A stretch of 64,000 bases of DNA from Methylobacterium sp. WSM2598 (GTDB lineage Bacteria > Pseudomonadota > Alphaproteobacteria > Rhizobiales > Beijerinckiaceae). Shown here piece after piece: positions 1 through 64,000 of this stretch. Numbering within the stretch: position 1 is the first letter of the stretch; every line of letters begins with the position of its first letter. The stretch lies in NCBI RefSeq assembly GCF_000379105.1, contig NZ_KB900609.1, forward strand, positions 2,530,365 through 2,594,364, read 5' to 3'. A program made the position numbers and the translations under genes. Below the pieces are notes generated by a model. It did not search any database, was not told the origin of the DNA, and saw only the letters and a list, made by a program, of their open reading frames with translations.

Positions 1-187
1 AGGAGGGCGCCGCCGGCGGCCGGTAGATCAGGCCGATGCGGATCTCGGCCGCGCCCGGGGGCGCCACCTCGGGCGCCGCCGCCGGGGGAGCCTTCTGGGC
101 GAGGGCCGGCAGCGGCCCCGCGGCCGCGGCGAGCGCCGCGGCGAGGAGGCCGGTCCGGATCAGGGGGAGGCCGGGGAAGCACGCCAT
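1..187 (-). CDS. secreted protein, N-terminal fragment, possibly a substrate-binding protein
   Basis: Only the first 62 codons are present; the gene runs off the left edge. It begins with a clear signal peptide (hydrophobic Ala/Leu core ending near PALAQ), then a Pro/Ala-rich spacer, then EIRIGLIYRPP, which looks like a first beta strand. It is transcribed divergently from the DUF2380-type gene across a 169 bp gap. The mature start is compatible with an ABC-type periplasmic binding protein, such as those that accompany PQQ-dependent alcohol oxidation. That identity is a guess from context (MxaD-like and YVTN genes lie nearby); the visible part proves only export. Confidence 0.55.
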   Translation of the reverse strand, partial: MACFPGLPLIRTGLLAAALAAAAGPLPALAQKAPPAAAPEVAPPGAAEIRIGLIYRPPAAPS

Positions 188-356
188 GCGGGCGGCACGC
201 TAACCAGAATTCTCCCGTGCGCTCAACGCTTTATCGATAAGGGAAATCTAAGACGGGGATGGCGCGCGGTCGCACCCGAAAGTCCAAGCCGCCGCCGGCA
301 CGGGGCCGCCCCCCGCCGCGTTGCGCCGGCCGCCCCCGCCGTGGCATCGTCCGGCG

Positions 357-869
357 ATGCGTGCGGCCCGCCTCCTCCCATTCCTCGCCGCCCTGCTGCT
401 GCCGGGCGCCGCGCTCGCCGCGCCGCGGAGTGCGGCGGTGTTCGGCATCGAACTCCTCGACCCGGGCGTGGTGGGCGGGCGCCCGCCGCGCCCCGAGGAG
501 GCCCGCCGCCTCGCGCTGATCACCGACGCGCTGCGCCGGGCGGTGGCGGAGCAGGAGACGGTGCAGGCGGTCGACCTCGCGCCGAAGGCCGAGGAGATCC
601 GCAAGGACGCGCCGCTCTACAAGTGCGAGGGCTGCGCCGAGCGCATCGCCAGGGAGGCCGGCGCCGGCCTCGCCATCTACGGCTACGTCCAGCGCAACAC
701 CAACCAGATCATGAACCTCAGCGTCACCATCTCGGACAGCGAGAGCGGCAAGGTGCTGCGCGGCGGCCAGGTGGTGATCCGCGGGGACACGGACGAGACC
801 TGGCTTCACGGCCTGCGCTGGCTGGTGAAGAACCGCCTCTTCGCCGACCCCCTGCCCGACCGGTCCTGA
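357..869 (+). CDS. secreted DUF2380/DUF3280-like protein
   Basis: A 170-residue protein of unknown function. The chosen ATG begins a signal peptide (MRAARLLPFLAALLLPG, cleavage near ALA-AP); a start 36 bp upstream would put a Pro-rich stretch in front of it. The mature part resembles the DUF2380/DUF3280 families: an alpha/beta core with a CEGCAER pair of cysteines and a later YGYVQRNTNQIMNLSVTI strand pair. It stops 3 bp before the MfnB-like gene and is probably the first gene of that operon. Its partner may be the divergent secreted protein at the left edge. Family assignment is by pattern only. Confidence 0.7.
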   Translation: MRAARLLPFLAALLLPGAALAAPRSAAVFGIELLDPGVVGGRPPRPEEARRLALITDALRRAVAEQETVQAVDLAPKAEEIRKDAPLYKCEGCAERIAREAGAGLAIYGYVQRNTNQIMNLSVTISDSESGKVLRGGQVVIRGDTDETWLHGLRWLVKNRLFADPLPDRS

Positions 870-872
870 CCC

Positions 873-1577
873 TTGCCCGATTCCCCCTCCCTCCCGGCCC
901 GCCCGCGGGTGCGGCTCCTGGTCAGCGTGCGCGACGCGGCCGAGGCGGCCCTCGCCCGCGCGCGGGGCGCCGACCTCGTCGATGCCAAGGACCCCGACCG
1001 CGGCGCCCTCGGCGGCCTGCCCGCCGCGACCGTGCGGGCGATCGTCGCCGCTTCCCCCGGCGGATTGACCAGCGCCGTGGCGGGCGAGCCCCGCGACGCG
1101 GCCGAGGCCGCCCGGATGCTGGCGGAGCTGCGCGGAACCGGGGTGGATTACCTCAAGATCGCGCGGCCGGCCGCGTGCCGCGGCCTCGCGCTGCCGCGGG
1201 GCGCGCCGGTGATCGCGGTGCTCTTCGCCGAGGACCCGATCGGGGCCGGCGATCCGGCGGCGCTCGCGCGAGCGGGGTTCCGCGGCGCCATGATCGACAC
1301 GCGCGGCAAGGACGGGCGGCGCCTGACCGACCACCCCCCCCTGCCCCGCCTCGCCGCCTTCCTGGCGGAATGCCGGCGGCACGGGCTGCTCTCGGGGCTC
1401 GCCGGCTCGCTCGCCCTCGACGACGTTCCGGCGCTCGCCTCCCTCGGGCCGGATTACCTCGGCTTCCGCGGCGGGCTCTGCGGCGGCGGCGACCGGCGCG
1501 GCGCCCTCGACCCCGCCCGCATCGCGGAGGCCGCGCGACGCCTCGCCGCGGCTGCGGCCCGCCCCGCGGCGGCGTAA
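873..1577 (+). CDS. mfnB: (5-formylfuran-3-yl)methyl phosphate synthase-like protein (MfnB, DUF556)
   Basis: This is the bacterial homologue of MfnB. The archaeal enzyme condenses two glyceraldehyde-3-phosphates into the furan precursor of methanofuran. The LLVSVRD start strand, DAKDP (Lys39) and MIDTRGKDGR (Lys146) match the TIM-barrel positions of the two catalytic lysines; the C-terminus has the conserved YLGFRGGLC phosphate-loop region. The start is TTG, 3 bp after the previous stop. The 234-residue length is normal. In methylotrophs this gene serves the furan cofactor of the formyltransferase/hydrolase complex in formaldehyde oxidation. Confidence 0.9.
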   Translation: MPDSPSLPARPRVRLLVSVRDAAEAALARARGADLVDAKDPDRGALGGLPAATVRAIVAASPGGLTSAVAGEPRDAAEAARMLAELRGTGVDYLKIARPAACRGLALPRGAPVIAVLFAEDPIGAGDPAALARAGFRGAMIDTRGKDGRRLTDHPPLPRLAAFLAECRRHGLLSGLAGSLALDDVPALASLGPDYLGFRGGLCGGGDRRGALDPARIAEAARRLAAAAARPAAA

Positions 1578-1587
1578 GGACGGCGCC

Positions 1588-2160
1588 ATGACGCGCCCCC
1601 TCAGCGTGGTGAAGCTCGGCGGCAGCCTCGTGGCCGATGGCCCGCGCCTGCGCGGGCTGCTGCGCGGCCTCGCCGAGGGCGCCGAGGGCGCGGCCGTGAT
1701 CGTGCCGGGCGGCGGCGGCCTCGCCGAGGCGGTGCGCGAGGCCCAGGCGGCCCTCGGCTTCGACGACGGCCTCGCCCACCGCCTCGCCCTCGACGCGATG
1801 GGCGGCATGGCGCGGATCCTCCAGGCCCTCGAACCGCGCCTCGCGGTGTCGCGCGACCCCGCGGCCGCGCTCGCGCGGGGCCTCGTGCCGGTCTGGGACC
1901 CGGCCGCGCTCAAGGCCGGGCACCCGGCCATCCCGGAGAGCTGGGACGTGACCTCCGACAGCCTCGCGCTCTTCCTGGCGGCCGAACTCGGGGCGGCGCG
2001 CTGCATCCTGGTGAAATCGGCGCGGGCCGAGGATCCGGTCGCGGCGGGGCTCGTCGACGCGGCCTTCCCCCGCTTCGCCCGGCGCTTCCGGGGCGAGATC
2101 CGGCTGCGCGGCCCGGGCGGCGAGCGGGTCTGGCGCGCGCCCGCGCCGGCGGAGGCCTGA
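1588..2160 (+). CDS. amino-acid-kinase-family protein, MfnE-like
   Basis: A 190-residue kinase of the aspartokinase/uridylate kinase fold. It shows VVKLGGSLV (Lys9) at the start and VIVPGGGGLAEAVRE around residue 50, the two nucleotide-binding glycine-rich elements. The small size and the position 10 bp after mfnB match MfnE-type kinases, which phosphorylate the furan alcohol to a diphosphate in methanofuran synthesis. The specific substrate is inferred from the neighbour and from family knowledge. The distal part (WDVTSDSLALFLA, then CILVKSARAEDP) fits the usual ADP-binding half. Confidence 0.85.
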   Translation: MTRPLSVVKLGGSLVADGPRLRGLLRGLAEGAEGAAVIVPGGGGLAEAVREAQAALGFDDGLAHRLALDAMGGMARILQALEPRLAVSRDPAAALARGLVPVWDPAALKAGHPAIPESWDVTSDSLALFLAAELGAARCILVKSARAEDPVAAGLVDAAFPRFARRFRGEIRLRGPGGERVWRAPAPAEA

Positions 2161-2211
2161 GATGGCGCGCGCCCTCCCGCGCAGGTGCCGCCGCCCAGGT
2201 CCGGGCCGGCC

Positions 2212-3627
2212 ATGACCGAGCACCTCGTCTTCGTCACCGGGCGCCTCGCCAAGCCGCGGCTCGAATCGGTCGTCGCGGCGCTCCCGCGCGAGCGCTTCAC
2301 CGGCACCATCGCGGATGCGGGCGTGAAGGTCGCCGCGCTGATGACCGAGGAGATCATCCGCCGCCGCGTCACGCTGCCGGAGGGGGCCGACCGCGTCATC
2401 CTGCCGGGGCGCTGCCGGGCCGACCTCGCCGCGCTCTCCGCCCATTTCGGGGTGCCGGTCGAGCGCGGGCCCGACGAGATCGTCGACCTGCCGGCCCATC
2501 TCGGCCTCGCCGGCCGCAAGGTCGACCTGTCGCGGCACGACCTCACCATCTTCTCGGAGATCGTCGACGCCTCCCGCATGACGCCGGACGAGATCCTCGC
2601 CCGCGCCCGGGACCTCGCCCGCCGGGGCGCCGACGTGATCGACCTCGGCGGCCTGCCGGACACGCCCTTCCCGCACCTGGAGGAGGCGGTGCGGCTGCTG
2701 AAGGGGGCGGGCCTGCGGGTCAGCGTCGATTCCTTCGACCGCGAGGAACTCGCCCGGGGCGCGCGGGCGGGCGCCGATTTCCTGCTGAGCCTCAACGAGG
2801 ACAGCCTCGACCTCGCCTTCGAGACCGACGCCGTGCCGGTGCTGGTGCCGGTGCGGCCCGACGACCTCGAGTCCCTCGACCGCGCGATCGCGCGGATGCG
2901 GGCGGCGGGAAAGCCCTTCCTGGCCGACCCGATCCTGGAGCCGATCCATTTCGGCTTCGCCGCCTCGATCGTGCGCTACCACGAGACCCGCCGCCGCCAT
3001 CCCGACATCGAGATGATGATGGGGACCGGCAACCTGACCGAACTGACCGAGGCGGACAGCGTCGGGGTGACGGCGCTCCTGGTCGGCCTGTGCTCGGAAC
3101 TGGCGATCCGCAACGTGCTGATCGTGCAGGTCTCGAACCACACCCGACGCACGGTCGAGGAGCACGACGCCGCCCGGCGGGTGATGTACGCGGCCCGCGC
3201 CGACGGGGCGCTGCCGAAGGGCTACGGCCGCCAGCTCCTCGGACTCCACGACAAGCGCCCCTACACGCAGACGCCCGAGGAGATCGCGGCGCTGGCCGCC
3301 GAGGTGCGCGACCCGAACTACCGCGTCGCGGTCGCGCAGGACGGGGTCCATGTCTACAACCGGGCGATCCACAAGGTCGGCACCGACGCCATGGCGTTCT
3401 TCCCCGACCTCGACGTGGCGACCGACGGCGGCCACGCCTTCTATCTCGGCGGGGAATTGACCAAAGCCGAACTCGCCTGGCGGCTCGGCAAGCGCTACGT
3501 GCAGGACGAGCCCCTGGACTGGGGCTGCGCGGCGGATGCGGCGGCGGAGGACACCACCGCGTTCAAGGAGGTCGGCCACACCCTGCACGGGCGCCGGCCG
3601 GCCCGCGCGCCCGACGGGACGGAGTGA
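2212..3627 (+). CDS. dihydropteroate-synthase-related protein (DUF6513) of C1-cofactor clusters
   Basis: A 471-residue protein with an N-terminal alpha/beta domain (MTEHLVFVTGRLAKPRL) and a central DHPS-like TIM barrel (RARDLARRGADVIDLGG, then VSVDSFDREEL). It belongs to the family found in tetrahydromethanopterin/methanofuran gene sets of methylotrophs and methanogens, where the exact step is not established. The ATG at 2212 is preferred over a GTG 27 bp upstream because homologous proteins begin directly with the strand MTEHLVFVTG. It is followed 3 bp later by the DUF447-like gene, so translation is probably coupled. Confidence 0.85.
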   Translation: MTEHLVFVTGRLAKPRLESVVAALPRERFTGTIADAGVKVAALMTEEIIRRRVTLPEGADRVILPGRCRADLAALSAHFGVPVERGPDEIVDLPAHLGLAGRKVDLSRHDLTIFSEIVDASRMTPDEILARARDLARRGADVIDLGGLPDTPFPHLEEAVRLLKGAGLRVSVDSFDREELARGARAGADFLLSLNEDSLDLAFETDAVPVLVPVRPDDLESLDRAIARMRAAGKPFLADPILEPIHFGFAASIVRYHETRRRHPDIEMMMGTGNLTELTEADSVGVTALLVGLCSELAIRNVLIVQVSNHTRRTVEEHDAARRVMYAARADGALPKGYGRQLLGLHDKRPYTQTPEEIAALAAEVRDPNYRVAVAQDGVHVYNRAIHKVGTDAMAFFPDLDVATDGGHAFYLGGELTKAELAWRLGKRYVQDEPLDWGCAADAAAEDTTAFKEVGHTLHGRRPARAPDGTE

Positions 3628-3630
3628 GCG

Positions 3631-4227
3631 GTGCCGCTGATCCTGGAGACCATCGTCACGACCCAGGCGGCGGACCGCCTGCACCTCGTGCCGTTCGGGC
3701 TGATCCAGGAGGGCGACGGTTTCGTGCTCGCCCCGTTCCGGCCCTCGCCGACGATCACGAACCTGGAGGCGAACCCGACCTTCGCGGCCGCCGCCCCCGC
3801 CGACATGCGGGTGATCGCCGGCTGCGTCACCGGGCGGCGCGACTGGGCCACCCTGCCCTGCGCGCGCATCCCGGGCCGCCGCCTCGCCGAGGCCTACGGC
3901 CACCGGGAATTCGAGGTGGTCGCGGTCGAGGACGATCCGGTGCGCCCGCGCTTCCGCGCCCGCATCGTGCACGAGGAGGCCCACCGCCCCTTCACCGGCT
4001 ACAACCGGGCCCAGGCGGCGGTGCTGGAGGCGGCGATCCTCTCGACGCGCCTCGACCGCCTGCCGCCCGAGAAAGTGCTCTCGGAGATGCGATACCTCTT
4101 CATCGCGGTCTCCAAGACGGCCGGCCCCGCCGAGCGCGAGGCCTGGACCTGGATCGAGGAGAAGGTCGCCGCCGCGCTCGGCCTCGGGGCGGCGGACCGG
4201 CTCCTCGCCGACGACACCGATCCGTGA
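3631..4227 (+). CDS. DUF447-family protein (flavin-reductase-like fold)
   Basis: A 198-residue protein starting at GTG. The sequence ILETIVTTQAADRLHLVPFG, with a PFRPSPTITNLEANP loop and a GYNRAQAAVLEAAILSTR helix, matches the DUF447 family shared by methanogens and methylotrophs. Members have a split-barrel, FMN-binding-like fold. No reaction is established for it; the position between the DHPS-like gene and an MxaD-like gene implies a part in C1-cofactor synthesis. The spacing of 3 bp upstream and 13 bp downstream supports one transcript. Confidence 0.8.
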   Translation: MPLILETIVTTQAADRLHLVPFGLIQEGDGFVLAPFRPSPTITNLEANPTFAAAAPADMRVIAGCVTGRRDWATLPCARIPGRRLAEAYGHREFEVVAVEDDPVRPRFRARIVHEEAHRPFTGYNRAQAAVLEAAILSTRLDRLPPEKVLSEMRYLFIAVSKTAGPAEREAWTWIEEKVAAALGLGAADRLLADDTDP

Positions 4228-4240
4228 GAGGAGTTCACCC

Positions 4241-4780
4241 ATGAAGCTGTTGATCGGGAGCGCCGTCGCGGCGCTCGTCGCGCTGTCGCCCCTCGCCGCC
4301 GAGGCGCACGGCCCGACCCGCAAGAAGGTCGAGGAGAAGATCACCATCGACGCGCCGCCCGCCAAGGTCTGGGCCGTGGTCGGCAACTTCCAGGACATGA
4401 GCTGGCTGCCCCCGGTCGAGAAGACCGAGGGCAAGGGCGGCAACGAGGTCAAGGCCACCCGCACCCTCACGCTCAAGGGCGGCGCCACCGTCGAGGAAGA
4501 GCTCTACAAGTACAACGCCGAGCAGATGAGCCTGTCGTACCGGATCAACAAGGTCGACGTGAAGGTTCTGCCGGTCAACAACTACTCCTCGACGATCAAG
4601 GTCGAGCCCGCCGAGGGCGGCAAGTCGAGCGTGAGCTGGGACGGCGCGTTCTACCGCGGCTTCATGAACAACGACCCGCCGCCCGAGCTGAGCGACGAGG
4701 CGGCCGTGAAGGCGGTGAGCGACCTCTACAAGGCCGGGCTTCAGGGCCTGAAGGCGAAGGTCGAGAAGAGCGGTTCGTGA
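4241..4780 (+). CDS. MxaD-like periplasmic SRPBCC protein
   Basis: A 179-residue protein with a signal peptide (MKLLIGSAVAALVALSPLAA, cut near EAHG) followed by an SRPBCC/START-like fold: EEKITIDAPPAKVWAVVGNF, SWLPPVEKTE, then a C-terminal long helix. MxaD, the family's studied member in methylotrophs, helps methanol dehydrogenase interact with its cytochrome. A good ribosome site (GAGAGGAG) precedes the ATG by a few bases. It overlaps the next gene by 4 bp. The role here (periplasmic PQQ-dehydrogenase partner) is inferred from family and C1 context. Confidence 0.85.
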   Translation: MKLLIGSAVAALVALSPLAAEAHGPTRKKVEEKITIDAPPAKVWAVVGNFQDMSWLPPVEKTEGKGGNEVKATRTLTLKGGATVEEELYKYNAEQMSLSYRINKVDVKVLPVNNYSSTIKVEPAEGGKSSVSWDGAFYRGFMNNDPPPELSDEAAVKAVSDLYKAGLQGLKAKVEKSGS

Positions 4781-5712
4781 GGGCCCTGCTCGCGGGGCTC
4801 CTCCTCGGCGCCGGCCTGCTCGCCCCGGCGGGCGCTGAGGAGGCGGTGGTCACGGCCCAGAACGCGAACGCGGTCGACATCGTCGACCTCGCGGCCGGCC
4901 GGGTCGCGGCGACGCTGCCGGTGCCGGGCGCGCCGGCCGGCGTGGCGCTCTCGCCGGACCGGGCGCGGGCCTACGTGACCGCGCCGGAGGGCAAGGCGCT
5001 GGTGGTGATCGACCTCGCGGCCCGGCGCGTCGCCGGCACGGTCGCCCTCGGGGGCGGGCCCCTCGGCGTCGGGGTCAACCCGGCGAGCGGGGAGGTCTAC
5101 GTGGCCGACTGGTACGCCAAGCGGCTCTGGGCGGTCGATCCCGGCACGCTCGCGGTCACCGGCGAGATCGCGGTGGGCACCTCGCCGTCCGGCATCGCGG
5201 CGACCCGGGACGGGCGCCTGATCCTGGTCACCGACCGGGACGACGACGCGGTCTCGGTGGTGGACGCCGCGACCCGCCGGCGGGTCGCGGTGGTGAAGGT
5301 GGGCACGCGGCCCTTCGGCGTGACCCTCGACCCGGACGGGCAGCGGGCCTACACGGCCAATGTCGGCTCGAACGACGTCTCGGTGATCGACCTGGCGGCG
5401 CGGCGGGAGATCGCCCGGGTCCCGGTCGGCGAGCGGCCCTACGCGGTCGCGCTGACCGGCGGCCGCGCCTTCGTGACCGACCAGTACGGCGGGACGGTCA
5501 GCACCTTCGACCTCGCCGGGCTCACGCCCGGCCCGCGGATCGAGGTCGGCGAGTATCCCGAGGGCATCGCGGCGAGCCGCGACGGGCGGCGGGTCTACGT
5601 CGCGAACTGGGAATCGAACACCGTCAGCGTGATCGACACCGGCAGCCTGCGGGTGACCGGGCAGGTGAGGACCTCGGACGGGCCGCGGGCCTTCGGGGAC
5701 TTCTTGCGCTGA
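4777..5712 (+). CDS. secreted YVTN-type beta-propeller protein
   Basis: A 311-residue exported protein with a GTG start inside the previous stop (GTGA overlap). After the signal peptide (LLAGLLLGAGLLAPAGA) it carries about six or seven repeats of the YVTN propeller kind, seen as LSPDRARAYVTAPEGKAL, VNPASGEVYVADWYAK, LDPDGQRAYTANVGSNDV and SRDGRRVYVANWESNTV. Such propellers accompany PQQ-dependent alcohol oxidation operons and are thought to be scaffold or cofactor-handling proteins in the periplasm. The exact partner is unknown. Confidence 0.88.
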   Translation: MRALLAGLLLGAGLLAPAGAEEAVVTAQNANAVDIVDLAAGRVAATLPVPGAPAGVALSPDRARAYVTAPEGKALVVIDLAARRVAGTVALGGGPLGVGVNPASGEVYVADWYAKRLWAVDPGTLAVTGEIAVGTSPSGIAATRDGRLILVTDRDDDAVSVVDAATRRRVAVVKVGTRPFGVTLDPDGQRAYTANVGSNDVSVIDLAARREIARVPVGERPYAVALTGGRAFVTDQYGGTVSTFDLAGLTPGPRIEVGEYPEGIAASRDGRRVYVANWESNTVSVIDTGSLRVTGQVRTSDGPRAFGDFLR

Positions 5713-5749
5713 CCCCGTCCCGGGCCGATCCTGCGGCGGCGTCCCGGGC

Positions 5750-5788
5750 GGGAGGCAGGGCAGGGAGGCAGGGCAGGGAGGCAGGGCA
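5750..5788 (+). repeat. three exact 13-bp tandem repeats carrying the ribosome site
   Basis: The unit GGGAGGCAGGGCA occurs three times head to tail, and the last A is the first base of the next gene's ATG. The unit contains GGGAGG, so the repeat multiplies the Shine-Dalgarno-like sequence of the downstream 85-residue gene. Confidence 0.9.
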
Positions 5789-6045
5789 TGAGCGACGATT
5801 ACGCGTGGCGGAGGATCGGCCGGCCGGTCTTCATGGAGCCGCCCTTCGACGGGGAGCCGGTGGGCCTGCAGCTGCGCAGCGGCGCGGTGGTCGAGGGACG
5901 GCTCGCCGAGCCGGAGGTCGTGGTGACGGAGGACGAGGCCTTCTCCCTCCGCGCCATGGCGTGGCGGCGCCGCGACGGCGGGCCCCTGCCGGAGGACGAC
6001 CCGCCGGTCTGCTGGCGGCCCCTGGATGCGGCGCCCGAGGGCTGA
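5788..6045 (+). CDS. hypothetical protein, 85 aa
   Basis: A small acidic soluble protein, not recognised. Repeated strand-like stretches (VGLQLRSGAVVEGRLA, VVVTEDEAFSLRAMAWRRR) are compatible with a small beta barrel, and DDPPVCWRPLD is near the C-terminus. It has no signal peptide or membrane segment. The start is supported by the purine-rich repeat directly upstream. It ends 15 bp before the convergent alkanesulfonate monooxygenase gene. Confidence 0.65.
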   Translation: MSDDYAWRRIGRPVFMEPPFDGEPVGLQLRSGAVVEGRLAEPEVVVTEDEAFSLRAMAWRRRDGGPLPEDDPPVCWRPLDAAPEG

Positions 6046-6060
6046 GCCGCGACGCGGCCC

Positions 6061-7278
6061 TCAACGCGCCCCGACGCGCCGCGCCTCGGCGACGCTCCGC
6101 GTCGCCCCGATGCCCGGCGCCGCCCCGGCGCCCGGCGTCGGCACGATGTCGTTGGCGATCACCTCGCCGAAGGGCCCGTCGTTGCGGGCCCGCCGCGGCG
6201 CGGTCCCGGTCGTGTCGCGCAGGGGGAGTTTCGGGAAGACGAGTTCGGCGAAGCGGTAGGCCTCCTCCAGGTGCGGGTAGCCCGAGAGGATGAAGCGGTC
6301 GATGCCGAGGTCGATGTACTCCTTCATGCGGTCGGCGACCTGGTCGGCCGAGCCGACCAGGGCGGTGCCGGCGCCCCCGCGCACCAGCCCCACCCCGGCC
6401 CACAGGTTCGGCGCGACGACGAGGTTTCGGCGGTCGCCCCGGTGCAGCGCCATCATGCGGCTCTGCCCGACGGAATCCTGGCGCTTCAGGGTCTCCTGCG
6501 CCCGCGCGATGGTGGCGTCGTCGAGGCGCGAGATCAGGGATTCGGCGGCCTCCCAGGCCGCGCCCTCGGTCTCGCGCACGATCACGTGCAGCCGGATCCC
6601 GAACGAGAAGGTCTTCCCCTTGGCGGCGGCGGCGGCGCGCGCCCGGGCGATCTTCTCGGCCACCTGGGCGGGGGGCTCGCCCCAGGTCAGGTAGACCTCG
6701 CAATGCTCGGCCGCGACCGCGATGCCGGCCTCCGACGAGCCGCCGAAATAGAGCGGCGGCGAGGGCTGCTGCACCGGCCCGAAGATCAGCCGCCCCTCCT
6801 CGGTGCGCAGGTGCCGGCCCGCGTAGGTGACGGTCTCGCCCGCCATCAGGCGGCGCCAGATGTGCAGGAACTCGTCCGTGACCGCGTAGCGCGCGTCGTG
6901 GTCGAGGAAGACGCCGTCGCCGCGCAGCTCCACCGGGTCGCCGCCCGTCACCACGTTGATGAGCAGGCGGCCCTCGGAGATCCGGTCGAGGGTCGCGGCC
7001 ATGCGCGCCGCCGCCGACGGCTCCTGCAGGCCCGGCCGCACCGCCACGAGGAAGCGCAGCCGGCGCGTCAGCGGGGCCAGCGCCGAGGCGACGATCCAGG
7101 AATCCTCGCAGGACCGCCCGGTCGGCAGCAGGACCCCGAAATAGCCGAGGTCGTCCGCCGCCTGCGCGATCTGGCGCAGATAGGCGAGGGAGACGTGCCG
7201 GGCGCCCTCGCTCGCGCCGAGGTAGCGGCCGTCGCCGTGGGTCGGGAGGAACCAGAGGACGTCGGTCTGTGCGCTCAT
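6061..7278 (-). CDS. ssuD: FMNH2-dependent alkanesulfonate monooxygenase
   Basis: A 405-residue close homologue of E. coli SsuD, which oxidises C1 and longer alkanesulfonates to aldehyde plus sulfite using reduced [23 protein letters not shown] matches its start. The active-site residues are present: Cys57 in TGRSCED, Arg229/His231 in GIRLHVIV, Arg300 in GLVRGGAG (mobile loop), Tyr334 in SGYPHLEE. It is about 25 residues longer at the C-terminus than the E. coli protein. No flavin reductase (ssuE) or transporter (ssuABC) gene adjoins it. Confidence 0.95.
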
Positions 7279-7480
7279 CGCTGTCCTTCCTGACGACGCG
7301 CGCCGCCTGCCGCAGATCCCGGGCGGCAGACTCGCGGTCGGGTGGAGTTCAGGAACGAGAGATTACAGCCCGAATTGCCTCGGTCAATTTCGGATTTTTC
7401 GAGATTTCGGAAGATATCTTCCTCGTCAGCGGTGAGGCGGGGAAGATTCTTGTTGCGGGTGAGTCGACAGGCAAGAACGA

Positions 7481-7512
7481 GGCACGGCCGCCCCGCGCGG
7501 GGCGGCCGTGCC
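7481..7512 (-). terminator. perfect 32-bp palindrome, probable terminator
   Basis: GGCACGGCCGCCCC and its exact complement meet around a GCGC centre. Read on the minus strand the stem is followed by TCGTTCTTGC, a weak T-rich tail, and it begins 11 bp after the stop of the 32-residue gene. That fits a factor-independent terminator for the minus-strand transcript. The remaining ~200 bp up to ssuD (7279-7480) holds a relatively AT-rich stretch, probably the ssuD promoter. Confidence 0.75.
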
Positions 7513-7522
7513 GGTCAGGTCG

Positions 7523-7621
7523 TCACAGGCCGGCCAGGGCGTCCAGGGAGCCGCGCGCCGTCATGGCGAGCGCGGCGACGAGCACGCCGATCATGCCGTA
7601 AGAGAAGGCTCTCAGAAGCAT
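7523..7621 (-). CDS. predicted 32-aa membrane microprotein
   Basis: A short reading frame whose product is a single hydrophobic segment (FSYGMIGVLVAALAM) with a basic start (MLLRA) and the tail ARGSLDALAGL. It lies 13 bp downstream of the secreted 90-residue gene on the same strand and is followed by a strong palindrome, which together suggest a real last gene of a two-gene transcript. The function is unknown. Its short length leaves real doubt. Confidence 0.5.
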   Translation of the reverse strand: MLLRAFSYGMIGVLVAALAMTARGSLDALAGL

Positions 7622-7634
7622 CGCGGGGCCCGGA

Positions 7635-7907
7635 TCAGCACCGCGGCCCGCCGGAGACCTGGCCGTACTGCTTCACCGGCCGGTTCTGCTGCCGCGCGTT
7701 GCCCTCGGCCGCGGGATTGTCGCAGCGGTCGAAGAGCGGCCCGTCATGCGCGCCGAGGGGCGCCCAGCCGCCGATCGAGCCCGTCGTGCCGACGTCGCGC
7801 GGGTGGGAGGGCTGGAACGGCGCCCCCGGGCCGAAGGCCATGGCGGACGAGACCGGCGCGAGGCCGAGAACGAGGGCGGACACGGCGGCGGCGATACGGG
7901 TCTTCAT
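7635..7907 (-). CDS. small secreted hypothetical protein, 90 aa
   Basis: The chosen ATG has a good ribosome site (AAGGAGAG) and opens a signal peptide (MKTRIAAAVSALVLGLAPVS, cut near AMA-FG). An upstream in-frame start would add a Cys/Arg-rich head and destroy this. The mature part is Pro/Gly-rich (FGPGAPFQPSHPRDVGTTGS) with two cysteines, one close to the C-terminus. It resembles no family I can name; short secreted proteins of this kind are common in Methylobacterium. Confidence 0.75.
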   Translation of the reverse strand: MKTRIAAAVSALVLGLAPVSSAMAFGPGAPFQPSHPRDVGTTGSIGGWAPLGAHDGPLFDRCDNPAAEGNARQQNRPVKQYGQVSGGPRC

Positions 7908-8253
7908 CTCAGTCTCACTCTCCTTGTTCCTCGGCGAGATCTTCCGTAGATCTCGCCTCGTTCGACACTCCCGATATAGGATGTTGCAGCGCAACGCGGC
8001 GTGCGATCGCGCACATGGAGGCAGGGATTAAAAGTCGAAGTCACCAGGAAAGTGCGTCCTGATCTGAGACATGGAATGTATTGATAGGGATGTTTCGCCG
8101 CACGGCGGATTGATCCCCAGCGTCAGAGCGTCCGCAAGGCAGGGAGCAAGCGCGACCGATGCGGCCACCGATACAGGACAGCGCTTCAGGACAGCGCGCC
8201 GCGTCGCCCCGCGCCGCCAGGTCGGGGTCGAGCGCGACCGGGGGACGGTCGCG
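7908..8253. other. intergenic region without a recognised gene
   Basis: This stretch of 346 bp separates two minus-strand genes. Its left half, next to the 90-residue secreted protein, is AT-richer than its surroundings and should hold that gene's promoter. It includes GCGATCGC-type palindromic bases near 8005, but no convincing operator, RNA or coding frame was seen. Confidence 0.5.
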
Positions 8254-8757
8254 TCAGGCCGGGACCGGCTCCGGCTCGGCCAGGGCCGCCGCGATGGCGG
8301 CCTCCAGGGCGGCGGGGCGGGCGAGGGGCGGGTAGCGGCCGATGACCCGGCCGTCGCGGCCGACCAGGAACTTGGTGAAGTTCCACTTGATCGCCCGGGT
8401 CCCGAGGAGGCCCGGCCGCGCCCGCTTGAGGAAGTCGAAGAGGGGGTCGACCCCGGGCCCGTTCACCTCGACCTTCGCGAGGACCGGGAAGGTCACGTCG
8501 TAGGTGAGGCGGCAGAAGCGCGCGATCTCGTCGGCGTCGCCGGGCTCCTGCGCGCCGAACTGGTTGCAGGGCACGCCGAGCACCACCAGCCCCTCGGGCC
8601 CGTACCGGCGCCAGAGCGCCTCCAGCCCCTCGTATTGCGGGGTGAAGCCGCATTTCGACGCCGTGTTGACGATGAGGAGCACCTTGCCGCGGTGCTGGGC
8701 GAGGGGATGCGGGGTCCCGTCGGCGGCGCGCGGCGCGAAGTCGTGAATGGTCGTCAT
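8254..8757 (-). CDS. glutathione peroxidase (thiol peroxidase type)
   Basis: A 167-residue GPx-fold peroxidase that reduces hydroperoxides, probably with thioredoxin as reductant, as for Cys-type bacterial members. Peroxidatic Cys36 lies in NTASKCGFTPQY, the catalytic Gln in CNQFGAQEPG (Gln70), Trp125-Asn126 in AIKWNFTKFLV, and Cys82 (RFCRL) is at the usual resolving position. MTTIHDF is taken as the start because it matches the family; an ATG 12 bp upstream is possible. It has no signal peptide, so it is cytoplasmic. Confidence 0.93.
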   Translation of the reverse strand: MTTIHDFAPRAADGTPHPLAQHRGKVLLIVNTASKCGFTPQYEGLEALWRRYGPEGLVVLGVPCNQFGAQEPGDADEIARFCRLTYDVTFPVLAKVEVNGPGVDPLFDFLKRARPGLLGTRAIKWNFTKFLVGRDGRVIGRYPPLARPAALEAAIAAALAEPEPVPA

Positions 8758-8907
8758 GCGCCCGAACATGGCAGGGAGCGCGGCCGACGCAAGGCGGGGC
8801 CCGCCCGGGCGGAGGCTCGCGCGGGGGAGAGCTTGGACGGCGGCGCGGCGGCGCCCTAGCTTCGCCTCGGCCGAGTCCGCCGGGACCCCGTTCCGAGACC
8901 ACGTTTC

Positions 8908-9180
8908 ATGTCAGCGATCCTCGAATCCCTGAGCGCCCTCGACGCGAGCCGCGCCGCCACCCAGGCGCGGCTGGCGCGCACGGTGGCGACCTGGAACCTG
9001 GACATCGTCTGCCTGCTGCGCTCGGCCCAGGCGCTCGGGCGGTCGGAGCAGGCTCTGCGCGAGGTCCCGCCGGCGCTCGCGCAGAGCCGGCGGCGGCGCG
9101 CCGCCTCGTCCCGGGCCGAGTGGCCCGCCTCGCTGATCGCCGAACTGCCCGAATCCCCGGCGCCCGTCACCTCCGGCTGA
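8908..9180 (+). CDS. hypothetical protein, 90 aa
   Basis: A small mostly helical protein with an Arg/Ala-rich middle (SRRRRAASSRAEWPASL). There is no signal peptide, recognised domain or clear ribosome site. It stands alone between the divergent peroxidase gene and a convergent DUF1348-type gene. Codon use looks like its neighbours, but the opposite strand is also open, so it may be spurious. Confidence 0.45.
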   Translation: MSAILESLSALDASRAATQARLARTVATWNLDIVCLLRSAQALGRSEQALREVPPALAQSRRRRAASSRAEWPASLIAELPESPAPVTSG

Positions 9181-9200
9181 TCGGCCGGACGGCGCGGGCC

Positions 9201-9671
9201 TCAGAGGCCGAGATCGCCGAGACCGGGATGATCCTCCGGCCGGGGTCCGAGCGGCCAGTGGAACTTGCGGTCCTGCTCGCGCAGCGGCACGTCGTTGATC
9301 GAGGCCTCGCGCCGCCGCATCAGGCCGTTCGCGTCGAACTCCCACTGCTCGTTGCCGTGGGAGCGGAACCAGTGGCCCGAATCGTCGTGCCACTCGTAGG
9401 CGAAGCGCACGGCGATGCGGTTCTCGTGGAAGGCCCAGACCTCCTTGATCAGCCGGTAATCGAGCTCGCGTGCCCATTTCCGGGTCAGGAACTCGACGAT
9501 GGCCTCCCGCCCGGAGAAGAACTCCGCGCGGTTGCGCCAGCGGCTGTCGGGCGTGTAGGCGAGCGAGACCCGCACCGGGTCCCGGTGGTTCCAGGCATCC
9601 TCCGCGGCGCGGGCCTTGCGGGAAGCGGTCTCCGCCGTGAAGGGCGGCAGGGGCGGGCGGCTCTCCGACAT
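9201..9671 (-). CDS. DUF1348 / NTF2-like protein
   Basis: A 156-residue protein with the SnoaL/NTF2 alpha-beta cone pattern and the DUF1348 signature: [60 protein letters not shown] and [18 protein letters not shown]. The family's reaction is unknown; members are cytoplasmic and often stress-associated. The start lies 8 bp after the argC stop on the same strand, so it is probably co-transcribed with argC. There is no obvious functional link between them. Confidence 0.9.
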
Positions 9672-9679
9672 CGCCCGCC

Positions 9680-10627
9680 TCAGGCGAGATCCAGCATCAG
9701 GCGCAGGTTCTGCACCGCGGCGCCGGACGCGCCCTTGCCGAGATTGTCGAGCCGCGCGACCAGCACCGCCTGGCCGTGCGCGTCCGAGCCGAACACGCGC
9801 AGCTCCAGACCGTCGGTGCCGTTGAGCGCCTCCGGCTCCAGCCGCTCGCGATGCGCCCCCTCCTCCGCGCCGGTGACCACCCGCACCAGCTCCTCGCCCG
9901 CGTAGCGCGCCGCCAGGGCCTGTTCGAGGTCGCCCGGGCGCGGCCGGCCCGGCAGCGCGTCGAGGTGGAGCGGGATCGACACCAGCATGCCCTGCCGGAA
10001 ATTGCCGACCGAGGGCACGAAGATCGGGCGCCGGGTCAGGCGGCTGTAGGCCTGCGTCTCGGGCAGGTGCTTGTGGGCGAAGCCGAGGCCGTACAATTCG
10101 AAGGCCGGGGCGGTGCCGTCCTCGTAGGCCTCGATCATCTTGCGGCCGCCGCCGCTGTAGCCGCTCACCGCGTTGATGCTGATCGGGTGATCGGCCGGGA
10201 TCAGCCCCGCATCGACGAGGGGGCGCAGGAGCGCGATCGCCCCGGTCGGGTAGCAGCCCGGATTGGCGACGCGCCGGGAGGCCCGCAGGGCCGCGCGCTG
10301 CTCGGGCGCGAGTTCGGCGAAGCCGTAGGTCCAGCCGGGGGCGACCCGGTGCGCGGTGCTGGCGTCCAGGATGCGCGGACCGCCCCCCGGCAACGCGTCC
10401 GCCATCGCCACCGTCTCCTTGGCGGCGTCGTCGGGCAGGCACAGGACCACGAGGTCGACCTCGGCGAGGAGGGCGCGCTTGGCGTCCGGGTCCTTGCGCT
10501 GCGCGGGCGGGAGCGAGCGCAGAGTGATCTCGTGCGAGGGCTCCAGGCGCTCGCGGATGCCCAGGCCGGTCGTGCCGGCCTCGCCGTCAATGAAGACGCT
10601 GGGGCGGTTCGTGGCTGTGCGGCTCAT
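9680..10627 (-). CDS. argC: N-acetyl-gamma-glutamyl-phosphate reductase, type 2
   Basis: The third enzyme of arginine synthesis: it reduces N-acetylglutamyl phosphate to the semialdehyde with NADPH. The 315-residue length and the start [17 protein letters not shown] are those of the short type 2 class. Catalytic Cys125 sits in [11 protein letters not shown], and [14 protein letters not shown] is the conserved phosphate-side loop. No other arginine gene is nearby, as is usual in Rhizobiales. Confidence 0.95.
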
Positions 10628-10696
10628 GGCAGGCTCCGCGCGGCGTCGCGATCGGACGCCGGGACGCGATGTGGGATGGGGTCAGGAGCCCGCCAA

Positions 10697-10766
10697 GTCA
10701 ACGGGGCGCGTATCAACGGGGCGCGCGTCAACGGGGGGCGTGACGTCGACCCGTCGACGGGGCGCG
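10697..10766 (+). repeat. short tandem repeat upstream of the DUF5872 gene
   Basis: Three copies of TCAACGGGGCGCG-like units at 15-bp spacing (starting 10698, 10713, 10728), with a diverged copy TCGACGGGGCGCG at 10754. It lies between the divergent argC and DUF5872-type starts, so it forms part of their shared upstream region. Confidence 0.8.
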
Positions 10767-10861
10767 ACGCCGCGCCGTTCCGCCCCCTCCCCCGCCGGGG
10801 AGGAACCGGGCGGGCCGAGGCCCGGTTGCCGTGTCCAAGACGATTGCACGCGAGGCAGATC

Positions 10862-11500
10862 ATGGCCGGCACGGCGAAGCGAACGGATCCCAAGCTGTGG
10901 GAGCGGGTGAAGGCGAAGGTCACGCGCTCGAGCAAGGGCGGCAAGCCCGGGCAATGGTCGGCGCGCAAGGCGCAGGCCGCCGTCCACGACTACAAGGAGG
11001 CGGGCGGCGGCTACGTGGGCGCGAAATCTCCCGACAACCACCTGACCCAGTGGACCGAGGAGGAGTGGGGCACGCGCTCGGGCGCCAAGAGCGGCGAGAC
11101 CGGGGAGCGGTACCTGCCGAAGGCGGCCCGGGCGCGCCTCAGCCGGGGCGAGTACGCCCGCACCTCCGCCAAGAAGCGGGCCGACACCGCCAAGGGCAAG
11201 CAGCATTCGCGCCAGCCCGCCGACATCGCCGCCAAGACAGCCTCGGGGCGCAAGACAGCCTCGGGGCGCAAGACAGCCGCGGCGCGCAAGGCAGCCGCGG
11301 CGCGCAAGACGGCCTCGGCCCGCAAGACGGCCTCGGCCCGCGAGACGGCCTCGGCCCGCGAGACCGCGTCGGCGAAGCGCGATTCGGGCAAGGGCACGAC
11401 CAAGGCCGCCCTGCTGCGGGCCGCCCGCGCCCGCAACATCCCGGGCCGGTCGCGGATGTCGAAGGACGAATTGGAGCGGGCCCTCGGTGCGCGGGGGTGA
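10862..11500 (+). CDS. DUF5872 protein with a lysine/alanine-rich histone-H1-like tail
   Basis: A 212-residue basic protein. Residues 1 to ~100 form the DUF5872 region (KLWERVKAKVTRSSKGGKPG, WSARKAQAAVHDYKEAGGGY, LTQWTEEEWGT). Residues ~125-171 are eight six-residue repeats of the type KTASGR/KTAAAR/ETASAR. The end (TKAALLRAARARNIPGRSRM, then SKDELERAL) looks like a SAP/Rho-N-type nucleic-acid-binding helix pair. The composition suggests DNA or RNA binding; no function is known. The tail repeats come from an 18-bp minisatellite, so its length may vary between strains. Confidence 0.85.
   Translation: MAGTAKRTDPKLWERVKAKVTRSSKGGKPGQWSARKAQAAVHDYKEAGGGYVGAKSPDNHLTQWTEEEWGTRSGAKSGETGERYLPKAARARLSRGEYARTSAKKRADTAKGKQHSRQPADIAAKTASGRKTASGRKTAAARKAAAARKTASARKTASARETASARETASAKRDSGKGTTKAALLRAARARNIPGRSRMSKDELERALGARG
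11234..11374 (+). repeat. 18-bp coding minisatellite, eight units
   Basis: Units of the form AAGACAGCCTCGGGGCGC follow each other in frame inside the DUF5872 gene. Neighbouring units are identical or nearly so in pairs (1=2, 3 and 4 differ by one base, 5=6, 7 like 8), a pattern expected from recent stepwise duplication. Confidence 0.92.
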
Positions 11501-11536
11501 GGCGACGCCCGCCGCGCGGCGGCCGCGGCCCGGGCG

Positions 11537-11706
11537 TCATCCGACATCCGGTTGATGGCTTCGCCATCTCCCATTTCGGCCATGCGGATGTCGGCGTCGC
11601 TCAGGCGCCGCGCGGACTCGTGATCCGGTTGATGGCTTCGCCATCTCCGATGTCGGCCATGCGGATGTCGGCTTCGCTCAGGCGCCGCGCTCAGGCGCCG
11701 CGCAGG
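11537..11706. repeat. dispersed repeat family 1, array at a convergent gene junction
   Basis: Two copies of an ~80-bp unit. The outer arms GACATCCG (11543) and CGGATGTC (11585) flank an inner hairpin GATGGC-TTC-GCCATC. The unit then continues with a shared CGGCTTCGCTCAGGCGCC-type tail. The second copy repeats the hairpin and the tail near 11627-11690. The same family recurs near 17632 and 31829. The array lies between the stops of two convergent genes, so it may act as a two-way transcription stop. Confidence 0.85.
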
Positions 11707-11709
11707 CTC

Positions 11710-11750
11710 GTGATCCGGGATCCGCGTCGATCAAGCGGATCCCGGATCAC
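11710..11750. terminator. strong hairpin overlapping the caspase-like gene's stop
   Basis: GTGATCCGGGATCCGC (11710-11725) pairs perfectly with GCGGATCCCGGATCAC (11735-11750) around a 9-base loop. The stop codon of the minus-strand caspase-like gene lies in the right arm. It can serve as a terminator in either direction, although no T-run follows. Confidence 0.75.
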
Positions 11751-13186
11751 TCCTCGCCCACGCTCTCGCGCAGGCGCTGCAGCTGCGGGCGCAGCTCCTG
11801 GCAGCTGAGGTCGCGCGCGAAGCGGTCGATCGCCGGCACGTCGCGGCTGTTGCGCAGCTGGGCGAGGATCTGGGCCTCGCGCTCGCAGGCGCCCGGGGTC
11901 GCCCGCGCCGTGCTCGTCGTCAGCGGCTCGCCGGGGATCGGCGGGATCGGGTCGGGCAGAACGGAAGGCGGTGCGGGCGGACGCACCGCCTCGATCAGCC
12001 GGGCGAGCTGCGGGCGCAGCGCCTCGCAGGTGAATTCGCGCTCGAAGCGCAGCACTGCCTCCGGCGCGCGGGTCGCGCGCAGGCGGGCGAGGGTCTGGGC
12101 CTCGCGCTGGCAGGCCCCGTTGTGCTCGGCGCCGGGCGGGGAAGCGGCGGGGCCGGGCGCGACGGCGGCGGTCGCCGGGTCGGTGCCGACCGGCCGCGTC
12201 TGCGGGAGCGGCCGGCGGGCCGGCTCGCCGGCGGGCGGCGCGGCCGGGCTGCCCGTGAGCTTGGCGACCTGGGCGCGGGCCAGATCCGCGTAGAAGCCGG
12301 CCGGATGCGCGGCCAGGAAGGAGGACCACGCCTCCCGCGTGCCGACGCGCTCGGCGAATTCATAGTCGCGCCGCATCTCCTTGGGGTCGCCCTCCGGGTC
12401 GGCGGCCCTGAGGTCCGGCACCAGCGCCATGGTGGCGCCCCCGAGGGAGCCGTAGACGAAGGGCTCCTGCTTGCCGCCGGTGAGGCGCAGAACCTCGTCG
12501 CGGACCCGCCCGAAGGCGACCCGCACGTCGAGGCCCGGCGCTGCGAGGTGCTTGAGCATCGCCGTCGTGAAGGGGCTGTGGTCGCCGCCGCCGTCGTCGG
12601 CGACCGACCCGGCCTTGGCCGCGAAGGCCACGAGGGTGTCGCTGATCAGCGGGTCCACCTTGGCGAGGCCGTTCGCCACGCCCCGGATGCTCACCATCCG
12701 CTGCATGCCGACGTTGAACGGGTTGTTGCGGCAGGCATCCAGGATGACGAGGCGCAGGCGCCGCGCCGGCTCGATCGCGCGGATCACCCGCTCCAGCGAC
12801 AAACCCTCGTCCTCGACGTCGAAATCGGTCCGCAGGCGGGCATCGGTCGGGATCAGGTAGTTGATCCCCGCGACCTCGATGCCGTGGCCGGCGAAGAACA
12901 CCACCGCGACGTCCGCGTCGCGGCTGGTCTGCATGAATTCCCGCACGGTGCGCTTCAGCTCGACCGTGCCGAGATCCTGCCTCAGGTCGACCGACTCGAA
13001 GCCCGCCCGGCGCAGCATCTCCGCCATGGCCGAGGCGTCGCGGCCCGGATTGGCGAGCACCGGCACGGAGCGGTAGGCGGAGTTCCCGATCACCAGGGCG
13101 ACGCGCCGGTCGGCCGCCGAGGCCCCCGTCCCGGTCAGGAGGCATGCCGCCAGGATCAGGAGCGGTCCCAGTCTCCACCGCAACAT
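11747..13186 (-). CDS. secreted caspase-like (C14) cysteine protease with duplicated C-terminal modules
   Basis: 479 residues; the start is placed at MLRWRLGPLLILAACLLTG, which has a GAGGAGGCGAGG ribosome site and a signal peptide. The C14 peptidase domain spans ~26-255: strand RRVALVIGNSAYRSVPVL, catalytic His101 in FFAGHGIEV and Cys152 in VILDACRNNPF, so the dyad is intact. After a Pro-rich linker come two copies of a ~45-residue module (CQREAQTLARLRAT and CEREAQILAQLRNS, each with a second Cys), perhaps a disulfide-linked helical repeat. The substrate and trigger are unknown; it acts outside the cytoplasm. A paralogue with lost catalytic residues lies 1.6 kb away. Confidence 0.9.
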   Translation of the reverse strand: MLRWRLGPLLILAACLLTGTGASAADRRVALVIGNSAYRSVPVLANPGRDASAMAEMLRRAGFESVDLRQDLGTVELKRTVREFMQTSRDADVAVVFFAGHGIEVAGINYLIPTDARLRTDFDVEDEGLSLERVIRAIEPARRLRLVILDACRNNPFNVGMQRMVSIRGVANGLAKVDPLISDTLVAFAAKAGSVADDGGGDHSPFTTAMLKHLAAPGLDVRVAFGRVRDEVLRLTGGKQEPFVYGSLGGATMALVPDLRAADPEGDPKEMRRDYEFAERVGTREAWSSFLAAHPAGFYADLARAQVAKLTGSPAAPPAGEPARRPLPQTRPVGTDPATAAVAPGPAASPPGAEHNGACQREAQTLARLRATRAPEAVLRFEREFTCEALRPQLARLIEAVRPPAPPSVLPDPIPPIPGEPLTTSTARATPGACEREAQILAQLRNSRDVPAIDRFARDLSCQELRPQLQRLRESVGEE

Positions 13187-13487
13187 CCTCGCCTCCTCGC
13201 GGCGCTCCCGCGCGACGCGCTCCCCCGCTTCTCCGGGACGGGCCCGGCCCGATGGACGGTTCCCCGCCCCGATACCGCGACCCAGCATGCGCCGGTTGCG
13301 GCCATGAACGCAATCAACTGTGACGTGCTCAAGCCCGCTCCGGCCGGCGGCGGGCGCTCAAGCCCGCTCCGGGCGGCGGGCGCTCAAGCCCGCCCCGGGC
13401 GGCGGGCGCTCAAGCCCGCTCCGGGCGGCGGGCGCTCAAGCCCGCCCCGGGCGGCGGGCGCTCAAGCCCGCCCCGGGCGGCGGGCGC
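13187..13487. other. intergenic region mostly filled by a tandem repeat
   Basis: The part next to the caspase-like gene (13187-13326) should hold its promoter; no clear box was seen. The rest is the 26-bp repeat array listed separately. Frames that cross the array on the plus strand only translate the repeat and are not regarded as genes. Confidence 0.6.
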
Positions 13488-13508
13488 TCAAGCCCGCCGC
13501 CGGCCGGG
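13327..13508. repeat. 26-bp tandem repeat, seven units
   Basis: Seven copies of a unit beginning GCTCAAGCCCG(C/T)(T/C)CC and ending with GGGCGGCGGGC. Inner units are almost identical, differing mainly at one T/C position; the outer ones are diverged. There are no spacers, so this is a minisatellite and not a CRISPR array. Its right end reads into the 3' end of the 41-residue minus-strand frame and provides its stop codon. Confidence 0.93.
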
Positions 13509-13613
13509 ATGCGGGATGATCCGCGCCGGGGCCGGCTGCGGCTCGACCGGCTTGTCGGGAAACCACATCTTCACCGTCGTCCCCGTGCGGGGGTCCAGGA
13601 TGGTGAGGGTCAT
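13488..13613 (-). CDS. small hypothetical protein, 41 aa
   Basis: The frame has a strong ribosome site (GAGGAGGCG) before its ATG and encodes MTLTILDPRTGTTVKMWFPD followed by a Pro-rich, basic tail. The N-terminal half looks like a beta hairpin of a genuine small protein. The last residues and the stop come from the 26-bp repeat, so the C-terminus may be an acquired extension. It is not recognised. Confidence 0.5.
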   Translation of the reverse strand: MTLTILDPRTGTTVKMWFPDKPVEPQPAPARIIPHPGRRRA

Positions 13614-13691
13614 GGACGCCTCCTCTGTCGCTGATGCGGACCATTCCATCCCCCGGCCCGGGCGGATGTGATGGACCGCACCCGGGGCGCC

Positions 13692-14576
13692 TCAGCCGTA
13701 GCGGCCCCGCCGCGGCGCCCGCGCCCGGGGCGGCCGGCCCGAGGCGGTGACGAGGACGCGGATCGGCTTGGAATAGATCGGCGGATCGTGCGGGACGTGG
13801 TCCTCGTCGGCGAGCAGCAACTGCAGGGTGTGGCGGCCGAGCGGCAGCGTCACGCGCGCCTCGGTCTGGCCCGCGCCGAAATGCAGGTGGTTGAAATCGT
13901 TGGGAATCGGCCGGTCGAAGGGCGGCAGCGGCGTGTCGATGAGCAGGTGGTGGTGGCCCGTATTGGCCTTGACGATCCCGGCCGGCGCCACGCCCATGTT
14001 GATGAGACCGAACCGGACCAGGACGGTGCGCGGCACCGTGGCGCCGTTCACCGGGCTCGCGATGTAGACCTTGGCGCCCTTGGCCGAGGCCCGGCGCTGC
14101 CCCGGCGGTCTCGGCCCGGCCGCGACGCCGCCGGCGCCGCCCTCCCGCACCACCACCCGGATCTTCTCCGACATGATCGGGGGCGAATGCGCGATGTGCT
14201 TGTGGTCGCCGAGCAGGAGCTGCAGCGTGTGCTCGCCCGGAGGCAGGTTCAGCTCGGCCTCGGTCTGACCCGCGCCGAAATGCAGGTGGTTGAAGTCGTT
14301 GGGGATCGGCTCGGAGAGGTTCGGCAGGTCGGTATCGACCAGCAGGTGGTGGTGGCCGGCATTCTCCCGCGGCACGCCCGCCGGCGCCACGCCCATGCCG
14401 TGCAGGCCGAAATGGATCGTGGTCCGGGTCGGCAGCACGCTCCCGTCCTTGACGTCGACGAAGTAGACGCTCGCGCCGGCCGGCGCCGGGGACGGTCCGC
14501 CCCGCGGCGCCTCCTGGGCGATGCCGGGGTGCGGCAGGAACAACAGCAGTGCCGGCAACAGCCTGGTGAGTCGCAT
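13692..14576 (-). CDS. secreted protein with two DUF4399 domains
   Basis: 294 residues; the start at MRLTRLLPALLLFLPHPG has a GGAGGAGAGG ribosome site and a signal peptide. Two homologous domains (about 36-143 and 168-275) each carry GHHHLLVD/GHHHLLID, IPNDFNHLHFGAGQTE and a THTLQLLL-type strand. DUF4399 proteins are single-domain in most cases I know, so this looks like an internal duplication. The conserved His clusters could bind metal in the periplasm; that is inference. It is divergent from the caspase-FGE fusion across 215 bp. Confidence 0.9.
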   Translation of the reverse strand: MRLTRLLPALLLFLPHPGIAQEAPRGGPSPAPAGASVYFVDVKDGSVLPTRTTIHFGLHGMGVAPAGVPRENAGHHHLLVDTDLPNLSEPIPNDFNHLHFGAGQTEAELNLPPGEHTLQLLLGDHKHIAHSPPIMSEKIRVVVREGGAGGVAAGPRPPGQRRASAKGAKVYIASPVNGATVPRTVLVRFGLINMGVAPAGIVKANTGHHHLLIDTPLPPFDRPIPNDFNHLHFGAGQTEARVTLPLGRHTLQLLLADEDHVPHDPPIYSKPIRVLVTASGRPPRARAPRRGRYG

Positions 14577-14791
14577 CGCCCTCTCCTCCGGGTCAGCCAC
14601 GACGCCGAAATGTCACCCAATAATCGGTCCCACGCAAAGCACAGTGCCTCTTTTTACTGCTCCTCGTTCAGTCGAGATGTGCTTTGATAAGCGGCAAAAT
14701 GCCGCAATCACAGTTTTTCCCTACCACGCCGGAGCGATTCGTTGTTGGCTGTGCTGCGGGTCGCGCGATGACCTGGGTGTGCGAGTCGAGC
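14577..14791. promoter_or_regulatory. AT-rich divergent promoter region with an inverted repeat
   Basis: This gap between two divergent secreted-protein genes is clearly AT-richer than the genes. It contains GCGGCA-AAA-TGCCGC (14691-14705), a perfect 6-bp inverted repeat that could be an operator. Both genes probably start transcription here. Confidence 0.5.
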
Positions 14792-16399
14792 ATGGGACGG
14801 ACCGGACCGGCCGGTGCGGCGCTTGCGGCGGCGAGGAGCGTCGTCCTCCTCCTGTGCCTCGTCCTCGGGCCGGGACCGGCGGCGGCGCAGGGCCGCGCGG
14901 TGGTCCTCGAAGCGAGCCCGCGCATCGCTCTCGTCATCAGCAACTCGGCCTATTCGGGCGGGGGTGATCCCCTCGGGACCAACCGCTCCGCCCGCCTCGT
15001 CGCGGAGGAGCTGGACCGGCTCGGCTTCGTGGTGGAGGCCGGGGAGAATCTCACCAAGGCGCAGATGCAGCAGCGCGTCGCCGAGGTCGCGGCCCGGATC
15101 GGGCGCAGCTCCGTGGTGGTGTTCTTCTACAACGGCTACGCGATCCGCTCGGGCCAGCAGAATTTCCTGATCCCGGTCGGGGCCAGCGTGCGCTCCGAGG
15201 TTCAGGTGCGCCAGGAGGGGCTCGACCTCGACTCGATCCTCGCCGAGTTCACCCGCCGCGGGGCGGCGACCCGGATCGTCATCGTGGACGCGGCCCGGCG
15301 CAACCCGTTCGAGGAGACGTTCCGGCGCCCGCCCGAGGGCTTGGCGGCCCTCGACATGCGCGACGGCACGCTGGCGATCTTCAGCGCCGCCCTCGACAAG
15401 CCGCCGGAGGAGGCCGACGACGGCGGCCTGTTCGTGCGCGAGCTCCTGCGCCAGATCGCGGCCCCGGGCGTCAGCGCCGAGCAGGGCTTCGCGCGCACCC
15501 GGATGGCGGTGGCGCGGGCGACCGGGGCGCGGCGCGTGCCCTGGGTCTCCTCCTCCCTCCTCGACGACGTCTTCTTCGCGACGCCGGGCGCGGCGCCTCG
15601 CCCGCCGCCCGCCGGCCCGCCGCCGGTGGCCGAGGCGCCCTCCCCGCCCCCGGCCTCCGAGCGCGCGGCGGGCGAGGGGCCGAGGCCGGGCGAGACCTTC
15701 CGCGACTGCCCGACCTGCCCGGAACTCGTCGTGGTGCCGGCGGGCGACTTCGTGATGGGCGGGGACGCGGAGTACGAGAAGCCCGCCCACCGGGTGACGA
15801 TCCGGCGCCCCTTCGCGATCGGCCGGCACGAGGTGACCTTCGCGCAGTGGGATGCCTGCGTGGCCGCGGGCGGCTGCAAGGGCGACATCGACGACCACGG
15901 CTTCGGGCGCGGCGACCGACCGGTCATCGACGTGAGCTACGACGACGTGCAGGGCTACCTGCGCTGGCTGTCCGCGCAGACGCGCCGGACCTACCGCCTG
16001 CCGAGCGAGGCGGAGTGGGAATACGCGGCCCGCGCGGGCGCGACCTCGCCGTTCTGGTGGGGGCCGGCGGTGGGCAGCGGGCGGGCGAATTGCGAGGATT
16101 GCAGCCAGGCTCCGTCCCACCGCACCGTCGCGGTGGGCTCGTACCGCCCCAACGCCTTCGGGCTGTTCGACACCGCCGGAAACGCCGCCGAGTGGGTCGA
16201 GGATTGCTGGAACATGAGCTACCGGGGGGCGCCGACCGACGGCGCGGCGTGGCGCACGGGCCAGTGCGACCTGCGCGTCCTGCGCGGCGGCTCCTTCACG
16301 GCCCGCTCGGCGCTCCTGCGCTCGGGCTCGCGCTTCCGCTACGACCACGACATCCGCTACTACGCCAACGGGTTCCGGGTGGTGCGGGAGCTCCCCTGA
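14792..16399 (+). CDS. secreted caspase-fold / FGE-sulfatase-fold fusion lacking catalytic residues of both domains
   Basis: About 535 residues. The start at MGRTGPAGAALAAARSVVLL gives the best signal peptide; an ATG 24 bp upstream is possible. Residues 42-265 have the C14 fold (RIALVISNSAYSGGGDPLG), but the catalytic His is Tyr116 in FFYNGYAI and the Cys is Ala168 in VIVDAARRNPF. After a Pro-rich linker an FGE/SUMF1-type domain (~305-533) shows VVPAGDFVMGG, GRHEVTFAQWDACVA, YRLPSEAEWEYAARAG, GLFDTAGNAAEWVEDCW and LRGGSFTARSALLRSG. The copper-binding cysteines of true FGE after GGSF are missing. It is therefore probably a binding or regulatory pseudoenzyme. Confidence 0.9.
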   Translation: MGRTGPAGAALAAARSVVLLLCLVLGPGPAAAQGRAVVLEASPRIALVISNSAYSGGGDPLGTNRSARLVAEELDRLGFVVEAGENLTKAQMQQRVAEVAARIGRSSVVVFFYNGYAIRSGQQNFLIPVGASVRSEVQVRQEGLDLDSILAEFTRRGAATRIVIVDAARRNPFEETFRRPPEGLAALDMRDGTLAIFSAALDKPPEEADDGGLFVRELLRQIAAPGVSAEQGFARTRMAVARATGARRVPWVSSSLLDDVFFATPGAAPRPPPAGPPPVAEAPSPPPASERAAGEGPRPGETFRDCPTCPELVVVPAGDFVMGGDAEYEKPAHRVTIRRPFAIGRHEVTFAQWDACVAAGGCKGDIDDHGFGRGDRPVIDVSYDDVQGYLRWLSAQTRRTYRLPSEAEWEYAARAGATSPFWWGPAVGSGRANCEDCSQAPSHRTVAVGSYRPNAFGLFDTAGNAAEWVEDCWNMSYRGAPTDGAAWRTGQCDLRVLRGGSFTARSALLRSGSRFRYDHDIRYYANGFRVVRELP

Positions 16400-16494
16400 T
16401 CCGCACCGGGCCGGGGCCGGCCTGCGCCACATCGCCCCTTGCGGCGGGCCGGGCGGCGGGGGATGGGCAGGCTTTCGTCCCCGAGGAGCCCCCG

Positions 16495-17625
16495 ATGTCC
16501 CCCGAATCCGCCGCCCCGTCGCCCGAGGAGGCCGTCGCCGCGATCAGCCGCTGGCTCTCGGTCGAGAGCCCGACCCACCACGCGGCCGGGGTCAACCGGA
16601 TGATGGACCTCGTCGCCGACGAGGCCGAGGCGACCGGCATCCCGTGGGAGCGGATCGGCGGCACGCAGGGCCTCGGCGACAGCCTGATCCTGCGGGCCGG
16701 GCCGCGGACCGGGGAGCCCGCCCTCCTGGTCCTGTCGCACCTCGACACGGTCCATCCGGTCGGCACCCTGGCGGAGCTGCCGGTGCGGGTCGAGGGCGAC
16801 CGGCTCTACGGGCCGGGCGTGTACGACATGAAGGGCGGGGCGTGGCTCTGCCTGCAGGGCTTCATCGCCGCGGCGAAGGGCGGGCAGGCCCGGCGGCCCC
16901 TCGTCTTCCTGTTCACGAGCGACGAGGAGATCGGCTCGCCGACGACCCGCGGGCTGATCGAGGATCTGGGGCGGCGGGCCGAGGCGGTGCTGGTGACCGA
17001 GCCCGGCCGGGACGGCGGCCGGGTGGTCACGGGCCGCAAGGGCGTCGGGCGCTTCGACATCCACGTGGAGGGGCGCCCCGCCCATGCCGGCAGCCGCCAC
17101 GCGGAGGGGCGCAACGCGATCCGCGAGGCCGCCCGGCTGATCCTGGAGATCGAGGCCCTGACCGACTACGCGCGCGGCATCACCACCACGGTCGGGCTGG
17201 TCCAGGGCGGCACCGCCGAGAACGTGGTGCCGCAGCATTGCCGCTTCACCGCGGACCTGCGGGTGGTGACGGAGGAGGACGGGCGGGCCTGCGTGGCGCG
17301 CCTCCGCGGCCTGCAGGCCGCGCCCGACTTCACCGTGACGGTGACCGGCGGCATGAACCGCCCGCCCTATCCGCGCTCGGACCTGACCGGCCGGCTCTTC
17401 GCGCAGGCGCGCGCCATCGCCGAGCAGGAGCTCGGCCTCGCCCTCGGCGAGGTGCCGCTGACGGGCGGCGGCTCGGACGGGAACTTCACGGCGGCGCTCG
17501 GCGTGCCGACCCTCGACGGCCTCGGCATCGACGGGGACGGCGCCCACACGCTGTGGGAGTACGGCCTGATCTCCTCCATCGCGCCGCGGCGGCGGCTGAT
17601 GCAGCGGATGCTGGAGACGCTGTGA
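16495..17625 (+). CDS. M20-family metallopeptidase (carboxypeptidase G2-like)
   Basis: A 376-residue cytoplasmic dizinc hydrolase. Metal ligands and catalytic residues are visible: LSHLDTVHP (His, Asp), GPGVYDMKGG (bridging Asp), FTSDEEIGSP (general base Glu), VTEPG, and AHTLWEYG near the C-terminus (last His). The dimerisation domain has GRPAHAGSRHAEGRNAI. The substrate is probably an N-acyl amino acid or peptide and cannot be fixed from sequence. The ATG has GAGGAG just upstream. The stop TGA lies inside the GTGATCCG motif of the following repeat array. Confidence 0.92.
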   Translation: MSPESAAPSPEEAVAAISRWLSVESPTHHAAGVNRMMDLVADEAEATGIPWERIGGTQGLGDSLILRAGPRTGEPALLVLSHLDTVHPVGTLAELPVRVEGDRLYGPGVYDMKGGAWLCLQGFIAAAKGGQARRPLVFLFTSDEEIGSPTTRGLIEDLGRRAEAVLVTEPGRDGGRVVTGRKGVGRFDIHVEGRPAHAGSRHAEGRNAIREAARLILEIEALTDYARGITTTVGLVQGGTAENVVPQHCRFTADLRVVTEEDGRACVARLRGLQAAPDFTVTVTGGMNRPPYPRSDLTGRLFAQARAIAEQELGLALGEVPLTGGGSDGNFTAALGVPTLDGLGIDGDGAHTLWEYGLISSIAPRRRLMQRMLETL

Positions 17626-17790
17626 TCCGAAATCCGACGGATTGCGTCGCAATGCGGATGTCGGCTTCGCTCAAGCGCCGCGCCGGCTCGTGATCCGACG
17701 GATTGCGTCGCAATGCGGATGTCGGCTTCGCTCAAGCGCCGCGCCGGCTCGTGATCCGACGGATTGCGTCGCAATGCGGATTTGGCGCAG
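17622..17790. repeat. dispersed repeat family 1, tandem 61-bp array at a convergent junction
   Basis: One slightly variant copy (from 17622), one full 61-bp copy starting GTGATCCGACGGATTGCGTC (17690) and a truncated third copy (17751 to about 17780). Each has the small hairpin ATTGCG-T-CGCAAT in the place where the 11.5 kb copies have GATGGC-TTC-GCCATC, followed by the shared CGGATGTCGGCTTCGCTCA stretch. It fills most of the gap between the convergent peptidase and HD-GYP genes. Confidence 0.92.
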
Positions 17791-17841
17791 CCCGCGCCCC
17801 GTCCGGGCCCCCTCGGGGTCCGGGAACGAAGGGCCGGGCCG

Positions 17842-18888
17842 TCACGCCGCCCGCGTCGCCGGCCGGTCCTCCACGAGGGCGACCACCTCGTCCCAGCGCG
17901 ACAGGAAGGCCCACACGCAGGCCGGGTCGAAATGCCGGCCCGCCTCCTCCTCCAGGAAGGACCGGGCCCGGTCGAGCGGCCAGCCCGGCTTGTAGACCCG
18001 GTCCGAGATCAGCGCGTCGAACACGTCCGCCACCGCGGTGATGCGGCCCGGCAGCGGGATCGCCTCGCCTTTCAGGCCGCGCGGGTAGCCGGTCCCGTCC
18101 CAGCGCTCGTGGTGGGTCAGCGCGATCTCGGCGGCGAGGCGCAGGAGCCGGGACGGGCTGTCGCTCAGCATCCGGTAGCCGCGCAGGGCGTGCTCCATCA
18201 TCTCGACCCGCTCGGCCTCGCTCAGGGGCCCGGGCTTGCGCAGGATCGCGTCCGCCACCCCGATCTTGCCGATGTCGTGCATGGTCGAGGCCAGCGCGAT
18301 GTCGTTCGCCTCCTCCTCCGGGAGGCCGAGCCCGTCCGCGATGGCGATGACGCAGCCGGCCACCCGGGTGAGGTGGCCGCCCGCCTGATCGTCCCGGTAC
18401 TCCGCCGCCAGCATCAGGCGGTGGATGATCTCCCGCTCCCGCTGGGCGCTCTGCGCGTGCACCCGCCGCATCTCGCGGGCGAGGTCCTCCGCCTCCGCGG
18501 CGCCCGCCTGGGCCCGGGACAGGGCGACGAGGTTGCGGGCGCGGATCTGCAGGTCGAACCCGTCGAGGGGCGGCAGCACCACGTCGGTGGCGCCCGCTTC
18601 GAGGGCGCGCCGCCGCGCCGCGGCCGGCTCGCCGCTGCCCAGCACCATCAGGGAGGTGCGCACGAGGTGCGGCAGGCGGCGCAGGTCGCGCACGAGGCCG
18701 ATCGCGTCGAGGCGGGGCCCGTCCTCGATCAGCACGAGGTCGGTGCCCTGATCCGCCAGGGCGCTGCGGGCGGCCTCGGCCTCGCCGAGGACCAGGGTGG
18801 CGTAGGCGGGGGCGAAGAGGCGCGAGAGCTGCGCCGGATCCGGCCGTGCCGTGACGATGACGACGGAGGGGTCCGCGGCGGAAGTCAT
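17842..18888 (-). CDS. receiver / HD-GYP cyclic-di-GMP phosphodiesterase
   Basis: 348 residues. An N-terminal receiver-like domain (~1-120) has LVLIEDGPR at the phosphoacceptor strand. A coiled linker follows (AREMRRVHAQSAQREREIIH), then the HD-GYP domain: MHDIGKIGV (His204-Asp205), THHERWDGTGYPRGLKG (GYP at 267-269) and AVADVFDALISDRVYKPGW. All metal-binding elements look intact, so hydrolysis of c-di-GMP is expected. It is an RpfG-like response regulator without an adjoining kinase. The product should lower c-di-GMP, opposing the cyclase at 26.5 kb. Confidence 0.93.
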   Translation of the reverse strand: MTSAADPSVVIVTARPDPAQLSRLFAPAYATLVLGEAEAARSALADQGTDLVLIEDGPRLDAIGLVRDLRRLPHLVRTSLMVLGSGEPAAARRRALEAGATDVVLPPLDGFDLQIRARNLVALSRAQAGAAEAEDLAREMRRVHAQSAQREREIIHRLMLAAEYRDDQAGGHLTRVAGCVIAIADGLGLPEEEANDIALASTMHDIGKIGVADAILRKPGPLSEAERVEMMEHALRGYRMLSDSPSRLLRLAAEIALTHHERWDGTGYPRGLKGEAIPLPGRITAVADVFDALISDRVYKPGWPLDRARSFLEEEAGRHFDPACVWAFLSRWDEVVALVEDRPATRAA

Positions 18889-18985
18889 GGCGTGTCTGGG
18901 ATCCCATGCCGGGCCGTCGGGTGCGGCGGCATCAGCGAAATGTCGCCGAGTTTGCTGAAGCGATCTTTAAAGCATGTTTTGGCGG

Positions 18986-19474
18986 TCAGATGGCGAAATC
19001 GCTGCCGCTGGGCAGGTCCGGGAAGATCCTGGCCGCCTCGGCCCGTCGGCAGAGCTCCTCCACCGTCACCGCGTCGAGGGTCGCGAGGAAGGCCTGCCCG
19101 GCCGCCGCGAGGAGCGGGTCGATCAGCCCCGCCGCCGGCGCCGGCCTGCCCGCCTCGCCGTCGCCGAGGGCCAGCACCGCCCTGGCGATGTCGCCGACGC
19201 GGATGCGGCGGCGCTCGCGGGCGAGTTCGTAGCCGCCATGCGGGCCGCGCAGGCCCTTGAGCAGCCCGTGCCGGACCAGGGCCTGCAGCACCGTCTCGAG
19301 GTGGCGCGGGGGCAGGCCGTGGCGGGCCGCGAGCGCCCGGGCGCTGACCGCCTGCGGCCGGGCGTGGAGCGCGATGTCGATCACCGCCGCCACCGCGAGC
19401 GCGAGGCGCGGGGGCGCCAGCGCCGGCGGGGCCGCGCCGGCGGGCTCCTGCGGGCTGGTCGAGGCCTCCCCCAT
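18986..19474 (-). CDS. Rrf2-family transcriptional regulator
   Basis: 162 residues with the Rrf2 winged helix: RLALAVAAVIDIALHA, VSARALAARHGLPPRHLETV, LVRHGLLKGLRGPHGGYELA. The three clustered cysteines that hold an Fe-S cluster in IscR/RirA/NsrR are absent (one Cys only, in EELCRRAEAA), so sensing must work differently. It starts 7 bp after the dUTPase stop and is in the same transcript. About 100 AT-rich bases lie between its stop and the HD-GYP gene. Confidence 0.9.
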   Translation of the reverse strand: MGEASTSPQEPAGAAPPALAPPRLALAVAAVIDIALHARPQAVSARALAARHGLPPRHLETVLQALVRHGLLKGLRGPHGGYELARERRRIRVGDIARAVLALGDGEAGRPAPAAGLIDPLLAAAGQAFLATLDAVTVEELCRRAEAARIFPDLPSGSDFAI

Positions 19475-19481
19475 CGCGCCC

Positions 19482-19970
19482 TCAGTGCCGCCCCGTCGAG
19501 CCGAACCCGCTCTCCCCCCGCGCCGCCGCCTCGCCCGAGAAGGTCTCGACGAGGCGCAGGGCCGGCCGGGTCACCCGGGTGAAGACGAGCTGCGCCACGC
19601 GCTCCCCCGGCGCGATGGTGAGCGGCCGGGACGCGCCCGGCGGGTTGCGGTTCCAGAGCGAGAGCATCAGGGGCCCCTCGTAATCGGCGTCGATCACCCC
19701 GACCGTGTTGCCGAGGACGAGCCCCTCCCGGTGGCCGAGCCCCGAGCGGGGACAGACCAGGCCGCACCAGCCGGGATCGCGGATCGCCACCGCGAATCCG
19801 GCCGGCACCAGGACCGGGGCGGCCTGCGGGGCGAGCGTCAGGGGCGCGTCCAGGCAGGCGTGCAGGTCGAGCCCCGCCGCCTGCGCCGAGCCCCAGCGCG
19901 GGAACCCCCACCCGGAGAGACGCGGATCGAGGAGGCGGATCTCGACCGCGAGGTCGTCGGGCCCGGTCAT
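19482..19970 (-). CDS. dut: deoxyuridine 5'-triphosphate nucleotidohydrolase
   Basis: The trimeric dUTPase that hydrolyses dUTP to dUMP. Conserved motifs are visible in order: AQAAGLDLHACLDAPL (motif 1), PRSGLGHREGLVLGN (motif 2), GVIDADYEGPLMLSLWN (motif 3, with the catalytic Asp), APGERVAQLVF (motif 4) and GESGFGSTGRH at the C-terminus (motif 5). At 162 residues it is normal. The start MTGPDDLAVEIRLLD is preferred over one 48 bp upstream with an Arg-rich head. Confidence 0.95.
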   Translation of the reverse strand: MTGPDDLAVEIRLLDPRLSGWGFPRWGSAQAAGLDLHACLDAPLTLAPQAAPVLVPAGFAVAIRDPGWCGLVCPRSGLGHREGLVLGNTVGVIDADYEGPLMLSLWNRNPPGASRPLTIAPGERVAQLVFTRVTRPALRLVETFSGEAAARGESGFGSTGRH

Positions 19971-20202
19971 GCGCCGCCCCGCCACCGCATTCCGCCCCGG
20001 TGCCGCGGTCGGGCGCATCGGCCGGAGGGCAGGTCGGGCATGGGCGAGCCTCGCGCTGGCATCGCCCGGCGGCGCGCCGGATCCGGCGCGGACGATGCGG
20101 TCAGGTATCCGGTGATGGGCGCGGCCCGGCCGGGCCGCCCCGCGGCGCCCTTATGCCCCGGCCGCGCGCCCGCGGCTACACCCCCGGGAGGGGGAGCCGG
20201 CC

Positions 20203-20853
20203 TCAGCCGAGCCGCGCGGCGAGGGTGCGGGCGAAGGACTCGATATGCGCCGTCATGGCCGCCGCGGCGTCCGACGGGGAGCGCCGGGCGAGGGCGTCGC
20301 GGATCGCCGCGTGCTCCACCGCCACCTCCGCGAGGTGCTGGCCGGTGCCGAGGGACAGGGCCCAGAAGCGCACCGATCGGCCGTGCAGCCCGTCCAGCAC
20401 CTCGGCCAGGACGCGGTTGCCGCTCGCCGCGGCGATCGCCGCGTGGAAGCGCCGGTCGGCCTCGATGATCGGGTCGAGGTCGGGCGAGGGCGCGGCCGGG
20501 GCCTCGGCCAGCACCGCGTCGAGCCGGGCCAGATCCGCCGCGCCGATCCGCTCGGCCGCCCGCGCCGCGCAGGCCGGCTCGGTCAGCCGGCGCACCTCGA
20601 CGAGCTGCGCGAACTCGTCCATCGAGAGCGGCTGCACCAGGACGCCCTTGCGGGGCAGGATCCGCACCAGCCCCTCGTGCATCAGCCGGTGCAGCGCCTT
20701 GTTCACCGGCGTGCGTCCGATGCCGAATTCCGCGCAGAGGGCCGCCTCGTTGAGCGCCTCGCCGGGCTTCAGCCGGAGGGCCAGGATGTCGCCCTTCAGG
20801 CGCCGGTAGGCCCGCTCGTTCTCCGAGATAATGGGGGGATCGCCCGCTCTCAT
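20203..20853 (-). CDS. GntR/FCD-family transcriptional regulator
   Basis: 216 residues. The N-terminal winged helix (AYRRLKGDILALRLKPGEAL, then FGIGRTPVNKALHRLMHEGL) is followed by an FCD ligand-binding domain with Asp and His metal ligands (IIEADRRFHAAIAAASGN, VEHAAIRDALARR). The start at 20853 leaves the palindrome TGTGAAATTTCACA 43 bp upstream; a longer start at 20886 would place that operator only 9 bp from the codon. It is divergent from the transporter operon and very likely represses it until a carboxylate-type ligand binds. Confidence 0.92.
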   Translation of the reverse strand: MRAGDPPIISENERAYRRLKGDILALRLKPGEALNEAALCAEFGIGRTPVNKALHRLMHEGLVRILPRKGVLVQPLSMDEFAQLVEVRRLTEPACAARAAERIGAADLARLDAVLAEAPAAPSPDLDPIIEADRRFHAAIAAASGNRVLAEVLDGLHGRSVRFWALSLGTGQHLAEVAVEHAAIRDALARRSPSDAAAAMTAHIESFARTLAARLG

Positions 20854-20895
20854 CCGCTCACCGCTCCCGCAGCGCGGCCGCGCCATAGCACGGTT

Positions 20896-20909
20896 TGTGA
20901 AATTTCACA
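20896..20909. promoter_or_regulatory. perfect 14-bp palindromic operator
   Basis: TGTGAAATTTCACA is exactly self-complementary and lies between the divergent GntR/FCD and MFS starts, in a short AT-rich patch. FCD regulators bind such short palindromes, so this is the probable auto- and operon operator. Confidence 0.75.
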
Positions 20910-20982
20910 GGCATGCTAATTGCGAGGCCAAGCGCCGATCGGCCCCGTCCGGGCGGGGGGAGAAGAGCGCGGGAGAAGTGCG

Positions 20983-22299
20983 ATGATGCGGGGAGACGAG
21001 GTGAGCGCGGCCGAGCTGGAGGAGGGTTACCGCGGGGCGACCCTGCGGCTGATCCCCTTCCTGGTGATCCTGTTCATCCTGGCCTGGATCGACCGGGTGA
21101 ATGTGGGCTTCGCCAAGCTGCAGATGCTGACCGACCTGCGGTTCAGCGAGGCGGTCTACGGCTTCGGGGCGGGGATCTTCTTCGTCGGCTACTTCCTGTT
21201 CGAGGTGCCGAGCAACCTGCTCCTGGAGCGCATCGGCGCGCGCCGGACGCTGGCGCGGATCACCATCCTGTGGGGGCTCGCCTCGATGGGCCTCGCCTTC
21301 GTGCGCGACGAGTGGACGTTCTACGCCGTGCGCTTCCTGCTCGGCGTGTTCGAGGCGGGCTTCTTCCCGGGCGTGGTCCTCTACCTGACCTACTGGTTCC
21401 CGAGCGCCCGGCGCTCGCGCATCAACGGCCTGTTCATGACCTCCTTCGCGGTGGCCGGGATCGTCGGCGGGCCGGTGGCCGGGCTGATCATGGGCACGAT
21501 GGGGGGCGTCGGCGGCCTCGCCAACTGGCAGTGGCTGTTCATCCTGGAGGGGATCCCCTCGCTCGTCGCCGGGCTCGCGGTGCTCGCCTGGCTGCCGGAC
21601 CGGCCCGAGAGCGCGCGCTGGCTTCCCGCGCCGGTCGCCGCCGCCATGAGCGCGGCGGTGGCGGCGGAGGGCCGCGCGGCCGGCAAGGAGGCGCATCTCG
21701 GGGCGGCCCTGCGCGACGGCCGGGTCTGGCTCTGCGCGCTGATCTACTTCTGCATCGTCAGCGGCAACGCCACCATCGCGTTCTGGACGCCCTCGATCAT
21801 CAAGGAGATCGGCGTGCGCGACCCGATCGCCATCGGCCTCCTCTCGGCAATCCCCTTCGTCGCCGGCACGGCCGCGATGGTCTGGAACGGCGCGCATTCC
21901 GACCGCCGCCGGGAGCGGCGCCTGCATTGCGCCGGCGCGAGCCTGGTCGCCGCCGCGGGCCTCGCGGCGACGGGCGCCCTGATCGGCCAGGCCGTCCCCG
22001 CGCTGGCGGCCCTCACGGTCGCGGCGATCGGCATCCTGGCGGCCTTCCCGGTCTTCTGGGCGCTGCCGCAGACCTTCCTCTCCGGCACCGCCGCGGCGGG
22101 CGCCATCGCGGCGATCAACGCGATCGGCAACCTCGCGGGCTTCGCCGCGCCCTCCATGATCGGCCTGTCGACCTCCCTCACCGGCTCGTCCAGCGGCGGG
22201 CTCACCGTCGTGGCCGGCCTCGAACTCCTGGCCGCCATCCTGGTCTTCGGCTTCGCGCGCTGGCAGGAGGAATCCGCGCCCGAACCGGCCATTCCATGA
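20983..22299 (+). CDS. MFS transporter, anion:cation symporter type
   Basis: 438 residues with 12 predicted membrane segments. The DRVNVGFAKLQML region after helix 1 and the loop FFVGYFLFEVPSNLLLERIG, LGVFEAGFFPGVVLYLTYWF are typical of the ACS family, which imports organic anions such as tartrate, phthalate or hexuronates. The start is MMRGDEVSA with a GGGAGAAG ribosome site. It overlaps the next frame's earliest ATG by 4 bp. The substrate should match the amidase and DUF2848 enzymes of the operon; it is not determinable here. Confidence 0.93.
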   Translation: MMRGDEVSAAELEEGYRGATLRLIPFLVILFILAWIDRVNVGFAKLQMLTDLRFSEAVYGFGAGIFFVGYFLFEVPSNLLLERIGARRTLARITILWGLASMGLAFVRDEWTFYAVRFLLGVFEAGFFPGVVLYLTYWFPSARRSRINGLFMTSFAVAGIVGGPVAGLIMGTMGGVGGLANWQWLFILEGIPSLVAGLAVLAWLPDRPESARWLPAPVAAAMSAAVAAEGRAAGKEAHLGAALRDGRVWLCALIYFCIVSGNATIAFWTPSIIKEIGVRDPIAIGLLSAIPFVAGTAAMVWNGAHSDRRRERRLHCAGASLVAAAGLAATGALIGQAVPALAALTVAAIGILAAFPVFWALPQTFLSGTAAAGAIAAINAIGNLAGFAAPSMIGLSTSLTGSSSGGLTVVAGLELLAAILVFGFARWQEESAPEPAIP

Positions 22300-22310
22300 G
22301 GAACCCCGCG

Positions 22311-22991
22311 ATGCTGACCTTCCACCGCAGCGCCCGCGGGCGCGAGGACCGGATCGCCATCGAGCCCGAATCCGTGGTGATCGCCGGCTGGGCCGGGAGC
22401 GACGAGGCGGCGATCCGCCACCACATCGAGGAACTGGCGGCGATCGGCGTGCCGCGCCCCTCGGCGGTGCCGGTCTATTACCGGGTCGCGGCCCAGACCC
22501 TCACGCAGGCGGCGCGCCTCGTCGTGCTCGGTCCCGACACCTCCGGCGAGGCCGAGCCGGTGGTGGTCTCGCTGGCGGACGGGCTCTGGCTCGGGCTCGG
22601 CTCCGACCACACCGACCGCAAGGCCGAGACGCTCGGCATCGCCCTCTCGAAGCAGCTCTGCGGCAAGCCGATCGGCACCGGCCTGTGGCGCCTCGACGAG
22701 GTCGAGCCGCACTGGGACGCCCTGGTGCTGCGGGCCTACGCGACGATCGACGGCGCGCGGGTGCTCTACCAGGAAGGCGCGCTCGCCGGCCTGCGCCGCC
22801 CGAGCGACCTCCTGGCACGCCGGCCCGGCGGCCCGGACCTGCCGCCCGGCAGCGTGATGTTCGGCGGCACCCTCGCGGCCATCGGGGGCATCCGGCCGGC
22901 CTCGCGCTTCGAGATCGAACTGGAGGATCCGGTGCGCGGAATGCGCCTCGGCCACGCCTACGACGTCAAGGTGCTGCCGGTCGTGTCCTGA
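22311..22991 (+). CDS. DUF2848 protein (fumarylacetoacetate-hydrolase-like)
   Basis: 226 residues. The DUF2848 pattern is visible: IAGWAGSDEAAIRHHIEELA, PVYYRVAAQTLTQAARLVVL, GLGSDHTDRKAETLGIALSK, and PGSVMFGGTLAAIGG near the end. The family resembles fumarylacetoacetate hydrolases and recurs beside MFS transporters, amidases and GntR regulators, so it probably cleaves or isomerises the imported acid. The ATG at 22311 has GAGGAA upstream; an ATG 15 bp earlier overlaps the transporter stop. Confidence 0.88.
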   Translation: MLTFHRSARGREDRIAIEPESVVIAGWAGSDEAAIRHHIEELAAIGVPRPSAVPVYYRVAAQTLTQAARLVVLGPDTSGEAEPVVVSLADGLWLGLGSDHTDRKAETLGIALSKQLCGKPIGTGLWRLDEVEPHWDALVLRAYATIDGARVLYQEGALAGLRRPSDLLARRPGGPDLPPGSVMFGGTLAAIGGIRPASRFEIELEDPVRGMRLGHAYDVKVLPVVS

Positions 22992-23011
22992 GGCGGCGGG
23001 AGCGGCAGGGG

Positions 23012-23820
23012 ATGCTAGCCGGGGCGGAGATCGTCGCCACCGCCGCCAAGATGGCGGCGAGCGCGGCCGTGGTGGTGGTCGCCGCCCGGGCGGTCGAGCG
23101 CGCCGGGCCCCTCGTGGCGGCGATGATCGCGACGCTGCCGCTCTCGGCCGGGCCCGCCTACCTGTTCCTCGCCCTGGAGCACGGGCCGGATTTCCTGCGC
23201 GCGAGCGCCGTCGCCAGCCTGCCGGCCATCGCGGCGACCGGGATCCTGATCGTGGTCTACGCCGCCCTGGCCCGCCGCGGCGGGCTCGCCCTCAGTCTCG
23301 GGGCGGGGCTCCTGGCCTGGGGCGCGGCCGCCACGGCCCTGCGCCAGCTCGCGCCCGGCCTCGCCCCGGCGGCCGGCCTCGCCGCCCTGGCGCTCCTCGC
23401 CTGCATGGCGGCGGGGCGGGCGATCCGCCCCGCCCGGCCGGTGCCGCGGCGGCCCGGACGGCCCCGCGACGTGGCGATCCGGGCCGGGATCGTCATGGGC
23501 CTCGTCGGCCTCGTGCTGCTGGCCGGCCGGGTGGCGGGTCCGGGCCTCGCCGGTCTGCTGGCGCTGGCCCCGGTCGTGATGGTGAGCCTCGCGCTGATCC
23601 TGCATCCGCGCCTCGGCGGGGAGGCGAGCGCCGGCGTGCTGGTCCTCGGCCTGCCCGGACTCCTCGGCTTCGTGGCGGCCCTCACGATCCTCGCCCTGAC
23701 GGTGGAGCGCCTGGGGGCGGCCTTCGGCCTGACGCTGGCGCTCCTCGTGACCCTCGCCTGGAACGGGGGCATCCTGCTCCTGAACCGCCTCTGGCCCTCT
23801 CGCCCCTCGGAGACCGTCCC

Positions 23821-23824
<4 letters not shown>
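23012..23824 (+). CDS. integral membrane protein of unknown function, 270 aa
   Basis: About eight to ten hydrophobic segments, rich in Ala, Leu and Gly, with a basic loop in the middle ([15 protein letters not shown]). It is not recognised; the arrangement suggests two related halves ([15 protein letters not shown] in the first, [15 protein letters not shown] in the second), as in small transporters. It lies 20 bp after the DUF2848 gene and overlaps the amidase start by 4 bp (GTGA), so it belongs to the same transcript. Confidence 0.8.
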
Positions 23825-26362
<2,538 letters not shown>

Positions 26363-26508
26363 CCGGTGAAATCGGGGCCGGAGGCCATCCCCCCTTGGGT
26401 CGCCCCGGCCCGCTCGTCTTGAGACGGCGTTAATCAACCTGCGCGATGGTGCGGCGGACTGAGAACTACCCGCCCGCGCCCCGGACGGGCCATCGCGCAG
26501 GGGACGTC

Positions 26509-27411
26509 ATGCACATCGTCGTCGTCGATCCGAGCCGGGTCGTGCTGAAGGTGATCGGCGGGCTGCTCGACCCGCGCGGCCACACCGTGAACACCTTCAC
26601 GGATTCGCGCGAGGCGCTCGACTACGTGACCGCCAACGAAGCCGTCACGGCGCTGATCACCAGCCTGGAGGTGCGGCCGCTGACCGGGCTCGAACTGTGC
26701 TGGTCGGCCCGCCTGCTGGCGGAGGCGCACCGCCCCCTCTACATCATCGCGATGTCCTCGGCCCGCAACGCCCGCAACCTCGCCGAGGTGCTCGACAGCG
26801 GCGCCGACGACTTCATCGACAAGCCCCCGGGCGGCGAGGAGCTCTACGCCCGGCTGCGGGCCGCCGAGCGCGTGACCCGGATGCAGCGCGAGCTGATCCG
26901 CCTCGCCGAGACCGACTCGCTCACGGAACTCCTGAACCGCCGCGCCTTCGTGCAGCGGGTGGCCGAGATCGCCGGGCGCGCGGGCAACCATGGCAAGCTC
27001 GCCCTCGTCGTCGCGGACATCGACAATTTCAAGCGCATCAACGACGAGCACGGCCACGCCCTCGGCGACGTCGCCATCCAGGGCGTGGCGACCGCCCTCT
27101 CGGAGGTGCCGGATTCGCTGGTCGGGCGCCTCGGCGGCGAGGAATTCGGCGTCGCCCTCCCGGGCCGGAGCCTGGAGGAGGCCGAGGCCATCGCCAACCG
27201 CCTGCGGCTGCGCTGCACGCAGCTGCGCTTCAAGGGCCGGCACGGCCCGGTCCAGCTCAGCTGCAGCTTCGGGGTGAGCGCGTGGTCGGAGGGCGAGACG
27301 ATCGAGGGCCTGCACAAGCGGGCCGACATCGCCCTCTACGAGGCGAAGGCGACCGGGCGCAACCGCGTGGTCTCCGCCTTCACGGACCTCGTCCTCGCCC
27401 GCGCGGGCTGA
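26509..27411 (+). CDS. diguanylate cyclase with a degenerate receiver (PleD-like)
   Basis: 300 residues. Residues 1-118 are a receiver-like domain, but the phosphoacceptor strand reads ALITSLEVRPLTGLEL, with Ser52 where Asp is expected, and the acidic pocket is reduced to one Asp (VVVDPS). The switch Lys105 remains. Residues 135-295 are a GGDEF domain with DIDNFKRINDEHGH and RLGGEEFGV (GGEEF, active form); the RxxD inhibitory site is not evident. The cyclase is therefore likely active but not controlled by ordinary phosphorylation. The start MHIVVVD fits the receiver's first strand. Confidence 0.92.
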   Translation: MHIVVVDPSRVVLKVIGGLLDPRGHTVNTFTDSREALDYVTANEAVTALITSLEVRPLTGLELCWSARLLAEAHRPLYIIAMSSARNARNLAEVLDSGADDFIDKPPGGEELYARLRAAERVTRMQRELIRLAETDSLTELLNRRAFVQRVAEIAGRAGNHGKLALVVADIDNFKRINDEHGHALGDVAIQGVATALSEVPDSLVGRLGGEEFGVALPGRSLEEAEAIANRLRLRCTQLRFKGRHGPVQLSCSFGVSAWSEGETIEGLHKRADIALYEAKATGRNRVVSAFTDLVLARAG

Positions 27412-27714
27412 GGCCCCTCGGTAAACGCCCACGATAGCGCCGCCCCCCGGTGAGCGCCTATCGAGGGCGCGGTCATCGCCCGTCCGTTCCGAACTGGCAC
27501 AGGTGCCGGGCGCCCATCCCGGAACGTTCCCGCATGCGAGCCCGACTTCGCCGGACAGAACCGGCCTCGCGGGTCGCGCGTAAACCATAGCAACCGACAA
27601 TTTCCCTTGAGTCTCCTTGCGGCGCGGTCCGCCGCGCCGCGGTTGGAACGCCGCTTGATCATCACACTCCGTCAACCAGGCGCGTGTGCCGCGCCGAGAC
27701 GGAGGCAGAACGGC
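27412..27714. other. intergenic region upstream of a LuxR-type regulator
   Basis: This 303-bp gap contains a GC hairpin, GGCGCGG-TCCG-CCGCGCC (27621-27638), and an AT-richer stretch around 27580-27610 that may hold the promoter. Two GGAAC motifs (near 27521 and 27645) resemble the -35 of EcfG-type stress promoters, but no good partner -10 was found. No gene was seen. Confidence 0.45.
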
Positions 27715-28407
27715 ATGAGTGACGCCGTGAATGTGCTGATTATCGACGAGCCGCCGGATCTCGGGGCGGCCTTCCGCGCAACGCTGGAACATCATCCCGA
27801 GCTTCGGACGCTGGATGAATCCGGCCTGCGCGCGGGCTCCGGGGGCCTGCTGCTCGACGGCGTCGCCCTCGTCTTCTCCGCGCGGAGCGCGAGCGCCGTC
27901 GCGGCGCTGCGGGAGCGCCACCCGCGCCTGAAGGTGCTGGTCGCCTTCCTGGCCGCCGACGCGGCGACCCTGACCCAGCTCGCCGCGTCGGGCGCCGACG
28001 CCTTCGTGGCGCGCTCGGCCTCGCCGCGGGAGATCTGCGCCGCGATCCTGGCCCTCGCCCGCGGCATGCCGCTCGGCGGCGCGGTCCCGGAGGCGGTCGG
28101 GACCGAGGAGGTGGCCGCGAGCCTCGGCCTCACCCCCCGGGAGGCCGAGGTGCTGCGCTTCCTCAGCGCCGGGTTCAGCAACAAGGAGGTGGCGCGCCGC
28201 CTCACCGTGAGCGTGCGCACCGTCGAGACGCATCGCCTCAACCTGCGCCGCAAGACCAAGACCGGGCGGCTCAAGGACCTCGTCCAGCTCGCCCGGCAGA
28301 TGGGCCTCGCGCCGGTGATCGACACCGAGCCGTCGAGCCATCGGCCGGCCGTGGCGGGCCGCAGCGCGCGCCACGGCAGCTCGTCCCACGCGGCGGCCCC
28401 CCATTGA
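27715..28407 (+). CDS. LuxR-type regulator with an eroded receiver domain
   Basis: 230 residues. The first ~120 residues keep the receiver's alternation of strands and helices (NVLIIDEPPDLGAAFRATLE, HPRLKVLVAFLAADA), but the phosphorylated Asp is replaced (GVALVFSARS) and the switch Lys is absent. Residues 139-200 form a clear LuxR/FixJ helix-turn-helix: LTPREAEVLRFLSAGFSNKE, VARRLTVSVRTVETHRLNLR. It probably acts as a phosphorylation-independent DNA-binding protein. The ATG has GGAGGCAG upstream. The gene converges on topoisomerase IB. Confidence 0.9.
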   Translation: MSDAVNVLIIDEPPDLGAAFRATLEHHPELRTLDESGLRAGSGGLLLDGVALVFSARSASAVAALRERHPRLKVLVAFLAADAATLTQLAASGADAFVARSASPREICAAILALARGMPLGGAVPEAVGTEEVAASLGLTPREAEVLRFLSAGFSNKEVARRLTVSVRTVETHRLNLRRKTKTGRLKDLVQLARQMGLAPVIDTEPSSHRPAVAGRSARHGSSSHAAAPH

Positions 28408-28441
28408 GGCGGGGCCGCCGCGGAATGGCCGGAGCGGCCCG

Positions 28442-29611
28442 TCAGGCCGCCCGGCGGGCAGCCGCGCGGGTCCTGCCCGCTCCCTTGCGACTCCTCTGCG
28501 CCGCGGGCCCCTCGGCGGGCGCGTCCGCCGCCAGCCGCCCCTGGAGCAGAGCCAGCACGGCGGTCTCCTCCGGCCGCAGCCGGTGGATGTCCTCCCGCAG
28601 CTCCGCCTCGATCTCGTCGCGCGCCCGCAGCAGGAAGCTCCCTTCGAGGTAGGAGCCGAGGATCTCCGGGTGGATGTAGCACTTGCGGCAGATCGTCGGC
28701 GTGTTGCCGAGCCGCTCGGCCACACGCTCGATGGCGCTGCGCACGTTGCGCTTGGCCGCCGCCTGGCTGTCGAAGGTCTCGAATTCCCGCAGCGCCAAGG
28801 CCGCCAGCACCGTGCCCGACCAGGTGCGGAAATCCTTGGCAGTGATGTCCCGGCCGGTGATCTCCCGCAGGTAGGCGTTGACGTCGGCCGAGGTCACGTC
28901 GCGCTGCACCCCGTCCTCGTCGAGGTACTGGAACAGCTCCTGGCCCGGCAGGTCCTGGCAAGCCTTCACGATCTTGGCCACGCGCCGGTCGCGCAGGGCC
29001 AGCTGCCAGACCTTGCCGCTCTTGCCCTTGAAGCGGAATTTCAGCTCCGCGCCCTCGACGTTCACGTGCGGGTCGCGCAGGGTCGTGAGCCCGAAGGAGC
29101 GGTTGGCGCGGGCGTAATCGTCGTTCCCGACCCGGATCAGCGTGGTCTCCAGCAGGTGGACCACCGTGGCGAGCACCTTCTCCCGCGGCAGGCCCCGCCG
29201 GCCCATATCCTCCTGCACCCGCGCCCGCAGGGCCGGCAGCGCCCGCGCGAAGTCCATCATGTGGGCGAACTTGGTCGAGTCCCGCGCCTCCCGGAACTGC
29301 GGATGGTAGCGGTACTGCTTGCGGCCGCGATCGTCCCGCCCCGTCGCCTGGATGTGCCCGTTGGGATGCCGGCAGATCCAGACATCCGTGTAGGCCGGCG
29401 GGATCGCCAGGGCCCTGATGCGCTTGAGCACCGCCTCGTCGCGGACCGGCCGGCCGTCCGGGTCGATGTAGCGGAAGCCGCGCCCGTTGCGCTTGCGGCG
29501 ATAGCCGGGCTCCTCGTCGCTGACGTAGCGCAGCCCGATCTCGCGGGCGGCCTCGCGCGGGTCGGCGCGACCCTCCGGCGCGGACGGCGCGGTCTCGGGA
29601 TCCGACGGCAT
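28442..29611 (-). CDS. DNA topoisomerase IB (poxvirus-like)
   Basis: 389 residues. The eukaryotic/poxvirus type IB fold is evident: IPPAYTDVWICRHPNGHIQA, the RDSTKF region, RFKGKSGK (catalytic Lys loop), AKDFRTWSGT and the nucleophile Tyr312 in NTPTICRKCYIHPEIL. It relaxes supercoils of both signs through a 3'-phosphotyrosine. The basic Arg/Ala/Lys-rich tail (SRKGAGRTRAAARRAA) may help DNA binding. Bacterial members are usually non-essential and stress-linked. Confidence 0.95.
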   Translation of the reverse strand: MPSDPETAPSAPEGRADPREAAREIGLRYVSDEEPGYRRKRNGRGFRYIDPDGRPVRDEAVLKRIRALAIPPAYTDVWICRHPNGHIQATGRDDRGRKQYRYHPQFREARDSTKFAHMMDFARALPALRARVQEDMGRRGLPREKVLATVVHLLETTLIRVGNDDYARANRSFGLTTLRDPHVNVEGAELKFRFKGKSGKVWQLALRDRRVAKIVKACQDLPGQELFQYLDEDGVQRDVTSADVNAYLREITGRDITAKDFRTWSGTVLAALALREFETFDSQAAAKRNVRSAIERVAERLGNTPTICRKCYIHPEILGSYLEGSFLLRARDEIEAELREDIHRLRPEETAVLALLQGRLAADAPAEGPAAQRSRKGAGRTRAAARRAA

Positions 29612-29838
29612 GCGGGGCCTCGCTCGGCAGGACGCAACGGGTGGATGCTCAACCGTGGCGTGCCGCGGCGGGTTCCTGCGGCGGGATGGTCGGGGCGGGC
29701 AGGATGCCGCCGCAGCCTCGCGGCGACCCGCCGCGCGCCGGCGCGCGGGCGAGGCGTCCCGTCCGACCTTCCGGCCCGCCGGCGGTTTCCCCCGGCGGTC
29801 CTCCGGGTTAGGGAGGCGGGCGAGAGCAGGAGAGCCGC

Positions 29839-30978
29839 GTGACCGCAGCCGAAGGCCAGAAGACCATCGCGTTCGTCGTCACGGAGGATTGGTTCTTCGC
29901 CTCGCACTTCCTGCCCATGGCCCGGGCCGCCGTCGCGGCCGGGCACCGGGTCGCGGTGGTGACGCGGGTGCGCGACCATCGCGGCGCGATCGAGGCCGCG
30001 GGCGCCCAGGTGGTGGCCCTGGAGGCCGAGCGGTCGAGCCTGAACCCGATGAGCGCGGGCTACGCCGCAGGCCAGCTCGCCGCGCTGCTGAAGGCCCTGC
30101 GGGCCGACCTCGTGCACTGCGTCGCGCTGCGCGGCATCCTGGTGGGCGGCGCCGCCGCCGCCCTCGCCGGCATCCCCCGGCGCGTCTACGCGCTCACCGG
30201 GCTCGGCCTCCTGGGCGCCCGGCAGGACCGCGCCGCGCGCCTCGCCCGGGGGGCGCTGCGCCACCTGATCCGCGGGCCGCTGGAGACCCGGGCGACCCGC
30301 TACCTCGTGGAGAATCCCGACGACGCGGCGCTCCTCGGCCTCGACCCGGCCGGGAGCCGCGTCACCCTGGTGGGCGGCGCCGGGGTCGATCCGCGGGCCT
30401 TCGCGCCGACGCCGCTGCCGCCCCTGCCGCCCCTGCGGGTCGCCCTCGTCGCCCGCATGCTGTGGTCGAAGGGCGTCGACACCGCCGTGGAGGCCGTGCG
30501 CCTCGCCCGCGCCGGCGGCGCGCCGGTCGAACTCGCCCTCTACGGGGCGCCCGACCCCTCGAACCGCCGGGCGATCCCGGAGGCGACCCTGCGGGGCTGG
30601 GCCGGCGACGGCGTGGCGTGGCACGGGCCGACCGCGGACGCGGCCGGCGCCTACGCGGCCGCGCAGGTCGGCTGCCTGCCCTCCCGCGGCGGCGAAGGCC
30701 TGCCCCGTACCCTGCTCGAAGCCGCCTCCTGCGGCCGGGCCATCGTCACCACGGACGTGCCGGGCTGCCGCACCCTCGTGCGCGACGGGATCGAGGGCCG
30801 GCTCGTCCCGCCGGACGACCCCGCCGCCCTCGCGGCCGCCCTGGCGCGCCTCGCCGCCGACCCGGCGCGGGTCGCCGCCATGGGCGAGGCCGCGCGCCGG
30901 CGCATCCTCGAGGGCGGCTTCACCGAGGAGGCGGTGGCCTCGGCGGTCGCCCGCCTCCACGCCGCGATGCTCGCGTGA
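29839..30978 (+). CDS. glycosyltransferase family 4 protein
   Basis: 379 residues from a GTG start. A GT-B enzyme: the N-terminal half has FVVTEDWFFASHFLPMARAA and the donor-binding half LRVALVARMLWSKGVDTAVE, then CLPSRGGEGLPRTLLEAASC (E-x7-E motif) and VTTDVPGCRTLVRDGIEG. This is typical of enzymes that add sugars to extracellular polysaccharide or lipid carriers at the inner face of the membrane. The sugar is unknown. The methyltransferase gene follows after 35 bp on the same strand. Confidence 0.92.
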   Translation: MTAAEGQKTIAFVVTEDWFFASHFLPMARAAVAAGHRVAVVTRVRDHRGAIEAAGAQVVALEAERSSLNPMSAGYAAGQLAALLKALRADLVHCVALRGILVGGAAAALAGIPRRVYALTGLGLLGARQDRAARLARGALRHLIRGPLETRATRYLVENPDDAALLGLDPAGSRVTLVGGAGVDPRAFAPTPLPPLPPLRVALVARMLWSKGVDTAVEAVRLARAGGAPVELALYGAPDPSNRRAIPEATLRGWAGDGVAWHGPTADAAGAYAAAQVGCLPSRGGEGLPRTLLEAASCGRAIVTTDVPGCRTLVRDGIEGRLVPPDDPAALAAALARLAADPARVAAMGEAARRRILEGGFTEEAVASAVARLHAAMLA

Positions 30979-31013
30979 CGCCGCGCCCCGTCCCGGATCC
31001 GGAGGCGTCCGCC

Positions 31014-31673
31014 ATGCGCGAGCCGCTGCGCTTCATCCGGGCCAACACCGCCCTGCGGCCGGTCCCGCACGCGCCGGAGATCCGCCTCCACGTCGCCGAC
31101 GAGGCCACGGAGCTGTGGAGCCGCACCGAGGAGGAGCTGGGCGAGATCGGCCTGCCCCCGCCCTTCTGGGCCTTCGCCTGGGCGGGCGGCCAGGGGCTCG
31201 CCCGCTACGTCCTCGATCACCCCGAGACGGTGCGGGGCGCCCGGGTGCTCGACTTCGCCTCCGGCTCCGGCCTCGTCGCCATCGCGGCCGCGCGCGCGGG
31301 CGCCGCCGCCGTCGAGGCGAGCGACCTCGATCCCTTCGCGCTGGCGGCGATCGGCCTCAACGCCGCCGAGAACGGCGTCGCCGACCGGGTCCGGGCCGTC
31401 GCCGGCGACCTCATCGGCCGCGACGAGGGCTGGGACTGCGTGCTCGCCGCCGACATCTTCTACGAGCGCGACCTCGCGGCCCGGGTCGGCGACTGGCTCG
31501 CCGCCCTGCAGGCGAGGGGGGCCCGCGTCCTCCTGGGGGATCCGGGCCGGGCCTACCTGCCGACGGCGCGGCTCGACAGGCTCGCCACCTACGCGGTGCC
31601 GGTGAGCCGCGCCCTGGAGGATGCCGAGATCAAGCGCACCGGGGTGTGGCGCTTCGCGCCGGACGGCGCCTGA
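31014..31673 (+). CDS. ETF beta-subunit lysine methyltransferase (METTL20/ETFBKMT family)
   Basis: 219 residues, class I SAM methyltransferase. [20 protein letters not shown] directly before the SAM loop [15 protein letters not shown], and the post-motif-[12 protein letters not shown], are signatures of the METTL20 family; these enzymes trimethylate lysines near the recognition loop of electron transfer flavoprotein beta and slow its reaction with dehydrogenases. PrmA, a relative, is longer and lacks this start. It has a GGAGG ribosome site. An inverted repeat follows the stop. Confidence 0.88.
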
Positions 31674-31674
31674 C

Positions 31675-31696
31675 GCCGACGGCCGTGTCCGTCGGC
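31675..31696 (+). terminator. hairpin after the methyltransferase gene
   Basis: GCCGACGG and CCGTCGGC form a perfect 8-bp stem around CCGTGT, starting 2 bp after the stop codon. There is no T-run, so termination efficiency is uncertain. Confidence 0.55.
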
Positions 31697-31819
31697 CGTC
31701 GGCTCCGGTCTCGAATCGCCGCCAAGGTGAACGTGTCTCGCCGAGCCGATGGCTCGTGTCGCGCATGCGAGAGGGCCGACGGCCCGGTGCGTCGACATCC
31801 GGGGCCGCCGGAACGAGGC

Positions 31820-31936
31820 GAGTCATTCGACATCCGACGGATTGCGTCGCCATGCGGATGTCGGCTTCGCTCAGGCGCCGCGCTCGGGCGCCGCGCGGGC
31901 TCGTGATCCGGGATCCGCTGCGATCAAGCGGATCAC
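31820..31936. repeat. dispersed repeat family 1, single copy plus hairpin at a convergent junction
   Basis: Outer arms GACATCCG (31829-31836) and CGGATGTC (31855-31862) enclose GGATTGCGTCGCCATG. Then come CGGCTTCGCTCAGGCGCC and a doubled GGCGCCGCGC. GTGATCCG (31903) pairs with CGGATCAC (31929-31936), and the patatin stop codon lies in the right arm. The order of parts is the same as at 11.5-11.75 kb. Confidence 0.88.
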
Positions 31937-33075
31937 CCGTACATGGCGCGCAGGTCGAGGCTGCTCTCGCGCCCGACCGCGTCGAAATGCTGGTCGAGCC
32001 ACGCCCGCGCGGCCGCGCGCCCGGCGTCGCGCAGGCGCAAGAGGAACGGCCACTGCGCCTTGAGCTTCGTCGCCGCGGTGTAGTCGTCGAGTTCGCCGCT
32101 GCCGTCGATCCGGTGCAGCCGCAGCGGCCGGTAGCCCTCGGTCGCCAGCGCCCCCTCGTCGACCAATCCCTGCACGAAGTCGATCGCCCGCAATTCCCGC
32201 AGGAGATTGCCGTTGAAGGTGATCTCGTTCAGGCGGTCGCGTATCTCCTGGGGCGTGCGCGGCGTCTCGCGCCGCTCGACCGGGTTGATCTGGATCAGCA
32301 GGATGTCGCGGGTCTCGGCCCCGTGATAGAGGGGGTAGAGGGGCGGGTTGCCGAGATAGCCCCCGTCCCAGTAGGGCACGCCGTCGATCTCCACCGCCTG
32401 GAACACGGTCGGCAGGCAGGCCGAGGCCATGACGTGGTCGGCCGTCAGGTCGCGGCCCTCGAAGACCGCGATCTTGCCCGTCCAGACATTGGTGGCCGAG
32501 ATGAAGAGCGGCGGCGCGTTCTCGCGGCGCAGCGCCTCGAAATCCACCGTGTCGGTCAGCGCCCGCTTGAGCGGGTTGATGTTGAGCGGATTGGCCGCGT
32601 AGGGGCTGGCGAGGCTCGCCCAGACCTCGGCGAGCGGGGTGCGCCGCCACAGGCGCAGCATGCCGTCGAAGGCGCGCTGCTGGCTGCGCGGCAGGTCGCC
32701 GTCGAGGCTCACCTCCCGCCAGAAGGCTTCGAGCTGCGCCCGCGCGCCCTCGGGCCCGTCCTTCAGCCAGCCATGCGTCATCACCACGGCGTTCATCGCC
32801 CCGGCGCTCGCCCCGGTGATCGCCTCGAAGGCGAGGCGGCCGTCCTCGATCAGGGCGTCGAGCACGCCCCACGTGAAGGCGCCGTGGGCGCCGCCGCCCT
32901 GCAGGGCGAGGGCGATGCCCTTCTCGGCCCGCGGCCCCGCGAGGCGCCGGCCGGGCGACGCGTCCGGGCGGCTCCCGGGATCGCGGGCGGCCTCGACGCC
33001 GACCGGATCGGCCCCGACGGGGCCGGCGGAGGCGACGGCGACGGAGAGGCGGGTTCTGTCGAGCGTGTCGGTCAT
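31933..33075 (-). CDS. patatin-like phospholipase
   Basis: 380 residues. The Ser-Asp dyad is complete: oxyanion loop [13 protein letters not shown], nucleophile Ser90 in [11 protein letters not shown], Asp237 in YWDGGYLGN. The C-terminal ~90 residues ([40 protein letters not shown]) match the DUF3734 extension of alphaproteobacterial patatins, some of which act on polyhydroxybutyrate granules or lipids. No signal peptide is present, so it is cytoplasmic. The start [12 protein letters not shown] was chosen over a distant upstream ATG because the added head is Pro/Arg-rich. Confidence 0.92.
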
Positions 33076-33336
33076 GGCCTGCCACCGATTGTTGCGATGC
33101 AATACAAGATGGTGCGATGCACAGGCGGCGCAAGCCTCCCGCCCGGTCGGCGCCTCGACAGGAGAGGGGCGATAGGTCATGAAGCGGGCGGGCCTCTCGG
33201 GGCCATCTGCCCGGGCGGGCCTCGCGCGGCCGGGAGGATGAGGCGTGCGCGCCGTCACAGACTTGACGCCGGCCGCGCGCAGGATCAGCTAAACCGCTTG
33301 ACGCCGGAGCGGGAACCGCCCGGCACGAGGGATCCG

Positions 33337-34623
33337 ATGCAACCCATGGAAGCTTCCGCCGCGCCCGAGATCGCAGGCCCGGCGCCCCGGCACGGCACCG
33401 TCGGCGTGCGGATCGGCGAGGGCGAGGGCGCCGTCACGATCGGCGGCGGCGCGCCCATCGTCGTCCAGTCGATGACGAACACCGACACGGCGGACGTCGA
33501 CGCCACCGTGGCGCAGGTCGCCGCGCTCGCCCGCGCCGGCTCCGAGATCGTGCGCATCACCGTCGACCGCGACGAGGCCGCCGCCGCGGTGCCGAAGATC
33601 CGCGAGCGCCTGGACCGCATCGGCGTCCACGTGCCCCTCGTCGGCGACTTCCACTACATCGGCCACAAGCTCCTCTCCGACCACCCGGCCTGCGCCGAGG
33701 CGCTCGCCAAGTACCGGATCAATCCGGGCAACGTCGGCTTCAAGGAGAAGAAGGACCTCCAGTTCTCGACCATCGTCGAGATGGCGGCCCGGTACGGCAA
33801 GGCCGTGCGCATCGGCGCGAACTGGGGCTCCCTCGACGAGGCGCTCCTCACCCGCCTGATGGACGAGAACGCCCGCAGCGAGCGACCGGTCGATGCCCGC
33901 GCGGTGATGCGCGAGGCCATGGTGCAGTCCGCCCTCCTCTCCGCCGACCGGGCGGTCGAGATCGGCCTGCCGAAGGACCGCATCGTGCTCTCCGCCAAGG
34001 TCTCGGCGGTGCAGGACCTGATCGCGGTCTACCGCGAGGTCGCCCGCCGCTCGGACTACGCGATCCACCTCGGCCTGACCGAGGCCGGCATGGGCACCAA
34101 GGGCATCGTCGCGGCCTCGGCCGCCATGGGCGTGCTCCTGCAGGAGGGCATCGGCGACACGATCCGCTACTCGCTCACCCCGGAGCCCGGCGGCGACCGC
34201 ACCGTGGAGGTGAAGGCCGCCCAGGAACTGCTCCAGACGATGGGCTTCCGCACCTTCGTGCCCCTCGTCGCCGCCTGCCCGGGCTGCGGGCGCACCACCT
34301 CGACGGTGTTCCAGGAACTCGCCCGCGACATCCAGAACTGGATCGCGACCTCGATGCCGGAATGGCGCAAGACCTATCCGGGCGTCGAGACCCTGAACGT
34401 GGCGGTGATGGGCTGCATCGTGAACGGCCCGGGCGAATCGAAGCACGCCGACATCGGCATCTCGTTGCCGGGAACCGGCGAGAGCCCCTCCGCCCCCGTC
34501 TTCATCGACGGCAAGAAGGCGATGACCTTGCGCGGGGCCACCCTTGCCAAGGATTTCGAAACCATCGTCATCGATTACATTGAGCGCCGATTCGGCCAGG
34601 GCCGGCGGAGCGCGGCGGAGTAA
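33337..34623 (+). CDS. ispG: 4-hydroxy-3-methylbut-2-en-1-yl diphosphate synthase (flavodoxin)
   Basis: 428 residues. IspG makes HMBPP from MEcPP in the non-mevalonate isoprenoid pathway with a [4Fe-4S] cluster. The TIM-barrel start [18 protein letters not shown], the [13 protein letters not shown] loop, [18 protein letters not shown] and the cluster ligands (two Cys in [12 protein letters not shown], one in [18 protein letters not shown]) are all present. It is a single-copy housekeeping gene. It diverges from the patatin gene across ~260 bp in which no clear box was recognised. Confidence 0.97.
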
Positions 34624-34625
34624 CC

Positions 34626-34647
34626 TTGCGCCGCCCCGGCGGCGCAA
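34626..34647 (+). terminator. perfect hairpin after ispG
   Basis: TTGCGCCGCC and GGCGGCGCAA form a 10-bp perfect stem with a 2-base loop, 2 bp after the ispG stop. No T-run follows. Confidence 0.6.
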
Positions 34648-34816
34648 CGCGCGGACGGGGCGGAAAGCTAGGCATGTGCACAGCCGCGTGCTATGATCCG
34701 GGCGATTTCGAGGCCGGGTTCGCCACGCGCCCGGCCCCCAAAGGCCTCGTGCCGCCGAATGGCCCTGACCCATGCCCGGCGGCCCCTGCCGCTCGCGGGC
34801 GGACCCTCGATCAGCT

Positions 34817-36790
34817 ATGACGCAGTCAGCCGCACCCGCGGGTGGGCGCCCCGGCGCCCCGCCCGAATCCCTGACCCCGCCGAGCGGCGGTCCGCCCACC
34901 CCCGCCGGCAGCGTCGATGAGCCCGAGGGCCACGTCGCGACCCACGCGAAGTTCTGGACGCTGTTCATCGGCTCGATCGGCGTCGTCTACGGCGACATCG
35001 GCACGAGCCCGCTCTACGCCTTCCGGGAGGCCCTGGCCCCCGGCCGCGCCGACGGGGTGCTGAGCCAGGAGGAGGTGCTGGGCACCGTCTCGCTGCTGCT
35101 CTGGGCGCTGATCCTGATCGTCACCATCAAGTACGTCCTGCTGCTTCTGCACATGGACAACAAGGGCGAGGGCGGGATCCTTTCGCTGATGGCGCTCGCC
35201 CGCAAGGCGCTGGGCGGCTCGCGGACCGTCTTCCTGCTGGGGCTGCTCGGGGCCGCCCTGTTCTACGGCGACGCCATCATCACCCCGGCGATCTCGGTGC
35301 TCTCGGCGGTGGAGGGCCTGAAGCTCGTCACGCCGGCCTTCGACCACTACGTGCTGCCGATCACGATCGCCATCATCGTGCCGCTCTTCCTGGTGCAGAG
35401 CCGCGGCACCGGGCGGATGGCGAGCTTCTTCGGGCCGATCACGCTGGTCTGGTTCCTCGCCATGGCGGTGGCGGCGGTGCCGCACATCCTGCGCCGGCCG
35501 GACGTGCTGCTCGCCCTCAACCCGCTGCACGCGGCGACCTACCTGGTCAGCCACGGCGCCGGCGCCCTGGTGGTGCTCGGCGCAGTCTTCCTGGCGGTGA
35601 CGGGGGCCGAGGCGCTCTTCGCCGATCTCGGCCATTTCGGCCGCCGGCCGATCCAGGCCGCCTGGAGCGCGGTGGTGGGGCCGTCCCTGGCCATCAACTA
35701 TCTGGGCCAGGCGGCCCTGGTCCTGACCTACCCGGACGCGTCGGACCCCTTCTTCCAGCTCGTGCCGGAATGGGCGCTGCTGCCGATGGTGATCCTCGCC
35801 ACCGCCGCCACGGTGATCGCCAGCCAGGCGGTCATCACCGGCGCCTTCTCGCTGTCGCGCCAGGCGGTGCAGCTCGGCCTGCTGCCGCGGCTGGAGATCC
35901 GCCACACCTCCGAGGCGCATTCCGGCCAGATCTTCCTGCCGCAGATCAACCTGCTGCTGATGGTCGGCGTCGTGGTGCTGGTCTTCCTGTTCCGCTCGTC
36001 GAGCGCCCTGGCCTCGGCCTACGGCATCGCGGTGACCGGCACGATGCTGATCACGGCGAGCCTCGCCTTCCTGGTCCTGTGGCGCTTCTGGAACTGGTCG
36101 CCGCTGGCGGCCGGCGCCGTCATGGTGCCGTTCATCGCCATCGAGATCATGTTCCTGGTCTCGAACCTGCTCAAGGTCTTCGAGGGCGGCTACGTGCCCC
36201 TGATGCTGGCCGGCGTGCTGCTGCTGCTGATGTGGACCTGGGTGCGCGGGGTCACGATCCTGTTCAACAAGACCCGCAAGACCGATGTGCCATTGGTCGA
36301 GCTGGTCAGCATGCTGGAGAAGAGCCCGCCCCACCACGTCAAGGGCACGGCGGTGTTCCTGACCAGCGACCCCGAGACCGCCCCGGCGGCTTTGCTGCAC
36401 AACCTCAAGCACAACAAGGTGCTGCACGAGAAGAACGTCGTGCTCACCGTGAAGACGATCGACCTGCCGCGCCTCGCCGATGCCGACCGGATCCGCATCG
36501 AGCCGATGGGCCCGCATTTCTGGCGGGTGGTGATGAAGTTCGGCTACATGGAATCGCCGAACATCCCGAAAGGGCTGGCGCTGCTGCGCAAGCAGGGCTT
36601 CAAGTTCGACATCATGGCGACGTCGTTCTTCCTGTCCCGCCGCTCGATCCGGCCGGCCGCGCAATCCGGCATGCCGCTCTGGCAGGACCGCATCTTCATC
36701 GCCCTCGCCCGCAACGCCAACGACGCGACCGACTTCTTCCAGATCCCGACCGGGCGCGTGGTCGAAGTCGGCACGCAGGTCACGGTGTAG
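34817..36790 (+). CDS. kup: Kup-type potassium uptake protein
   Basis: 657 residues: a proton-coupled K+ importer of the inner membrane. After a Pro/Gly-rich cytoplasmic head, [20 protein letters not shown] begins helix 1. About twelve membrane segments follow, with [18 protein letters not shown] and [16 protein letters not shown] as family marks, then a ~190-residue cytoplasmic domain from ~470. The ATG at 34817 is taken as start; an ATG 45 bp earlier would add a Cys/Arg-rich stretch. Alphaproteobacteria often carry several kup copies. Confidence 0.95.
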
Positions 36791-36862
36791 GGCGAGGCGC
36801 GCCGCCCCCCGCCCGTCCTCGGGGGCGTTGCGGGCACCGGTCGGCGCAGGCCCGGGGCGGGC

Positions 36863-38236
36863 TCACCCACCCGCCGCGACGCCGTCGAGCACCGCCAGGA
36901 TCTCGCGCCCGGTGTCGTACCGGGCGAAGCAGGCCGCCAGGGCGCGCGCCCGCGCCCGGTAGGCGGGCGCGTCGAGCACCGCGTCGACGGCCCGGCGCAG
37001 GGCAGCGGGCTCCTGGCCCGAAGCGGGACTTTGGCTCGAAGCGGGACTTGGGCCCGAAGCGGGACTTGGGCTCGAAGCGGGACTTGGGCTCGAAGCGGGA
37101 CTTGGGCCCGAAGCGGGACTTGGGCCCTCCTCGCGCAGGAAGATCCCGGCCCCCGACCAGCCGACGCGCGCCCCGACCTCGGCCTTGTCCTCGGTGAGCC
37201 CGGCCGAGACGATCGGCACCCCCGCCTGCAGGGCCGCCAGCACCGTGCCGTAGCCGCCATTGGTGACGAGGGCATCGACCCGCGGCATCAGCTCGGCGAA
37301 GGGCAGGAAGGTCGCCGCCCGCGCATTGGCCGGCAGCGGGACCCGGATCGCGTCCAGGGGCCGCCCGCCGGTCGTCGCCACCACGAGCACGTCGTCCCGG
37401 TCGGCGAGGGCGCGCAGCGTCGGCTCGACCAGCTCGCCGAAATCCTCGTTGGCGAGGGTGCCCTGCGTCACCAGGACGACGCGCGAGGCGCCGTCGAGGT
37501 CGGACCACCAGGCCGGACGAGGCCCGGAGACCGGCGGCGGGGGCAGCGCGCCGACGAAGCGGATCGAGGGCGGCAGCGGCGCGAAATCGTACTCGAAATC
37601 CGGGATCGTCAGCTGGATGACCGCGTCCGGCAGGGTGAGGATCGAGTGGGTCAGCGAGGCCGGCAGCCCCGGCAGTCCCATCCGGGCGAGCGCCGCGTCC
37701 GCCGCGGCGCGGACCGGGCCCGTGAAGGCGCGGTCGACCTGCGCCCGGATCGCCGCGTAGCGCGCCCGCTCGGCCTCGTCCCGCGCCGGGGGCAGGCCGG
37801 GGCCGAGCGGCGCGCCGTCCGGTCGGTCGAGGAACAGGAAGCTGATGTTGCAGGTCACCACCGGCGGCCGCTCCCGGCGGTCGAGGAGGAGCGGCAGCAC
37901 GCCGAGGAACAGGCTCCCGGCCACCACCGCGTCCGGCCGCTCGGCCGCGATCAGCGCGCGCAGGGCCTCGGCCTGGCCCGGCATGCTGTCGATGAAGCGC
38001 CGCTCGAATTCCCGCCGGCCGCGCTCCGGCCCGGGCGGCAGCGAGGTCTCGCGGTACTCGGGCGCGTGGTCGTCCGCGTAGGACACGCAGCGGAAACCCG
38101 CCGCCTCCACCCTCCCCCGCATCGCCGCGGAGGTGAGCACCACCACCTCGTCCCCGCGGGCGGCCGCGATCCGCGCCACCGCGAGCAGGGGGTTGACGTG
38201 TCCGGTCAGGGGCGTCGCCGCCAGGATGAGTTTCAT
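36863..38236 (-). CDS. UGT/MGT-type glycosyltransferase with an in-frame repeat insertion
   Basis: 457 residues, GT-B fold. The acceptor half starts MKLILAATPLTGHVNPLLAV; the donor half has VLVTQGTLANEDFGELVEPT, FLPFAELMPRVDALVTNGGY and GTVLAALQAGVPIV, like macrolide- or carotenoid-type glucosyltransferases. Where relatives run straight from the strand GAGIFL into the last helix (LRRAVDAVL), this protein carries residues 371-408 made of six PSPAS-like repeats, encoded by an 18-bp minisatellite. The insertion sits in a surface loop near the nucleotide-sugar site and may be tolerated. The acceptor is unknown. Confidence 0.9.
   Translation of the reverse strand: MKLILAATPLTGHVNPLLAVARIAAARGDEVVVLTSAAMRGRVEAAGFRCVSYADDHAPEYRETSLPPGPERGRREFERRFIDSMPGQAEALRALIAAERPDAVVAGSLFLGVLPLLLDRRERPPVVTCNISFLFLDRPDGAPLGPGLPPARDEAERARYAAIRAQVDRAFTGPVRAAADAALARMGLPGLPASLTHSILTLPDAVIQLTIPDFEYDFAPLPPSIRFVGALPPPPVSGPRPAWWSDLDGASRVVLVTQGTLANEDFGELVEPTLRALADRDDVLVVATTGGRPLDAIRVPLPANARAATFLPFAELMPRVDALVTNGGYGTVLAALQAGVPIVSAGLTEDKAEVGARVGWSGAGIFLREEGPSPASGPSPASSPSPASSPSPASGPSPASSQSPASGQEPAALRRAVDAVLDAPAYRARARALAACFARYDTGREILAVLDGVAAGG
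37020..37127. repeat. 18-bp coding minisatellite, six units
   Basis: Six head-to-tail copies of GAAGCGGGACTTGGGCYC (first copy with one extra change) lie inside the glycosyltransferase gene. All are multiples of three, so the frame is kept and the translation is a Pro-Ser-Pro-Ala-Ser repeat. Confidence 0.95.
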
Positions 38237-38313
38237 CGCCGTCTCCCGATCTCCCGGATCGCTGGGGCACCCCATCGCGGGGCCCGCGCCGGGTGCGCAG
38301 GTCTCCGTTCCGC

Positions 38314-38419
38314 CTAGGGCATTTTCCGACGAAGTGGATGCCGGTTCGTCGCAGAAAATGCGGCAAGATCAAAGACCTAGAGCAGTACCCGATTGCAACG
38401 TGATCGGGTGCTGCTCTAG
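38314..38419. repeat. dispersed repeat family 2, two-hairpin element
   Basis: It begins CTAGGGCATTTTCCGACGAA, goes through ATGCCGGTTCGTCG and ends in a 17-bp near-perfect hairpin: CTAGAGCAGTACCCGAT (38377) with ATCGGGTGCTGCTCTAG (38403), one mismatch. The final CTAG contains the stop of the minus-strand NrsF-like gene. A copy in the opposite orientation lies at 44.34-44.43 kb. Repeats with GCATTTTCCGACGA-type cores are known to be dispersed in Methylobacterium-like genomes. Confidence 0.85.
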
Positions 38420-39093
38420 CCCCCGCCGTGCGGCGGCGGCGCCCGCCCGCCGCCGAGCAGGCGCCCGCCCGCCAGTGCGTTCGCGCCGATCACCACCGCG
38501 ACCGTGGCGGCGTGCACGGCGAGGTCCGTCCCGGTCGCGTCGTGCGGGTGGAACAGGACCAGGATCGCGGCCGCCGCCGCCGCCGCCGCGAGCCCCGCCA
38601 GGGCAGCAGTGAGGACCGGCCGCAGCGGGCAGGCCCGGCGCAGCATCGCCGCGAGGAGGAGGGAGAGCGGCAGCGAGACCGCGACTAGGAAGACCGCGCA
38701 GCCGCGCATCTCCCCGGCATCCGGCAGGTCCGTCCCGGGGGCGATCCAGGCCCGCAGGCAGCCGAGGCCGCTCGCCGCGAGCCAGAGCGCGGCGGGCGGC
38801 AGGGGCAGCAGCGCCCAGCGCGGCGAGCGGCCGGGCACGCTGGTGCAGAAGGCGGCGAACGCCGCGGCCGCGGCGGTGAGCACGGCGCCGAGGGCGGCGA
38901 GGGCGAGGTCCGGCACGCCCATGCGCAGCCGCAGGGCCTGCACGTCGACGAAGGGCAGCGTCAGCAGGGCGAGGCCGAGCGCGGCGGCGCACCAGGCGAG
39001 ACCCCGGCGGAGCGGGCTGGGCAGCGGGCGGACGGGCCTGAGGTCGCGGGCGAGCGCCTCGACCAGGATCTCGTGGGCAGGGGCGTCAGACAT
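38416..39093 (-). CDS. NrsF/DUF1109-family anti-sigma factor (paralogue 1)
   Basis: 225 residues with about six membrane segments and a short cytoplasmic start (EILVEALARDLRPVRPLPSP) ahead of LRRGLAWCAAALGLALL. The conserved LPDAGEMRGCAVFLVAVSLP and FHPHDATGTDLAVHAATV match the DUF1109/NrsF family, membrane proteins that hold ECF sigma factors inactive. NrsF of Caulobacter uses two cysteines; here Cys occurs in RGC and RRAC. It overlaps the sigma gene by 8 bp. The stop TAG is provided by repeat family 2. Confidence 0.88.
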   Translation of the reverse strand: MSDAPAHEILVEALARDLRPVRPLPSPLRRGLAWCAAALGLALLTLPFVDVQALRLRMGVPDLALAALGAVLTAAAAAFAAFCTSVPGRSPRWALLPLPPAALWLAASGLGCLRAWIAPGTDLPDAGEMRGCAVFLVAVSLPLSLLLAAMLRRACPLRPVLTAALAGLAAAAAAAAILVLFHPHDATGTDLAVHAATVAVVIGANALAGGRLLGGGRAPPPHGGG

Positions 39094-39655
39094 GGCCGTC
39101 CTCCCTGTCGGGCGCGAGCGCGGCGCGCAAGGATTTCAGCGCCCGGTGGAGGTTCACCTTGAGCGCCCCCTTGCTGCGGCCGGTCGCGGCCGCGGCCTCG
39201 GCGAGGGAGCGTTCGCGCAGGGAGAGCTGCTCGACGGCCTGTCGCTGGCCCTCCGGCAGCGCCGCGACCGCGCGGGCGAGGCGCGCCTCGCGCTGGCGGC
39301 GCTCGATGGCCTCGCCGGGGAGCGGTCCCCCGTCGCTCTCGGCCTCGTAGGCGAGCGGGTCGTGCACCTCCTGCGGGCGGCGGCCCGTCCGACGCACGAG
39401 GTCGATGGCGCGGCGCTGGGCGATGGCGCGCAGCCAGGGCAGGAAGGGCCGGGCCGGATCGTAGGTGGCGCGGGCCCGGTGCACCGTGAGGAGCGCGTCC
39501 TGGACCACGTCGTCCACCGCGTCCCCGCGCACGCCCTGGCCCCGCGCGGCCGCGGCGATGACCGGCACGCAGTCGCGCAGGAGCACCCGGTAGGCGGCGG
39601 CGTCGCCCCCCTGCGCCGCCGCCATCGCGGCCGAGAGCCTGGTCTCGAGGTCCAT
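39086..39655 (-). CDS. ECF sigma factor, SigF/NrsF-controlled type
   Basis: 189 residues. Region 2: AVDDVVQDALLTVHRARATY and ARPFLPWLRAIAQRRAIDLV. Region 4: ALPEGQRQAVEQLSLRERSL, then AAAATGRSKGALKVNLHRAL. Region 2-4 spacing and the lack of a C-terminal extension are normal for ECF factors. It lies between two NrsF-like genes, which should be its anti-sigma factors. Caulobacter SigF, the studied case, responds to heavy metal and oxidative stress; the signal here is not known. Confidence 0.93.
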   Translation of the reverse strand: MDLETRLSAAMAAAQGGDAAAYRVLLRDCVPVIAAAARGQGVRGDAVDDVVQDALLTVHRARATYDPARPFLPWLRAIAQRRAIDLVRRTGRRPQEVHDPLAYEAESDGGPLPGEAIERRQREARLARAVAALPEGQRQAVEQLSLRERSLAEAAAATGRSKGALKVNLHRALKSLRAALAPDREDGHV

Positions 39656-39664
39656 GGCCGCGCC

Positions 39665-40363
39665 TCACCCGATCCCGGACCGGCCAGGGGCGGGCGGCAT
39701 CGGCTCGCCGGGGCGAGGATCGACGAGCAGCGCCCGCCCGAGGCCCGACCCCGCCCCGACCATGGCGGCGATGGCGGCCACCTGCGCGGCGACGTCGCGC
39801 CCGGACGGCCGGTAGGGATGGAACAGGGCGACCAGGGTCGCGGCGGTGGCCGCCGCCGCGAGGCCGATCAGGGCGCCCGTGAGGCGCGGGCGCAAGGGGT
39901 GGCCGCGCCGCACGACCTCGCCGAGGAGCAGCGCGACCGGGACCGCGACGCCGACGATGAACAGGAGGCTCGCGGCCGTCTCGGCCGGGGTCGCCGGGTG
40001 GTGCTCCATCTCGCGGCCGCTCAGGGACGCGGCGAGCCCCGCCCCGAGCCAGATCGCGGCCGGCGCCAGCGCCAGCGCGGTCCAGCCCCGGCCGCGGTCC
40101 GGCAACCCGGTCAGCACCGCCGCCGCGGCCGCCCCCGCGGCGGTCGCGGCCGAGCAGGCGAGCATCACGCCGATCTCCGGCATGGCGGCGACCCGCGCGG
40201 CGAGGTCGCCGAGGTCGGAGACCGCCGCGAGGCCCGCCGCCATCGCGAGCACGACCGCGCCCCAGGCCGCGATGCGCCGCCCGGGCGGGGCGAGGCGGCG
40301 CATCGGCTCGAGGCGCCGCGCCAAGCCCTCGATCGTGGCGCGGTGGCGCCGGTCCTGTGCCAT
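39665..40363 (-). CDS. NrsF/DUF1109-family anti-sigma factor (paralogue 2)
   Basis: 232 residues, with the start at MAQDRRHRATIEGLARRLEP. It shares its plan with paralogue 1: a cytoplasmic head, about six membrane segments, HHPATPAETAASLLFIVGVA and LVALFHPYRPSGRDVAAQVA. The two proteins differ over most of their length, so the duplication is old. The first paralogue's cysteine in the RRAC loop is Gly here (VRRGHPLRP). The gap to the sigma gene is 9 bp. Confidence 0.88.
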   Translation of the reverse strand: MAQDRRHRATIEGLARRLEPMRRLAPPGRRIAAWGAVVLAMAAGLAAVSDLGDLAARVAAMPEIGVMLACSAATAAGAAAAAVLTGLPDRGRGWTALALAPAAIWLGAGLAASLSGREMEHHPATPAETAASLLFIVGVAVPVALLLGEVVRRGHPLRPRLTGALIGLAAAATAATLVALFHPYRPSGRDVAAQVAAIAAMVGAGSGLGRALLVDPRPGEPMPPAPGRSGIG

Positions 40364-40422
40364 CGCCGAACTCTCCCTTTTGGCGGGCGGGACGGCCCGC
40401 GCGAGCGGGGCGCCCCGCCGCG

Positions 40423-41169
40423 TCATGAGATGGGCGCGAGCCGCGCGGCGGCGAGGATCCGCCCGTCCGGCGCCTGCAGGAGGATGGCCGCGTCCTCGCC
40501 CGCGGGCGCCGGATGGACCAAGCGCAGCGGGGCGCCGCGCCAGGACCCGAGATCCCGGATCGCCCGGGCGACGTTCGACTCGGTCAGGGTGCGGCCGGCA
40601 TTCTCGCCGCGCCGGACCGGGGTCCTGTGCGCGCGATCGAAGCCGACGAGGATGAGCCGGCCCTCGCCCGGCCCCGCCCCGACCGCGACGGCGATCCCGT
40701 CCGGGCCGCGCCTCAGGGTCAGGGCCGGGCCGGCCTGCCGGTCGGCCCCTTCTGGATCTGCCTCTGCCGGGGCGGCCCCTGCCGGGGCGGCCTTTTCCCG
40801 CGCGGCTCGCGCCCGGGCGATCGCGCGCCCGGCGGCCTCCCTGTCCGATCCGACGACGCTCTCCCGCCCGTCGATCACGAGTTGCGGGGTGAAGGAGACG
40901 CCGTCGAACCGCGCCGCGTCGCCGGCCTGCCGCGCGGTCGCCTCCGGCAGCGAGAGCGGATCGTGCCAGCCGAGGCCGTTCCAGGAGGTGACGTGGAAAG
41001 TGAGCGGGAGCAGGTCGGGACGCTCGCGGGCGAGGTCGGTCACGAAGGCGTCGGCCGGCGGGCAGGAGGAGCAGCCCTGCGAGGTGAAGAGTTCGAGCAC
41101 GACCGGCCGCTCGGCGGCGCGGGCGGGCACGACGGCGAGGAGAGCCAGGAGGGCGAGGAATCGACGCAT
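40423..41169 (-). CDS. secreted DUF1223 thioredoxin-like protein
   Basis: 248 residues; the start MRRFLALLALLAVVPARAAE gives a signal peptide. DUF1223 marks: VVLELFTSQGCSSCPPADAF (CSSC redox-like motif), FHVTSWNGLGWHDPLS, FDGVSFTPQLVIDGRESVVG. The fold is thioredoxin-like with a beta-sandwich end; the role is unknown, perhaps disulfide or metal stress in the periplasm. It is the first gene of the strand's run into NrsF-2, sigma and NrsF-1 (60-bp gap), so it may be a regulon member. Confidence 0.9.
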   Translation of the reverse strand: MRRFLALLALLAVVPARAAERPVVLELFTSQGCSSCPPADAFVTDLARERPDLLPLTFHVTSWNGLGWHDPLSLPEATARQAGDAARFDGVSFTPQLVIDGRESVVGSDREAAGRAIARARAAREKAAPAGAAPAEADPEGADRQAGPALTLRRGPDGIAVAVGAGPGEGRLILVGFDRAHRTPVRRGENAGRTLTESNVARAIRDLGSWRGAPLRLVHPAPAGEDAAILLQAPDGRILAAARLAPIS

Positions 41170-41691
41170 CGGGGCGGGCCTGCGCTTGGGTGACGCGCCG
41201 GATTCGCCCGCGCGCCCGTCCCGGTTACGGTCCCGCGCCCGGGACCGGGGTGCGCCGCCGGGGCGACGGCGAGAAGGATCCGTCCGCGGATCTCGCGGGA
41301 CGATGGGCAGCCCGGCGACGGGCAGGTCTTCAGCGTCCCCGTTGAGCATGTCCCACCCCCTCGACCAGTCCGCTGCGCCGGCTCCGCAAGCTTCGCTGTG
41401 GCGGGGTCGCAACACCGCGAAAGCATCCCAGGATTGCCCTCAACCGCCCCCCCTGCCGCCCCGATCCCGCCATAAACCGACGGCACCTCAACGGCCACGT
41501 TAAACGGCTGTCCCCACAACGATTTACTGCGGCGAACCGGGTGCCCCGGGGGATCGCAGGCGACGCTGGCGGAGTTACCGTCAGGGGTGTCGTTCAGCGC
41601 CGTCATGCGGCCTCCAAAAGGACGCATGGCGGGAGGATCAGGGCTCGGGGCAAACCGACCGATCCGGCAATCAGTGAGTACGGGACAGGCC
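41170..41691. other. long divergent intergenic region
   Basis: 522 bp between the DUF1223 gene and the dihydroxyacid dehydratase gene. It must contain both promoters. AT-richer bases lie around 41475-41535. Open frames in it give low-complexity, Pro/Arg-rich peptides and are not believed. No riboswitch or RNA was recognised; an unrecognised leader upstream of the dehydratase cannot be excluded. Confidence 0.45.
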
Positions 41692-43425
41692 ATGGACGCG
41701 CGTCACACCATCGACAAGTCGAGGCTCCCCAGCCGCCACGTCACCGAGGGACCGGCGCGGGCGCCGCACCGCTCCTACCTCTACGCGATGGGGCTCACGC
41801 GCGAGCAGATCCACCAGCCCCTGGTCGGCGTCGCCTCGTGCTGGAACGAGGCCGCGCCCTGCAACATCGCCCTGATGCGCCAAGCGCAGGCGGTGAAGAA
41901 GGGCGTGGCCGCCGCCGCCGGCACGCCGCGCGAATTCTGCACCATCACGGTGACGGACGGCATCGCCATGGGCCACCGGGGCATGCGCGCCTCCCTGCCC
42001 TCCCGCGAGGTCATCGCGGATTCGGTCGAGCTGACCATGCGCGGCCACGCCTACGACGCCCTCGTGGGCCTCGCCGGCTGCGACAAGTCCCTGCCCGGCA
42101 TGATGATGGCGATGGTGCGCCTCAACGTGCCGTCGATCTTCATCTATGGCGGCTCGATCCTGCCCGGCACCTTCCGGGGCCGGCCCGTCACCGTCCAGGA
42201 CCTGTTCGAGGCGGTGGGCAAGCACTCGGTCGGCGCGATGAGCGACGAGGATCTCGACGAGCTGGAGCAGGTCGCCTGCCCCTCGGCCGGGGCCTGCGGG
42301 GCGCAGTTCACCGCCAACACCATGGCGACCGTCTCCGAGGCGATCGGCCTCGCGCTGCCCTACTCGGCCGGCGCGCCGGCGCCCTACGAGATCCGCGACA
42401 AGTTCTGCGCCGCGGCCGGCGAGATGGTGATGGACCTGCTCGCCAGGAACATCCGCCCGCGCGACATCGTCACCCGCCGGGCGCTGGAGAACGCCGCCAC
42501 CGTGGTGGCGGCCTCCGGCGGCTCGACCAACGCGGCGCTGCACCTGCCGGCGATCGCGCACGAGGCGGGCATCTCCTTCGACCTGTTCGACGTCGCCGAG
42601 ATCTTCAAGCGCACCCCCTACGTCGCGGACCTGAAGCCGGGCGGGCGCTACGTCGCCAAGGACCTGTTCGAGGTCGGCGGCATCCCGCTGCTGATGAAGA
42701 CCCTCCTCGACCACGGCTTCCTGCACGGCGACTGCATGACCGTGACGGGCCGCACCATCGCCGAGAACCTCGCCAAGGTCGCCTGGAACGACCAGCAGGA
42801 CGTGGTGCGCCCGGCCAACACCCCGATCACCCCGACCGGCGGCGTGGTCGGCCTGAAGGGCAACCTCGCCCCCGAGGGCGCGATCGTGAAGGTGGCCGGC
42901 ATGGCGCCGGACCGCCAGGTCTTCGCCGGTCCCGCCAGGGTCTTCGACACCGAGGAGGCCTGCTTCGAGGCGGTGCAGAACCGCCAGTACAAGGAGGGCG
43001 ACGTTCTCGTCATCCGCTACGAGGGTCCGAAGGGCGGCCCCGGCATGCGCGAGATGCTGGCGACCACGGCCGCCCTCTACGGCCAGGGCATGGGCGACAA
43101 GGTCGCGCTCATCACCGACGGTCGCTTCTCCGGCGCGACCCGCGGCTTCTGCGTCGGCCATGTCGGCCCGGAGGCGGCGGTGGGCGGCCCGATCGGGCTG
43201 CTCAAGGACGGCGACATCATCCGCCTCGACGCGATCCAGGGCACGCTCACGGTCGACCTCTCGGACGAGGAACTGGCCGAGCGGCGCAAGGCCTGGGCCC
43301 CGCGCGGCAACGAGGCGACCTCTGGCTATCTCTGGAAATACGCGCAGACCGTCGGCCCGGCGGTGAACGGCGCGGTGACGCATCCGGGCGGTGCCCAGGA
43401 GACGCTCGCCTATGCGGATGTGTGA
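41692..43425 (+). CDS. ilvD: dihydroxyacid dehydratase (IlvD/Edd family)
   Basis: 577 residues. It converts 2,3-dihydroxy-3-methylbutyrate and homologues to the 2-keto acids of branched-chain amino acid synthesis. The Fe-S ligands are visible: Cys50 (VGVASCWNEAAPC), Cys130 (LAGCDKSLPGMMMA) and Cys202 (CPSAGACGAQFTANTM). VTDGIAMGHRGM and the C-terminal ALITDGRFSGATRGFCVGHV are also diagnostic. The sugar-acid dehydratases of this family (Edd, xylonate) are close, so a paralogous role is possible, but these motifs fit IlvD best. Confidence 0.92.
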   Translation: MDARHTIDKSRLPSRHVTEGPARAPHRSYLYAMGLTREQIHQPLVGVASCWNEAAPCNIALMRQAQAVKKGVAAAAGTPREFCTITVTDGIAMGHRGMRASLPSREVIADSVELTMRGHAYDALVGLAGCDKSLPGMMMAMVRLNVPSIFIYGGSILPGTFRGRPVTVQDLFEAVGKHSVGAMSDEDLDELEQVACPSAGACGAQFTANTMATVSEAIGLALPYSAGAPAPYEIRDKFCAAAGEMVMDLLARNIRPRDIVTRRALENAATVVAASGGSTNAALHLPAIAHEAGISFDLFDVAEIFKRTPYVADLKPGGRYVAKDLFEVGGIPLLMKTLLDHGFLHGDCMTVTGRTIAENLAKVAWNDQQDVVRPANTPITPTGGVVGLKGNLAPEGAIVKVAGMAPDRQVFAGPARVFDTEEACFEAVQNRQYKEGDVLVIRYEGPKGGPGMREMLATTAALYGQGMGDKVALITDGRFSGATRGFCVGHVGPEAAVGGPIGLLKDGDIIRLDAIQGTLTVDLSDEELAERRKAWAPRGNEATSGYLWKYAQTVGPAVNGAVTHPGGAQETLAYADV

Positions 43426-44284
43426 GGGCGGCGCTCGGTCCGGATCGGGACCCGGCCGCCGGACCCTGGGCGCCGTGCTGATCGCAGCCGCGCTGATCGG
43501 GGCCAGCGTCGGGGCCGGAGATTCCGCGGCGGCGCTCGACGCCGCCGCGCGCACCCCCGTGCCGGCGGGCGGCTACCGCAACGTGCGCGAGGCCGTGCGC
43601 TCGGGCGTGCGCGACTACAATGCCGGCGACAAGGAGGGCGCGGCGCGCGCCCTCGAATACGCGGCGGGCCAGGGCCACGCCCTCGCCCTGTGGAAGCTCG
43701 GCCGCATGTACGCGGAGGGCGACGGCGTCCCCCACGACGATCTCAAGGCCTTCGAGTTCTTCTCGAAGATCGCCGACGAGAACGCCGATGACGGGCCCGA
43801 TTCCGCCAACGCCACCGTGGTGGCGAGCGCCTTCACGGCGCTCGGCCGCTACTTCCTGGACGGGATCAAGGGCTCCTACGTCCAGCCGAACGTCGAGCGC
43901 GCCTACGAGATGTTCAACTACGCGGCCTCGTATTACGGGGACCCGAACGCGCAGTACAATCTCGCCCGGCTCTACCTCGACGGAACGGGCGTGGCGCAGG
44001 ACACGCGGCAGGCGGCGCGCTGGTTCAACCTCGCGGCCGAGAAGGGCCACCCGGCCGCGCAAGCCCTCCTCGGCCAGATGCTGATGAACGGCCAGGGCGT
44101 GCCGGTGCAGCGGGCGCGCGGGCTCGCCTGGCTGACGCTCGCCCGCGACGCCGTCGAGGGCCCCAAGGATCAGTGGATCGTGACCCTGCAGGAGCAGGCG
44201 CTCGCCTCGGCGAGCGAGCGCGACCGGGCCGAGGCGCAGGCGCAGGTGGACGGGTTCTACCGCCGCAGCGCGCGGGCGCGCTGA
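43418..44284 (+). CDS. ExoR-like Sel1-repeat periplasmic protein
   Basis: About 288 residues; the start overlaps the ilvD stop. A hydrophobic export segment (LGAVLIAAALIGASVGAG) precedes Sel1 repeats: ALALWKLGRMYAEGDGVPHD, PNAQYNLARLYLDGTGVAQD, PAAQALLGQMLMNGQGVPVQ. The first repeats resemble ExoR of Rhizobiales, a periplasmic inhibitor of the ExoS-ChvI two-component system that controls polysaccharide and flagella. That role is inferred from similarity; no exoS/chvI lies in view. Confidence 0.85.
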   Translation: MCEGGARSGSGPGRRTLGAVLIAAALIGASVGAGDSAAALDAAARTPVPAGGYRNVREAVRSGVRDYNAGDKEGAARALEYAAGQGHALALWKLGRMYAEGDGVPHDDLKAFEFFSKIADENADDGPDSANATVVASAFTALGRYFLDGIKGSYVQPNVERAYEMFNYAASYYGDPNAQYNLARLYLDGTGVAQDTRQAARWFNLAAEKGHPAAQALLGQMLMNGQGVPVQRARGLAWLTLARDAVEGPKDQWIVTLQEQALASASERDRAEAQAQVDGFYRRSARAR

Positions 44285-44338
44285 GGCGGCCGCCCGGCTC
44301 CGCATCTCCCGCCCGGTCGCGCCGCACGAGAGAAGCGC

Positions 44339-44432
44339 CCGATCACGGTGCAACCGGACGCTGCTCTCGGTCCGTGATCGTGCCGCATCGTCCTCGACGA
44401 ACCGGCATCCGCGTCGTCGGAAAATGCTCTAG
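44339..44432. repeat. dispersed repeat family 2, inverted copy
   Basis: It contains CGACGAACCGGCAT and CGTCGTCGGAAAATGCTCTAG-type bases (the final TAG side split off here), i.e. the 38.3 kb element read on the other strand. GATCACGG (44341) and CCGTGATC (44372) form an 8-bp stem. The element lies between convergent genes and its CTAG end gives the stop of the GST gene. Confidence 0.82.
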
Positions 44433-45052
44433 CCGTTGCGCGCCGCGACCGCGGCCGTGAACGCGCGCCGCTCCAGGATCCCGGCGAGCCAGCCGGCGAG
44501 GCGGGGGAAGCGCTCCGCATCCACCTCCTCACCGGCGAGGCGCAGGTTCACGAAGCCGGTGGCGACCGCGATGTCGGCGAGGCTGAACGCGTCGCCGACG
44601 AGGAAGGGCCCGGAGATCTGCGTCTCCAGGTAGCCGAACAGCCGCGGCTGCTCCTCGTCGATCGCCCGGCGGGCGACCGCCTCGTCGCCCGGCAGCTTCA
44701 GCACCTTGGGCCGCAGCACGCGGTGCACGAAGGGGCGCAGCAGCGGCCCCATCAGCTCCGTGTCGGCGAACTTGTCGAACCAGACCGCCCGGCCACGCGC
44801 CCGCGGCTCCGCCGGGAGCAGCGCCGGCCCCGGATAGGCCGCGTCGAGGTAGTGCAGGATCGCGGAGGAATCGGCGATGCGGAAATCCCCGTCGCACAGG
44901 GCCGGGATCTTGCCGAGCGGGCTCGACGCCCGGAACTCCGTGTCAGGATCGTGGAAGCGGAGCGGGACGTGCTCGAAATCGAGCCCCTTCTCGAACAGCC
45001 CGACCAGCACCTTGCGCACGAAGGGCGACACGCTGCTGCCGTAGAGCTTCAC
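44429..45052 (-). CDS. glutathione S-transferase family protein
   Basis: 207 residues. Thioredoxin-like N-domain: MKLYGSSVSPFVRKVLVGLF, then ASSPLGKIPALCDGDFRIAD (cis-Pro and GSH-binding loop) and SSAILHYLDAAYPG. Helical C-domain with GPFLVGDAFSLADIAVATGF. A cytoplasmic GSH-dependent detoxification enzyme of unknown substrate. It stands alone, 97 bp downstream of the siderophore genes on the same strand, with no link to them evident. Confidence 0.93.
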   Translation of the reverse strand: MKLYGSSVSPFVRKVLVGLFEKGLDFEHVPLRFHDPDTEFRASSPLGKIPALCDGDFRIADSSAILHYLDAAYPGPALLPAEPRARGRAVWFDKFADTELMGPLLRPFVHRVLRPKVLKLPGDEAVARRAIDEEQPRLFGYLETQISGPFLVGDAFSLADIAVATGFVNLRLAGEEVDAERFPRLAGWLAGILERRAFTAAVAARNG

Positions 45053-45149
45053 GGCCTTCCTCCCTCTGGGGAGCCGGGAGACTATCAGGTGACCCGGCCC
45101 GAAGGCGAGCGACGAGGCCGATGGCGCGCCGTCGCGGCCGCGACCGGCC

Positions 45150-46478
45150 TCACTCCTCCGCGCAGGACGCGTCGACGCGCCAGGCCCGCTCGGGCGGGCC
45201 GGACCACGCGACGGGCGATGGGCCTTGAGCGAGGTCGAAGCAGGGGCGCCCCGCGAGCGCGTTGACGATCACCGCGCTGCGCCACGCCATCAGGCTCAGC
45301 TGCGGCTCGGCGATCCCGTGGCTCGTCAGCCCGGCATTGAGCGCGAAGATCCGGCAATGGTCGGGCCCGTCCCAGCGGATCGCGAAATCCGCGGAGGGCT
45401 GCGGGCGCCCGTCCGCGTCGAGGGCGAGCCGGTGCCGGATCGGGGCGAGGCAGTCGGGCAGGGCGTAGCGGTAGCCGGTCGCGAGGATGACCACCTCCGT
45501 GCGAAGCACCTCGATCCCCCCGTCGAAGCCGTTGCGCATCACGAGCCGCGGGACGCCCCCGGTCGCGTCCGCGTCGCGCACGTCGCGGTGCGGCAGGAGG
45601 CCGACCGCGGGCCCCTCCGGCTCCAGGTGCCGCAGGGCGTAGAGCCGGCGGTAGAGCGCCCGCAGGGTCTCGGCCGAGATGCCGTCCCCGGCGAGCTTCT
45701 GGCGGGCCACGATGGCCCGCCGCCGCGGCTCCGGCAGGTCGCGGAAGCGCTCCACGTAGTGCGGGGTGAACACTTCGTTGGTGAAGGGGGTCGCGTCGAG
45801 GGGGAGGAAGTTCGGGCGCCGGCTGATCCAGTCCACCCGCGCGGGCGCGTCGCGGCCCCGCCCGAGAAGGTCGAGGACGACCTCCGCCCCGCTCTGGCCG
45901 CCGCCCACCACCGCGACGCGCCGGCCGGCCGTGCGATCGAGGGCGAAGGCGGCCTTCGAGGCGTGGAACCATTGCGGCTCCGGCAGCTTCGCGGCGAAGT
46001 CCGGAACCGCCGGACGCAGGCCGACGCCGAGCGCGAGGTTGCGCGCGCGCACGGGCCCGCCGGCCCGCGGACCGTCGCAGGCGAGCACGAAGCTGTCCTG
46101 CGCGAAGGTCACCTCGCGCACCGCCGTGCCGAAGCGCAGGGACGGCAGCCGCGCCGCCACCCAGGCGAGGTACCGGGCGAATTCCCGGCGCGGAACCTCG
46201 GCGAAATCGGCGTTCAGGAACTCGTAGAAGCGCTTCTGCGCCACGAGGTAGGCCATGAAGCTCCACGGGCTCGTCGGGTTCGTCGCCGTGACGAGGTCCT
46301 TCAAGAAGGAGGTCTGCAGGCTCACCCCCGGCAGCATCATGCCGGGGTGCCAGTCGAAGGCCGGCTCGCGCTCGAAGAAGCGCGCGTCGAGGTCGCCGAC
46401 CGCGTCGGCCTGGGCCGCGAGACTGAGGTTGAAGGGACCGATGCCGATGCCGGCGAGATCCAGCGGAGATCCGGTCAC
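45150..46478 (-). CDS. iucD: L-lysine N6-monooxygenase, IucD-like (siderophore biosynthesis)
   Basis: 442 residues from a GTG start that overlaps the previous stop (GTGA). FAD site at AGIGIGPFNLSLAAQ, substrate region FDWHPGMMLPGVSLQTSFLK, NADPH site AVVGGGQSGAEVVLDLL, and a C-terminal ILATGYRYALP and HGIAEPQLSLMAWRSA closely like IucD of aerobactin clusters. It hydroxylates the side-chain amine of lysine (or, less likely, ornithine) as the first step toward the hydroxamate. It is the last gene of the four-gene run. Confidence 0.93.
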   Translation of the reverse strand: MTGSPLDLAGIGIGPFNLSLAAQADAVGDLDARFFEREPAFDWHPGMMLPGVSLQTSFLKDLVTATNPTSPWSFMAYLVAQKRFYEFLNADFAEVPRREFARYLAWVAARLPSLRFGTAVREVTFAQDSFVLACDGPRAGGPVRARNLALGVGLRPAVPDFAAKLPEPQWFHASKAAFALDRTAGRRVAVVGGGQSGAEVVLDLLGRGRDAPARVDWISRRPNFLPLDATPFTNEVFTPHYVERFRDLPEPRRRAIVARQKLAGDGISAETLRALYRRLYALRHLEPEGPAVGLLPHRDVRDADATGGVPRLVMRNGFDGGIEVLRTEVVILATGYRYALPDCLAPIRHRLALDADGRPQPSADFAIRWDGPDHCRIFALNAGLTSHGIAEPQLSLMAWRSAVIVNALAGRPCFDLAQGPSPVAWSGPPERAWRVDASCAEE

Positions 46479-48310
46479 TGTGCGCGCGCTCCTGCGGCTG
46501 CGGCCTGCTCGGCCCGGTGGAGGGGGTTGAGGAGGGGGCTGCCCGTCCGCGGGACGGGACGCTGGCTCGACGCGCCGTAGCCGAGGGCGAGGCGCACGCG
46601 GTTGATGCACACGCGCGGCACCGTCGGCGCGAAGAGGTCGAAGAGGGCGAAGCGTCCGGCGAGGTCGGGATGGGCCGCCTGGTAGCGGCGCAGCACCCGG
46701 GCGAGCGCCGCGTAGAACCGGATCTCCGGGAGACCGTCGTGCTGGGCGAGCGCGTCCGAGACGAAGCGCAGCACGCTCGCGAAGTGCCCCGTCTGGAGGT
46801 GCTGCAGGAGGTGCGCGGCGGGCCGGCGCAGCAGCGTCTCGCGCACGCCCTCGGGCAGGTCCCCCACCTCCGGGAAATCCTGGTCGACGAGGTCGCAATC
46901 GCCCTGGAAATCCTTGAGCGCGACCCCGCAGGGCACCGCGTCCCGCAGCACCAGGGTCACGTTCTGGCCGTGCGCGACGAAGCCGACGCCGTAGCGGCAC
47001 AGGAAGTGGTAGAGCGGCACCGCGACGCGCGCGAACAGGCGCTCCAGCCACGCCTCCGCCCCGAGGCCGGACCTGGCGACGAGCGCGCTCACGAGCGGCC
47101 GTCCGTCCGCGCCCCGCTTGGTCAGCGCGCCCATCATCAGCGCCTGCTCGCCCGCGCCGAGCCGCGCCGCGACGGCGTCGCGCCAGATCGCGCCGAGCAT
47201 CTCCCGGTGCTGATAGGGCGCGTCCGCCACCCGCTCGTGGACGGGGTGCGGGTAGAAGGCGCCGGCGCGCTCGCGCAGGACGATCGTGCCGGCGAGCGCC
47301 GGGTCGCGCGCCGCCCGCTCGGCGAGCCAGCCCGAGAGGGCCGGGCCGATCGCCATGTACTTGCCGGGCACGCCGCGCCACGCCGAGGTGTTGAGCACCG
47401 TCAGCGCGAGCTTCACGTCGAGGCGCGCGGCCGGGTCGCTGCCGGCCAGGGTGCGCAGCGATTGCTGCGGCAGGAAGGGGCTGCCGAAGACCCCCAGGGG
47501 AACGAGGCGCCCCGCCGCGATCTCGCCCGCGAACTGGAACGCGATCACCCGGTCCCACTGCCAGGGATGGATCGGCAGGAGCAGGAACCGGTCGAGCCCG
47601 AGCCCTCGCGTCCGGCAGGCCTGCGCGAGGCGCGCCCGCTCGGCGGGGTCGAGGGCGTCGGCGACGAGCGCCGCCTCGTCGAGGCCCGGCTCCAGCGTCA
47701 GGCGGCAGGCCGCGCGGTCGGCGGCGGCCCAGACGAGCCGCACGCCCGCCCGGAATTCCGGCGCGTAGGCCTCGAAATCCGCCAAGCCCCAGCCGATCCG
47801 GCCCTTGCTCGCCGGGGCCTTCGGGTGCCCGTCGAGGACTTGCTGCACCATCCGCTCGGGCAGGGCGAGGAGGTCGGCCCCCTCGCCCGCGGCGGCGATC
47901 CGAGCGTCGGCCGCGAGCGTGCTGTACAGTTCCTGCACGTAGGTGCAGAGGGTGTCGGGCGCGATGCCGAGCGGCTCGCGCGCGTCGACCAAGAATCCCG
48001 GCGCGTCCCCGGCCGGGACCGGCCGCCCGCCCTCCTCGCGCAGGAGGCTCTCCGGGTCGATCGCGAGGTTGCCCCAGATCCGGCGCGCGGCGGTGAAGCG
48101 GTAGGCGACGCCGCCCGGCAGGCGCAGCGCCCAGCGCGTGCCCGCCGCGTCGGTCGGCTCCGGCGCGAGCGCCTCCTCGAAGGCGAGTTCGCTGATCGCC
48201 TTGGCGATCACCGCGCGGTTGAGGCGCAGCCACAGCGCGGCGCCGCCCGGCAGCGGGCCGAGGCCGGGCCCGCGCTGCCCCTCCGGCGGGCGCGGCACGC
48301 CCGCGCTCAC
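46475..48310 (-). CDS. iucC: NIS siderophore synthetase, IucC-like
   Basis: 611 residues from GTG. IucA/IucC fold: GHPKAPASKGRIGWG (phosphate-binding His-Pro-x-x-Lys), LLLPIHPWQWDRVIAFQF (HPWQ, 248-251), LKLALTVLNTSAWRGVPGKY-like citrate/ATP loop and the FhuF-like C-terminal part ending near CINRVRLALGYG. It joins a hydroxamate amine to a carboxyl of the citryl intermediate using ATP. It overlaps iucB and iucD by 4 bp on each side. The first ~25 residues are Pro/Gly-rich and non-conserved. Confidence 0.92.
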   Translation of the reverse strand: MSAGVPRPPEGQRGPGLGPLPGGAALWLRLNRAVIAKAISELAFEEALAPEPTDAAGTRWALRLPGGVAYRFTAARRIWGNLAIDPESLLREEGGRPVPAGDAPGFLVDAREPLGIAPDTLCTYVQELYSTLAADARIAAAGEGADLLALPERMVQQVLDGHPKAPASKGRIGWGLADFEAYAPEFRAGVRLVWAAADRAACRLTLEPGLDEAALVADALDPAERARLAQACRTRGLGLDRFLLLPIHPWQWDRVIAFQFAGEIAAGRLVPLGVFGSPFLPQQSLRTLAGSDPAARLDVKLALTVLNTSAWRGVPGKYMAIGPALSGWLAERAARDPALAGTIVLRERAGAFYPHPVHERVADAPYQHREMLGAIWRDAVAARLGAGEQALMMGALTKRGADGRPLVSALVARSGLGAEAWLERLFARVAVPLYHFLCRYGVGFVAHGQNVTLVLRDAVPCGVALKDFQGDCDLVDQDFPEVGDLPEGVRETLLRRPAAHLLQHLQTGHFASVLRFVSDALAQHDGLPEIRFYAALARVLRRYQAAHPDLAGRFALFDLFAPTVPRVCINRVRLALGYGASSQRPVPRTGSPLLNPLHRAEQAAAAGARAQ

Positions 48311-49371
48311 AGCGGCACCTCGCGGAAGAACCGCTCGCGCTCGCAGCAGACCAGCGCCGCGCGCTTGTGCGGGAAGTCGAACTCCTTCAGCACCGCGTAG
48401 GCCGTGGTGGCGCAGTAGCTCAGCATCTTGCGGTGGGTGGCCCGGGGCTCGCCCATGATCCGGCGCGTGCGCGGCTCGTCGAGGAACAGGCAGTGGGTGA
48501 CGGCGGTGAACCACGCCTGCGTGCGCGGCCGGCCGAGGTGGCGGGGATCGCCCACGAGGCCGTGCCAGCCGCGGTCGAAATCCTCCGCGTCGTAGTGGGG
48601 CCCGAGGCGATCCTCCTTCGCCCAGTAGACCTCGAAATAGGCGACCGGCTCGTCGTCGAACGCCCCGATCACGCCGTAGAGGTGCGGGTCGGCCTCCTGC
48701 TCGGCGAGGTAGCGATCGAGCGCGGCCTCGCTCCCGGCGAGGTCCCAGTAATGGGCGACCCGCTCCTGGTTCATCCAGCCGTGGAAGAGGGCGAGGTCGC
48801 GACGGCGGTCGATCGCCCGCAGCGACAGCGTCGTCCCGAGGCGCGGCAGCCAGCGCCGGTAGAAGGTGCCGGTCGGCCGCGGGGGCCGCAGCGGGCGCCC
48901 CTGCGCCGATCCGGGGGCCGCGCGCAGGAGCGGGTAGGCCGTCGCGGCGGGCCGGCCCCAGAGGAGCGGCAGCTGGTGGAAGGCCGCGCGGTCAACGAGC
49001 GCCTCGCCCTCGCGGCGGTCGGTCGCGAGCCCGAGCAGCGCGGGGCCGTCGGCGACGCGCAGGCGCACCGCCCCGGGGCAGCGCTGGAAGGCCGCCTCGG
49101 CGAGCACCGCCACGAGGTCCGCGTCGTCCGGGTGGGTCCCGAGCGGGGCGTCGAGGACGAGGCGGGCCGTGTCGCTCCCGTCGGGGCGCAGCTCCGCCCC
49201 GCCGAGGGGCGCGCCCTCCCGCCGCGCCGTGAGCCGCGCGGCATTCGCGTCGCTCGGCTCGCACAGGACCGCGATCATCCCCTCCCGCCGGGCCGGCCAG
49301 TGCCGGCTCGTCGCGGCCGCGACGTCGAGGGCGAGCCCGGCCCCGGCCGCGATCCTTCCCTGCACGGTCAC
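48307..49371 (-). CDS. iucB: GNAT N-acyltransferase for hydroxylysine, IucB-like
   Basis: 354 residues from GTG. The C-terminal ~180 residues are a GNAT domain of the siderophore type: TTLSLRAIDRRRDLALFHGW, MNQERVAHYWDLAGSE, AYFEVYWAKEDRLGPHYDAE, then RIMGEPRATHRKMLSYC and FPHKRAALVCCERERFF. It acetylates the N-hydroxylated amine to give the hydroxamate. The N-terminal half is diverged, as in other IucB/AlcB proteins. It lies 1 bp after the iucA stop. Confidence 0.9.
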   Translation of the reverse strand: MTVQGRIAAGAGLALDVAAATSRHWPARREGMIAVLCEPSDANAARLTARREGAPLGGAELRPDGSDTARLVLDAPLGTHPDDADLVAVLAEAAFQRCPGAVRLRVADGPALLGLATDRREGEALVDRAAFHQLPLLWGRPAATAYPLLRAAPGSAQGRPLRPPRPTGTFYRRWLPRLGTTLSLRAIDRRRDLALFHGWMNQERVAHYWDLAGSEAALDRYLAEQEADPHLYGVIGAFDDEPVAYFEVYWAKEDRLGPHYDAEDFDRGWHGLVGDPRHLGRPRTQAWFTAVTHCLFLDEPRTRRIMGEPRATHRKMLSYCATTAYAVLKEFDFPHKRAALVCCERERFFREVPL

Positions 49372-49372
49372 C

Positions 49373-51139
49373 TCAGCGCCCCGCGATCGGGTTGGGGAGC
49401 GGCACGTATTCCGCGAGCGGGTCGGTGACCTGGGTGTTCTCGTCGATGTCGCGCAAGCCGATCATGAAGTTTCCCTTGCTGTCCAGGGTCGGGCTGGTGA
49501 GGAGGTGGTCGAGGCAGGTGCGGTCGCGCAGCGGCCCCGCGGCGAGCTCCGCGAGGACGTCCCGCAGGAGGCCGATCAGGTCGGACTCGGCGGCGAGCCC
49601 CGCGAGCGCGAGGGCGCCGACGACCGAGAACAGGCTGTTGACGACGAGGTAGTAGCCCATGATGCGGGCCGCCTCCGGCGCGCCGAACAGGTGGCCGGCC
49701 TCGAAGGCGAGCCCCGGGGCGGCCGCGCGCAGGGCCGGCAGGGCCTCGCGCACGTAGCCCGTGCCCTGGCAGTCGCGGAACCAGGCCCGGTCGGGCCAGC
49801 CCCCGCTCAGGCCGAGCACGAGGTTCTGCTGGTGCGCGCCGAAGAGCAGGCCCTCGTCCGCCTGCAGGACCAGGAGCGGGGCGACCGCGACCTCGAGGAA
49901 GCGCCGGAACCAGCGCGGTGCCACGCTCTCCGGGGCGGTCCCCTCGCGGGCCGCGACGCGGCGGATCGTGAGGGAGAGCCCGCTCTCGCGCCCGTCCGGC
50001 CCGACCTCGCACAGGGCCGCCAGGACCGCGGCCGGTCCCGCCCCCTCGCGGAAGGGGTTGTCGCGCAGGACCACCATGGTCTGCGGCAGCGCCGTCCCGT
50101 CCTCGCGCCGCAGCAGGAGGTAGGCCGGCTCGCCGAGGACCCGGAACCGGGGAAAGCGCGCGGCGACGCGCTCGCCCACCGGGCCGGCGAGCAGCCGGTC
50201 CACCACGAGGCCGCGCTCCCCCTCGGCCGGCCGGATCACCCGGGCCGAGTTGGTGAGGCGCAGGGACAGCGAGACCTTCAGCATGAAGGCCGCGCCCGGG
50301 GCGTAGAGGCTGCGCAGGGACGAGGTCGCGAACCAGGAGGCGCCGGCCTCGCCGTGGTCGACGACGAGCCCGGCCCGCATCAGCGCCCCGACCTCCGGAT
50401 CGAGGGCGAGGCGCGCCGCCTGCCAGGGATGCATCGGCAGCAGCACCCGCCCCTCCGCCTCCTCCAGGATCCGGGTCGGAAAGACGGGATCCTCCTCGGC
50501 GAGATCCCGGACCAGCGCGGCGGCTTTCCGGGCGCGGGAGGCGCCCTGCGCCACGCACCAGGGCGCGGCCGACCACCAGCGCAGGGAGAAGCCCCGGCCG
50601 TATTCGGGCGCGTAGCGGCGCGCATCCGCGCGGGTGAACTCGTCCCGGCTGCGCGGCGTCGGGTGGACCGAGTGGCCGAAGCGCAGCGCCTGCTCGCCCT
50701 CCAGGAAGGCGGGGTCGCGCTCCCGGAAGGCGCCCCCGGGGGCGGCCGGGTCCGCCAGGAGGTCGGCCGTCTCCTCGAGGCTGTGGAGCACCCGCCGCAG
50801 GAAGGTCACCGCCCTGGTGCGATGCGCCCTTCCGGCAATCGCCGGCTCGCCCGTCACCATGGCGGCGAATTCGGGCAGGCCCAGCGCGCGCGGCGGCAGG
50901 CCCGGTCGGTGCTCGCGGAGCGGCAGCCGGAAGGCGTGCTGCCCGACCCGCGACAGGTGCGCCACCTCCACCTCGACCTGCGTCCCGCGCGCCGGCAGCG
51001 GGACGCGCACCACGACCGGCGCGCCCTCGCCATCGCCGTGCAGCGACCAGCCGGACCATTCCCGCATCAGGCTGTTCAGGAAGCACCGCGTCGCGACCCG
51101 GCACGCCTCGCCGCCGGATCGCGGTCCGAGTTCATCCAT
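49373..51139 (-). CDS. iucA: NIS siderophore synthetase, IucA-like
   Basis: 588 residues; the start is MDELGPRSGGEACRVATRCF. Family marks: GEQALRFGHSVHPTPRSRDE, LLPMHPWQAARL (HPWQ at 237-240), FMLKVSLSLRLTNSARVI, and LLFGAHQQNLVLGL in the C-terminal half. It activates citrate and condenses it with the first hydroxamate. The order IucA-IucB-IucC-IucD is that of classical aerobactin operons. The promoter lies in the AT-rich gap to the divergent MFS gene. Confidence 0.92.
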   Translation of the reverse strand: MDELGPRSGGEACRVATRCFLNSLMREWSGWSLHGDGEGAPVVVRVPLPARGTQVEVEVAHLSRVGQHAFRLPLREHRPGLPPRALGLPEFAAMVTGEPAIAGRAHRTRAVTFLRRVLHSLEETADLLADPAAPGGAFRERDPAFLEGEQALRFGHSVHPTPRSRDEFTRADARRYAPEYGRGFSLRWWSAAPWCVAQGASRARKAAALVRDLAEEDPVFPTRILEEAEGRVLLPMHPWQAARLALDPEVGALMRAGLVVDHGEAGASWFATSSLRSLYAPGAAFMLKVSLSLRLTNSARVIRPAEGERGLVVDRLLAGPVGERVAARFPRFRVLGEPAYLLLRREDGTALPQTMVVLRDNPFREGAGPAAVLAALCEVGPDGRESGLSLTIRRVAAREGTAPESVAPRWFRRFLEVAVAPLLVLQADEGLLFGAHQQNLVLGLSGGWPDRAWFRDCQGTGYVREALPALRAAAPGLAFEAGHLFGAPEAARIMGYYLVVNSLFSVVGALALAGLAAESDLIGLLRDVLAELAAGPLRDRTCLDHLLTSPTLDSKGNFMIGLRDIDENTQVTDPLAEYVPLPNPIAGR

Positions 51140-51304
51140 CGGAAAGCACCCCGTATCGCTGCGCAATGCCGCCCATCTAGCTGAAACTAGCCGCGTGTCG
51201 AGCAAAAAAACACTTTGTGATTGTTCTAGATAGAATTATTACGACTTGATGTTTACGTTGCGTCTGACTATGGGATGCGCGGCGCGAGCGGGCGGAGGCG
51301 TGCG
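51140..51304. promoter_or_regulatory. divergent siderophore promoter with an inverted repeat
   Basis: This gap is markedly AT-rich around 51200-51260. TTCTA-GA-TAGAA (51224-51235) is an inverted repeat roughly midway between the two starts. Iron control of both operons from here is likely (Fur/Irr/RirA-type or the AraC regulator), but the box does not match one published consensus well enough to name the regulator. Confidence 0.55.
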
Positions 51305-52612
51305 ATGGAGGATCCGACGGAGCGCGGCGCGGCGTGGCGGCTGGCCCTGGCGGTCTCCGGCGTCGGCTTCGGGCAATCGGCGCTGCTCGCCCTGGTACCG
51401 GTGGCGAGCGAGCGGACCGGGCTCGGCGGCGCGGCCATGGGGGCGCTGGCCTTCCTGGGCGCGCTCACCTTCCTGGTCGCGGCCCCGCTGTGGGGCGGCC
51501 TCGGGGCCGGGTGGCGCCTGCGCCGGCTCTGCGCGCTCCTCGGCGGCCTGATGGTGCTCGGCCACGGCCTCTTCGCCGCCGCCCTCCTGACGAAGGGCGC
51601 GGCGGCGCTCGGCCTCCTCGCCCTGTCGCGGCTCGTCCACGCGGCGGGGGCCGCCGGCGTGGTGCCGCACGCCCAGGCCGCGCTCGTGCGGCGCACGCCC
51701 GAGGCGGCGCGGCCCGCCATGCTCGGCCGGCTCGGGGCCGGGTTCTCGCTCGGGCGGATCGCCGGGTCGCTGGCGATGCTCGCGGGCGCGGCGTCCCCCG
51801 CCGCGCCCGTCCTGCTGCTGCTGGCGAGCCCGCTCGTGCTCCTCGCCGCCCCCGACTGGGCGGCGCCGGCCCGGGCGCCGGACGCGGCCGGGCGGGTGCG
51901 GCCCGGCCGGGGCGTGGCGCCGCTCCTCGCCGTCGCCTTCGCGGTCAGCTTCGCGCTCGGACAGGTCCAGATCGCGCTCGGCCTGCTCGTGCAGCAGCGC
52001 TTCGGCCTCTCCGCCGGGGCGGCCGCGGCGCTGGCGGGCTCGACCCTGGCCGCCGTCGCCCTCGCGGCGGTCGCGACGCAGCTCGTCCTCCTGCCCCGGC
52101 TCGGCCCCGGGCTCGGGCGCAACCTGCGCCGCGGCCTCGCCGCCCTGGCGGGCGGGGCCGCCGTCATGGCGGCGAGCCCGTGGCCCGGCCTCCTGGTCGT
52201 CGGCGGGGCGCTCGCCGGTGCCGGCACGGCGCTCGCGACGCCCCACTACGCCGCCTGGATCGCCGCCCGCACCGCCGGGGCCGCGCAGGCGCGCGCCGCC
52301 GGCTGGCTCGCGAGCGCCCACGTGGCGGGCCAGGGGGCGGGCGCGCTGGCGGGCGGCGCGGCGCTGGCGCTGGCGCCCGCCGCGCCCTTCTGGTCCTGCG
52401 CGGCGGTGGCCCTCGCCGCCCTCGCGCTCTGCCTCGGGCTGAGCGAGGAGCCCACCGGCGCCGGGACGGACGCCCCCGCGGGGCCGCGGCCGCCGGAGGA
52501 GCGCGCGCCCGCTCACCCCGCCGCCTCCCGGCCGGCGCGCCGCAGCAGGCCGACCGTCGCCGCGGTGGCGGCGCCCGAGAGCAGGGCCGCGAGGCCGAAC
52601 AGCGCGCCGTAG
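51305..52612 (+). CDS. MFS transporter, probable siderophore exporter (ShiF-like)
   Basis: 435 residues with about 12 membrane segments; the start MEDPTERGAAW has a GGCGGAGGCG ribosome site. The motif-A-like loop and GAGFSLGRIAGSLAM suit a drug/siderophore efflux MFS. Position, divergent from iucA, is like shiF next to aerobactin genes. The last ~45 residues are Arg/Pro/Ala-rich and lie over the 3' end of the opposite gene, so the natural protein tail may be non-functional read-on. Export of the siderophore is inferred from place, not shown. Confidence 0.85.
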   Translation: MEDPTERGAAWRLALAVSGVGFGQSALLALVPVASERTGLGGAAMGALAFLGALTFLVAAPLWGGLGAGWRLRRLCALLGGLMVLGHGLFAAALLTKGAAALGLLALSRLVHAAGAAGVVPHAQAALVRRTPEAARPAMLGRLGAGFSLGRIAGSLAMLAGAASPAAPVLLLLASPLVLLAAPDWAAPARAPDAAGRVRPGRGVAPLLAVAFAVSFALGQVQIALGLLVQQRFGLSAGAAAALAGSTLAAVALAAVATQLVLLPRLGPGLGRNLRRGLAALAGGAAVMAASPWPGLLVVGGALAGAGTALATPHYAAWIAARTAGAAQARAAGWLASAHVAGQGAGALAGGAALALAPAAPFWSCAAVALAALALCLGLSEEPTGAGTDAPAGPRPPEERAPAHPAASRPARRSRPTVAAVAAPESRAARPNSAP

Positions 52613-53769
52613 CCGAAGAGGTCGGCGAGCTTGCCCGAGACGAGGGACCCGGCGAGGTAGACGACGAGCTGGGCGCAGGCGAGGACCGTGAAATCCGTGC
52701 CCGGCTGCCCCGCGGAGGCGGCCGCCATGAACAGGCTGTAGAGGGCGACGATCTCCATGTAGCGGATCAGGGTCTGGAACCCCGCCGCCCCGAAGAGCGG
52801 CCCGTGGCCGGCGACCAGGCCGAGCGCGTGGGCGGCGAACAGGCCGAAGCAGAGGGTGCGCAGGAGGCCGAGCAGGCCGAGGGTGGCCGCCGTGCCGAGG
52901 CGCCGGACCAGCACGGCCGCCACCACCGAGCCGGCGAGCCCGGCGGTCGTCGCCGCGACGCCCGAGAGGTAGCCGATCCGGTCGAGGGGCACTCCGGCAT
53001 CGACGAGGTAGGGCCCCTCCATCGCCTTCACGAGGCCCTCGCTCACCCGGTAGGTGAGCGCGACCCAGAGGATGCTGCGCACCTCGCGGCGGCGCAGGAA
53101 GGCGCCCACCGAGGGCCGCCTCGCGCCGGCCTCGGGGGCGGGATCGCCCTCCCGCATGGCGAGGGCCGCGGCGAGCGGCAGGGTCGAGGCGGCCGCGAGC
53201 GTCAGCAGCATCCAGGTCCAGCCGACGCGGTGGTAGAGGACGAGCCCGAGCGTCCCGCCGACCACCACCCCGAGGGCGACGGAGCCGCCCTGGATGGCGT
53301 TGCCGACGGGCCGATCCTCGGCGCGCAGCTGCTTCACGGCGTAGCCGTCCGTGGCGATGTCCTGCGTGGAGATCAGGAGCGAGGCGAGGAAGCCGACCGC
53401 CATGATCGGGCCGACCTGCGTCGGCCCGAACGGCACCAGCGCGAGCAGGCAGGCGATGACGCCGAGCTGGGTGACGATCACCCAGCCCGCCCGGTGGGCG
53501 CGCGCGAAGGGGCGGACGCGGTCGACCACCGGGGCCCACAGGAACTTCAGCACGAGGGGGAGGAACAGGAGGCTGAGAGAGCCGATCGCGGCGCGCGAGA
53601 CCCCCGCCTCGCGCATGATCGGCGGCAGCGCCGCCGCGATCAGGTAGGAGGGGATCGCCTGCGCGACGTAGAGCCCGGCGAGCACCGCGAAGAGCCGCGC
53701 GCGGCCGGGCGCGGGCCCGGCCGCGAGGGCGGGCGGGGAGGACGGGCGCGGTCCGGCGGTCGCGGTCAT
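52513..53769 (-). CDS. RhtX/FptX-family siderophore importer (MFS)
   Basis: 418 residues with about 12 membrane segments. LYVAQAIPSYLIAAALPPIM and STQDIATDGYAVKQLRAEDR are typical of the RhtX/FptX/AmpG-like MFS group, single proteins that carry a ferric siderophore across the inner membrane, replacing an ABC system. RhtX of Sinorhizobium takes up rhizobactin 1021. ATGA overlap with the 130-residue gene. Its 3' end overlaps that of the convergent exporter by 100 bp. Confidence 0.9.
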   Translation of the reverse strand: MTATAGPRPSSPPALAAGPAPGRARLFAVLAGLYVAQAIPSYLIAAALPPIMREAGVSRAAIGSLSLLFLPLVLKFLWAPVVDRVRPFARAHRAGWVIVTQLGVIACLLALVPFGPTQVGPIMAVGFLASLLISTQDIATDGYAVKQLRAEDRPVGNAIQGGSVALGVVVGGTLGLVLYHRVGWTWMLLTLAAASTLPLAAALAMREGDPAPEAGARRPSVGAFLRRREVRSILWVALTYRVSEGLVKAMEGPYLVDAGVPLDRIGYLSGVAATTAGLAGSVVAAVLVRRLGTAATLGLLGLLRTLCFGLFAAHALGLVAGHGPLFGAAGFQTLIRYMEIVALYSLFMAAASAGQPGTDFTVLACAQLVVYLAGSLVSGKLADLFGYGALFGLAALLSGAATAATVGLLRRAGREAAG

Positions 53770-54158
53770 TCGGTCTCCTCCCTGCCCGCGGAGCGGCCGG
53801 GGGCCTGCGCGGCGAGGAAGCGGCGGGCGCCCGCCTCGTCCTGCGTGACGGCGAGCGGCATCGACCAGAGCTTCCGGAAGGTCTCGGCCATCCGGGGCGT
53901 CGCGCCCGGCCGGACCAGGGCGATCGCCCAGCAATCCCGCTCGATGCGGGCGCGGCTGCCCTTGAACCACAGCGCCTGCGCGCGCTCCCCGGCCTGCGAC
54001 AGCCGGCCCTCGCCGCCGAACACGGCGAGGAGCGCGAAGGGGCGCCCCGTCTCCGCGATCGCCGCGAGGGCGGCGAGGTAGTCGCCCTCGTCGCGCTCGC
54101 CGTGGGGCGGCACGAAGCGCAGCACGCGCAGCGCGCCCTCGTCTTCCAGGCTCACCAT
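53766..54158 (-). CDS. small protein of the siderophore uptake operon, 130 aa
   Basis: Cytoplasmic, alternating strand/helix pattern: ALRVLRFVPPHGERDEGDYL, AAIAETGRPFALLAVFGGEG, DCWAIALVRPGATPRMAETF, FRKLWSMPLAVTQDEAGARR. The layout resembles STAS/SpoIIAA-like small proteins, but I recognise no named family. It starts 2 bp after the receptor stop and overlaps the importer start by 4 bp, so the three are one translationally linked unit and it should act in ferric-siderophore handling. Confidence 0.75.
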   Translation of the reverse strand: MVSLEDEGALRVLRFVPPHGERDEGDYLAALAAIAETGRPFALLAVFGGEGRLSQAGERAQALWFKGSRARIERDCWAIALVRPGATPRMAETFRKLWSMPLAVTQDEAGARRFLAAQAPGRSAGREETE

Positions 54159-54160
54159 GG

Positions 54161-56380
54161 TCAGAAGGTCACCCGGTAGCCGGCCGTGACGGTGCGGCCG
54201 AGGGAATAGACCGGCAGGTTGCGCACCGAGGTGGCGGACGGGTTCTGGACGACCGCGTCGAGCAGGTTGTTGACCGCGAGATAGGCCTCGCCCCCCGCGA
54301 CCGGCACCGAGAGCGCCGCGTTCATGGTGGCGCCGGGCTTGATCCGGTAGCGCGTCCCCGCGAGGTCGATGCGCGCGTCGCGCCCCGAATAGCCCTCGCC
54401 CTCCAGGCGCAGGGAGACCCCGCCGTCGAACAGGTAGCTCAGCCAGACCGTTCCCCGGTAGGGCGTGGCGATGCGGTTGTTGGGCAGCCAGCTGTCGAGG
54501 CGGCCGTCCTTGTTGCTGTCGAAGCGGCCCTCCCGGTAGGTGCCGATCACGCCCACGCGCGCCCGCTCGGTGAGGGCGTAGTCGGCGGTCGCCTCCGTGC
54601 CGTAGATGAATTCGCGCTGCTGCGAGATCGTGTTGCTGACCGGGTCGAAGGTCACGCCCTCCCGCGAGGTGCTGATGAAGCCCGCGAGGCTCGCGCGCCA
54701 CGGACCCTCGCCGCCGCGCAGGCCGAGCTCGTAGTTGTTCACGATCTGCGCCTCCGGGGCGATCTGCTGGAAGCCGATCGTCCGGCGCGCGGCGGGCAGG
54801 CAGGTCGGGTTCGCCACCGGGCAGGCGAAGGCGGTGGAGAGGCCCGCGCGCCGGGTGTAGGCGCCGACGTCCGGCAGGGCGAAGCCCTGGGAGAAGCCGG
54901 CATAGACCTCCGCGAAGTCGGTGACCCGGTAGGTCGCCCCGACGTTGAAGGTCGGCGCCGCATAGTCGAAGCGGCTGCCCGTCACCGCGAGGGCCGGCAG
55001 CACGTAGCCCTGGTAGCCGAGCGCGTTGCGCGCCGCGAGCGCCACGAAGGCGGCCGGCCGCGTGAAGTCCTGCACGTCGAGCATGAAGGCCTCGTAGCGC
55101 ATGCCCCCGCGCACGGTCAGGCGGTCGGTGACCGGGATCTGGAGCTGCGCGAAGCCCGCCGCGGTCACCTGCTGGAGGGGCGTGAACACGTCCTCGCCGC
55201 TCGTGAGCGTCTGCCGGGTCTTCTCGACGATCACGTCGCTGCCCCAGGTCAGGCGCGCGCCCGGCCAGAGCCAGTCGAGGGGCGTGTCGACGGTCGCGTT
55301 CACGCCGCCGCGGTTGGAGAACAGCGTCGATTGGTTGTTGCGGCTCGTCGGGTCGTTCGGATTGAAGGAATAATAGACCTGCGCGTTGTAGGGAAACGAG
55401 AACGTGTTGAAATTGAAGCGCTTCTGGATGTCGTTGTAGAACCCGAGGATGCTGAGCGAGCCGAGGGCGAAGTCGCGGTCGAGGTAGCGCAGCTGCAGCG
55501 ACTTGGTGTCCTCCAGCACGCTCAGGCCCGTGTAGGGCTTGCCGAAGAGCGGGCGGGCGAAGGGCGGGGAATAGTCGGTCAGGTAGCGGGGCGTCTGGTC
55601 GAAGGTGAACCAGTTGAACGACATCTCGACGCGCCGCGAGGCGTCGATGTCGTAGCCGAGCTTGGCCAGGATGGTCCCGCTGCCGAAGCGGTCGCCGCCG
55701 CCCTGGCCCAGCATGGCGTCGGAGGGCATTTCGCGGCCGGCCCCGTCGTAGGTCCGCCGGCTCATCCGGCCGGTGCCCGTGAAGACGTAGTCGAAGCCGC
55801 TCGGCTCGCGCCCCGAGACCGTGGCCGAGAGCTCCGGCACGACGGAGGCGCCGACGTCGTGCGTGAAGGCGCGCGTCGCCGCGTTGATCGTGACCCGCGG
55901 CGGCCCCGGCTCCGCCTTCCTGGTGATGAAGTTCACGGTGCCGCCCGTGGCGCCGGCCCCGTAGAGGCTGGAGGCGCCCGCCACCAGTTCGATCCGCTCG
56001 ACCGCGTTGAGGTCGATGAGCGAGAGGATGCGCGAGACGTCGCGCAGCGGCGTGTTGAGCGGGACCCCGTCCACCAGCACGAGGAGGTCGCGGCCGCGAT
56101 AGGTCTCGGAGGCGCCCGACACCGTCTGGTTCGACGCCGAGAAGCCCGGCAGCAGCCGCGCCAGGGCCGCGGAGGCGCTCGGGCTCTGCTTGAGCTGCTC
56201 CTCGATCGCGGGCCGGCCCACGACCTGCACCGTCTGCGGGATCTCCGACACCGAGCGCTCGGCCCGCGCCGCCGTCACCGTGATCGCGTCGAGGGCGACG
56301 GTGCCGTCGGGGGCGCCCTGCGCGGCGGCCTGCGCCGTCGCGGCGATCAGGGCCGTCGTCGAGATCAAGATGGTCCGCAT
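54161..56380 (-). CDS. TonB-dependent ferric-siderophore receptor
   Basis: 739 residues. Signal peptide MRTILISTTALIAATAQAAA, then a plug with ERSVSEIPQTVQVVGRPAIE, the YRGRDLLVLVDGVPLNTPLR strand and ERIELVAGASSLYGAGATGG. The barrel follows, ending with the aromatic residue (TVTAGYRVTF). It is similar in plan to IutA/RhtA receptors for citrate-hydroxamates; the ligand is inferred from the adjoining biosynthetic genes. The start chosen has GAGGAA upstream; another ATG 12 bp earlier has GGAGG too. Confidence 0.93.
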   Translation of the reverse strand: MRTILISTTALIAATAQAAAQGAPDGTVALDAITVTAARAERSVSEIPQTVQVVGRPAIEEQLKQSPSASAALARLLPGFSASNQTVSGASETYRGRDLLVLVDGVPLNTPLRDVSRILSLIDLNAVERIELVAGASSLYGAGATGGTVNFITRKAEPGPPRVTINAATRAFTHDVGASVVPELSATVSGREPSGFDYVFTGTGRMSRRTYDGAGREMPSDAMLGQGGGDRFGSGTILAKLGYDIDASRRVEMSFNWFTFDQTPRYLTDYSPPFARPLFGKPYTGLSVLEDTKSLQLRYLDRDFALGSLSILGFYNDIQKRFNFNTFSFPYNAQVYYSFNPNDPTSRNNQSTLFSNRGGVNATVDTPLDWLWPGARLTWGSDVIVEKTRQTLTSGEDVFTPLQQVTAAGFAQLQIPVTDRLTVRGGMRYEAFMLDVQDFTRPAAFVALAARNALGYQGYVLPALAVTGSRFDYAAPTFNVGATYRVTDFAEVYAGFSQGFALPDVGAYTRRAGLSTAFACPVANPTCLPAARRTIGFQQIAPEAQIVNNYELGLRGGEGPWRASLAGFISTSREGVTFDPVSNTISQQREFIYGTEATADYALTERARVGVIGTYREGRFDSNKDGRLDSWLPNNRIATPYRGTVWLSYLFDGGVSLRLEGEGYSGRDARIDLAGTRYRIKPGATMNAALSVPVAGGEAYLAVNNLLDAVVQNPSATSVRNLPVYSLGRTVTAGYRVTF

Positions 56381-56596
56381 CGTTCCTCGCATGCCTCCAA
56401 AGCTCCCCCGCACATCCGGGGTCCCGAGCCCCTGCCCTCGCGGAGCATTCGGAGCTGACCCAATGTTCGGTGCCAGTTTTTAATCGTTACAATGTGATCT
56501 TGCTGCATTCCGGCCGATTTTCGGCGGCCGTGTTCTTTCGTAATGTTCTCTGGCTAGTAGGATTGGGCGACGACAGCTGTCTAGGACGGGAGCGCA

Positions 56597-57601
56597 GTGG
56601 AAGACGGACTCACGCGAAACCCGGATCCGGGGGCGCCGCCGGGCGGCCTCGCGCCGGTGTGGATCCTCGCCGAGGGCGCGCCGCCGGGCGGCGGCTACGC
56701 GCCGCCCCGCGCCGCGGGCCGGACCGCCCCCGTCCGCCGCGCGCCGCCCCCGGAGCTCCCGTTCGGGGCCGCGGCTTTGCTGCGCCTGGAGCCGGATATC
56801 GGGCTGATGTCCTGCTTCCGCCCGACGCCCGAGACCGACCTCCCGGTGGCGAGCCCCGTCCTGCCGGGCGGCGCCGTGCTGCTGCGCCCGCACGGCGGCG
56901 CCGTCCGGGCGCGGGTGGGGGGGACCCACGTCCTCGTCGAGGACGGCGAGGCGATCCTGCTTGCGGGGCCGGCGAGCCTGCGCGTCGCGGATGCGGGGCG
57001 CCTCGACGCGCTCGCGCTGCCCGCGCGCGCCGTCACGCCCGCCATGGCGGAGGTGGCCGCCTCCCTCCGGGTCTTCCCTCGGGACAGCGCGGCCTTGGCC
57101 CTGCTGCACCATTACGGCGCGGCCCTGATGCGGGGGCTGCTGCCGGTGGCGACGGGCGCGCTGCGCGAGCACGCCCTCGGGCACATGGCGGGCCTCGTCG
57201 CGATCCTGTGCGCCGACCCGGCGCCGGGCCCCGTCCCCGCGCCCCTCGACCGCGCGGCGGCCCGGATCGGGGCGATCAAGGCCGAGATCGAGCTGCGCCT
57301 CGACGACCGCACGATCACGGCGCGGCGCGTCGCGCAGCAGCACGGGATCAGCCTGCGCTCGCTCCAGAAGCTGTTCGAGGCGGAGGGCCGGACCTTCTCG
57401 GACTTCGTGCTGGAGCGCCGGCTCGACCGGGCGTTGCGCCTCCTGCGCTCGCCCGCGCGGCGGCGCAAGCCGATCAGCGCGATCGCCTTCGAGGTCGGGT
57501 TCGGCGACCTCTCCTACTTCAACCGCACCTTCCGGCGGCGCTACGGGATCGCGCCGCGCCGGGCCCGCGCCGCGCCGGGCGATCCGCCCGAGGGCCACTG
57601 A
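56597..57601 (+). CDS. AraC-family regulator of the siderophore locus
   Basis: 334 residues from GTG. The diverged N-terminal sensing part (~1-215) is followed by two helix-turn-helix units: ITARRVAQQHGISLRSLQKL and ISAIAFEVGFGDLSYFNRTF, then RRRYGIAPRRARAA. Such regulators (RhrA in Sinorhizobium, PchR/AlcR elsewhere) sense the ferric siderophore and activate uptake and synthesis genes. Divergent from the receptor across a 216-bp AT-rich gap, which likely holds its binding site; no repeated half-site was recognised. Confidence 0.9.
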   Translation: MEDGLTRNPDPGAPPGGLAPVWILAEGAPPGGGYAPPRAAGRTAPVRRAPPPELPFGAAALLRLEPDIGLMSCFRPTPETDLPVASPVLPGGAVLLRPHGGAVRARVGGTHVLVEDGEAILLAGPASLRVADAGRLDALALPARAVTPAMAEVAASLRVFPRDSAALALLHHYGAALMRGLLPVATGALREHALGHMAGLVAILCADPAPGPVPAPLDRAAARIGAIKAEIELRLDDRTITARRVAQQHGISLRSLQKLFEAEGRTFSDFVLERRLDRALRLLRSPARRRKPISAIAFEVGFGDLSYFNRTFRRRYGIAPRRARAAPGDPPEGH

Positions 57602-57749
57602 CCCGGCCGGCGCGGGGGCTTCGCTCGGCCCGCCGGCCCGCATCGCGGCCGCCCCGAGCCGGCGCCCCCTTCGGCGCAGGAGGTCCGGGGCGGCGCGAGC
57701 CGCCCGAGGGGCCGCTCAGCGCCCGCGACGGGCCGCCGCGGCGGCCGCC

Positions 57750-59186
57750 TCAGGCCGTCGCCGCCGAGGGGTCGGGCCGGGCGGGCAGGCGCTGGCGCAG
57801 GCGCAGCCGCGTGATCGCCTCGATCTCGGCGAGCGCCGCCTCGCGCTCGGTCTCCGGGTCGTGGCCGAGGCGCTCCTCCAGGGCGGCGAGGATCTCCTCG
57901 GGCCGGCGGTCCCGCACCGCCATCACGAAGGGGAAGCCGAAGCGGTCGCGGTAGCGGGCGTTGAGGTCGAGGAAGCGGCCGCGATCCGCCTCCGAGAGGG
58001 CGTCGAGCCCGGCGCTCGCCTGCTCGGAGGCGGAATCCGGCGTGAGCGCCGCGACCCGCTCGCCGAGATCCGGGTGGCTCCGGATCAGGGCGGTGAGCCG
58101 CTCGGGATCGGCGGCGCGCATCGCCGCGACCATCGCGGCGTGCAGCCCCTCGGCGCTGTCCTGCTCGGGGCCGATCCCGCCCGCGAGGGTGCGCTCGGCC
58201 ACCCAGGGGGAATGCTCGAAGAGGTCGCCGAAATGCTCCAGGAACAGGGCCGGGCTCATCGTGCTGGGCGCCAGGTCGCCCGGCGCGTGCCGGCGGATCC
58301 AGTGCCGGGCGATGTCGAGCCGCGTCGCCACCCAGACGTCCGCGTGGCCCGCCACGTAGTCGAGGAAGCGCGCCAGGGCCGCCGCCCGGCCCGGCCGCCC
58401 GACCAGCCGGCAATGGAGCCCGACCGACATCATCTTCGGCGCGCGCTCGCCCTCGGCGTAGAGCAGGTCGAACGTGTCCTTCAGGTAGGTGAAGAACTGG
58501 TCGCCGCTGTTGAAGCCCTGCGGCGTGGCGAAGCGCATGTCGTTGGCGTCGAGGGTGTAGGGCACGATCAGGAAGGGCCCGCGCGGGCCGGACACCCAGT
58601 AGGGCAGGTCGTCCGCGTAGGAATCGGCGCCGTAGAGGAAGCCGCCCTCCTCCTGCACGAGGCGCAGGGTGTGCTCCGAGGTGCGGCCCTGGTAGAAGCC
58701 GAGCGGCCGGGCGCCGGTCACCTCCGCGTGGATGCGGATCGCCTCGCCGATATGGGCGCGCTCCTCCTCGGCGGAGAAGTCCTTGTAGTCGATCCACTTG
58801 AGGCCGTGCGAGGCGATCTCCCAGCCGGCCTCGCGCATCGCCGCGACCGCCTCCGGGTTGCGTGCCAGCGCGGTCGCGACTCCGTACACGGTCACCGGGA
58901 GGCCGCGCGCGGTGAACAGCCGCCACAGGCGCCAGAAGCCCGCCCGGGCGCCGTACTCGTAGATCGATTCCATGGTCATGTGCCGCTGGCCCAGCCAGGG
59001 CGCGGCGCCGACGATCTCGGACAGGAAGGCCTCGGAGGCCCGGTCCCCGTGCAGCAGGCAGTTCTCGCCGCCCTCCTCGTAGTTGATGACGAACTGCACC
59101 GCGAGGCGGGCACCGTTCGGCCACTCGGCCTGCGGCGGGGTGCGGCCGTAGCCGATCAGGTCGCGCGGGTAGGAGGTCTCGGTCAT
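57750..59186 (-). CDS. puuE-uraD: bifunctional allantoinase-like (PuuE) / OHCU decarboxylase (UraD) fusion
   Basis: 478 residues. Residues 1-~305 are a polysaccharide-deacetylase-fold PuuE: YPRDLIGYGRTPPQAEWPNG, VQFVINYEEGGENCLLHGDR, EIASHGLKWIDYKDFSAEEE, SVGLHCRLVGRPGRAAALAR. Residues ~320-470 are UraD: LFEHSPWVAERTL, IRSHPDLGERVAALTPDSAS, EQASAGLDAL, RDRFGFPFVMAVRD. The two parts act on allantoin and on the OHCU intermediate of urate breakdown. The fusion is known in alphaproteobacteria. No other urate gene adjoins it. Confidence 0.93.
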   Translation of the reverse strand: MTETSYPRDLIGYGRTPPQAEWPNGARLAVQFVINYEEGGENCLLHGDRASEAFLSEIVGAAPWLGQRHMTMESIYEYGARAGFWRLWRLFTARGLPVTVYGVATALARNPEAVAAMREAGWEIASHGLKWIDYKDFSAEEERAHIGEAIRIHAEVTGARPLGFYQGRTSEHTLRLVQEEGGFLYGADSYADDLPYWVSGPRGPFLIVPYTLDANDMRFATPQGFNSGDQFFTYLKDTFDLLYAEGERAPKMMSVGLHCRLVGRPGRAAALARFLDYVAGHADVWVATRLDIARHWIRRHAPGDLAPSTMSPALFLEHFGDLFEHSPWVAERTLAGGIGPEQDSAEGLHAAMVAAMRAADPERLTALIRSHPDLGERVAALTPDSASEQASAGLDALSEADRGRFLDLNARYRDRFGFPFVMAVRDRRPEEILAALEERLGHDPETEREAALAEIEAITRLRLRQRLPARPDPSAATA

Positions 59187-59304
59187 GGCTCCGGTCCGGA
59201 TTGGGAACCGCCCAGTTTAGCTCCCCGCCGCCGGGACGCCAGGGCGTGATCCGCCGCGAGCCCCCGGCGGCCCCGGGGCCGCGAGACCGGGCCCCGGGGC
59301 GCGC

Positions 59305-60576
59305 TCAGCCGAGCGCGTCGAGCATCGGATCCACCCGCGCGAAATGGTCCGCCCAGCTCGGCGGCGCGAAGCCGGCGAGCCGCGCCGCGAGGTCCCGGCG
59401 CGTCCGCGAGCCGGGCGCCGCCAGATCCTCGACCATCCGCATCCAGCCGAGGCCGTCGAGGGGGTGGAGGAGGGCCGCGAAGGATCCCGCCACCTCCCGG
59501 TGGACCGGGATGTCCGAGGCCACGACCGGCAGGCCGGCGGCGGCGGCCTCCACCACCGGCAGGCCGTAGCCCTCCGCGAAGGAGGGCATGAGCAGCGCGG
59601 TGGCGCCCCGCATCAGCCGCACCAGCCCCGCCGTGGACAGGCCCGCCACCTCGACGACGTGCCGCCGCACCGCCGGGCAGCGGTCGAGGAGGTCGATCAG
59701 GTTCTCGCTCTCCCAGCCCCGGCGCCCGGCGATCACCAGCCGGGGCGTCGCGGGGCCGAGCCGGGCGTCGAGCTCCCGCCACAGGGTGAGGAGCCCGGAA
59801 TGGTTCTTGCGCGGCTCGATCGTCCCGCAGGCGAGGAAGGTCGGGCGGTCGGGCGCGAGCGCCTCCCCGGCCCGGGCCGCGAAGGCGGGCTCGACGCCGA
59901 GGGGGCCCACCGTGACGGGGGGCACCCGCAGGCCCGCGCCCGCGAGGTAGGCCGCGACCCGCGCGCCCACGTCGGCCGAGTTCACCACGATCGCGGCGGC
60001 GTGGCGCGAGACCGTGCGCATCCGGCGGGCGTGGCGCGCCGCCTCGCCGTCGCGGCCGTATTCCGGGTACTCGATCGGGATGATGTCGTGCACGAAGAAG
60101 ACCGGGCGCACGTCGGGGCGGTCGTAGAGCCAGTCGAACCGGGCCGGCCTGTCGAGACGCAGATGCGAGGTGTGGAGGTAGAGCGCGCCCCGCGGCAGCC
60201 CGGCGATGCCGGGCATCCGGGCGAGCCGCAGCCGGATCGCCGCCTGAACCCGCCGCCGCCGGGGCGCCGGGGCGCCGCCCGCCGCGGCCGGCACGCCCTG
60301 GCCGAGGCGCGCCGCGAGCGCCCGGTAGGCGGGGTCGGCCTCGGCGGCGGCGTCCTCCGCCCAGCCCGCGACGGCGGCCTCCACGACGGCCTGCGCCGCC
60401 GGCCGCGGGAGGAGCCGCGGCCCGAGCGGCGTCGAGACGAGGCCGAAGCGCGGTCCCGGCTGGCCGAGCGCGTGGCGCGCATAGGCCAGATCGACGCGGT
60501 CGATGCCGGTCGGATGCGCCTGGGCGAGGCGCGTGACGAGGCGGGTCAGGTCGAGGACGACGGCACGATCTGTCAT
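59305..60576 (-). CDS. glycosyltransferase family 1 / family 4-type protein
   Basis: 423 residues. It starts RAVVLDLTRLVTRLAQAHPT, a head found in GT4-like enzymes whose first half is acceptor-specific (PTGIDRVDLAYARHAL). Donor half: RPTFLACGTIEPRKNHSGLL, LIDLLDRCPAVRRHVVEVAG, LLMPSFAEGYGLPVVEAAAA (E-x7-E) and VVASDIPVHREVAGSFA. Probably cell-surface polysaccharide synthesis; donor and acceptor unknown. A stand-alone gene. Confidence 0.9.
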   Translation of the reverse strand: MTDRAVVLDLTRLVTRLAQAHPTGIDRVDLAYARHALGQPGPRFGLVSTPLGPRLLPRPAAQAVVEAAVAGWAEDAAAEADPAYRALAARLGQGVPAAAGGAPAPRRRRVQAAIRLRLARMPGIAGLPRGALYLHTSHLRLDRPARFDWLYDRPDVRPVFFVHDIIPIEYPEYGRDGEAARHARRMRTVSRHAAAIVVNSADVGARVAAYLAGAGLRVPPVTVGPLGVEPAFAARAGEALAPDRPTFLACGTIEPRKNHSGLLTLWRELDARLGPATPRLVIAGRRGWESENLIDLLDRCPAVRRHVVEVAGLSTAGLVRLMRGATALLMPSFAEGYGLPVVEAAAAGLPVVASDIPVHREVAGSFAALLHPLDGLGWMRMVEDLAAPGSRTRRDLAARLAGFAPPSWADHFARVDPMLDALG

Positions 60577-60882
60577 GAAGGACCAGTCGAGAGAGGACCG
60601 GGCGCCCATAGACGGGCCGGCCGGCCGAGGCCAGGGTCTGTGCGATGCCGCACGTCGCAGCGCTTGCCAGCCTAAGCAGTGATGATTAATCCCAATCGTC
60701 AGCGGCAGCCCGCCCACCGGCGGGCTTCGCCCATGGCGGCGATCGGTGACGGGGCGGGCACCGGCGCGTCGCACATCTTGGGCAGATTGATTAACCTGGA
60801 GCATTGTCCGAACCGGTGGATCGGACAGATCTCCAGCATGCGGAACGGGCCGCGGGCCCGGGCCCGCACTCGGGTGGGCGAC
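60577..60882. other. divergent intergenic region
   Basis: 306 bp between the glycosyltransferase and rhodanese starts. An AT-richer patch near 60675-60705 (GATGATTAATCCCAATCG) and another near 60785-60800 are likely promoter parts. No operator or RNA recognised; the open frame leading into the rhodanese gene is not believed to be translated. Confidence 0.45.
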
Positions 60883-61203
60883 ATGACGATCGTGGATTGG
60901 GATCGCGAGGCGGTGAAGCGCGGCTTGGCCGAGGGTTCGGTCCTCCTCATCGACGTGCGGGAGGCGGACGAGTTCGCGCGGGGGCACATACCGGGCTCGG
61001 TGTCGCATCCGCTCTCGACCTTCGACCTCGGCGCGCTGCAGGCGCTGATCGCCGGGGACGGCCGGCGGCCGGTGCTCTCCTGCGCGGCGGGCGTGCGCTC
61101 CGCGCGGGCGCTCGCCTACGCGCAGAGCCAGGGCGTCGCGCTCACCGAGCATTACGCGGGCGGGTTCAAGGATTGGCTCGGCGCCGGCGAGGCGGTCGAG
61201 TAG
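60883..61203 (+). CDS. rhodanese-like single-domain sulfurtransferase
   Basis: 106 residues. VLLIDVREADEFARGHIPGS is the CH2A/CDC25-type start, and the active loop is CAAGVRS with nucleophile Cys67. No membrane or signal segment. It could carry persulfide sulfur in the cytoplasm; the partner is unknown. The ATG at MTIVDWDREAV was chosen over an upstream ATG because the family starts here. Confidence 0.9.
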   Translation: MTIVDWDREAVKRGLAEGSVLLIDVREADEFARGHIPGSVSHPLSTFDLGALQALIAGDGRRPVLSCAAGVRSARALAYAQSQGVALTEHYAGGFKDWLGAGEAVE

Positions 61204-61382
61204 GACGGCAATCCGCCGGGCCGCCCCGCGGCCCGGCGCTCGGATCGGCAGAGAGGCCCGCGGGAGGGCCGCGCGCCGCCCGCCGGCGCGGGTCCCGCTG
61301 CGGCCGGCGCGCCCCCCGGCCCCTGGCCGGATTCCCTCAAGGCAGGCGGCCGCGTGTGGCAGCGAGACACGGGAGAGTGAGT

Positions 61383-62516
61383 ATGCGCAGGCGCTGGCTG
61401 GCAGCGATGGTCTCGGCGCTCGTCCTGGCGGCGGGGGGGCGGGCGCTCGGGCAGGCCCCGGGCGGCGCCCCGCCGACCGTGGTCGTCGCCAAGCCCGTGG
61501 TGAAGGAGGTGGTCGAGCGCGACGACTACACCGGCCGCTTCAACGCGGTCGACTACGTCGAGGTGCGCGCCCGGGTGACCGGCTACCTGGAGAAGATCCA
61601 CTTCCAGGACGGCGCCGTGGTGAAGAAGGGCGACCTGCTCTTCACCATCGACCGGCGCCCCTACAAGGCGGCCCTCGACCAGGCCCAGGCCTCCCTCGCC
61701 TCGGCGCAGGCCCGCCTCACCTTCGCCCAGACCGACCTCGAGCGCGCCCAGACGCTCAGCCGCTCGGGCAACATCTCCGAGCAGGTCACCGACCAGCGCC
61801 GGCAGGCCTCGCTCACCGCGCAGGCCGACGTCGACAACGCCACCGCGGCCCTGCGGCAGGCCCAGCTCAACTACGACTTCACCGAGGTGCGCTCGCCGAT
61901 CACCGGGCGCATCTCCCAGCGCAACGTGACCGAGGGCAACATCGTCATCACCGACCAGACGATGCTGACCACGATCGTGTCGCTCGACCCGATCTACTTC
62001 TCGTTCACGGTCGACGAGCGCTCCTTCCTGACCTACCAGGGCACCCTCCGGATCGGCATGGGCGCGACCCAGAAGGAGCACACGGTGCCGATCCTGGTGG
62101 CGCTCACCGGCGAGGACAAGCCGAGCCGCAAGGGCCAGCTCAACTTCGTCGACAACCGCGTCGACGAATCGACCGGCACCGTGCTGCTGCGCGCCACGGT
62201 CGAGAATCCGGACAACTTCATCAAGCCGGGCCTGTTCGGGGTGGTGAGCATGCCGGCCTCGCAGCCCTACAAGGGCGTGCTGATCCCCGACGAGGCGGTG
62301 GCGGCCAACCAGGACAAGCGCATCGTCTACGTGGTCGCGGACGACAACACCGTCTCCTCCCGCAACGTGCGCCTCGGGCCGAAGATCGACGGCTACCGGA
62401 TCGTCCGCGACGGGCTGAAGGGCGACGAGACCATCGTGATCAGCGGGCTCACCCGGGTCCGGCCGGGCGCCAAGGTGACGCCGGACCGCAAGGACCTGCC
62501 CCCGACCCGGACCTGA
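61383..62516 (+). CDS. RND efflux periplasmic adaptor subunit
   Basis: 377 residues. Signal peptide (LAAMVSALVLAAGGRALG), then barrel-sandwich parts EVRARVTGYLEKIHFQDGAV and VRSPITGRISQRNVTEGN around a coiled-coil hairpin (ALDQAQASLASAQARLTFAQ to ADVDNATAALRQAQLNYDF), then the beta-barrel and membrane-proximal domain (GQLNFVDNRVDESTGTVLLR). MFP protein of the AcrA/MexE type, but no lipobox Cys is seen. It is followed by the pump gene after 156 bp. Confidence 0.94.
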   Translation: MRRRWLAAMVSALVLAAGGRALGQAPGGAPPTVVVAKPVVKEVVERDDYTGRFNAVDYVEVRARVTGYLEKIHFQDGAVVKKGDLLFTIDRRPYKAALDQAQASLASAQARLTFAQTDLERAQTLSRSGNISEQVTDQRRQASLTAQADVDNATAALRQAQLNYDFTEVRSPITGRISQRNVTEGNIVITDQTMLTTIVSLDPIYFSFTVDERSFLTYQGTLRIGMGATQKEHTVPILVALTGEDKPSRKGQLNFVDNRVDESTGTVLLRATVENPDNFIKPGLFGVVSMPASQPYKGVLIPDEAVAANQDKRIVYVVADDNTVSSRNVRLGPKIDGYRIVRDGLKGDETIVISGLTRVRPGAKVTPDRKDLPPTRT

Positions 62517-62672
62517 CCGGGCGTCCCGACACCCGGGGCGCACGGCGCCCCGACACGCGGGGGCGCCGCCGCCCCCTCCGAGCGGGGCGCCCCTCCCGGA
62601 GGGGTGCCGCGCCCCCAAGGCCACGACAGAGCGGCCGGCCGCCCGCGGGCGGAGCCGGGCCGGAGGTCTCCG

Positions 62673-64000
62673 ATGCGGTTTGCCCACTTCTTCGTCGACC
62701 GGCCGATCTTCGCCTCGGTGACGTCGATCGTCATCCTGATCATCGGCTACGTCTCGTACATCTCGCTGCCGGTCTCGCAATATCCCGAGATCGTGCCGCC
62801 CACCGTGGTGGTGCGCGCCTCCTACCCGGGCGCCAATGCCGAGACCGTGGCGGCCACCATCGCGACGCCGATCGAGCAGGAGATCAACGGCGTCGACAAC
62901 ATGCTCTACATGTCGTCGCTGTCGACGAACGACGGCAACATGCAGTTGACCATCACGTTCGCGCTCGGCACCAACCTCGACATCGCCAACGTGCTGGTCC
63001 AGAACCGGCTCTCGGTGGCGACGCCGCGGCTGCCGCCGGACGTGCGCAACCTCGGCGTCACGGTCCGCAAGTCCTCGCCCGACCTGATGATGGTCGTTCA
63101 CCTGCTGTCGCCCGACAACACCTACGACCAGAACTACATCGCCAACTACATCTACCTGCGCATCCGCGACCAGCTGCTGCGCCTGAACGGCGTCGGCGAC
63201 ATCACGGTGTTCGGCGGCAGCGAGTACGCCCTGCGGCTGTGGCTCGACCCGGACAAGCTCGCGGCCTACCAGCTCTCGACCACCGACGTGATCGGCGCCC
63301 TGCAGGAGCAGAACGTCCAGGTCGCCTCGGGCGCCCTCGGCGCCCCGCCCTCGCCGACGAGCCAAGCCTTCCAGCTCGTGGTGCAGACGCAGGGCCGCTT
63401 CCAGGACCCGAACGAGTTCCGCAAGGTGATCGTGAAGGCCTCGGAGGGGCGGCTCGTGCGCATCTCCGACATCGCCCGCGTCGAGATGGGCCAGAAGGAC
63501 TACGTCACCCAGTCCTTCCTGAACGGCCAGCCGGCGATCGGCGTCGGCGTCTTCCAGCGCCCCGGCACCAACGCGCTCGAAGCGGCCGAGACCGTGCAGA
63601 GCCTGATGAAGGAGCTGGCCAAGGACTTCCCGCCCGGGCTCGAGTACCGCATCGCCTACAATCCGACCGAGTTCATCGCCGAGTCGGTGCACGAGGTCTA
63701 CAAGACGCTCGGCGAGGCGGTGGTCCTCGTCGTGGTGGTGATCCTGGTCTTCCTGCAGAGCTGGCGCACCGCGCTGGTGCCGATCATCGCGATCCCGGTC
63801 TCCCTCGTCGGCACCTTCGCGGTGATGGCGGCGCTCGGCTTCTCGCTCAACAACCTGACCCTGTTCGGGCTGGTGCTCGCCATCGGCATCGTGGTCGACG
63901 ACGCGATCGTGGTGGTGGAGAACGTCGAGCGCAACATCTCGGACGGACTCTCCCCCGGCGAGGCCGCCCACAAGACCATGGACGAGGTCGGCGGCGCCGT
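62673..64000 (+). CDS. RND multidrug efflux inner-membrane pump (HAE1), 5' part
   Basis: The first 442 codons of an AcrB-type pump; it runs off the right edge without a stop. The start MRFAHFFVDRPIFASVTSIV is helix 1; SQYPEIVPPTVVVRASYPGA opens the porter domain; FLNGQPAIGVGVFQRPGTNA follows. GFSLNNLTLFGLVLAIGIVV then DDAIVVVENVER is the helix-4 proton-relay region with its pair of Asp residues. With the adaptor upstream it forms an operon for drug or solvent export; no outer-membrane channel gene is in view. Confidence 0.95.
   Translation, partial: MRFAHFFVDRPIFASVTSIVILIIGYVSYISLPVSQYPEIVPPTVVVRASYPGANAETVAATIATPIEQEINGVDNMLYMSSLSTNDGNMQLTITFALGTNLDIANVLVQNRLSVATPRLPPDVRNLGVTVRKSSPDLMMVVHLLSPDNTYDQNYIANYIYLRIRDQLLRLNGVGDITVFGGSEYALRLWLDPDKLAAYQLSTTDVIGALQEQNVQVASGALGAPPSPTSQAFQLVVQTQGRFQDPNEFRKVIVKASEGRLVRISDIARVEMGQKDYVTQSFLNGQPAIGVGVFQRPGTNALEAAETVQSLMKELAKDFPPGLEYRIAYNPTEFIAESVHEVYKTLGEAVVLVVVVILVFLQSWRTALVPIIAIPVSLVGTFAVMAALGFSLNNLTLFGLVLAIGIVVDDAIVVVENVERNISDGLSPGEAAHKTMDEVGGA

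Follow-up and report, generated by a model that had tools for sequence, protein, structure and literature searches.

A repeat that meets the stop codons of genes in Methylobacterium is probably a mobile element of this genus that is MITE-like, short, and non-coding, inserts at TGA, and leaves TGA on both sides of itself. Direct support comes from the exact coincidence of element ends with stop codons, the matching triplets at the two ends, a preference in the flanking bases, unchanged C-termini in the orthologues of two genes, and recurrence in other species. The unit, about 106–136 bp and often partly repeated in tandem, would have imperfect inverted ends of the form T-A/C-CG-NNN-TCCG-..-GAT, each foldable into a hairpin. 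Insertion would occur at the trinucleotide TGA within a weak symmetric context, GNNTGANNC, giving TGA on both sides (TCA on the other strand), and a transposase would make a 3-bp staggered cut, for which the IS5/IS1031 type offers the nearest known behaviour. In a genome of 74% GC, a TGA stop preceded by a GNN codon would fit this target and be a harmless place to land; the gene would keep its TGA and its protein, with a second copy of TGA beyond the element. More tentatively, the family may be mobile DNA whose recognition core is TGA itself, inserted in fixed orientation by an undescribed enzyme, with stop codons as harmless landing sites throughout the genome and a paired hairpin placed immediately after the stop.

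Such a target would provide a simple, countable reason why a compact genome can accommodate mobile elements by the hundred unharmed: they would land on the stop codon, and insertion would copy it. REP-like hairpins at gene ends would then be tied to an insertion preference and not to selection alone. If the enzyme were found, it could serve as a natural tool for inserting DNA just behind genes.

The repeat family and its sites in the window

The window, a stretch of 64,000 nucleotides from Methylobacterium sp. WSM2598, contains three sites at which the family adjoins genes (Table 1). The preliminary description had stated that the repeat overlaps a flanking stop codon at all three, and this holds: the M20, caspase-like, and patatin stops all lie at element ends, and within the octamer GTGATCCG or its complement, which occurs in 13 copies in the window against 4.0 expected. 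At the M20 and caspase-like stops, the leading G of GTGATCCG is a base of the last codon, and the element end consists of TGATCCG only. All three sites are located between convergent called genes. No Rfam family matched anywhere in the window at gathering thresholds. Other repeats in the window include tandem repeats of 26 and 18 bases (13320-13527, 11233-11376, and 36986-37129), unrelated to the element, and a 209-base direct repeat (13756-13964 and 14155-14363), the copies of which are 74% alike and 399 bases apart.

Table 1. Elements and adjoining genes at the three sites in the window.
Feature	Position	Strand	Remarks
Caspase-like (Peptidase_C14) gene	11747..13186	-	TGA stop 11747-11749; domain match
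Element A, more than one unit	11537..11749	+	End triplets TCA 11537-11539 and TCA 11747-11749, the latter being the caspase-like gene stop (TGA, - strand)
Element A 3' hairpin	11711..11749	+	TGA...TCA palindrome; RNA fold -34.7 kcal/mol, z -4.95
M20 peptidase gene	16495..17625	+	TGA 17623-17625 is the 5' triplet of element B; domain match
Element B	17623..17785	+	5' TGA 17623-17625 is the M20 stop; profile matches begin at 17632, 17693, and 17754; 3' end lost or degenerate
HD-domain gene, convergent neighbour at site B	17842..18888	-	Stop not at element end
Methyltransferase-like gene, convergent neighbour at site C	30975..31673	+	Stop of the counterpart in the nearest species is at an element end
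Element C, one unit	31823..31935	+	End triplets TCA 31823-31825 and TCA 31933-31935, the latter being the patatin stop; hairpin 3' arm 7 bases short
Patatin-like phospholipase gene	31933..33075	-	TGA stop 31933-31935; domain match

The family was followed in the genome to which the window belongs (G000, 7.67 Mb), in a second genome of the same species (G050), and in the nearest species (G030), within a whole-genome grouping of 111 genomes in one genus. The core motif was found in 394 copies at three or fewer mismatches, against 1 for the reversed control. Clusters of profile matches numbered 139 over 1.24 Mb of G000 and 153 over 1.62 Mb; loci L031-L090 were picked mostly for their repeat content, so the density in them does not represent the genome rate. 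Four of the 153 clusters had units on both strands and were left out, leaving 149 scored clusters, among which L056 and L057 represent a local duplication, so that at least one such pair is not independent.

Units have the layout TSA-T(A/C)CGACATCCG...GCGGATGTCGGCTTCGCTCAGGCGCCGCGCGGGCTYG-TGATCCG...CGGATCA. A single profile match was present in 92 of the 149 clusters and more than one in 57, and the 68 complete elements with a single unit are mostly 106-136 bp long; in being short, repeated, and non-coding they resemble MITEs. A palindrome forms the 3' end and occurs in G000 mainly in two versions, GGATCCGC...GCGGATCC (subtype G) and CTGTCCGGAC...GTCCGGACAG (subtype T). By-eye comparison of the 5' T(A/C)CGacATCCGgTTGAT with the 3' TCCGGGATCCGCTTGAT indicates that the inverted ends are imperfect. 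The palindromic unit, the high copy number, and the intergenic location are REP-like traits. Only 3 of 139 clusters lie inside a called gene, despite 16,977 free TGA/TCA triplets within genes in the same 1.24 Mb, as selection would give. A further element in G000 (L371:1040-1150) ends an IS4/5-type transposase gene inside its DDE domain, at profile position 169/200, and is apparently an in-gene insertion.

Coincidence with stop codons and matching end triplets

Gene stops were taken from a codon-usage gene caller written for this analysis. Across the 149 clusters (1.62 Mb of G000), a stop falls exactly on the end triplet at 62 of 122 complete 3' ends and at 20 of 142 complete 5' ends. Stops at other offsets within 30 bases number 7 at the 3' ends, one of them less than 7 bases away, and 21 at the 5' ends, none of them that close. 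The stops at these 82 ends are TGA in 81 cases and TAA in one, compared with 1211 TGA, 154 TAG, and 49 TAA among all called stops. The patatin hairpin lacks 7 bases, and the script therefore searched 7 bases too far along, so this site is not among the 62 of 122. In loci retrieved afterwards with a different aim, 8 of 14 clusters have a stop at an end, one of these 8 at both. Genes whose stops are hit were also sampled and are ordinary: 19 of 20 were submitted to Pfam (the other ran to a locus edge), and domains were recognized in 16 of the 19, including DnaB, FliP, and proline racemase, while the three without a domain are 57-73 residues long.

It is the end of the element, rather than the octamer, that coincides with the stop. 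A genome-wide count of octamers overlapping stops had been proposed as a check, and GTGATCCG alone proved a poor marker: 22 of 99 copies within elements and 14 of 152 elsewhere in the same 1.62 Mb overlap a stop. Two of the 14 outside overlaps are family hairpins missed or cut by the profile (L279 and L058). The hairpin at L279:3313-3351 in G000 is a solitary 39-base 3' hairpin directly at a gene stop, with the rest of the element absent.

The triplets at the two ends of an element tend to match. Among 117 complete elements, the pairs were TCA/TCA in 71, TGA/TGA in 12, TCA/TGA in 4, TGA/TCA in 3, and other in 27 (Fisher test on the four TCA/TGA classes, p 2.6e-9). Subtype T in the first sample gave TCA/TCA in 13, TGA/TGA in 11, TCA/TGA in 2, and TGA/TCA in none. 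Identical TNA pairs, as expected of a target site duplication, were present in 84 of the 117, including a TTA/TTA pair at a stop; the 33 without such a pair count against the mobile-element explanation. Since the end triplets match each other, they resemble the 3-bp duplication of a TGA target. These results bear out the earlier suggestion of a mobile-type repeat that sits precisely on the stop codons at the 3' ends of genes, with matching triplets of the kind an insertion would leave as its footprint. Of the empty sites and target duplications that it had called for, the duplications have their counterpart in these triplets, but no locus was found to have an empty counterpart with alignable flanks.

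Target choice, orientation, and the fate of the original stop

The preference for stops was compared with that expected from TCA/TGA sites in regions lacking an element, using the 83 elements with TCA or TGA pairs. Between convergent genes, 34 of 42 insertions were at stops against an expected fraction of 0.333 (p 3e-10). Regions with both genes on the plus strand gave 10 of 19 against 0.178, and those with both on the minus strand 10 of 16 against 0.225; divergent regions, which contain no stop, gave 0 of 4, and other regions 0 of 2. When sites were weighted by a symmetric profile built from the 29 non-stop insertions, the expectations rose to 0.565, 0.401, and 0.444 for the convergent, plus-strand, and minus-strand classes, and a surplus was left only in the convergent class (p 0.0015, compared with p 0.35 and p 0.21). 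The weak symmetric context GNNTGANNC thus explains much of the stop preference. It was present at 25 of 54 occupied stops against 198 of 812 free ones (p 0.001), and at 8 of 29 occupied non-stop sites against 273 of 2683 others (p 0.007). Single positions point the same way, with effects that are small and uncorrected for the many positions tested: G at -3 (39 of 54) and C at +5 (38 of 54) are enriched around insertions in stops, and C at +5 (17 of 29) around those away from stops.

The convergent surplus that persists after weighting is also what would be seen if selection, and not target choice, placed the element, the hairpin being a functional 3'-end structure such as a terminator, an mRNA stabilizer, or a REP-like regulator at the end of translation. 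We consider this unlikely. In its favour, most stop hits, 52 of 81, lie between convergent genes, stems vary between species yet remain paired, and REPs in E. coli located at most 15 nt from the stop can reduce translation, according to PMC12306157, citing Liang 2015. However, matching TGA triplets and the same orientation are also found away from stops, a family match is present at only 2 of 44 orthologue loci of other species, and just one of the three hairpin sites in the window, that of the caspase-like gene, folds better than shuffled sequences. A hairpin-coupled end of translation or transcription had been suggested in the preliminary description; a scan of 11400-18000 called no GC hairpin with a T run, as in an intrinsic terminator, at elements A and B, which speaks against it.

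Orientation differs between the subtypes. In subtype G it is nearly fixed relative to TGA, with 56 of 57 elements of the TCA type, and in subtype T it is 15 to 11. The subtype G bias includes 20 of 20 elements away from stops, and it therefore looks like a property of the insertion itself and not of the gene. A symmetric DDE insertion would not be expected to give such a fixed orientation, which counts against that part of the mechanism. A single-strand, hairpin-guided process (Y1/IS200-IS605, RAYT-like), or another orientation-fixed recombination beside TCA/TGA, could account for it; the terminal TCA would then be borne by the element and paired with the internal TGA where the 3' hairpin begins to fold, at its base. 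Hairpins are possible at both ends, and subtype G combines internal TGA with terminal TCA in 48 of 76 cases. Such a process nevertheless seems rather improbable: subtype T inserts either way, its internal TCA accompanying terminal TGA in 7 cases and TCA in 7, and some target preference is seen at both flanks. Furthermore, Y1_Tnp (PF01797) gave 0 matches in G000, a genome 93% complete, whereas the control was positive in 5 of 14 genomes, so the TnpA-REP (Y1/RAYT) transposase for which a search had been recommended was not found there.

Orthologues that lack the repeat indicate what became of the original stop. Patatin proteins in 28 other species have their C-terminus at the same residue, with TGA as the stop in 19, and M20 proteins in 16 other species end in ETL and then a stop, TGA in 13 (12 of 30 M20 loci, below 60% identity, having been dropped). 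Since orthologues without the repeat end at the same residue, the old stop was kept and not replaced, contrary to the claim that the repeat provides it. The M20 stop in G030 is TAG, not TGA, which counts against the mobile-element explanation. At the stop of the caspase-like gene, G000 and G030 each have an element, the stems of which differ, and the two proteins align through their final residue; two separate insertions would fit as well as a single old insertion with later turnover of the stem.

The two family matches at the 44 patatin and M20 loci are L210 in the species of genome G032, where an element with a different hairpin sequence begins at the patatin stop, and L193 in G030. The latter begins slightly beyond the patatin stop, in the stretch separating that gene from the methyltransferase gene, and has the reverse orientation; the methyltransferase-like gene has its stop at the 3' end of this element. 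A synteny test in G030 matched 3 of 16 query genes, one of which, a 44% match, was excluded as an orthologue.

That the element supplies a new stop, truncating or extending genes, is accordingly very improbable, and for the window genes it appears largely refuted by the alignment of C-termini to the last residue in the patatin, M20, and G030 caspase-like proteins. In its favour, the end triplet is the in-frame stop of all three window genes, the G030 methyltransferase-like match ends 5 residues before the end of the G000 protein, where the element begins, and the L371 element ends its transposase gene within a domain. Chance or a gene-calling artefact can be practically dismissed: the gene caller was home-made, but the peak at offset zero is sharp, Pfam domains are present in most sampled genes, and the pattern recurs in the 14 fresh clusters and in other species.

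Other genomes, the transposase, and related systems

The same architecture with different hairpin sequences occurs in five other species, where equal triplets were found in 16 of 18 element pairs; 12 of 30 loci in this set gave no end pair by pattern. Within the species, no simple presence/absence polymorphism was seen between G000 and G050 at 31 comparable sites, so that no insertion event was captured, a point against the mobile-element explanation. All 31 G000 clusters with both flanks in G050 hold element-length sequence between the flanks there, two of them mapping to one G050 place. The two genomes have all 31 sites in common, and the insertions are therefore older than their split. Unit number is still changing in the family: internal length differs by more than 25 bases in 5 of 31, and unit-number polymorphisms of ~35-98 bases are located at L051, L055, L054, L075, and L078. 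In the reverse comparison, 1 of 31 G050 clusters (L190:1939-2042) is in a region without alignment between the two genomes, and G000 has another element there; L190:1568-2094 in G050 and L075:18402-19930 in G000 differ in content, each with its own family element.

PF01609 gave 111 hits in two genomes, and none of the 19 loci examined was flanked by a pair of element ends; that no parent transposase turned up among them counts against the mobile-element explanation. A scan of fetched loci for paired ends up to 4 kb apart returned essentially only pairs made by family copies, the exceptions being two pairs (L073 and L082) of which one end falls outside the clusters, a third of this kind at L034, and another short family in G030. 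Loci of relatives of one window gene, the eleven closest named of which are Methylobacterium, were covered by one tblastn search and one profile scan, with three profile matches (L093, L094, and L099), and L091-L101 from this set were included in the paired-end scan.

The nearest known behaviour is that of the IS1031 subgroup of IS5, which is reported to prefer TNA targets and to leave 3-bp direct repeats, with one described insertion at TGA (PMC12016507). The 3-bp repeat at TNA targets is common to both, and the identical TNA pairs fit an IS5/IS1031-type duplication. Differences from IS1031 are that no transposase was found with the present repeat, that its ends are T(A/C)CGNNNTCCG with hairpins where the IS1031 paper prints a 17-bp terminal repeat, and that it has a clear bias to stops. 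The element is not filed as a member of IS5/IS1031, no linked IS1031-type transposase having been seen at the 19 of 111 PF01609 loci.

The repeat also resembles the Correia/NEMIS, RUP, and YPAL/RU-2 MITEs in being below about 200 bp and non-coding, with inverted ends and target duplication; most bacterial MITEs reviewed in PMC2229807 have TA ends and are A+T-rich, whereas this repeat is GC-rich with TGA at its ends. MiniMdi3, a MITE of M. extorquens in the same genus, is set apart by its description in PMC2680597 (~400 bp, ISMdi3-related).

REP, BIME, and REPIN sequences with RAYT are similar as high-copy intergenic palindromes near gene 3' ends; here, in contrast, no Y1 transposase was found in G000, end triplets match as in a duplication, and the overlap with the stop is exact. 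Rhizobium RIME and Brucella Bru-RS are alphaproteobacterial intergenic palindromic repeats, and the likeness to them is one of description only, sequence and target aside. A MITE-like repeat, TNA duplication, and REP-like hairpins by stops are known parts. A search of the open-access literature, with most subscription journals outside it, found no repeat family with the stop codon as its main landing site.

The second short family in G030 has ends TACGG(C/T)TTCCGGTTGATC, akin to the end of the family described here, and 94 end-like sites. At ten G030 places, its copies have equal TGA or TCA triplets in 5 and a gene stop at an end in 3. The copies at L268:1123-1408 and L257:4718-4971 have TGA/TGA or TCA/TCA triplets, and the 3' triplet at L257 is a gene stop. 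Two longer copies of 1.5-1.7 kb (L351 and L352) hold an IS481-type transposase gene, identified by Pfam on the copy in L323; considered as candidates for a parent IS, they were rejected, as they look like nested insertions.
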